Source: an uncultured Alphaproteobacteria bacterium
GTDB taxonomy: Bacteria; Pseudomonadota; Alphaproteobacteria; Caulobacterales; Hyphomonadaceae
Length of the DNA: 33,186 nt
Assembly (NCBI GenBank): GCA_903842595.1
Contig: CAIMMO010000069.1
Location: 1 to 33,186, forward strand
Reading direction: 5' to 3'
This document shows positions 1 to 33,186 of the stretch, piece after piece (position 1 is the stretch's first letter; each line of letters opens with the position of its first letter). The position numbers were made by a program, and so were the translations under genes. The notes beneath the pieces are model-generated. The model had not been told where the DNA came from and did no database searches. It saw nothing but the letters and a program-made list of their open reading frames with translations.

Positions 1-759
1 ACGGTGATCTCCGAAGACCTCGGCATCAAGCTCGAGAACGTCACCATCGACATGCTCGGCAAAGCCAAGCGCGTGCAGATCTCGAAAGAGAACACCACGA
101 TCGTCGACGGCGGCGGCAAGAAGAAGGAGATCGAGGCCCGCATCTCCCAGATCCGCAAGCAGATCGAAGAGACCACCTCGGACTACGACAAGGAGAAGCT
201 GCAGGAGCGTCTCGCCAAGCTCGCGGGCGGCGTTGCCGTCATCAAGGTCGGCGGCGCCACGGAAGTGGAAGTGAAAGAGCGCAAGGACCGCGTTGACGAC
301 GCCCTCAACGCAACCCGCGCGGCTGTGGAAGAAGGCATCGTCGCCGGCGGCGGAACCGCCCTCCTCCGCGCTGCTTTCGCCATCAAGTCGGTTGGTGAGA
401 ATGAAGACCAGCAAGCGGGCATCGATATCGTCCGCAAGGCGCTCGAAGCCCCGATCCGCCAGATCGCGGAAAACGCAGGCGTCGAAGGCTCGATCGTCGT
501 CGGCCGTATCCGCACGGAAAAAGGCTCGAAGTCGTTCGGCTTCAATGCCCAGACCGAAGAGTACGGCGACCTGGTGGAGATGGGCATCATCGACCCGGCC
601 AAAGTTGTCCGCGTCGCTCTGCAGAACGCTGCTTCGGTGGCCGGCCTGCTGATCACGACGGAAGCTGCGATCGCTGACGCGCCGAAGAAAGACGCCGGCC
701 ACAGCCATGGCGGCGGCGGCGGCGGTGGAATGCCCGACATGGGCGGCATGGACTTCTAA
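1..759 (+). CDS. groL: Chaperonin GroEL, C-terminal part (5' end outside window)
   Basis: This is the last 252 codons of the 60-kDa chaperonin, which forms the double-ring cage that folds cytosolic proteins with GroES and ATP. The reading frame is open from the first base, so the gene begins upstream of the window. Roughly the second half of the usual ~545-residue protein is present: the end of the apical domain, then the intermediate and equatorial domains. Typical GroEL stretches are visible, such as [31 protein letters not shown] and [18 protein letters not shown]. The C-terminus is the expected flexible Gly/Met tail, here seven glycines followed by MPDMGGMDF, which lines the cavity in other GroELs. 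A strong terminator follows 33 bases after the stop. Identity is certain; which groEL paralogue it is cannot be judged from this fragment. Confidence 0.98.
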
Positions 760-792
760 TCCAGGCCCGACTCGGTCGGACCAAAATCGGAA

Positions 793-819
793 GGGCGGCT
801 CTCACGAGCCGCCCTTTTT
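793..819 (+). terminator. Rho-independent terminator of groEL
   Basis: A perfect 9-bp stem (793-801 with 806-814, GGGCGGCTC/GAGCCGCCC) encloses a TCAC loop and is followed directly by five T residues. It lies 33 bases downstream of the groEL stop codon and is the obvious end of that transcript. Confidence 0.93.
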
Positions 820-1029
820 GATTCAGGCCCGCTACTGACCACCGTCACGACCGCGTGATCGTTCTCTCGTATCGCTGGCAGGATGATGTTCAGCGCGCCG
901 CTAAAAGAGATTCTGATGCGGCGCATACGTCAGCGGAAGCCAATACTTTGCCCGACGCCCTGTTTTGGGGACAAGGCATGCCAGATCTTGCCCGACCCCA
1001 CTTTCAGTCTCGCAGAGTGCGAGACTCGA

Positions 1030-1059
1030 TTGATTGATTAACAATATGCATTTATTGTT
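1030..1059 (+). promoter_or_regulatory. Candidate promoter with overlapping palindromic operator for the plus-strand RNA
   Basis: A possible sigma-70 promoter consists of TTGATT at 1030-1035, a 17-base spacer and TATTGT at 1053-1058. This would place the transcription start near 1065, exactly where the first helix of the downstream RNA candidate begins. A perfect 7-bp inverted repeat, AACAATA (1040-1046) and TATTGTT (1053-1059) around a 6-base centre, overlaps the spacer and the -10 box and could be a repressor or activator site. The motifs are visible; the function is inferred. Confidence 0.4.
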
Positions 1060-1064
1060 ATTCG

Positions 1065-1170
1065 AGAAGTTCACTTTGCAGCCCATCCTGACCCGGGCGA
1101 GACAAATTATAGAGAACTTCTATTGCCGGTTGTCGGGGCGGCCTGGAAACGGGTCGTCCCGACTTCTTTT
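1065..1170 (+). ncRNA. Candidate small RNA, plus strand (unknown family)
   Basis: This is a predicted ~105-nt RNA. Its first element is an 8-bp perfect helix, AGAAGTTC (1065-1072) with GAACTTCT (1114-1121). That helix encloses a GCCC/GGGC pairing (1081-1084 with 1095-1098). Ten bases later comes a 12-bp helix, 1132-1143 with 1152-1163, followed by TTCTTTT. Two of its pairs are G-U only if the plus strand is transcribed; read on the minus strand they would be C-A mismatches. This orients the RNA and makes the last helix a rho-independent terminator. A -35/-10-like pair sits at the right distance upstream. I do not recognise 6S, SRP, tmRNA or RNase P signatures. The existence of a transcript is inferred from structure alone. 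Confidence 0.5.
1132..1170 (+). terminator. Intrinsic terminator of the plus-strand RNA candidate
   Basis: The 12-bp stem pairs GTCGGGGCGGCC (1132-1143) with GGTCGTCCCGAC (1152-1163), with two G-U pairs in the plus-strand RNA. It is followed by TTCTTTT. No annotated plus-strand gene other than the RNA candidate lies between the groEL terminator and this one. Confidence 0.65.
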
Positions 1171-1213
1171 CAGGTCAGCAGCGCCTCAGGCGCCGCGTGT
1201 TGCGCCAATCCAG

Positions 1214-1312
1214 ACAAAACTCGCCTCGGAGATGAGTCTGTTCATCGGCGAGACATCTTGGCTGTGTGAACCTCGTTTCATGCTGGAACCCTGCAGCACG
1301 CTGGGGACCAGC
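1214..1312 (-). ncRNA. Candidate small RNA, minus strand (unknown family), ends in a terminator-like hairpin
   Basis: Read on the minus strand, the unit starts with GCTGG-TCC-CCAGC (1312-1300). Directly abutting is GTGCTG...CAGCAT (1299-1294 with 1285-1280), which has a G-U pair only in the minus-strand RNA. It ends with a two-part hairpin, CTCGCC/GGCGAG (1252-1247 with 1225-1220), enclosing GATGA/TCATC, and is followed by TTTTGTCT. It could be a separate ~100-nt RNA, or the tail of read-through from the larger RNA candidate at 1550-1321. No promoter is evident, so the confidence is modest. Confidence 0.35.
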
Positions 1313-1320
1313 GGCACAAA

Positions 1321-1350
1321 GAAAAAGGGCGGCGCGATTAACGCGCCGCC
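1321..1350 (-). terminator. Intrinsic terminator of the hisG-distal RNA candidate / his operon
   Basis: A perfect 9-bp stem, GGCGGCGCG/CGCGCCGCC (1350-1342 with 1336-1328), has a 5-base loop. On the minus strand it is followed by CCTTTTTCTTTG. It is the first convincing terminator downstream of hisS-hisZ-hisG. Confidence 0.8.
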
Positions 1351-1550
1351 ACTAGAAGGGTCTGATACGAGCGTTTCCTCCCCGAAACGCCAAACCGCCG
1401 AAGCAGTTCGTAGTGAAGATCTCCTAGACGTAACGGTGAGTCAAGAACCATCTTACATCCCCGTTATCGTTCCTTGGAATTTAATGGCCGTGTTACGCTG
1501 CGAACAGACCCAGGTTGGGGTCGAAAACCACGCGCCACCCTTCGCAGACG
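1321..1550 (-). ncRNA. Candidate structured RNA of ~230 nt, minus strand, downstream of hisG (unknown family)
   Basis: Four consecutive helical units lie almost end to end. (1) CTGCGAA/TTCGCAG (1547-1541 with 1504-1498), enclosing GACCC/GGGTC (1522-1518 with 1511-1507). (2) CGTAAC/GTTACG (1497-1492 with 1434-1429), enclosing CAAGGAAC/GTTCTTG with one bulged G (1476-1469 with 1448-1442). (3) CTAGGAG/CTTCTAG (1427-1421 with 1358-1352), closing a junction with two hairpins: AACTGC-TTCG-GCGGTT (1408-1393) and GCGTTTC-GGGGAG-GAAACGC (1390-1371). (4) A 9-bp terminator stem followed by a T-rich tail. The c(UUCG)g tetraloop and G-U pairs in two helices exist only on the minus strand. The RNA starts about 50 nt after the hisG stop, so it could be processed from the his mRNA or have its own weak promoter. 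It lacks the conserved sequences of tmRNA, RNase P RNA and SRP RNA. The fold is visible; function and transcription are unknown. Confidence 0.6.
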
Positions 1551-1601
1551 CAACAAAATATCAGTCGATCTGATACCGGACAGAATCGCCTCGCAGCCAC
1601 A

Positions 1602-2360
1602 TCACGCGCGCGTATGGTTCAGGGCTGCCACAAACTCCTCGAAACGGGTGGTATGCAAACCGGCCCGCTGTTCGAAGGCCGAGACGAGCGCCTTCAACGC
1701 CCTGAGCCCTGCATCCGTCCACTCTGCCTCAAGCGAGGCGACCAGTTGCGCCTGGCTCCTGAGGATCACCCCGTCGGAGAGAATCTTCAGCCCGTTGGCC
1801 TTGAGCGTGGCCCCGGTCGTCGTGATGTCCACCACCAGGTCGGCGACCCCGGCCATTGGCGCGCCCTCAGTGGCCCCGGCGCTCTCCACGATACGATAGT
1901 GACCGACGCCCTCCTCGGTGAAGAACCGGCGTGTCGATCGCACATACTTGGTCGCGACCCTCAGCTTTCGCCCCGTGGCGACCTCCATCCGCGCGGCAAC
2001 GTCATCGACATCCGCCATCGTCTCGACATCCAGCCAGCTCGCCGGCGCAGCCACCACAAGGTCGGCCCGCCCGAAGCCGAGCGGCGCCAGCAGGTGCGCC
2101 ACACGCTCCAGATCGCCCGCCTGCTCGCGCAGCAGATCCTCGCCGCTGATCCCGCAATGGATGTCGCCGGCAATTACGCCCGATGCGATCTCGGACGCCG
2201 AAAGCAGACGCAGCTCGATCTCCGGCAGCGCCGGAATACGCGCCAGGTATCCCCGCACCCCGCCCATCGGCACGATGGCGTAGCCTGCGTCGCGGAAGAA
2301 TTCCTCGGTCTGCTCCTTAAGCCGTCCCTTGGATGGCACGGCCAGCGTCAGCGCGCTCAT
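1602..2360 (-). CDS. hisG: ATP phosphoribosyltransferase catalytic subunit, short form
   Basis: HisG catalyses the first, feedback-regulated step of histidine synthesis: ATP + PRPP to phosphoribosyl-ATP, in the cytosol. The 252-residue protein is the short form (HisG_S type), which lacks the C-terminal regulatory domain and works only in complex with HisZ. The gene for HisZ lies immediately upstream. Visible features are the N-terminal AVPSKGRLKE stretch, the ISGEDLLRE segment and the PRPP-binding loop DITTTGATLKANG at residues 178-190. The start codon overlaps the hisZ stop by four bases (ATGA), indicating translational coupling. A structured RNA candidate and a terminator lie downstream. 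Confidence in the identity is very high. Confidence 0.96.
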   Translation of the reverse strand: MSALTLAVPSKGRLKEQTEEFFRDAGYAIVPMGGVRGYLARIPALPEIELRLLSASEIASGVIAGDIHCGISGEDLLREQAGDLERVAHLLAPLGFGRADLVVAAPASWLDVETMADVDDVAARMEVATGRKLRVATKYVRSTRRFFTEEGVGHYRIVESAGATEGAPMAGVADLVVDITTTGATLKANGLKILSDGVILRSQAQLVASLEAEWTDAGLRALKALVSAFEQRAGLHTTRFEEFVAALNHTRA

Positions 2361-3457
2361 CTGCCGCCTCCCCTGCCTAGCCGATCCGCCCGGATCGCCG
2401 CGCCGATGCCAGACGTCTCGACGTCGCCTGCACTGAGCCGCGCGATCAGCCCGTCATAACGCCCGCCGGAAAGCACCGGCCTGTCCGGCTCGCCATCCCG
2501 CGCGAGGTCGAAGACAAAGCCGTCATAGTATTCGAACCGCCGGCCAGCCTCTGCGCTGAACACGGCAGCGTTCCAGAATGGCGGCCTCAGCTTCGCGATC
2601 AGCGCAAGGCGCTCGTTGAAACCTTCCAGCGCAGCGCCCAGATCAATGCCTGCCTGCCTGCCAAACGTTGCAAGCGCCGCGGCGCTGTCGCCGGCTGATG
2701 CTGACAGATCGAGATAGTCGCCCAGAACCTCAGCCACGCTCTCGGCCGGCGCCGGATCCGTCGCCTTCTCGCGGAGGCGCCGCGCGATCTCGCCAGCAGT
2801 CCGCGCAACAGGCTCGACGCCGAGCGAATCGATCTCTGTTTCAACCGCGCGCACCGCGTCGTCCTGCCCGAGTGCGCCAATGCGAACCACCGCCTCAGCG
2901 ACATCCGTCCGCCGATGCGCAGCGGCCAGCAATTCGCGCGGCCCCTTGCGGCGGGAGAACGCACGACGCAGCCGATCACGCCATTGCGGTGACAGCGGCA
3001 GCGCCGCGAGCAGCGCATGGTAGATGGCGACATCGCCAAACCGAACCTTCGCGCCTGTAACGCCGCCCGCCTGCGCCGCCTCGAGCGCAACCGCCAGCGC
3101 CTCCGCGTCCTCCGCGGGGGATCCTGAATTGCCGAACCATTCGAAGCCGATCTGCAGATGCTCCACCGGCTCATCAGACCCACGCGGCGGCAGGCGATAG
3201 ACAGGCCCAGCGCCATGATAGCGCGCCACCGGCAGTTCGCCCGACGCCACCATCTGCGCGATCGGCGTGGTGAGGTCAGGGCGCAAGCAATGCTCGGCGC
3301 CGCTTGCGTCCGTGAAGGTGCAGAGGCGGGAGCGCACTGCCTCACCCGACAGCTCAAGGATCACTTCCGCCGGCAGCAGCGCCTGCGGCTCCGCCCGCAC
3401 GCCGCTCACCCGTGCGATACGCGCCAGCGCCGCTGAAGCCTCCGGCGTCAGCTTCAC
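2357..3457 (-). CDS. hisZ: ATP phosphoribosyltransferase regulatory subunit HisZ
   Basis: HisZ is a catalytically dead paralogue of histidyl-tRNA synthetase. It binds short-form HisG and confers histidine feedback inhibition. The 366-residue protein shows the class II synthetase-like core, with CLRPDLTTPIAQ (the class II fold's R-P-D-x-T region) and the HisRS-like FEYYDGFVFD segment and GGRYDGL. It lacks the C-terminal anticodon-binding domain found in real HisRS, as expected for the family. It overlaps hisS upstream (ATGA at 3454-3457) and hisG downstream (ATGA at 2357-2360). The order hisS-hisZ-hisG places the enzyme next to its paralogue and its partner. Confidence 0.93.
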   Translation of the reverse strand: MKLTPEASAALARIARVSGVRAEPQALLPAEVILELSGEAVRSRLCTFTDASGAEHCLRPDLTTPIAQMVASGELPVARYHGAGPVYRLPPRGSDEPVEHLQIGFEWFGNSGSPAEDAEALAVALEAAQAGGVTGAKVRFGDVAIYHALLAALPLSPQWRDRLRRAFSRRKGPRELLAAAHRRTDVAEAVVRIGALGQDDAVRAVETEIDSLGVEPVARTAGEIARRLREKATDPAPAESVAEVLGDYLDLSASAGDSAAALATFGRQAGIDLGAALEGFNERLALIAKLRPPFWNAAVFSAEAGRRFEYYDGFVFDLARDGEPDRPVLSGGRYDGLIARLSAGDVETSGIGAAIRADRLGRGGGR

Positions 3458-4923
3458 GGCTGGCCCGCAATCGCTTTAATGCGGGCGACCATCTCGCTGC
3501 GCGGGCACTCGAACTGCCCAGGCCGCTCGTTGCGCCAGGCCTCGTTGTCGGTCATGCCCTTGGCTGCAGCGGCGCCAGCCTTCAGGTCCTTGATCGTGAC
3601 GATGCCCGCTGTCCGCTCATTGCTCCCGACGATCACAACCGCAGGGGAGTTGCGCCGGTCTGCATACTTCACCTGCGCCTTCATGCCGGACGAGCCGAGA
3701 TAGACCTCCGCTCGCACACCTGCACGCCGCAGGTCCGACGCGAGCGCCGAGTAGTCAGCCATCTGGTCCTTGTCGAGCACCAGTACGAGGACGGGCCCTT
3801 CGACCTGCGCCTCGCCGCTCGCAGCCATCGCAGCCGCCAGCCGGCTCACGCCAACGGAGAAGCCCGTCGCCGGCGCCGGCTCGCCGCGGAAGCGCGCCAC
3901 AAGGCCATCATACCGTCCGCCGCCCCCTACAGAACCAAACCGCATCGGATCGCCCTCGGCATCACGGAACTCGCGCAGGAACTCCGCCTCGAAAACAGGC
4001 CCGGTGTAGTACTCGAGCCCACGCACGATCGACGGATCGAATGTCGCCGCATCATCGCCAATGCCCAGCGCACTGAGGATGCAGTCGATCTCAACCAGCT
4101 CCGCCACACCACTATCGCCCGAGCGCGTCATTCCGACGGAGTTGGCCAGCTTCCGGGCCGTTTCCGACCGCGTGATGGAGCGCGAGGTGATGAACTCGAC
4201 CAGCACATCGATCTGGCTACCTGCGAGCCCCGCGCCCGCGGTCACATCGCCGGACTCGTCCTTGCGTCCCTTGCCGAGCAGCAGCGTCACGCCCTCGACG
4301 CCGAACTTGTCGAACTTGTCGAGCGCGCGCAGCACCGTTCCGCGCTGTGCGGGATCGAGCACGCCAGCCGTCTCCATGATCCCGTCGAGGATCTGGCGGC
4401 TGTTCACACGGATCACATACTCGCCTTGCCCGGCACCGGCGGCCTGCATCGCCTCCGCCGCAATCGCGATCATCTCCGCGTCTGCAGCAGGCCCTGCAAC
4501 ACCAACAGAGTCAGCATCACACTGGATGAATTCACGGAAGCGAAACGGTCCCGGCTTCTCATTGCGCCAAACCGGACCCGCCGAATAGCGGCGGAAAGGC
4601 TTGGGGATGCGCTCCCAGTTCTCAGCGACATAACGGGCCAGCGGTGCGGTATGATCGTAGCGCAGCGCAATCCACTGCTCGTCATCGTCCTGAAGCGCGA
4701 AGACCCCGCTGTTGGGACGGTCGGTGTCAGGAAGGAATTTTCCCAGCGCGTCGACATACTCGAACGGGCCGGTGTCCAGGGCGTCGAATCCCCAACGTTG
4801 GTAAACGGAGCTTATTGAGTCAACGAGCCGGCGTTCGGCGGCAATGACCGCCGCCGTCCTGTCAGGAAATCCGCGCGGCTTGCGCGCGTCGGGCCGCCTG
4901 TGTTGCTCGTCGTTGGACATCAT
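3454..4923 (-). CDS. hisS: Histidyl-tRNA synthetase, eukaryote-like alphaproteobacterial type
   Basis: This enzyme charges tRNA-His with histidine. Using the ATG at 4923, the protein has 489 residues. The class II core is clear: DHTAPL at about 90-95; motif 2 at about 111-141, with RREF-type residues read as FRFREFIQCDADSVG; the histidine-binding VRGLEYYTGPVFE at about 300-312; GGGGRYDGL at about 333; and motif 3 GFSVGVSRL at about 354. The motif 2 loop with REFxQCDxD is the eukaryotic pattern, not the usual bacterial RQFHQxGxE. This fits the horizontally acquired HisRS known in a clade of Alphaproteobacteria. An in-frame TTG extends the frame to 4998, but the double ATG at 4923/4920 follows a purine-rich GGGGACGGG. 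An inverted repeat (CCCCAA/TTGGGG, 4934-4939 with 4949-4954) lies just upstream of that start. Confidence 0.94.
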   Translation of the reverse strand: MMSNDEQHRRPDARKPRGFPDRTAAVIAAERRLVDSISSVYQRWGFDALDTGPFEYVDALGKFLPDTDRPNSGVFALQDDDEQWIALRYDHTAPLARYVAENWERIPKPFRRYSAGPVWRNEKPGPFRFREFIQCDADSVGVAGPAADAEMIAIAAEAMQAAGAGQGEYVIRVNSRQILDGIMETAGVLDPAQRGTVLRALDKFDKFGVEGVTLLLGKGRKDESGDVTAGAGLAGSQIDVLVEFITSRSITRSETARKLANSVGMTRSGDSGVAELVEIDCILSALGIGDDAATFDPSIVRGLEYYTGPVFEAEFLREFRDAEGDPMRFGSVGGGGRYDGLVARFRGEPAPATGFSVGVSRLAAAMAASGEAQVEGPVLVLVLDKDQMADYSALASDLRRAGVRAEVYLGSSGMKAQVKYADRRNSPAVVIVGSNERTAGIVTIKDLKAGAAAAKGMTDNEAWRNERPGQFECPRSEMVARIKAIAGQP

Positions 4924-5015
4924 GGCTACCCGTCCCCAAGCCCTGGAATTGGGGCCTGCGGGATAACCCATCGGCTTCCTCGCCGCAACACGCGGCAACG
5001 GTCCGCCTGCCAGCC

Positions 5016-5960
5016 CTAATGATAGTTGAAGGCAAACACCGCCTGCCCCGCGAAATCGTTGTAACGCAGGTCGTATCCGCCCCGGTTGGCGTTGGTGATC
5101 ATGAACACCACTTCGGACTTGCCGTTGCCGTCGAAGTCGCTGGCGTCGAGCAACTGGAGCCCCTCGCCGAGATAGCGAGCATCGCCTGCCGGCGATATCG
5201 CGAACGTCTGCGGCGCGAACCCCGTATCGTCCCAGGGGCCATCGCAGCGATAGCCCTTGAGGTTCGCCGTCGCGACGCTCCAGCCAGTGACGGACGCCGC
5301 GCCGCCCGAAATCACGATGTCGGCGTCCTGATAGGTGACCGGCCTCGCCTCACTGGTCCCCTCGTTCGCGCAGTTACCGACGTTGGCGAACAGGCCGCGG
5401 AATGCCACCTTGATTGCGTCGGCGGTCTTGGCCGGCACAGGTGCAGCCTTCCATGAGTCGGCATCGGGCCCGACAGGCGCCGAAACGGCGAGCAGCGGAC
5501 GATAGATCGGCACGCCATTGTTGCCCGCGAATTCCATGGAGCGCTCCCCTACGGTGGGCGGTGTCACGCCCGCCGCCAACTCCTGTGATCCAACGTCAGC
5601 ATAGAGCTGCCATGCTGCAGGCGTACTTGCCCGGACGGAGCCGCGCGTTCCGCCATGGTGGATCACGGTCCAGTCGACCGACGCGGGGAAATCAGCTGGC
5701 GCACTTGCGAGACATGACATGTCGGTGCATTCCGGCTCCAGCGACGTCCAGCCTTCCTTGTCCTTCCGGAACAATGCGCGGACGACAAACCGCGCGGCCT
5801 CGGCGGTCGTCGCCCCCGGTCGATCCTCGAGCACGCCAACAGTCACCTGCATGGGCGGGGCCTCGACTACTGGCGTTGGCGGGACAGCTACGGGCGTCGG
5901 AGCCGAGGGGCTGCACGCGGCAATCGCGAGTGCGAACGGAAGCAGAGCAAGGCGGGACAT
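5016..5960 (-). CDS. Predicted lipoprotein of unknown function with Ca-binding-like C-terminal motif
   Basis: This 314-residue protein is probably anchored in the envelope. It has a short signal peptide and a lipobox, LAIAAC, with Cys16. A Pro/Val-rich linker follows (about residues 17-40). Near the C-terminus, residues 272-283 read DASDFDGNGKSE, which resembles the DxDGxGxx[DE] calcium loop of FG-GAP/EF-like repeats. Several cysteines (for example ECTDMSCLA and the GNCANEG and GYRCDGPW segments) suggest disulfides. The frame stays open upstream to 6404, but that extension runs antisense through the next gene and the signal peptide begins at the ATG at 5960, preceded by GGAG. It ends 92 bases before hisS and may share its transcript. 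I do not recognise a named family. Confidence 0.8.
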   Translation of the reverse strand: MSRLALLPFALAIAACSPSAPTPVAVPPTPVVEAPPMQVTVGVLEDRPGATTAEAARFVVRALFRKDKEGWTSLEPECTDMSCLASAPADFPASVDWTVIHHGGTRGSVRASTPAAWQLYADVGSQELAAGVTPPTVGERSMEFAGNNGVPIYRPLLAVSAPVGPDADSWKAAPVPAKTADAIKVAFRGLFANVGNCANEGTSEARPVTYQDADIVISGGAASVTGWSVATANLKGYRCDGPWDDTGFAPQTFAISPAGDARYLGEGLQLLDASDFDGNGKSEVVFMITNANRGGYDLRYNDFAGQAVFAFNYH

Positions 5961-6078
5961 GCGTAAATCTCCGGAGGAGACCCATCTGGTCACGTCGGGG
6001 GGGCGAGAGCCACGGTCTTGCGCAAACATGGCAGTCCGCTTTCGTGAAGGCTTAACGACCGCCTGAGAGGCTGCGACC

Positions 6079-6552
6079 ATGAAACGCCTCGCAATCCTGC
6101 TCTCGCTCGCCCTTCTGGCGGTTGCGCCTGCCCGAGCGGACACCCTCGCCGCGCAGGTCGCAGCAGAGGCGAAGCGCCTGCTGGCGCAAGTCTCGGCCGC
6201 CCAGAGTTCCGTGGCCGCCCGTCCGGGCGCAAAGCCGCAGCCGATTACCCCTGACTTGTCCACCGAGTTGCAGCGCTTTGGCCTCGCCGCCAGCCGACTG
6301 TCCAGCGAGATCGACGAGCGCGGCGGTCCCGCCGACCTGCGCTGCATCTTCCGCGGCATGGCTGAGGAGACAGACAAGCAGCTAGCCGCCGCCAACACAG
6401 CCAAGACCGGCGCTGATCAGGCGAAGGCGCTTGGCAGGATCACACACATGCTCAAGGACGCCGTCGAGATCGCGCCAGCGGTCGGCGGAACGGCAACCGC
6501 CGCCAGCTCGTCCCGAGCGGCGGCAGGGCAATGTCCAGCAGTGCAGGTGTGA
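6079..6552 (+). CDS. Small secreted protein of unknown function
   Basis: This 157-residue protein has a classical Sec signal peptide: residues 1-20, with KR, a hydrophobic core and an APARA cleavage site before DT. The mature part is Ala-rich and largely predicted helical from its composition. It contains exactly two cysteines, C89 (DLRCIF) and C152 (GQCPAV), which could form a disulfide in the periplasm. It diverges from the lipoprotein at 5016-5960. Its stop codon directly abuts the stop codon of the convergent redoxin gene: the two stops together read TGATCA. The DsbD/redoxin neighbours make a periplasmic location plausible. No family was recognised. Confidence 0.75.
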   Translation: MKRLAILLSLALLAVAPARADTLAAQVAAEAKRLLAQVSAAQSSVAARPGAKPQPITPDLSTELQRFGLAASRLSSEIDERGGPADLRCIFRGMAEETDKQLAAANTAKTGADQAKALGRITHMLKDAVEIAPAVGGTATAASSSRAAAGQCPAVQV

Positions 6553-7188
6553 TCAGTATTTGACGTCGCAGCCATACGGCACCGACGCGGCCGGGTCTGG
6601 CGCCTTGCCGTTTTTCAGGTTGCTCAGCGCCGCCGCCACATAGTTCGTGGCCTTCGGAATGTCATCGACCTTGTTGGACTGGATCGAGTCGATTGCGCCG
6701 TTGTAGGCGACCTTTCCGTCAGGCGTGATTATGTACATGTGCGGGGTGGTCTTGGCGCCATAGGCGCGGCCCATCGAGCCATCCGGATCCAGCAGCACAT
6801 GCGTCGGCTTCGCGCCGCGGTCAGCGGTCAGCTTGTCGGCCTGCTCCGGCGTGACATGCCCCTGCGAGCCCGGCTTGGACGAGATCACCGAAAGCCAAAC
6901 GACGCCATCCTTGGCGGCGGCGGCTTGCGTGTTCTGCATGTTCTTCGAGTTGTAGTGCTTCTGGACAAACGGGCAGCCATTGTTCGTCCACTCGAGAACA
7001 ACGGTCTTGCCGGTGAAGTCCGCCAACGCGATTTCCTTGCCTGCGGTGTTCACTTCCTTGAATGTCGGCGCAGCATTGCCTGGAGGCGCGGCGTTCGCGC
7101 TCGACACCATCAACGCTGCCGCGGTGATCGAGGCTGCGGCCACGGCGCCAAGCGCCATCGGGATACGTTCACGTTTCGAAATGCCCAT
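6553..7188 (-). CDS. Secreted redoxin (AhpC/TSA-like thioredoxin-fold protein)
   Basis: This is a 211-residue thioredoxin-fold protein with an N-terminal signal peptide or anchor (about residues 1-34, ending ANAA). The fold is indicated by LADFTGKTVVLEWTNNGCPF, then VVWLSVISS, and THVLLDPDG followed by TTPHMYIITPDGKVAYNGAID. The active region has a single cysteine, C72 in NGCPF, rather than a CxxC pair. A second cysteine is conserved at the extreme C-terminus (C207 in YGCDVKY). The known family of redoxins ending PYGCxVKY has the same layout, which suggests a peroxiredoxin-like or thiol-transfer role rather than a standard thioredoxin. It lies 51 bases downstream of the DsbD-type gene on the same strand, so a functional pair is likely. 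The exact substrate is unknown. Confidence 0.88.
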   Translation of the reverse strand: MGISKRERIPMALGAVAAASITAAALMVSSANAAPPGNAAPTFKEVNTAGKEIALADFTGKTVVLEWTNNGCPFVQKHYNSKNMQNTQAAAAKDGVVWLSVISSKPGSQGHVTPEQADKLTADRGAKPTHVLLDPDGSMGRAYGAKTTPHMYIITPDGKVAYNGAIDSIQSNKVDDIPKATNYVAAALSNLKNGKAPDPAASVPYGCDVKY

Positions 7189-7239
7189 CCAGCAACTCCC
7201 TCCGTATGAATCCGGTCCACGACCGTTCCTTCGCCCTTG

Positions 7240-9369
7240 TCAGATCGAGCCTGCCGCCTCCTTCACGGCCTGCTGAATTTGTCCGGCTGAGAGCAATCCG
7301 TCGAACTTTCGCGGTTCGCCGCCCGAAGCGGGATAGACAAGGTACAGCGGCACGCCACCCGCGCCATGCCGCTTCAACTCCTCGAAGATCACGCTGTCTT
7401 TGTTGGTCCAGTCAGCCTCGAGGAACGCCACGTTCAGGTCGGCAAAGGTCTTCTGGACCGCTGCATCGTGCATCGCGCCCTTGTTGACCTGGCATGTCAC
7501 GCACCACCGCGCCGTGAAGTCCACGAAGATCACGCGGCCCTCTGCCTTAAGCTCAGCGATGCGCTCTGGCGACCATGTGCTGGCGGTCACAACAGCGGCG
7601 GCCGAGGCAGGCGGCGAGATCGTGCCAAACACAGGCACGGCGAAGGCGGCGAGGATTACTCCAGTCGACACCGCGCGTCCGGCAACGCTTCCGCCCACCC
7701 GCGTCGCCAGCCAGATGCCGAACGACAGCGCGATCGCGCCGCCCAGCGCCCAGATCACGCCATCCGCGCCGGCCTGCGCCGACAGCACCCAAAGCAGCCA
7801 CAGCGCCGTAAGGAACATCGGGAAGGACAGCGCCTGCTTGAACGTTATCATCCACTTGCCCGGCTTCGGCAGCACCTTGGCGAACGCGGGCGTGAAGCTC
7901 AGGATCACGAACGGCGCCGCAAGACCGACTCCGATCATGATGAAGATGCCGAGCACGATCGGCGCCGGTTGTGTCATGGCAGCGCCGACGGCGGTCGCCA
8001 TGAACGGGCCGACGCACGGCGCGCCGACGAACGCCGCCAGCAGGCCGGTGAAAAATGCACCCGTCGCGCCGCCGCGATCAGCGAGCCTGCCGCCCACACC
8101 CATCAGCGAGCCGCCCATCTCGAACACGCCGAGCATGTTGAGGCCGACGGCGAACATCACTAGTGCAAAAATCGCGGTGACCCAGGAATACTGAAGCTGG
8201 AAGCCGAGCCCGGCAGACGTGTCGCCAGCGGCCTTCAGACCGACCAGAATGGCGCCGATAACCGCAAAGCAAAGAACGACGCCAGCAAGGTAGGCGAGGC
8301 CATGGGCGCGCAGTTCCTTCGGATCATGCGCCGCATGAACCAGGCTCGCCGCCTTGATGGTCAGCACCGGCAAGACGCATGGCATAAGGTTGAGAACCAG
8401 ACCGCCGAGGAACGCCAGACCCAACGCGACAAGCAGCTGGTCGATCGGCAGCATCGGCGCGGCCTCTGCGGAGGCCGCGACCGAAAACAATGTCGTCGTA
8501 ACGCTGGCAGGCACGACGCCCGGCGCTGCCTGCACTTCCCACCCACGCGTCTTGCCGTCCGCAGTCTCGATGCCGATGATTCCGGACAGGCCATTTTCGC
8601 CCGGCTTCGTGAACATCGTGTTCGCCTTCACTTCGACGGACACGCCATCGAGGCCGTTGCGTACAACTTGCGGCGCCGCGTGGAGGAGCTCTGCACCATA
8701 CGGAAAGAAGCGCACCGATTTCGCCGACGCGACAGCCGACGCCAGGCTGTCATCGATCACGCCGACTTTGAACATGTCGCCCGAGCGCTCAACCACCGCC
8801 TGCCCCGTGAGGGCCACAGGAATGCCCGGCAGTGTCTCGGCGATGATCTTGCTGGCTGCATCATCCGACGAAAGCGTTGCCGCAATCGGCAGCCGCGTTG
8901 AAAGCGTCACCGCCTCCGGGATGCAGATGTCCGCGCAGATCAGGTAGTCAAAAGTCGCGCCGATCGTCAGCGGTGCGCCGACGGCAGCCTCCGGCGCGAT
9001 CTTCACCTCGAATGGCAGAACGAGTTCGCCCTCGTAGCCGTAGTTCATCAGTGTTGCGAGCGGGATGGCGTGTGGCGTCGGAAACTGAAACGCGCCGGCA
9101 GTCACCTCCGGCGAGGACGTCCATGCCGCCGTGGGCGGCAGGCCGCTATCGCCTGGATTGATCCAGTAGACGTGCCAGCCCTCGGCCATCTTCAGCCGCA
9201 GCGCGCCAAGGAAAGTGTCGCCCGGCGTCGAAGCCGAGCGTTCCAGCAGAATCGTGCCCTCTGCATGGGGGCTGCTCGCCGTCACCTGCGCGGAGGCAGG
9301 CAGGGTCAGCCCAAGCGCAGCGACCACGAGAAGAAACAGACCGGCCAGACGTGGCGCGAGCCGCGACAT
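7240..9369 (-). CDS. ScsB/DsbD-type thiol:disulfide interchange protein
   Basis: This inner-membrane protein moves reducing electrons from cytosolic thioredoxin to periplasmic thiol proteins. In the 709-residue version it has three parts. The first is a signal peptide and an N-terminal periplasmic domain containing DYLICADICIPE (C145 and C149), typical of ScsB-like proteins. The second is a CcdA-type multi-helix membrane domain with the two redox cysteines in LMPCVLPVL (C331) and GAPCVGPF (C452). The third is a C-terminal thioredoxin domain with FTARWCVTCQ (C623, C626). All three cysteine pairs of the electron relay are present. The ATG at 9369 is chosen because the signal peptide follows at once; the frame extends to a TTG at 9423. 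The redoxin gene downstream is a candidate partner. Confidence 0.92.
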   Translation of the reverse strand: MSRLAPRLAGLFLLVVAALGLTLPASAQVTASSPHAEGTILLERSASTPGDTFLGALRLKMAEGWHVYWINPGDSGLPPTAAWTSSPEVTAGAFQFPTPHAIPLATLMNYGYEGELVLPFEVKIAPEAAVGAPLTIGATFDYLICADICIPEAVTLSTRLPIAATLSSDDAASKIIAETLPGIPVALTGQAVVERSGDMFKVGVIDDSLASAVASAKSVRFFPYGAELLHAAPQVVRNGLDGVSVEVKANTMFTKPGENGLSGIIGIETADGKTRGWEVQAAPGVVPASVTTTLFSVAASAEAAPMLPIDQLLVALGLAFLGGLVLNLMPCVLPVLTIKAASLVHAAHDPKELRAHGLAYLAGVVLCFAVIGAILVGLKAAGDTSAGLGFQLQYSWVTAIFALVMFAVGLNMLGVFEMGGSLMGVGGRLADRGGATGAFFTGLLAAFVGAPCVGPFMATAVGAAMTQPAPIVLGIFIMIGVGLAAPFVILSFTPAFAKVLPKPGKWMITFKQALSFPMFLTALWLLWVLSAQAGADGVIWALGGAIALSFGIWLATRVGGSVAGRAVSTGVILAAFAVPVFGTISPPASAAAVVTASTWSPERIAELKAEGRVIFVDFTARWCVTCQVNKGAMHDAAVQKTFADLNVAFLEADWTNKDSVIFEELKRHGAGGVPLYLVYPASGGEPRKFDGLLSAGQIQQAVKEAAGSI

Positions 9370-9466
9370 TTCCAGACGCACCCTTGGACCTCGATTCAAG
9401 CCGACTAAACGCCAGACAGCCAAAAGCGGCCGGGCAACTCTTGTGTACTAAGGGAGCCCGATATGA

Positions 9467-9506
9467 CAGGTCCATCCCCCTCGCCGGAACGTGAGGGATG
9501 GACCTG
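9467..9506. repeat. 12-bp perfect inverted repeat between sapC-like gene and dsbD-like gene
   Basis: CAGGTCCATCCC (9467-9478) pairs perfectly with GGGATGGACCTG (9495-9506) around a 16-base centre. It lies 32 bases after the stop of the SapC-family gene and about 100 bases before the dsbD-like start. There is no T-tract on either side. It may be a terminator that does not need one, an mRNA 3'-end stabiliser or an operator. Confidence 0.6.
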
Positions 9507-9538
9507 CCAGAATAACGAAGCCGTGGGGGCGTTTGGCC

Positions 9539-10312
9539 CTACTGGGCCAGCCGCCGCATCGTGCGCTGGATGACGCGCTGCCAGTTCATGAGAGAAACCA
9601 TGTGAGCGTAGACTGCCGCAAGCGCCCCCGTATTGCGGATGTCCTGGAATTTGGACTCCGGCAGGGCGTTGAGGCCATCTTCCGAAATCGCCCAATAGTC
9701 AGCTATCTTCTGGGTCTGGCCAGCATTTCCGGCCGCGTCGCGTGGCGTGAAGGCCACCGACTTCTGCTCAAACAACGACGCCTTATCGAGCATTTCCACG
9801 AATTCGACCGTAGCGCGGCGCTGGCGTTCGAATTCCTTGCAGAACTCGATCGCGTCCTGCGTGAATTTCGAGGCCTGGTCGCCGTCGAAGAACTTCACAT
9901 CAGGCGAGCTGGTGACCATGTCCGCGCCAGTGTCGACGCAGAGAAGCAGCCGGTCGCTCTTCGGATCGGAGGCGAACACGAACGGATAGCGGCGCGCAAA
10001 TGCCGGCAGGTAGACGTCGGGATCAGGCTGGCCGTTGCTGTCGACATACTCATTTTCGTTCTGGCGAACCCCCATCACGGCGACCGGGGTCTTCTCCGGA
10101 CCAACGAAAATGATAGGGAAACACGTTGCGGCAACGCCAAACTCGCTCACCGTGATAGGGACCGCGTGGGCCGTTTTCAGGAACGAGAACGGGGAAGCAA
10201 TCTGCTTGACCCCCAGGTCCCGGTGCTTTTCCAGTGAAAGCGGCTCGGGACGTTTGTAAAACATGACCTGACCGGTCAGTTCCGGCTGGCCACCGGGGGC
10301 GGGAGTGCTCAT
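9539..10312 (-). CDS. SapC family protein
   Basis: This 257-residue protein matches the SapC family from memory of the pattern: an early MFYKRPEPLSLEKHRDLGV segment, then FPIIFVGPEKTPVAVMGVRQNENEYVD split over the strand core, then LPAFARRYPFVFA, and a long central acidic/helical region with FFDGDQASKFTQDAIEFC. The family is named after a Campylobacter S-layer-associated gene and is common in Caulobacterales and related groups. Its biochemical role is not established. There is no signal peptide, so it is probably cytosolic. It is transcribed divergently from the DUF885 lipoprotein gene, with about 70 bases between the starts. Nothing here links it to an actual S-layer gene. Confidence 0.85.
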   Translation of the reverse strand: MSTPAPGGQPELTGQVMFYKRPEPLSLEKHRDLGVKQIASPFSFLKTAHAVPITVSEFGVAATCFPIIFVGPEKTPVAVMGVRQNENEYVDSNGQPDPDVYLPAFARRYPFVFASDPKSDRLLLCVDTGADMVTSSPDVKFFDGDQASKFTQDAIEFCKEFERQRRATVEFVEMLDKASLFEQKSVAFTPRDAAGNAGQTQKIADYWAISEDGLNALPESKFQDIRNTGALAAVYAHMVSLMNWQRVIQRTMRRLAQ

Positions 10313-10384
10313 TAACAGGCTCCTGACTTGATGCTGGGCGGTGCTTATCGGAAAACTTCCCGCGCCTCAACCAAAGCGAATCAT

Positions 10385-12247
10385 ATGTTTTTTCCCGGCT
10401 GGAGACTGCGTTTCGGGGCCGCCGCAGCCGCCTTGGCCGCTGCTCTGGCGGCCAGTTGCACGCCTACGGTAGAACGGGCCGACCCGCTTCTGGCCGAACT
10501 CGTCCAGCGCTTCGGCGCGAGCGAAATCCAGCGCCTGCCCGAGGAAGCCGACATGATCGGCCTTCCCGACGCGGCCTTCGGGCGGTCCTATGCGGCATTG
10601 CTCAACGACCGGTCCATGGCTGTCGAGGAGCGCACCCGCACCCGCCGCCTCGAGTTCCTCGCAGATTTCGAACGCATCGATCGCGCGCGGCTCTCACCTG
10701 CGGCGATCCGCACCTACGACTCCCTCCGCTGGACCATCGAGGCAACCGTCGCGGTTGACCGCCACGGGCATGGCGTCACCTCGCTAGGCCGCTCAAGCGC
10801 ATACGTCATCACTTTCGCTGACGGTGCCTTCACTGATCTAGTCAAGTTCCTGACCCTTCATGTCGCCGTCTCCACGCCTACCCAGGCCGACGCTTGGCTC
10901 AACAGGCTGGAGCAGATGGACGAGGCCATGCGCGACGAGCGCCGCCGCTTCGAAGTCGATATCGCGGCAGGCGCGATCCCGCCGCGCAGCGTCGTCCAGC
11001 GAACCCTCGACAAGGCGCGCCAGCTGCGACCCGGCATCGCGCGCGATCACGTGCTGGTCCAGCACTTCACCGAGTCGCTGGCGCAGGTCGCAGATATTCC
11101 GGAGGCCGATATCGCGCGCCTGACGGGGCGAGCAGCCGAAATCGTCGGCGGCGACATCAGGGAAGAGTACGACGCGCTGATTGCACTTCTCGAAGCTACG
11201 CTGACAAAGGCGCCTGCCGAACCGGGCGTGTGGCGTCTGAAGGATGGTGAGGCTTATTACGCCGACGCCCTGAAGCTCCACACGACGTCATCACTGACCC
11301 CGGCGCAGATGAACGAGCTTGGCCTCAAACTCGTCGAGCAGATCAACAAAGAGCTTGACCCCCTGCTTGCCGCAGCGGGTCTGGCCGAGGGCAACGTCGG
11401 TGCACGGCTTCGCAGCCTCGCCCAGCGGCCAGAATTCCTGTTCCCCGAAACACCTGAAGGCCGTCTCGCCCTTCTCGAGGCGATCAACCAGAAGGTCACA
11501 TGGGCCACCGGCATCGCAGCGCGCGTTGCCGTGATCGACAAGCCGGCGCCGCTGGTGGTCCGCGAGGCGCCGCGCATCGTGCAGGATACTGCATCGAGGG
11601 CCTATTACCGCCCTGGCCCTCTCAACGGGTCCCAGCCGGGCGTCTACAACATCACGCTGCGTGCAACTGCAGACTTTCCGTCATGGACGCTGCCGACACT
11701 CACCTTCCACGAAGGCATTCCAGGCCATCACCTGCAGGTCGAACTTGAGCGCGATCTTCCAAACCAGCCCGTGATCGAACACCTCGTCGCCTACCCTGCC
11801 TTCGATGAAGGCTGGGCGACGTATGCGGAGGACCTGGCGCTCGAACTCGGCGCCTACCAGTCGGACCCGATTGGCCGCATCGGCTACCTTCAGTCTCAAC
11901 TGCTGCGCGCGGCCCGGCTGGCGACCGACACCGGCATTCACGCCCAGCGTTGGACCCGGGAGGAAGCCATCAGCTATCTCGAGAAAACGGTTGGTGTCTC
12001 GCGTTCGACCGCCGAACTCGAAATTGATCGCTACGCAATTCGCCCGGGGGTCGCTGCGGCGTACATGACCGGCAGGGAAACCATCCTACGCCTGCGCGGT
12101 CAGGCCCAGCGAGAATTGAAGACCACCTTTGATCTCAAGGCTTTTCACGCAGCATTGCTCGGCCCCGGCCCGCGTCCCATGCCGGTGGTCGAAACAGACA
12201 TCGCTGCATTCATCGCAGCACAGCAAAACACGCCGGCCGCCCAATAG
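10385..12247 (+). CDS. DUF885 family lipoprotein (predicted metallopeptidase-like)
   Basis: This 620-residue protein has a signal peptide and a probable lipobox ending AASC (Cys25, with Leu at -4, slightly off consensus). It is thus predicted to be exported and lipid-anchored. Family membership is shown by the zinc-peptidase-like motif HEGIPGHH at residues 442-449, followed by LQVELERDLPNQP and a later DEGWATYAEDLALELG. This arrangement, HExxPGHH followed by a glutamate-rich EGWxxYxE, is typical of DUF885. Members are presumed peptidases, but substrates are mostly unknown. The frame extends upstream to 10328; the ATG at 10385 is preferred because the basic n-region and hydrophobic core start there. 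It is followed by the VWA lipoprotein gene after 85 bases. Confidence 0.85.
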   Translation: MFFPGWRLRFGAAAAALAAALAASCTPTVERADPLLAELVQRFGASEIQRLPEEADMIGLPDAAFGRSYAALLNDRSMAVEERTRTRRLEFLADFERIDRARLSPAAIRTYDSLRWTIEATVAVDRHGHGVTSLGRSSAYVITFADGAFTDLVKFLTLHVAVSTPTQADAWLNRLEQMDEAMRDERRRFEVDIAAGAIPPRSVVQRTLDKARQLRPGIARDHVLVQHFTESLAQVADIPEADIARLTGRAAEIVGGDIREEYDALIALLEATLTKAPAEPGVWRLKDGEAYYADALKLHTTSSLTPAQMNELGLKLVEQINKELDPLLAAAGLAEGNVGARLRSLAQRPEFLFPETPEGRLALLEAINQKVTWATGIAARVAVIDKPAPLVVREAPRIVQDTASRAYYRPGPLNGSQPGVYNITLRATADFPSWTLPTLTFHEGIPGHHLQVELERDLPNQPVIEHLVAYPAFDEGWATYAEDLALELGAYQSDPIGRIGYLQSQLLRAARLATDTGIHAQRWTREEAISYLEKTVGVSRSTAELEIDRYAIRPGVAAAYMTGRETILRLRGQAQRELKTTFDLKAFHAALLGPGPRPMPVVETDIAAFIAAQQNTPAAQ

Positions 12248-12253
12248 CCTAGC

Positions 12254-12275
12254 TTACGTCTGTAATCCGACGTAA
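12254..12275. promoter_or_regulatory. Candidate operator: inverted repeat upstream of the VWA lipoprotein gene
   Basis: TTACGTC (12254-12260) and GACGTAA (12269-12275) form a perfect 7-bp inverted repeat around TGTAATCC. Inside it TTAC-GTCT-GTAA is a further partial palindrome. It lies 58 bases before the ATG at 12333, a suitable place for a repressor site. It is also close behind the DUF885 stop and could instead be a weak hairpin at the end of that mRNA. No T-tract follows. Confidence 0.4.
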
Positions 12276-12332
12276 ACCAGCCCCAATCTCCGGGCCTGAT
12301 CTCCTCACGCATTCGCAGATGGGGACTTCAGC

Positions 12333-14102
12333 ATGACACACATCAGAATATTACTGTTGGCAGCCGCTTCGACGTTGACGCTCGCAGCGTGCCAGTCCAG
12401 CTCGACGGTTTCAGACGAAGCAGTGGCCGCAAAGCCTGCCGACGGTCGCAACGGTGTCGTGGTGACGGGCAACAAGCGCGAACCTTCCGCGCGGGACGCC
12501 GCCGTTCCCGTTCAGGCAATTACCAGCGAGCAAGCCTATGCACCGCCACCGCCACCACCGCCACCGCCCCCGCCGGTCGGCCTCGCCGCACCGAGAATGA
12601 TGTCCCCCGTGGCTGGCTTCGTTGCCCAGCCGATGCCCGGCGAAATCAACCGCGACAACTACGAAGACGTCGAGATCAACGGCGTGAAGGTCGTCGCGAA
12701 AGAGCCCGTGTCCACCTTCTCCATCGACGTCGACACGGCGAGTTACACCAACGTTCGCCGCATGTTGAACGCAGGCCACCTCCCGCCGAAGGATGCGGTG
12801 CGGATCGAGGAGATGATCAATTACTTCGACTACGAATACGCCCTCCCGAAATCGAAGGAGACGCCGTTCGAGACGACGGTGAAGGTCGTGCCCTCGCCAT
12901 GGAGCGAGGGGCGGCAGCTTATGCATCTCGCGGTGCAGGGATACGACATCAAGAAAGATGTCCGCCCGCCGCTCAACCTCACCCTGCTGGTCGATGTTTC
13001 CGGCTCGATGTCGGGACCGGACCGGCTGCCGCTGGCGATCAAGTCACTGAAGATGCTGATCAATGAACTGGGCGAGCGCGACAAGGTGTCGATCGTCGTT
13101 TACGCTGGCGCGGCGGGCGCAGTGCTGGAGCCGACCTCGGGCGCGGAGAAGGGCAAGATCCTCTCAGCCCTAGATCGCCTGTCAGCTGGCGGCTCGACCG
13201 CTGGCGGCGAAGGTCTGCGCCTCGCCTACTCGCTTGCGAAGCAGAACTTCAACAAGCAGGGAGTGAACCGCGTCGTCCTGCTCAGCGATGGCGACTTCAA
13301 CGTCGGCATCAGCAATCCCGAACAGCTCGAGGATTTCGTCAGCCGCGAACGCGAGAGTGGCGTCTACCTCTCCATCCTCGGCTTCGGCGGCGGCAACTAC
13401 AATGACGCGATGATGCAGAAGCTGGCGCAGTCCGGAAACGGCATGGCCGCCTACATCGACAACCTCAACGAAGGCCGCAAAGTCCTCAATGACGACCTGT
13501 CGGGCTCGATGTTCTCCATCGCCAATGACGTGAAGATCCAGGTTGAGTTCAACCCTGCGAAAGTCGCCGAGTACCGCCTGGTCGGTTACGAAACGCGTAT
13601 CCTCGACCAGGAGGATTTCAACAATGATAAGGTCGACGCCGGCGAAATTGGCGCGGGCACATCGGTGACTGCAATCTACGAGATCACACCGGTCGGGTCG
13701 AAAGCCACGCTGGTCGATCCGAGCCGCTACCAGCCCGCCTCCACCCCGGTCGCCGGCGCCACCAGCGAGCTCGCCTTCGTGAAAGTGCGCTACAAGCTGC
13801 CAGGTGAAGACAGCTCCAAACTGATCACCCGCCCCGTCACCAGCGCCGACGAGATCAGCGACATCGCGAAGGCGCCAGAATCCACCCGTTTCGCAACAGC
13901 AGTCGCCGCCTACGGATCCATGCTACGCGGCGACCCCTATTTCGGGAAGTCCTTCACCTGGGACAGCGTGATCGCGCTCGCCAACGGCGCCAAAGGCGAG
14001 GACGCGTTCGGCTACCGCGCCGAGTTCATCCAACTCGTGCGCGCTGCGAAGACTGCTGCGAGCCAGGAAACGCTCATGCCGGTAGGCGGCGTCGGACAAT
14101 AA
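12333..14102 (+). CDS. YfbK-type von Willebrand factor A domain lipoprotein
   Basis: This 589-residue lipoprotein has a signal peptide with lipobox TLAAC and Cys20. A variable linker follows, with a short VVVTGNKRE motif (42-50) and eleven consecutive prolines (71-81). Next is the conserved YfbK N-terminal region: NRDNYEDVEINGVKVV, then STFSIDVDTASYTNVRRML and VRIEEMINYFDYEY. The VWA domain begins with the MIDAS motif DVSGSMS (221-227), preceded by LTLLV, and continues through VVLLSDGDFNVG. A C-terminal domain typical of the family completes the length. VWA domains bind partner proteins through a metal ion; the partner is unknown. The ATG is preceded by GGGGA at a good distance. The downstream hairpin at 14140-14167 probably ends the transcript. 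Confidence 0.9.
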   Translation: MTHIRILLLAAASTLTLAACQSSSTVSDEAVAAKPADGRNGVVVTGNKREPSARDAAVPVQAITSEQAYAPPPPPPPPPPPVGLAAPRMMSPVAGFVAQPMPGEINRDNYEDVEINGVKVVAKEPVSTFSIDVDTASYTNVRRMLNAGHLPPKDAVRIEEMINYFDYEYALPKSKETPFETTVKVVPSPWSEGRQLMHLAVQGYDIKKDVRPPLNLTLLVDVSGSMSGPDRLPLAIKSLKMLINELGERDKVSIVVYAGAAGAVLEPTSGAEKGKILSALDRLSAGGSTAGGEGLRLAYSLAKQNFNKQGVNRVVLLSDGDFNVGISNPEQLEDFVSRERESGVYLSILGFGGGNYNDAMMQKLAQSGNGMAAYIDNLNEGRKVLNDDLSGSMFSIANDVKIQVEFNPAKVAEYRLVGYETRILDQEDFNNDKVDAGEIGAGTSVTAIYEITPVGSKATLVDPSRYQPASTPVAGATSELAFVKVRYKLPGEDSSKLITRPVTSADEISDIAKAPESTRFATAVAAYGSMLRGDPYFGKSFTWDSVIALANGAKGEDAFGYRAEFIQLVRAAKTAASQETLMPVGGVGQ

Positions 14103-14139
14103 GGCGTCGCACGTCCGGCAAACACACCACGAAATGAAT

Positions 14140-14167
14140 CGGGCCCGCGGAATCATCCGCGGGCCCG
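14140..14167 (+). terminator. Strong hairpin between convergent genes
   Basis: A perfect 12-bp stem, CGGGCCCGCGGA (14140-14151) with TCCGCGGGCCCG (14156-14167), has an ATCA loop. It lies 38 bases after the VWA gene stop and about 70 bases beyond the convergent gene's stop. The T-tract is poor (CTTCCCG on plus, ATTCATTT on minus), so termination is likely but not textbook. It may serve both strands. Confidence 0.65.
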
Positions 14168-14239
14168 CTTCCCGTCTTGGGTCCGGCGCAGAGTGGCTCA
14201 GCCAGCCGCGGCGCCGGATGGACGAGGTTCCGTTTGGCC

Positions 14240-14602
14240 TCAGGCGGCCAGAAGTTCAGGCTCGCGTGCAAGTTCGCTTCCGGTCGCGAACACCGGGTCG
14301 AGACCAAGCGCCAAGTCCGACGCTTCAGCGCGGCGGCCCTTCACATCGGCATTGCGGCGAATGAAGACAGCCGTCGCACCATAGCGGCGGGCCTCACGCC
14401 AGCGCCAGAAGGTGGCGACATCGCCTTCCACCCCGCCCTGGTCGGAGACGCGGATCACACGCCATGTGGGGCCTTCCTGCGCAGCAAAGATCACCACGCC
14501 GGCAACCTTGGCCCAGTCCTGTTCGACGCCAAACCGCTCGAAACGATAGCTCTGGCCCTGAGCGCCGCAGAAGTTGACCGATCCGTTCAATGTCGCCGAC
14601 AT
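14240..14602 (-). CDS. Conserved-looking protein of unknown function (120 aa)
   Basis: This is a small soluble protein without a signal peptide. The N-terminal half contains FCGAQGQSYRFERFGVEQDW and a hydrophobic strand VAGVVIFAA. It is followed by WRVIRVSDQGG and an FWRWREARRYGATAVFI segment; the layout suggests a compact alpha/beta fold. A single cysteine (C12) is present. The ATG is preceded by GGAG seven bases upstream, which supports translation. It lies on the same strand as the cyclophilin gene, 159 bases upstream of it in map terms, and converges with the VWA gene. I do not recognise a family; regular codon usage and the good ribosome site argue that it is real. Confidence 0.75.
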   Translation of the reverse strand: MSATLNGSVNFCGAQGQSYRFERFGVEQDWAKVAGVVIFAAQEGPTWRVIRVSDQGGVEGDVATFWRWREARRYGATAVFIRRNADVKGRRAEASDLALGLDPVFATGSELAREPELLAA

Positions 14603-14761
14603 GTTCTTGCTCCGTTCTGTTCGCTTTTGTGATCCCTTTTTGTTCTCTCCGCAAGATTGAATTCGGATGTTTTTCGTAAACGACGCGTTAATGCTTCAGG
14701 CGGCGCCCAAGGATACCAGAGAGGGCAACTCATCCATGCACGGCGCCTCTCGGCGACGGCG

Positions 14762-15454
14762 CTATTCCTTCTTCGTTACGAGCGCCTTCTTCACCACGAC
14801 AGGCTCCTTAGGCAACTTGCCGGGGAACGGCCCACTCTCCGGTGCAAGCTCCACGGCGGCGATCGCATCGACCACCTCCATACCGGAAACGACGTGTCCG
14901 AAGGCAGCATAGCCTGTGGTGTTCGGCGGCGCGTCCGCCTTGGCGTCGAGCCCCGAATTCTCACCAAGGCTGATGAAGATGGTCGACTGCCCACTGCCCG
15001 GCTCGTCTGCGCGCGCCAGGCTGAGCGCGCCGCGGCTGTGCTTGTTGTTCGCGGTTTCCAGGGGGACATTGGGAAGGTTCGCGGGGCGGTATTTCAGCTT
15101 GGCGTCCAGATCACCGAACTGGATCACGAAGCCCTTCTCGATGCGGTAAAACGCAGAGCCATTGTAGTGGCCATTCGTCACCAGCTTCAGGAACTGGGCC
15201 GACGTCTTCGGCGCGCCGACTGTGTCCAGCACAACGACGATATCACCCATCGACGTCTGCAGCGTCACCTCAGGCCCCGTCCACACGGGCGTTGCCGGCT
15301 CCCCGGGAGCTGGCGCGAGGACTTCAACGATGGCTGGAGTTTCGGCTGGCGCAGTTGCCTCTGCAGGCGGTTGCGCAGCCTGTCCACCCTCTTGGGCCAA
15401 AGCGGGCGATGCCAATGCAAGCCCCAGAACTGCGGCAATCAGGAATCGTTTCAC
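14762..15454 (-). CDS. Secreted cyclophilin-type peptidyl-prolyl isomerase
   Basis: This 230-residue protein has a Sec signal peptide (residues 1-20, ending SPALA). A Pro/Ala-rich linker runs to about residue 58. The cyclophilin domain follows: VTLQTSMGDIVVVLD, then NGHYNGSAFYRIEKGFVIQFGD in two pieces around the catalytic arginine, STIFISLGENSGLDAK, and a closing YAAFGHVVSGMEVVDAI. The arginine of the FxRxxxGFxxQ motif is present. Canonical QGGD and SQFFI are altered to QFGD and STIFI, as in many bacterial secreted cyclophilins. It should assist proline isomerisation during folding of exported proteins. It lies 70 bases downstream of eno on the same strand, so co-transcription is possible. 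Confidence 0.92.
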   Translation of the reverse strand: MKRFLIAAVLGLALASPALAQEGGQAAQPPAEATAPAETPAIVEVLAPAPGEPATPVWTGPEVTLQTSMGDIVVVLDTVGAPKTSAQFLKLVTNGHYNGSAFYRIEKGFVIQFGDLDAKLKYRPANLPNVPLETANNKHSRGALSLARADEPGSGQSTIFISLGENSGLDAKADAPPNTTGYAAFGHVVSGMEVVDAIAAVELAPESGPFPGKLPKEPVVVKKALVTKKE

Positions 15455-15524
15455 TGGTGCGGTCTCCGTGTTCGAAGCGGAGACTAGCAGCGTGGCCCGT
15501 CAGGCCAAGTTGTTGTGGCAGGCC

Positions 15525-16862
<1,338 letters not shown>

Positions 16863-16927
16863 CTATGTCGCGATCCGGCGGCGGTTGCAATCGGCCGCAC
16901 TAACGCGATTTTACCCGCCCCATAAGC

Positions 16928-16952
16928 AAAAAAGCGCCCCTGAGGGCGCTTT
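16928..16952 (-). terminator. Rho-independent terminator of rpmF
   Basis: The minus strand reads AAAGCGCCC (16952-16944), loop TCAG, GGGCGCTTT (16939-16931), running into a T-tract encoded by the A residues at 16928-16933. It lies about 30 bases after the rpmF stop. Confidence 0.92.
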
Positions 16953-16981
16953 CGCGGATCGAAACATCCGGCTCAGCCGGA

Positions 16982-17167
16982 CTATTCCTCGTCCTTGGCC
17001 TTCAGCACCTGCTTGCCGCGGTACATGCCAGTCTTCGGGTCGACATGGTGCGGACGGCGCAATTCGCCCGATTCCTTATCCTCGACATAGGTCGAGCCCG
17101 GCAGGCGGTCGTGGGCGCGACGCATGCCGCGCTTCGAGGGGGATGTCTTGCGCTTAGGGACGGCCAT
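16982..17167 (-). CDS. rpmF: 50S ribosomal protein L32
   Basis: This 61-residue protein starts [20 protein letters not shown], the L32 signature, and continues with a [16 protein letters not shown] segment. L32 is part of the large ribosomal subunit. It lacks the zinc-binding cysteine pairs seen in some other bacterial L32 proteins, which is normal for Alphaproteobacteria. AGAGG lies a few bases before the ATG. The gene has its own promoter candidate at 17191-17219 and a strong terminator, so it appears to be a single-gene unit between pyrG and eno. Confidence 0.97.
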
Positions 17168-17190
17168 GGAAGCCTCTGATCAGGCGGAAA

Positions 17191-17219
17191 AGTATTGGAA
17201 ACAGCTCATTCTTTCGTAA
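17191..17219 (-). promoter_or_regulatory. Candidate promoter of rpmF
   Basis: On the minus strand TTACGA (17219-17214) and AATACT (17196-17191) are separated by 17 bases, 24 bases before the rpmF start codon. Both boxes are imperfect. The spacing and the AT-rich setting in a GC-rich region support the call. Confidence 0.35.
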
Positions 17220-17335
17220 TGGCCGTTCGAGCGAGCGGGCCTCATACAGGGTCTGGCGCAGCGCTGCAAGACCGGGCGGAATTGTAAGCGGAGATGCTGG
17301 CTCCAATCCCGGGGACCAGGTCTCGATCAAACGAG

Positions 17336-17354
17336 GCGCAGCATTTCGCTGCGC
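17336..17354 (-). terminator. Possible terminator downstream of pyrG
   Basis: A perfect 7-bp hairpin, GCGCAGC/GCTGCGC with a 5-base loop, is followed on the minus strand by CTCGTTTG. It lies about 60 bases after the pyrG stop. The T-tract is weak. The rest of 17168-17413 shows only the rpmF promoter region. Confidence 0.4.
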
Positions 17355-17413
17355 TGCCAGGCCCCTCGGCGGGAGGTGCCAGGGCGCACCGCTGGTTTCG
17401 CGCAGGCTCCGAA

Positions 17414-19045
<1,632 letters not shown>

Positions 19046-19099
19046 AACGGATGCTCAGTTTAACGATTCGCCCCGCCCTAGCGAGGGGGCAGTAGTCGA

Positions 19100-19597
19100 C
19101 TAGTTTGGGGATCCACCGTTTTCCGGCATCGGCGCCGGCGTGGTGGGCGCAGTTGTCGCAGGCGCAGGCGTGGCCGGCGCCGCGTTCGTCGCGGGCGCCA
19201 GCGGATCTGGAGTTGCGGGCATGGCCGGTGCGGGGGCCGCCGGGGCCGTCGTGGTCGAGCCGCCGAGAGGATCAGGCGTCGCGGTTGTGCCGGATGCCGG
19301 TGGGGTTGTCAGCGAGTCGAAGGGATTTCCCGACTCATCCACCTGTTGCTCCAGGATCGAACCCTGGCTGGCCGAGTCGTTGTTAAGGCGGGTCATGGTG
19401 ATCGAGGTGACGAAGAAAACTGCCGCCAGACCCATCGTGACACGGACCAGCACGCTGGCGGCGCCCCGCCCGGAGATGAGACCACCCGTACCACCACCGC
19501 TCATGCCCAGCGCCCCACCCTCGGACCTCTGCAGCATCACGGCAATCACGAGCGCGATGCACGCGATCATGTGGATAGTGAGAAGGACGTTCAGCAT
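19100..19597 (-). CDS. secG: Protein translocase subunit SecG with long low-complexity tail
   Basis: SecG is the small membrane partner of SecYE that aids SecA-driven export. The first 72 residues are typical: a first transmembrane helix (LLTIHMIACIALVIAVMLQ), the conserved QRSEGGALGMSGGG turn followed by GGLISGRG, then a second helix (VTMGLAAVFFVTSI). The following ~93 residues are a Pro/Ala/Thr-rich tail with imperfect PATPDPL and PAPATTAPTTPAP repeats. This makes the protein (165 aa) longer than the ~110 residues of the E. coli protein. Such tails are common in alphaproteobacterial SecG and variable in sequence. Neighbours are tpiA upstream and pyrG downstream. Confidence 0.93.
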   Translation of the reverse strand: MLNVLLTIHMIACIALVIAVMLQRSEGGALGMSGGGTGGLISGRGAASVLVRVTMGLAAVFFVTSITMTRLNNDSASQGSILEQQVDESGNPFDSLTTPPASGTTATPDPLGGSTTTAPAAPAPAMPATPDPLAPATNAAPATPAPATTAPTTPAPMPENGGSPN

Positions 19598-19723
19598 GAA
19601 ATGGCCGCCGGCAACGATTTGGACCGCGTCAAAGCACGTTGGGAGGGTGCGGCCAAGCCCCCATGGCGCCCATGCGGGCTCTTTTCATATGGGAGCGACC
19701 CCGCGCCGATGCCAAACATGCTC

Positions 19724-20473
19724 TCAGGCGCAGGCCTGGGCGATGGCGAGGAAGTCCGCAGCCTTCAGGCTGGCGCCCCCGACGAGCGCTCCGTCCACCC
19801 CGGGCACGGCCATCAGCTGTGCAGCATTGTCTGGCTTTACCGAGCCACCATAGAGTACGCGGATCTGCCGCCCTGCCGCGCCAAACCTGGCATCCAGAGC
19901 CCGGCCGATCGCCTGATGCACCTCCTCGACCTGGGCAAGCGTTGGCGTTCGCCCAGTCCCGATCGCCCAGACCGGCTCATAGGCGATGACCGTATCCGGC
20001 CGCCCCGCCTCATCCGGGATCGAGCGGGCAAGCTGACCGGCGATGACCGACAGCGTATCGCCCGCGTCCCGCTCGGCCAGGCTCTCGCCAACACAAATGA
20101 TGGGCGACAGGCCAGCGCGGCAGGCGGCAGCTGCCTTTGCGGCCACGATGGCGTCGGTTTCGGCATGATACTGCCGCCGCTCGGAATGACCGACGATAAC
20201 GAAGCGCGCCCCCAGATCGGCCCACATTTCCGCGCTGACATCGCCAGTGAAGGCGCCGTTGGCGCTGGCATGGCAATCCTGCCCGCCCAGCGCAATCGGC
20301 GATCCGAGCAACACCTCGCCCACCATTGGGGAGAGTGTAGACGGTGGGCAGATGGCGAGATCGACCTGCCCCAGCCCACGCGCGCCCGCGACTATGGCTT
20401 GCACCTCCGGAAGCGCCGAGCGCAGGCCGTTCATTTTCCAGTTTCCGGCTACCAGCTTGCGGCGCTCGGCCAT
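19724..20473 (-). CDS. tpiA: Triosephosphate isomerase
   Basis: TpiA interconverts dihydroxyacetone phosphate and glyceraldehyde 3-phosphate. The 249-residue TIM-barrel protein carries all catalytic residues: N11 and K13 in GNWKMNG, H96 in VIVGHSERR, and E166 in [11 protein letters not shown]. The phosphate-binding YGGSVKPDN segment is near the C-terminus. It is divergent from ppiD, with 186 bases between the starts, and is followed by secG after 126 bases on the same strand. Confidence 0.97.
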
Positions 20474-20659
20474 GCCCTGAAATCCCCCAAGGCTCCGAAG
20501 GCGCCGTTATCCCCGTCATAGACCCGGGTCGCGCCTGGATGCCGCAATGTCGCAATTTCCTGTGGCGAACCGGTTTCCCCTTCGCCGCAAAATGCTCTAG
20601 CAAGCCAGCTTCCGGCGGACAACCACACTGGTTTTCGCCCAGACAGGGAGTCGCGCCGC

Positions 20660-22564
20660 ATGATTGGCGGAATGCGAAAATTCGCAAAGTCGAAGTGGGC
20701 GCTGGTGGTGCTGTTCATCCCCCTCGTCATCAGCCTTGCGCTGTTCCTGCCTGACAATTTCGGCGGCGGCCTCTCCGGCGGCACGGTCAGCCGCATCGGC
20801 GGCCGCGAGATCACAACCCGCGAGATCGAGCGCGACACACAGCAGGAGCTGGACCGGATTCGCGTCGAACAGGGCAAGGTGCTCAGCCAGGCCGAGGCTG
20901 CGGCCCAGGGCATCCCTCAGGGCGTCTACCAGGAGCTCGAGATCCAGAACATCCTGCTCGCCTACGCTGACAAGGTCGGCGTCCGCGCAACAGCGGATTC
21001 GCTGAAACCCTATCTCGAGCGCAACAACCTGATGGTCAACGAGTTCGGCCGTCTGACGCGCGACTCCATCATCGCCGCCGCCCAGCGCCGCCAGCAGACG
21101 ACACGGGAATTCGAAGGTTTCCTGAAGGACTATCTCACGCAGCAATACGTCCGCGCCGCCGCCGGCAGCGCCCTTAACGTGCCCAACGTTCTGTCCCAGC
21201 CATGGGTGAATTATCTCGGCGAAGGCCGCACGATCAGCTTTGCCCAGGTCACGGCCGCGACTGCTCCAGCGCCCGCCGAGCCGACCGACGCCGACATGCA
21301 GACATGGTACGACGCCAACAAGGCGCGTTTCGAGCAACCGGAACGCCGCCGGATCTCCATCCTGACCTACAGCCCCGACGATTTCATCGATCAGATCGCG
21401 CTCACCGACGAGCAGGTCCGCATTGAATATCAGAACCGCATCAAGGACTATTCGACACCCGAGACGCGCACCGTCGTCGAGTACACGTCTGACAACCGCA
21501 ACGCGGTGCAGGCCTTCATCGACCTGTCGGTGCAGGGGATTCCACTCGATCAGGCGCTGGCGCAGGCCCCAGGCCTGCAGCGTGTCGTGTCCACGCTGAA
21601 GCCTGAAGACGTCGCCAACGAGGAGTACAGGACTTTCCTGTTCTCGCTTCCCGCCGGCAAGGTGCACAGCATTCCTGTCCGGCTTGAGGAAGGCGACCCA
21701 TGGAAGGCCGTGCTGGTCGAATCCGTGACGCCGGGCATCCCCACACCCTTCGAGCAGGTAGCCGAAAAGGTCCGCCGCGACGTGGCGTTCCCGGAATCCG
21801 CCACTCTGTTCGAGAATTCAGGTGAGAACTTCCGCGACGCAGCGGGCGGCCAGCCGCTTGAGGACATCGCCAAGCAGTTCGGCATACCCGTGATCACCCT
21901 CGCGCCGATCGACGCGCAGGGACGCACGGCTCAGGGCGACCAGGCGCAGATCATGGCGCAAAACATGGACGCCTTCCGCCAGCTCTTCACGATGAACGCT
22001 GGCGAGATGACCAACGTTTTCGAGGGCGAGAATGTGCGCTCCATCTTCCGCCTCGACGAGATTGTCGCGCCCTTCACGCTCCCGTTCGCCGAGGTGAAGG
22101 ACCGCGTGAAGGTGGCGGTCATGACCGAGCGGACGCTCGCGGCCCGCAAGGCCGCCGCTGACGCCATGGTCACTGCTGTCAAAGCCGGCACAGCCTTTGA
22201 GAAGGCAGCTGCCGAGGCCAAGCTGACCGTCCTGCCAGCGCTGCGCGTGGTGCGCGCGTCCAACCCGCCGATCGATCCGGCAATCGTGGCTGCTGCGTTC
22301 AACCTCAAGGATGGCGAAATCGGGGTCGTTAGTGGTCGTGACGGAAATCCGTGGGTGGCGCGCATCGACAAGATCGAGCCGGTCTCGCCTGAAGTCAGCA
22401 CGGCCCTGCGGGCTCAGCTGGGTAACGATGTTTCCCAGTCTCTTCTGCGCGACCTCAACGAGGTCTTCGTGCTCGGCATCCGCTCCGAGGTTGAATACCA
22501 GCGCGATGATGCCGCGCTTCAGGCCTACTTCGAAGGTCTGCGCGGGGATGCGCCGGCGCAATGA
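20660..22564 (+). CDS. PpiD-like periplasmic folding factor (SurA N-terminal/parvulin family)
   Basis: This 634-residue inner-membrane-anchored protein has a basic N-terminus (MRKFAKSKW), one transmembrane helix (about residues 13-30) and a large periplasmic part. The region after the helix, with VSRIGGREITTREIERDTQQ, is the SurA-like N-terminal chaperone domain. A divergent parvulin-like (PpiC) domain lies in the middle, around residues 230-360, containing YSTPETRTVVEYT. A long C-terminal region repeats similar elements, including LKDGEIGVVSGRDGN. This matches PpiD, which sits at the Sec translocon exit. Catalytic isomerase activity is uncertain. AGGGAG precedes the ATG. The stop overlaps the trpE start by four bases (ATGA), so the trp genes are coupled to it. 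Confidence 0.88.
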   Translation: MIGGMRKFAKSKWALVVLFIPLVISLALFLPDNFGGGLSGGTVSRIGGREITTREIERDTQQELDRIRVEQGKVLSQAEAAAQGIPQGVYQELEIQNILLAYADKVGVRATADSLKPYLERNNLMVNEFGRLTRDSIIAAAQRRQQTTREFEGFLKDYLTQQYVRAAAGSALNVPNVLSQPWVNYLGEGRTISFAQVTAATAPAPAEPTDADMQTWYDANKARFEQPERRRISILTYSPDDFIDQIALTDEQVRIEYQNRIKDYSTPETRTVVEYTSDNRNAVQAFIDLSVQGIPLDQALAQAPGLQRVVSTLKPEDVANEEYRTFLFSLPAGKVHSIPVRLEEGDPWKAVLVESVTPGIPTPFEQVAEKVRRDVAFPESATLFENSGENFRDAAGGQPLEDIAKQFGIPVITLAPIDAQGRTAQGDQAQIMAQNMDAFRQLFTMNAGEMTNVFEGENVRSIFRLDEIVAPFTLPFAEVKDRVKVAVMTERTLAARKAAADAMVTAVKAGTAFEKAAAEAKLTVLPALRVVRASNPPIDPAIVAAAFNLKDGEIGVVSGRDGNPWVARIDKIEPVSPEVSTALRAQLGNDVSQSLLRDLNEVFVLGIRSEVEYQRDDAALQAYFEGLRGDAPAQ

Positions 22565-23997
22565 CGACAGGCCGTCCGTCCCTCGTAATCAGGCGACGGG
22601 TCGACGACACCGAGTCTCCGGTTTCAGCGATGCTGAAACTCAACCCGATGTCGCAAGGCCTCGTGCTGTTCGAAAGCGTCGTCGGCGGCGAAACCCGCGG
22701 CCGCTATAGCTTCATCGGCATGGCGCCTGACCTTTGGTGGCGGGTCACCGACGGGTGCGCGGAAACATCACTCACGGCAGACTTTCGCGAGACAACCGCT
22801 TCTTCGACCAAGGTAATGGCCTCGCTCCGCGGCTTCATCGATGCCTGCAAGGTGGATGGCATGGAAGGCCTGCCCCCCATGGCAGCCGGCGCCTTCGGCT
22901 ATCTCGGCTACGACATGGTCCGCCACGTCGAACGCCTGCCGGAACCAAAGCCCGATCCCAACGGCGTGCCCGAAGCCATGCTGATGCGCCCCGGCGTTGT
23001 GCTGATCTTCGACGGCGTCCGCCAGGAGATCATCCTCGCCGCCCCCGCCCGCAACGGCGCCAAGGCCGCGAACGAACTGCTGGACCAGATCGAGGAAACC
23101 CTCGACCAGCCCATGCCGCCCTCACGCCCCAGCGATGCGCCGGTTGAGAAGATCGACTTCGCCTCGAACACCACAAAGGCGCGCTATCTCGAAATGGTCG
23201 AGAAGGCCAAGGGCTATATCCACGCTGGAGACATCTTCCAGGTCGTACCCAGCCAGCGCTTCTCCGCACCCTTCGAGCGCTCACCCTTCGCATTCTACCG
23301 CGCCCTGCGTCGTCTCAATCCGTCGCCCTTCATGTTCTACGTGAACTTCGGCGACTTCCAGATTTCTGGCTCAAGTCCGGAAATCCTCGTCCGCGTCCGC
23401 AAGCGCGTCGTCACCGTCCGCCCCATCGCCGGCACGCTGCCGCGCGGCGCGACGCCCGAGCTGGACGAAGCCAACGCGCAGAAGCTGATCTCTGACCCGA
23501 AAGAACGCGCCGAACACCTCATGTTGCTCGATCTTGGCCGGAACGATGTCGGCCGCGTCGCCGCGCGCGGCACGGTCGAAGTCACCGAGAGCTTCACCAT
23601 CGAGCGCTACAGCCACGTCATGCACATCGTCTCGAACGTGCAGGGCGTGCTGAAGGAAGGCGAAGATATGGTCTCCGCCCTCGCCGCGGGTTTCCCGGCC
23701 GGCACCACCTCCGGCGCGCCAAAGATACGCGCCATGGAAATCATCACAGAACTCGAACCTCACGCGCGCGGCGTCTACGCGGGAGGCGTCGGCTATTTCG
23801 GCGCCGGCGGCGACATGGACACCTGCATCGCCCTCCGTACCGCCGTCTTCAAGGGCGGGAAGATACACGTGCAGGCCGGCGGCGGCGTGGTGTTCGACTC
23901 CGATCCCGAAAGCGAATTCATGGAGACGGTGCACAAGGCCAGCGCCCTCTTCCGCGCCGCTGAGGAAGCCGCGCGCTATGACAGGGGGAACCGCTGA
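22561..23997 (+). CDS. trpE: Anthranilate synthase component I
   Basis: TrpE converts chorismate and ammonia to anthranilate, the first step of tryptophan synthesis; TrpG supplies the ammonia. The 478-residue protein has the N-terminal tryptophan-sensing segment (VLFESVVGGETRGRYSFIG). It also has the chorismate-binding core: DIFQVVPSQRFSAPF, then PFMFYVNFGDFQISGSSPEI split over two strands, RPIAGTLPRG, LMLLDLGRNDVGRVA, FPAGTTSGAPKIRAMEII and AGGGVVFDSDPESEF. No leader peptide or attenuator is visible, because the gene starts inside the ppiD stop (ATGA). Its stop codon overlaps the trpG start by one base. Confidence 0.97.
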   Translation: MTTGRPSLVIRRRVDDTESPVSAMLKLNPMSQGLVLFESVVGGETRGRYSFIGMAPDLWWRVTDGCAETSLTADFRETTASSTKVMASLRGFIDACKVDGMEGLPPMAAGAFGYLGYDMVRHVERLPEPKPDPNGVPEAMLMRPGVVLIFDGVRQEIILAAPARNGAKAANELLDQIEETLDQPMPPSRPSDAPVEKIDFASNTTKARYLEMVEKAKGYIHAGDIFQVVPSQRFSAPFERSPFAFYRALRRLNPSPFMFYVNFGDFQISGSSPEILVRVRKRVVTVRPIAGTLPRGATPELDEANAQKLISDPKERAEHLMLLDLGRNDVGRVAARGTVEVTESFTIERYSHVMHIVSNVQGVLKEGEDMVSALAAGFPAGTTSGAPKIRAMEIITELEPHARGVYAGGVGYFGAGGDMDTCIALRTAVFKGGKIHVQAGGGVVFDSDPESEFMETVHKASALFRAAEEAARYDRGNR

Positions 23998-24593
23998 TGC
24001 CCTCTCCCATCAAAGTCCTCCTCATCGATAACTATGACTCATTCACCTACAACCTCGTCCACTACCTTCAGGACGTCTCCCCGGACGTAGACGTCGAAGT
24101 TGTGCGAAACGACGCGCTCACCGTGACGGAAGCGCTCGCGAAGGGCGCCGACGCCATCGTGCTCTCGCCCGGCCCGTGCACGCCGAACGAAGCTGGCATC
24201 TGCATGGAGCTGATCTCCTCCGCGCCAGACGATCTCCCTATCCTCGGCGTCTGCCTCGGCCATCAGGCCATCGGACAGGTGATGGGCGGGATCGTCGAAG
24301 GCGCGAAGGACATCGTCCACGGCAAGGTATGGGACGTGAAAGTCCTCGGCGGCGATCTTTTCGCAGGCGTGCCGGAACATTTCGAAGCCGTACGCTACCA
24401 CTCCCTCGCCATCCGCCGCAGCGGCATGCCAAATGCCCTCTCCGTCGATGCGGAAACCGCGGACGGCGAGATCATGGCGGTAAGCCACACGACACGCCCC
24501 GTCTATGGCGTCCAGTTCCACCCGGAATCGATCGGCTCGCAGTTTGGCAAGGTGATGCTAGCGAACTTCCTCAAGAAGGCGGGCCTCAAATGA
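23997..24593 (+). CDS. trpG: Anthranilate synthase component II (glutamine amidotransferase)
   Basis: TrpG hydrolyses glutamine to feed ammonia to TrpE. This 198-residue class I glutaminase shows IDNYDSFTYNLVHYL at the N-terminus and SPGPCTPNEAGIC. The nucleophile elbow is GVCLGHQAIG (C86), and the rest of the triad lies in YGVQFHPES (H175, E177). It is a stand-alone amidotransferase, not fused to TrpD. Its stop overlaps the trpD start (ATGA), continuing the chain of coupled genes. Confidence 0.97.
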   Translation: MPSPIKVLLIDNYDSFTYNLVHYLQDVSPDVDVEVVRNDALTVTEALAKGADAIVLSPGPCTPNEAGICMELISSAPDDLPILGVCLGHQAIGQVMGGIVEGAKDIVHGKVWDVKVLGGDLFAGVPEHFEAVRYHSLAIRRSGMPNALSVDAETADGEIMAVSHTTRPVYGVQFHPESIGSQFGKVMLANFLKKAGLK

Positions 24594-25603
24594 GCGAGCC
24601 CGTACGCCACGCGATCAGCCTTCTGGCCGACGGACGACGTCCAACGCAGAGCGAGATGACCGCCGCCTTCGAAGCCATCCTCGCGGGTGAAGCCGAACCG
24701 GCGCTGATGGCGGCGTTCCTGATGGGGCTGCGCGTTCGCGGCGAAACCGCGGACGACATCGTCGCCGGCGCGCGCGTCATGCGCGCCCACGCTCGCCAGG
24801 TAAAGGCCCCGGAAGGAGCCATCGACACCTGCGGCACAGGCGGCCTCGGCTGGACCTCGCTCAACACCTCCACCGCCGTCGCCATCGTTGCCGCCGCCGC
24901 CGGCGCTGTCGTCGCCAAGCACGGCAACCGCTCGCGCAGCAAGGCAGGCTCCGCCGACGTGCTCGAAGTGCTTGGCGTGAACCTCTCCCCCACAGACGCC
25001 CAGCTGCAGGCCAGCTTCCGCGACGCCCGCGTCGCCTTCATGTTCGCCCCGGCGCATCATGCTGCAATGAAGCATGTTGCGCCCGTGCGCGCTGCCCTCG
25101 GCCTGCGAACGATCTTCAACATGATGGGTCCGCTGGCTAATCCCGCAGGCGTGAAATGCCAGGTCCTCGGCGTCTTCGCGCCCGAATGGGTCGGCGTCTT
25201 TGCCGACGCGCTGCTGACCCTCGGCGCCGAACGCGCCATGGTCGTCCACGGCGTCGATGGTATGGATGAGATTTCGACGACCGGCGTGACGCTGGTTGCA
25301 GAAGTGAATGACGGCAAGATCCGCATGCACGAGCTTACGCCCGAACGCATGGGTGTGCAGCGTGCAAGCCTGGATGATCTCCGCGGAAGCACGCCCGCCG
25401 AAAACGCCGAAGCGCTCAAGCGTGTCCTCGCCAACGAGCCCGGCCCCTTCGCGGACCTCGTGGCCGTGAACGCTGGCGCAGCCATCCTCGTCGCCGGCCT
25501 CGCCACCACGCTTGTCGACGGCATCGCACAGGCGCGCGCCGCGATCGCCGACGGCCGCGCCGCCACAACGCTCGATGCGCTGAAGCGTGCAAGCAATGGC
25601 TGA
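24590..25603 (+). CDS. trpD: Anthranilate phosphoribosyltransferase
   Basis: TrpD transfers phosphoribose from PRPP to anthranilate. The 337-residue protein has the PRPP/Mg motif DTCGTGGLGW, the KHGNRSRSKAGSADVLEVLG segment and a GLRTIFNMMGPLANP stretch, all diagnostic for the family. The frame is open far upstream into trpG, but the ATG at 24590 gives the expected N-terminus (MSEPVRHAISLL) and overlaps the trpG stop. The end overlaps the trpC start by eight bases. Confidence 0.96.
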   Translation: MSEPVRHAISLLADGRRPTQSEMTAAFEAILAGEAEPALMAAFLMGLRVRGETADDIVAGARVMRAHARQVKAPEGAIDTCGTGGLGWTSLNTSTAVAIVAAAAGAVVAKHGNRSRSKAGSADVLEVLGVNLSPTDAQLQASFRDARVAFMFAPAHHAAMKHVAPVRAALGLRTIFNMMGPLANPAGVKCQVLGVFAPEWVGVFADALLTLGAERAMVVHGVDGMDEISTTGVTLVAEVNDGKIRMHELTPERMGVQRASLDDLRGSTPAENAEALKRVLANEPGPFADLVAVNAGAAILVAGLATTLVDGIAQARAAIADGRAATTLDALKRASNG

Positions 25604-26411
25604 GCTCCCCAATCGCCTCCAGAGGATCATCGACTACAAAAAGGGCGAAGTTGCAGCCCTGAGGCGCAACCGCTCTCTGTCTTCGCTCGAAGCCGACGCG
25701 AAGATCGCCGACAAGCCGCGCGGATTCTCAGACGTTCTGCTGCGCATCGCCCGCACCGACGGCAACGCCCTGATCTGCGAAGTGAAGCGAAAGAGCCCCT
25801 CCGCCGGCGATATCTCTCCCGGCCGCGACCAGGTGGCAATCGCCCGCGACTACGAGGACGGCGGCGCGGCCTGCATCTCCGTCCTCACGGACGGCCCCAG
25901 CTTCGGCGGCTCTCTGGACGACATGATCAGCGTCCGGGCCGCCATACGCCTGCCCGTCCTACGCAAGGACTTCATGATCGACCCGATCCAGATCGTCGAA
26001 GCCCGCGCCGCTGGCGCCGACGCCATCCTGATCATCATGTCCGCCGCTGACGATACCCTCGCCCGCGAACTGCACGCCTGTGCAGACCAGTACGGCATGT
26101 CCGTCCTGATCGAGGCCCACGACGAAGCCGAACTGATCCGCGCCCTCGGCCTGCCCTCACCCCTCATTGGCGTGAACAACCGCGACTTGCGGCGTATGGC
26201 CACCGACCTCGCCGTCACCGAACGCCTCGCCGACCTCGTCCCCGACTGGCCCGCCTCCGGCCGCATCCTCATCTCCGAAAGCGGCGTGAAGACCCCCGCC
26301 GACATCGCCCGGCTCCGCGCCTGTGGCGCCCGCGGCTTCCTCGTCGGCGAAAGCCTGATGCGGTCAGAAAACCCAACCGAATCCGTCCGCTCGCTGGTAG
26401 CCTCTCGTTAA
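25596..26411 (+). CDS. trpC: Indole-3-glycerol phosphate synthase
   Basis: TrpC closes the indole ring in tryptophan synthesis. The 271-residue TIM-barrel protein has the N-terminal IIDYKKGEV helix and the catalytic lysines in CEVKRKSPSAGDI and PVLRKDFMIDPIQI. It also has ARAAGADAILII, the GVNNRDL segment and ISESGVKTPADI near the C-terminus. It is not fused to TrpF. The ATG at 25596 sits inside the end of trpD; an in-frame GTG at 25587 is less likely. trpF, trpB and trpA are not in the window. lexA follows with its own promoter; moaC and moeA, which many relatives carry between trpC and lexA, are absent. Confidence 0.96.
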   Translation: MAELPNRLQRIIDYKKGEVAALRRNRSLSSLEADAKIADKPRGFSDVLLRIARTDGNALICEVKRKSPSAGDISPGRDQVAIARDYEDGGAACISVLTDGPSFGGSLDDMISVRAAIRLPVLRKDFMIDPIQIVEARAAGADAILIIMSAADDTLARELHACADQYGMSVLIEAHDEAELIRALGLPSPLIGVNNRDLRRMATDLAVTERLADLVPDWPASGRILISESGVKTPADIARLRACGARGFLVGESLMRSENPTESVRSLVASR

Positions 26412-26429
26412 CCACACGCCCGGACCGAA

Positions 26430-26458
26430 TTGACCCAAAGCGTGAACGATAGTAGAAC
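26430..26458 (+). promoter_or_regulatory. lexA promoter with SOS box GAAC-N7-GAAC
   Basis: The alphaproteobacterial LexA operator is present as GAAC (26444-26447), seven bases, GAAC (26455-26458). A fitting sigma-70 promoter consists of TTGACC at 26430-26435, a 17-base spacer and TAGAAC at 26453-26458. LexA bound at the box would cover the -10 element, giving classical autoregulation. The ATG lies 38 bases downstream. Confidence 0.85.
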
Positions 26459-26496
26459 TATCTGCGACTCAAACAGACAGAGGCTCGTGGACAGTT

Positions 26497-27195
26497 ATGC
26501 TCACCAAGAAACAGCGTGAACTGCTGCTGTTCATCAACGACCGCATCAAGGAGACGGGCGTCTCCCCCTCTTTTGATGAAATGAAGGAAGCCCTCGACCT
26601 CGCTTCCAAGTCCGGCATCCATCGCCTGATTACCGCCCTTGAGGAGCGCGGCTTCCTCCGCCGCCTCGCCCACCGCGCACGCGCGCTCGAGGTGCTGAAG
26701 CTTCCCGAGAGCGTTATCCCGATGCAGGCTGGCCGCACGCCCTTCCGCCCCAGCGTGGTCGAAGGCAGCGCCTCATCCTCAAACGGCTCGCGCAAGACCG
26801 CCATGCCCCGCGGCACGATGATCCCCGTCATGGGGCGAATCGCCGCCGGTACCGCCATCGACGCCATCGAGCATGAAACTCGCCGCGTCGCCGCTCCGGA
26901 CGATGGGCTTGACCCCGATACTCACTACGCCCTCGAGGTGCAGGGCGAGAGCATGATCAACGCCGGCATTCTCGATGGCGACGTGGTCATCCTCAAGAAG
27001 ACAGAAACGGCCCAGTCAGGCGATATCGTCGTGGCGCTGATTAACGAAGAGACCGCGACCCTGAAGCGCTTCCGCAAGAAGGGCGGCTCCATCGCCCTTG
27101 AAGCCGCCAACCCGGCCTTCGGCACGCAGATCTTCGGCCCCGACCACGTCAAGATCCAGGGCAAACTCGTTGCTCTCGTCCGCCGCTATCATTGA
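26497..27195 (+). CDS. lexA: SOS repressor LexA
   Basis: LexA represses DNA-damage genes and cleaves itself when RecA filaments form. The 232-residue protein has the winged helix-turn-helix ([18 protein letters not shown], then [16 protein letters not shown]). A linker longer than in E. coli LexA follows (about residues 67-106). The S24 peptidase domain contains the cleavage site A117-G118 in GRIAAGTAI, the nucleophile S152 in VQGESM and the general base K190 in ATLKRF. Everything needed for self-cleavage is present. The SOS box directly upstream indicates autoregulation. AT-rich sequence and a new promoter separate it from trpC. Confidence 0.97.
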
Positions 27196-27798
27196 GCAGT
27201 TTCCGCACTCGAGGGAGCTGCGTCCGTCCTCGCCGAAGGCGGGGGTGGCGCTCATAGCCTGACGGAGAGGGCTTTCGGCGCAGCCGGCGGATCCTGCGGC
27301 GGAGCAGATTGCGACTTCGGCGGCTTCGGCACTGGCGCCTAGAACGGCTGCGTCAACATCCGGTTCTCCTGCCTCGTTTCGGGCGCCAGCCGAAGCCGCT
27401 CAGCGGTCGCATCAATGACCGCGCCCCGTCCCAACGAACGCGCACGGGTCGATCTCAACCGCCTCGACCTCCGCAGACCTGATCGTCAGTCGGGCGCGCG
27501 ACGCACACGCGCCAGCCTCCATCGCCCCCCCCCGGCACGATCTCCTCCCGCCAAGCCAACCATCCACAAGTCGCGCTCATCCGCCGCCGTCATGGACGCT
27601 GCCGCCCCTACGCGCCAGCGCCAGAGGCCGCAGCATCTCCTGATCATTCATCGCTCCCGACAGGGATCCCGAGGCTGGGAGTAGCAAACTGGGGCGTCCA
27701 TCCTCAGGGCCAAGGCTTGCCAGCGAAGGAGCGGATGTGGTCTTCAGGGCGCGCGCTCCGCTCTTCGGACGCGCACGCCACGCCAGTGCTGGAACCCG
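27196..27798. other. 0.6-kb gap between lexA and gltX without a credible gene
   Basis: No frame on either strand has a good start, a ribosome site and a recognisable product. The longest (27415-27684 plus, 27577-27846 minus) are Arg/Pro/Ala-rich shadow-like frames. One plus-strand frame from 27419 contains ADLIVSRARDAHAPASI, faintly like the C-terminal part of ComEC proteins. A run of nine C (27525-27533) may mark a frameshift-prone site. In several relatives comEC lies between lexA and gltX, so this may be an eroded remnant. That is inference from gene order as I remember it and from a weak resemblance. A hairpin near the gltX start is listed separately. Confidence 0.4.
27748..27779 (+). promoter_or_regulatory. 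Hairpin in the gltX leader
   Basis: GCGCG (27751-27755) pairs with CGCGC (27770-27774), and TCCG (27757-27760) with CGGA (27766-27769), around a CTCTT loop with one bulged C. The stem extends by three pairs beyond a 2-base bulge. It ends 19 bases before the gltX ATG, close enough to influence ribosome access or to mark the end of an upstream transcript. There is no T-tract. Confidence 0.4.
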
Positions 27799-29256
27799 AT
27801 GACGGTCGTAACCCGCTTCGCCCCCTCGCCCACCGGCTACCTCCATATTGGAGGCGCGCGGACTGCCCTGTTTTCTTGGCTCTATGCGCGCGCCACGGGC
27901 GGCAAGTTCCTGCTCAGGATCGAGGACACTGACAAAGAGCGCTCAACACAGGCCGCCGTCGATGCCATCATCGATGGCTTGAACTGGCTCGGCCTCGGCG
28001 GCGACGAACCGCCACTCCTGCAATCCACCCGCGCCAACCGCCATGCAGAGATCGCGCACGAGCTGGTGAAGCGCGGAGCGGCCTATCACTGCCCCGTCAC
28101 CGCCGAAGAACTGCAGGCCCGCCGCGACGAAGCCGAAGCTCTGCAGAAGAAGAAAGCCACCGAAGGCAGCCTTTCGGACGCAGACGCCGCGCGCATGGCC
28201 GATCTCTTGCGCCCCTTCCGTTCACCCTGGCGTGACCCCACGCGACCGCTCCCCGCCGGCGCGCCAACAGTTGTCCGCCTGCGCATGCCTGACATCGGCG
28301 ATCTGACCGTGGCCGACAACGTGCAGGGCACAGTCTCCCGGGCCTACGCCGACATCGACGACCTGATCCTGCTGCGCTCAGACGGGACCCCCACCTACAT
28401 GCTCGCGGTCGTGGTCGACGATCACGACATGGGTGTCACGCACGTCATCCGCGGCGATGATCACTTCCTAAATACCTTCCGCCAGCTGCCGATCTATCAC
28501 GGCATGGGATGGCCCCAGCCGGACTACAGCCACATTCCGCTGATCCACGGGCCGGACGGCAAGAAGCTCTCCAAACGCCATGGCGCGACCGCCGTCGACG
28601 AATACCGCGATGCGCTCGGCTACCTGCCGGAGGGTATGCGCAACTACCTGCTGCGTCTGGGCTGGTCGCACGGCGACGACGAGATCATCTCCGACGAGCA
28701 GGCGATCGCGTGGTTCGGCCTCGAAGGCCTCAACAAGGCGCCCGCCCGGCTCGATTTCGCCAAGCTGGACTCGGTCAACAAGCACTACATGTCGCTGGCC
28801 GACGACCAGCGCCTTTTCGACCTCTGGACGCAGCGACCCGAGGCCCTGGCACTCCCGGAAGCCACGCAGCATCGCATCCGCGCCGCCATGCCGCACCTGA
28901 AAACCCGCGCCGCCAATCTGGTCCAGCTGGGCGAGCAGGCCCGCTTCCTCACCGACCTCCGCCCTATCCAGCTGACCGGAAAGGCCGCCGATCAGGTCAA
29001 TGCCGAGGCCAGGGCGCGGCTCGCAGCCCTGTTGCCCCAGCTGGAAGGCCTGGCGGAATGGTCAGAGCCCGCGATCAAGCAACAAATCTCCCAGTTTTGC
29101 GCTCAGATCGGCATCGGCATGGGAAAAATCGGCCCGGTTTTGCGCGCGGTGCTTACCGCCGGGGCACCTTCACCCGATATTACCCTTGTGCTGGCCTTGC
29201 TAGGCCGTAATGAAGCTTTCGCACGTATCGCGGATCATGCAGAAGCCGGGGCTTAA
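27799..29256 (+). CDS. gltX: Glutamyl-tRNA synthetase
   Basis: GluRS charges tRNA-Glu, and in bacteria without GlnRS also tRNA-Gln as a precursor. The 485-residue class I synthetase starts [20 protein letters not shown], with the HIGH-type motif HIGG at residues 16-19. The KMSKS-type motif KLSKR is at 256-260. The stretch [20 protein letters not shown] is typical of GluRS. Alphaproteobacteria often carry two GluRS genes; this window shows one and cannot say whether it is discriminating. It is followed by gltA after 35 bases, so the two may be co-transcribed. Confidence 0.96.
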
Positions 29257-29291
29257 GCCGCGCGCCGCTGAATACTGAGGAGACACGCTCG

Positions 29292-30596
29292 ATGCAGAAC
29301 AAGGTGAAACCCAACGGCAAGGCGAGCATCACCGCCAACGGGAAGACCGTCGAATTGCCTGTCTACAGCGGTTCGATCGGCCCCGACGTCATCGACATCG
29401 GCAAGTTCCACGCCCAGACCGGTATGTTCACGCTCGACCCGGGATTCACGTCGACGGCGAGCTGCGAGAGCCAGATTACCTATATCGACGGCGAGGCCGG
29501 CATCCTGCTCCACCGCGGCTACCCGATCGACCAGCTGGCCGAAAAATCCACCTTCCTCGAAGTCTGCTACCTGCTGCTCCACGGTGAACTGCCGAACGCC
29601 ACCGAGGGCGCCGACTTTGTCCGCACCATCACGCGGCACACCATGCTGCACGCCCAGTTCGATCGCTTCTTCGACGGCTTCCGCCGCGACGCGCACCCGA
29701 TGGCGATCATGTGCGGGGCAGTCGGCGCTCTGTCCGCCTTCTATCACGACTCTACTAACGTCGATGACCCGGTCCAGCGTCAGGTCGCCCAGCATCGCAT
29801 GATCGCGAAGATGCCGACCATTGCAGCCCGCGCGTTCAAGTACTCCTCGGGCCAGCCCTTCGTAAGCCCGCGCAACGAGTACGACTACGCATCGAACTTC
29901 CTGCGCATGTGCTTCGCCGTTCCGGCCGAGGACTATGTGATCAACCCGGTTCTCGCCCGCGCGATGGATCGCATCTTCATCCTCCACGCCGACCACGAGC
30001 AGAACGCGTCGACCTCGACCGTCCGCCTCGCCGGCTCGTCGGGAGCCAACCCGTTCGCATGCATCGCAGCCGGAATCGCCTGTCTCTGGGGTCCGGCGCA
30101 TGGCGGCGCCAATGAAGCCGCCCTTCAGATGCTGCAGGAGATCGGCACGGTCGACAATGTGAGGAAGCACGTCGACAAGGTAAAGAACAAGGTCGATGGC
30201 GTCCGCCTGATGGGCTTCGGCCACCGCGTCTACAAGAACTACGACCCGCGCGCGACGGTGATGCAGAAGACCTGCCGCGAAGTGTTGAAGGAAGTTGGCA
30301 TCAATGACCCGCTTCTGGAAGTCGCGATGGAACTGGAGAGGATCGCGCTCTCGGACGAGTACTTCATCGAGAAGAAGTTGTACCCGAACGTGGATTTCTA
30401 TTCGGGCATCACACTCAAGGCGATGGGCTTCCCCGTGTCGATGTTCACCGTGCTGTTCGCCCTCGCGCGCACCGTTGGCTGGATCGCCCAGTGGGAAGAG
30501 ATGACCACCGACAGCACCCAGCGCATCGGCCGTCCCCGCCAGATCTACACGGGCGCACCGCGCCGCGACTACGTGCCTATCGACGCCCGGACGTAG
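29292..30596 (+). CDS. gltA: Citrate synthase
   Basis: GltA condenses acetyl-CoA and oxaloacetate to citrate, the entry to the TCA cycle. The 434-residue protein is of the longer Gram-negative (E. coli-like) type, with an N-terminal beta domain starting near [16 protein letters not shown]. The catalytic residues are present: H270 in [11 protein letters not shown]311 in [14 protein letters not shown] and D368 in [15 protein letters not shown] lies a few bases before the ATG. A strong terminator follows 25 bases after the stop. Confidence 0.97.
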
Positions 30597-30621
30597 AATT
30601 GCCGAGACGCCCCAAGACAAA

Positions 30622-30652
30622 GGGCCGCCCGCAAGGGCGGCCCATTTTCTTT
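30622..30652 (+). terminator. Intrinsic terminator between gltA and lpxB, usable on both strands
   Basis: A perfect 9-bp stem, GGGCCGCCC (30622-30630) with GGGCGGCCC (30635-30643), has a GCAA tetraloop. It is followed by ATTTTCTTT on the plus strand and by TTTGTCTT on the minus strand. It lies between convergent gltA and lpxB and probably ends both transcripts. Confidence 0.9.
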
Positions 30653-30661
30653 GGTGTGGTA

Positions 30662-31804
30662 TCACGACAGCCGCAGGATCGTCTCCGCCGCAATCTCCGC
30701 CGCAGGCCTGCCAGTCACCTTCATCACCGCAAGCGCCTTTACCTGAGCTTCCTGCTGCGCGCGTCGTACCTCCGGCTTCGACAGGCGCGCAATCGCCGCC
30801 GCCGCAATCAGGTCCGCACGAAAGCGCGTCTGGATGAACTCCGGGATCACCTCAGTATCCGCCGCCACGTTCACCAGCGCTGAATACTTCGACTTGAAGA
30901 GGAGGCCGCGCAGCAATGCCCAGGTGATCCATCCGAGCCTGTATCCGGTCACCACCGCCGCGCCCTGCGCCGCGAGCTCCGTCGTTACAGTGCCCGAGCA
31001 GGCTATCGCCACGGTCATGGCCGAATAGGCATCGGCCTTGTCGCCCTCGTCGCGTACCAGCACGATGGGATAGGCCTGCTCCTTAGCCTTCCTCTCCACC
31101 TCGGCCGCCACGCTTGGCGCCGCCACGCAAACAACGTGTGCGCCCGGCGTCGCAGCCCGCGCCAGCTTCACCGCCTCGAATAGCGTAGGCGCCACGCGCC
31201 TCATCTCCGCATTGCGGCTACCCGGCAACAGACCGATCACCGGCGCATCAAGCGCAATGCCATGACGCCGCCGGAACCCCGCGCTGTCCCCCTTCGCCAG
31301 CCGATGCAGCGCCGGGTTGCCGATCACCGTGGTCGGGAGGCCCCACTTCACATAGAAGGGCTGCTCGAACGGGTGGATGCACAGCAGGTGGTCCACCCAT
31401 TGCGCCAGCACGCGCGCCCGCCCCGGCCGCGTCGCCCACACCTGAGGCCCGATCAGCTTGATCCGCTTCGCCCGCACGCCGCGCATCTTCAGCGCCCGCG
31501 CCACGCGCCACATGAAGCCCCAGCTGTCGATCAGGACAACACTGTCAGGATCGACCTTCGCAATCGCGTCCGCCGTATCCTCCACTGCCTGCTTGACGCG
31601 CCCGTAGGCCTTCAGCCCTTCGATCAAGCCGAGCACCGCCAGCCCCGACATGTCGATATCGGCCGACACGCCCTTCGCGCGCATCCGCTCACCGCCGATC
31701 CCCGAAATCCTTACGGCCGGATCCTTCGCACGCATCGCGTCGATCACATCCGCGCCGATGGCGTCTCCGGAGTCTTCCGCCGCAACGAGATAGACGTGAC
31801 TCAC
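30662..31804 (-). CDS. lpxB: Lipid-A-disaccharide synthase
   Basis: LpxB joins UDP-diacylglucosamine and lipid X to make the lipid A disaccharide at the inner membrane. The 380-residue GT-B glycosyltransferase (family GT19) begins VYLVAAEDSGDAIGADVIDAM, matching the family's GExSGDxxGA start. It carries DSWGFMWRVARALK, the PQVWATRPGRAR segment, GNPALHRLA, and LLPGSRNAEMRR before the C-terminal domain. Its start overlaps the lpxI stop by four bases. This is the third gene of lpxA-lpxI-lpxB in this window. Confidence 0.96.
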   Translation of the reverse strand: MSHVYLVAAEDSGDAIGADVIDAMRAKDPAVRISGIGGERMRAKGVSADIDMSGLAVLGLIEGLKAYGRVKQAVEDTADAIAKVDPDSVVLIDSWGFMWRVARALKMRGVRAKRIKLIGPQVWATRPGRARVLAQWVDHLLCIHPFEQPFYVKWGLPTTVIGNPALHRLAKGDSAGFRRRHGIALDAPVIGLLPGSRNAEMRRVAPTLFEAVKLARAATPGAHVVCVAAPSVAAEVERKAKEQAYPIVLVRDEGDKADAYSAMTVAIACSGTVTTELAAQGAAVVTGYRLGWITWALLRGLLFKSKYSALVNVAADTEVIPEFIQTRFRADLIAAAAIARLSKPEVRRAQQEAQVKALAVMKVTGRPAAEIAAETILRLS

Positions 31805-32652
31805 GTGATGTCTGCCGCGGTGAACCCGACTATGAACAGCCCCGCTGCATCAGCGGCAGCCGCCACCGCCTCGCGGTCCACAACCAATGCCGCGCCCGCC
31901 TCGACCGCAATGCCCGCCAGCCCCGCCCTGGCGACCCCGGCGACTGTCGTCAGCCCGATCGTCGGCAGGTCGATCCGCCGCTCCTGCTGCGGCTTGGCCG
32001 CCTTCACCAGAACGCCGCGCCGCGCCTCGGGCGTCCCGCGTATCTCCACGATAAGCTCCGGTATGCGGTCCAGCATCCGGTCAGTCCCTTCCTGCGCCTC
32101 CACGGCGAGAACCAGGCCAGCGCACACCACGGCGCCCTGGCCAATCTCAAGCGAGCCGGAGATCTTCGCGACCTCAGCCGCGCGCCGGATGTCCGACCAA
32201 TGGTCCGCCCCCGGCGCGATGGCGCCCAACGGCCCTGGCCCGACGCGCAGATCATCCAGCACGTCATCTGCGCCCACGATGCGAAACCCCGCCTCCACAA
32301 ACACATCCATTACGGACCGAAGCAGCGCATCATCGCCCATCTTCGCCGCCGCAAGAATCCGGGGCAGCGACTGCACGCCCTTTAGATCGAGCTTCAGCGA
32401 TGAAAAATCCGGCCGCTTCAGCGAACCGGCGAAGACCATCTCCTCGCAGCCTTCCCTCTTCATCAGCTGGATCAGCCGCCCGATCTCGCCAACAGAAAGC
32501 TCGGAGCCGGCAAACTCCGTCAGCAGCGAGGCGTCGACAAAGCCTTTGAGGCCAACCACCAGCGGGTTGCGGCCTGTGCGCCGCGCATGTTCAGCGACGC
32601 GCCGCGGCAGGTCGCCGCCCCCGGCAACGATGGCAAGCCGCGCACCAGACAT
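31801..32652 (-). CDS. lpxI: UDP-2,3-diacylglucosamine pyrophosphatase LpxI
   Basis: LpxI hydrolyses UDP-2,3-diacylglucosamine to lipid X, replacing LpxH in Alphaproteobacteria. The 283-residue protein begins GARLAIVAGGGDLPRRVAEHA. It contains EMVFAGSLKRPDFSSLK and the catalytic-domain signature PQQERRIDLPTIG. D228 in that signature appears to correspond to the essential aspartate of the Caulobacter enzyme. The ATG at 32652 overlaps the lpxA stop by one base (TGATG); an in-frame upstream start at 32673 would overlap lpxA by 22 bases and is less likely. It lies between lpxA and lpxB, as is usual for the clade. Confidence 0.95.
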   Translation of the reverse strand: MSGARLAIVAGGGDLPRRVAEHARRTGRNPLVVGLKGFVDASLLTEFAGSELSVGEIGRLIQLMKREGCEEMVFAGSLKRPDFSSLKLDLKGVQSLPRILAAAKMGDDALLRSVMDVFVEAGFRIVGADDVLDDLRVGPGPLGAIAPGADHWSDIRRAAEVAKISGSLEIGQGAVVCAGLVLAVEAQEGTDRMLDRIPELIVEIRGTPEARRGVLVKAAKPQQERRIDLPTIGLTTVAGVARAGLAGIAVEAGAALVVDREAVAAAADAAGLFIVGFTAADIT

Positions 32653-33186
32653 CAGCTCTGTCTCGGCACGCACAGCGGCCGCTTTTCGCCGGCCGCGATG
32701 AAGTCGATGATGCGCTTCACCTCAGGTACATGTGAGGAGGCCTCGGTGATACGTGCAAGCCTGTCGTCGAAATAGCCCGCGCCGTGGAACAACTCGCGAT
32801 AGACATTGCGCAGAAGATGGATCGTCTCGCGTGAGGCGCCGCGCCGCTTCAGGCCGACAATATTCAGCCCGTGCAGCGCGCCCTGATTGTCCACCATGCC
32901 GAACGGGATCACGTCGCCGAGGACAGCCGCGCATCCGCCGATGAACGCGCCCATCCCGACGCGCCCGAACTGGTGAACTGCCGAGTTGCCCCCGAGGGTC
33001 ACGAGATCCTCGACGACCGCGAGTCCACCGGTAACTGCGTGGGTAGCATAGGTCACGCCGTTGCCGACGATGCCGTCATGCCCAACATGCGAGGCATTCA
33101 TGAGCAGGCAGCGATCGCCAACCACGGTCTGCCCGCGCCCCTGGATGGTTCCGATATGCAATACAGACGACTCGCGAATGCGGTTG
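32652..33186 (-). CDS. lpxA: UDP-N-acetylglucosamine acyltransferase LpxA, C-terminal part (5' end outside window)
   Basis: LpxA starts lipid A synthesis by adding a hydroxyacyl chain to UDP-GlcNAc. The frame stays open to the window edge, so roughly the first third of the protein is missing. The visible part starts with NRIRESSVLHIGTIQG, equivalent to the IRE..TIHRGT region. It continues through left-handed beta-helix hexapeptides (NASHVGHDGIVGNGV, then GGNSAVHQFGRVGMGAFIGG). It ends with the helical domain, including LNIVGLKRRG, which marks LpxA rather than LpxD. The stop overlaps the lpxI start by one base. Confidence 0.93.
   Translation of the reverse strand, partial: NRIRESSVLHIGTIQGRGQTVVGDRCLLMNASHVGHDGIVGNGVTYATHAVTGGLAVVEDLVTLGGNSAVHQFGRVGMGAFIGGCAAVLGDVIPFGMVDNQGALHGLNIVGLKRRGASRETIHLLRNVYRELFHGAGYFDDRLARITEASSHVPEVKRIIDFIAAGEKRPLCVPRQS

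Follow-up and report, generated by a model that had tools for sequence, protein, structure and literature searches.

A probable CrfA counterpart encoded 3' of hisG in a Hyphomonadaceae genome and its predicted capture of alphaR8 small RNAs

What is encoded between groEL and hisG in this genome of an uncultured member of the Hyphomonadaceae? The window, that is, the whole stretch of 33,186 nt that was analysed, has at its left end the 3' part of groEL on the plus strand (up to 759) and hisS, a hisZ-like gene and hisG (end at 1602) on the minus strand. A small RNA (sRNA) gene lies within the groEL-hisG gap, and its conserved unit reads on the minus strand from 1410 to about 1319 (Table 1). An initial annotation had placed here a structured RNA of about 230 nt and left it unassigned. 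Our analysis identifies the RNA as a counterpart of CrfA, a known sRNA, with a score below the Rfam threshold. The annotation had presented the RNA as new unless it matched a known family, so this claim of novelty largely lapses. We give a probability of roughly 85% to the reading that the window sRNA is the Hyphomonadaceae orthologue of crfA, with its own promoter 3' of hisG and an intrinsic terminator, and that it is most likely an RNA sponge.

Table 1 Features of the sRNA locus in window coordinates
Feature	Position	Strand	Basis
CrfA-type small RNA, ~90 nt	1319..1410	-	blastn matches, alignment, fold z; both ends inferred
-35 element TTGACT	1439..1444	-	15/15 sequences compared (14 of the genus and G023)
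-10-like hexamer GATCTT (weak)	1416..1421	-	17 nt after the -35; nAnnnT in 15/15
Conserved upstream block GATAACG..TGTAAGAT..TTGACT, candidate regulator site	1439..1468	-	majority consensus
5' hairpin, UUCG tetraloop	1391..1410	-	fold and pair counts
Sponge hairpin GCGTTTC-GGGGAG-GAAACGC	1371..1390	-	exact-core matches; 20-base identity to the CrfA model consensus
18-nt alphaR8-complementary stretch (loop, right arm, 5 nt beyond)	1366..1383	-	contiguous Watson-Crick and G-U pairing
Linker	1351..1370	-	mostly unpaired in predicted folds
Intrinsic terminator, 9-bp stem and T-tract	1322..1350	-	terminator scan, folds

The real unit is much shorter than first described. Positions 1410-1321 (90 nt, minus strand) fold into three hairpins at -41.1 kcal/mol (z -3.35), a stability equalled by 2 of 500 dinucleotide shuffles. 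The 140 nt upstream (1550-1411) gave a z of 0.17, with 269 of 500 shuffles equally stable. A single 230-nt RNA was rejected because the promoter lies in these 140 nt, which show no structure above the chance level, and three of the six end-to-end helices in the initial annotation are supported. Its CTAGGAG/CTTCTAG junction joins promoter DNA (1421-1427) to the RNA linker (1352-1358); as half of it lies in promoter DNA, the transcript predicted here could not form it. The c(UUCG)g hairpin and the terminal hairpin with its T-tract were both recovered on the minus strand. The terminator scan returned two terminators, compared with 1.3 on average in shuffles.

Folding energy alone gives no choice of strand (1310-1560, z -3.29 for minus and -3.46 for plus). 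The minus strand, as annotated, is favoured by the T-tract, the -35 element and the sequence changes in the UUCG stem, where, over ten aligned rows, U-G became U-A (1) or C-G (2), and G-C became G-U (2), which pairs on the minus strand only. This stem was counted over ten g1/g10 rows because in two g6 rows the 5' hairpin is shifted and has another loop. Paired changes such as U-G to U-A or C-G, or C-G to U-A, are seen in places in the terminator as well as in the UUCG stem. The core hairpin is nearly invariant, with G-U substitutions in other families. The terminator register of the alignment misfits the g1 rows L014 and L015 at four or five pairs; each of the two folds into its own strong terminator.

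A blastn query with 1310-1560 matched 19 of 61 genomes, the window's own included, and thus 18 of the 60 others, two of them over just 24-32 bases. Besides the own genome, only its nearest relative, G001, gave a near-full match. The matches in G005, G006, G010 and G011 extend to window 1457-1471, and the remaining 13 start no earlier than 1413 in the RNA direction; among those 13 genomes, five show 98-99% identity over about 96 bases. Alignment with relatives, as the initial annotation had proposed, revealed one border after a conserved CTTGACT and a second at the T-tract. In G001 the sRNA stands at the ends of two contigs (L002 and L020) that share the same bases, so its two blastn matches look like one locus split by assembly.

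An Rfam search of the window returned nothing at gathering score, and a search for tRNA and tmRNA found none. The sub-threshold matches in a short search were ncS025 (21 bits), ncS54 (19), CrfA (17.3), suhB (14.5) and two weaker ones. In the source genome, CrfA (RF01527) scores 17.3 bits (E 1.7) against a cut-off of 38, and the RNA is filed accordingly as an orthologous variant outside RF01527 as Rfam draws that family. CrfA is singled out by the 20 identical bases through GCGUUUCGGGGAGGAAACGC and not by its score. Three traits of RF01527 are found here as well: a G/A-rich second stem-loop complementary to alphaR8 (identical core, 18 contiguous pairs), the position of Caulobacter crfA, which has hisG upstream of it both at L143, from a Caulobacter vibrioides MAG, and in G093 (CrfA score 160 bits), and a Rho-independent terminator, here a predicted one. 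Membership in alphaR8 (RF00519) failed, as the sRNA bears the complement of the single-stranded UUUCCUCCCU core and scores 14.5 bits against 41. Membership in ncS025 (RF02869), the top sub-threshold match, also failed, with 21 bits against a gathering score of 46.

The source genome contains an Hfq gene and one alphaR8 above the cut-off (G000:C162:1182-1259, 68 bits). This alphaR8 overlaps a convergent FGase gene at the latter's 3' end, a genomic setting that PMC12559287 describes for the alphaR8 family. Its stretch UAUGGGCGUUUCCUCCCU forms 18 contiguous pairs with the window sRNA when G-U is allowed, 12 of them in a row without wobble; the former length was reached in 0 of 1000 shuffles and the latter in 1 of another 1000. 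The longest-helix test over 23 genomes was strong in most. Three f3 genomes were weak, with 3, 3 and 7 of 100 shuffles as long, and 36 to 57 of 100 without wobble. Cofolding of the two RNAs gains about 10.8 kcal/mol over the separate folds. RNAduplex energy, which leaves structure out of account, was discarded as proof of pairing because it is unspecific: equally good values came from 5 of 1000 shuffles and from 122 of 2208 window slices. The longest contiguous helix was used in its place.

Two observations concern alphaR8 itself. A weak match in the window (30568-30658) was rejected, as it lacks a CCTCC core and probably represents a terminator alone. In f4, the alphaR8 candidates of G043 (L328, L337) and G099 (L325, L334) lie below 30 bits and are mostly without the usual TTTCCTCCCT core, and the CrfA-type core is present.

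In C. crescentus, Vogt et al. 2025 (PMC12559287) show that the alphaR8 sRNAs SisA-D are captured by CrfA via this hairpin, with Hfq, and that CrfA increases when carbon is withdrawn. By analogy, we infer sponge action, Hfq dependence and starvation induction for the window sRNA. Transcription would start at a dedicated promoter immediately 3' of hisG and stop at the intrinsic terminator. The toehold would be the GGGGAG loop, to which an alphaR8 sRNA (SisA/MmgR-type) would bind with its CCUCCC core. As the alphaR8 stretch GGCGUUUC has the sequence of the sponge left arm and the preceding base, it could displace that arm by strand exchange, with a duplex of up to 18 bp, in a putative toehold route of capture. 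With its anti-Shine-Dalgarno core masked in this way, alphaR8 would release its mRNA targets, probably when carbon is short and together with Hfq.

Is the right arm of the hairpin constrained by its partner arm or by alphaR8? We compared the right-arm residues of 50 genomes that hold both RNAs with the hairpin partner, in a fixed register, and with the best alphaR8 of the same genome. Pairing with alphaR8 was found for 349/350 residues and pairing within the hairpin for 301/350; most of the former count is built in by the entry rules, by which the alphaR8 copy holds TTTCCTCCC and the CrfA copy a GGGAGGA loop motif. The 26 exact-core genomes do not discriminate (182/182 within the hairpin, 181/182 with alphaR8). 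We therefore rely on the last three residues of the right arm, preselected on neither side, in 16 minimal forms 3' of hisG. All 48 of these residues pair with the alphaR8 of their own genome, compared with 13/48 within the hairpin in fixed register, or 25/48 if the 27-nt segments take their own best fold. The asymmetry rests mainly on these 16 genomes, which belong to six related genera and are not independent. The recount narrowed the support from the test and left its direction unchanged. The minimal forms thus retain the alphaR8-complementary arm while the hairpin partner arm drifts.

The T-run filter kept 50 of 51 genomes and left G010 outside the pairing set; its alphaR8 core is intact. 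G015, which has no alphaR8 match above 17.3 bits, was also left out. This genome, without a clear alphaR8, carries a copy 3' of hisG (L292) with a degenerate right arm, GAAGCAA. Co-changes in the two RNAs are rare, as the core of alphaR8 hardly varies. The sole clear case is a change in G028 (GAAACGTT), which fits its unusual alphaR8 (AACGTTTCC); its sister G019 shows one mismatch with alphaR8. Both are single cases.

Could mRNAs be the main partners of a crfA orthologue here, with alphaR8 pairing secondary? CrfA was originally read as an mRNA activator, as told in PMC12559287, the G/A-rich loop can meet C/U-rich mRNA sites, and conservation within the genus extends to the linker and the 5' hairpin. 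The same paper, however, traces the mRNA effects of CrfA in C. crescentus to alphaR8, and the minimal forms consist of little beyond the sponge hairpin and terminator, with the alphaR8-complementary arm retained as its hairpin partner drifts. We regard mRNAs as improbable main partners.

The exact 19-base core (of the hairpin's 20 bases) occurs in 27 of 101 genomes, namely 17 of 37 Hyphomonadaceae (G000-G036) and ten of f2, which is Caulobacteraceae by named records matching some of its genomes. A reversed control pattern had zero matches in the same 101 genomes. The Rfam CrfA cut-off is passed by ten of them, all f2, with the exact core at the same places. Both searches were dropped as measures of distribution because they overlooked diverged copies. 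In all 17 exact-core Hyphomonadaceae genomes the core adjoins hisG, and a diverged copy was found 3' of hisG in 17/17 further ones with a near-full hisG match, so that 34 of the 37 carry a copy. Of the remaining three, G012 and G020 are without a hisG match and G034 has a 43-residue match. For another 24 Hyphomonadaceae genomes (G061-G084), coverage was limited to the pattern and model searches. In six genera (g2-g5, g8 and g9) the copy is a minimal form, apparently about 60-70 nt long, with promoter, one hairpin and terminator; copies in g3 and in part of g5 show no plain T-run, and their 3' ends are uncertain.

Among named genomes, the exact core occurs at no fewer than 117 loci. The genera named among the loci listed are Caulobacter, Phenylobacterium, Brevundimonas, Asticcacaulis, Hyphomonas, Hirschia, Terricaulis and Maricaulis, and the other records listed name just a family, order, Alphaproteobacteria, Proteobacteria or bacterium. 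Same-strand hisG (63) or hisS (39) lies upstream in 102 of the 117 loci listed, at 98-475 nt, with the end of the tblastn match as reference point. Among the other 15, 12 have less than 400 nt of upstream DNA; L142, L145 and L213 have more than 2.5 kb and no his match. Variant cores occur in f3 and f4, beside hisS or hisG at L091, L099, L102 and L274, and without a his match within 1.5 kb at eight loci. In 16 further regions examined, his genes were found at L264, L265 and L274 only; L275 and L276 hold an f3/f4 core without his genes, and L266-L273 were rejected as CrfA copies. Among the pattern and model matches inspected in f5, there was no convincing CrfA copy; alphaR8 was found in the ten f5 genomes.

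CrfA and alphaR8 have complementary cores, and pattern searches can therefore confuse them. Matches to GTGTCTCGGGGAGGAAACGC in g3 (L261-L263) were rejected as CrfA, as these loci look like the reverse strand of alphaR8 paralogues, extra alphaR8-like loci whose reverse strand resembles the CrfA core. Further copies in g3 are located 3' of hisG.

On balance, we lean towards the CrfA-alphaR8 pair being an ancestral circuit of much of the Caulobacterales (as defined in GTDB), as a rule fixed at a site 3' of his genes. One hairpin and a terminator would make up the minimal form, the left arm would copy alphaR8 so that capture combines toehold and strand exchange, and selection would keep the alphaR8-complementary arm even at the hairpin's cost.

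The TTGACT element stands 54-55 nt before the core in the 15 sequences compared, each followed after 17 nt by an nAnnnT hexamer; row L109 of the upstream listing, at a contig end, is mis-anchored. A strict sigma-70 scan returned zero promoters, which makes the -10 weak. The initial annotation had offered a stable regulatory RNA, either independent or cut from the his operon 3' end. A regulatory RNA on the minus strand is very likely, and the constant spacing of the -35 (15/15) favours the independent option, as judged from sequence. A terminator structure belonging to the his operon, or a 3' end processed from its transcript, with no function in trans, would fit the shared strand, the position 3' of hisG, the strong terminator and the empty promoter scan. 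Against it stand the conserved -35 at fixed spacing, an invariant loop that is dispensable for termination, and cores at loci without an adjacent his gene, and we hold it to be very unlikely. Chance structure in GC-rich intergenic DNA, which would suit the upstream 140 nt that fold no better than shuffles, is refuted by a 19-base core identical across families of the order, an empty reversed control and the z of the 90-nt unit.

Two blocks upstream of the promoter recur in many members of the genus and are possible regulator sites: GATAACG..TGTAAGAT, and, further upstream at about 1541-1556, TGTTGCG.NTGCGAA. A second conserved intergenic element, a candidate sRNA, lies on the plus strand between groEL and the sRNA (1029-1175). 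It consists of a GAAGTTC...GAACTTC stem, a GCCC..GGGC hairpin around ATCCTGACCC and then a terminator. It was found in 9/20 relatives, which are 9/12 of the same genus, and 4 of its 33 predicted pairs are changed on both sides. Its comparison with Rfam gave none over the cut-off, with only weak matches to NsiR9 (17.8 bits against 90) and Guanidine-II (15.1 bits against 32).

The sponge role of CrfA was published in 2025 for one species (PMC12559287), in a paper whose main text has no mention of hisG, Brevundimonas, Phenylobacterium or Hyphomonadaceae. CrfA and Brevundimonas are each mentioned once in PMC3751524. Among the titles returned by a literature search, in a field where most subscription papers were beyond reach, none describes CrfA outside Caulobacter. 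The present evidence extends the CrfA-type RNA to Hyphomonadaceae and relatives, and the his synteny rule recovers copies overlooked by Rfam's model. The natural mutation series separates hairpin constraint from pairing constraint, and the conserved block upstream of the promoter is a place where a starvation regulator might bind.

Compared with known systems, the window sRNA shares with CrfA (RF01527) a core hairpin with identical loop and arms, an intrinsic terminator, a TTGAC -35, the position 3' of his genes and the complementarity to alphaR8. It differs in length, with about 90 nt against 136 model positions, and has a short UUCG 5' hairpin whereas CrfA has a longer 5' domain; the ATCCCC terminator-loop motif of Caulobacteraceae CrfA copies is missing. 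The Burkholderia family ncS025 has a similar hairpin layout. The alphaR8 family (MmgR, SisA-D, RF00519 suhB) is partner and not kin: its GGCGUUUCCUCCCU pairs with the window sRNA, its core is the complementary one, and in the source genome it has its own locus beside FGase. QrrX and other RNA sponges of sRNAs share the proposed mode, in which an sRNA captures sibling sRNAs (PMC12559287), in different hosts.
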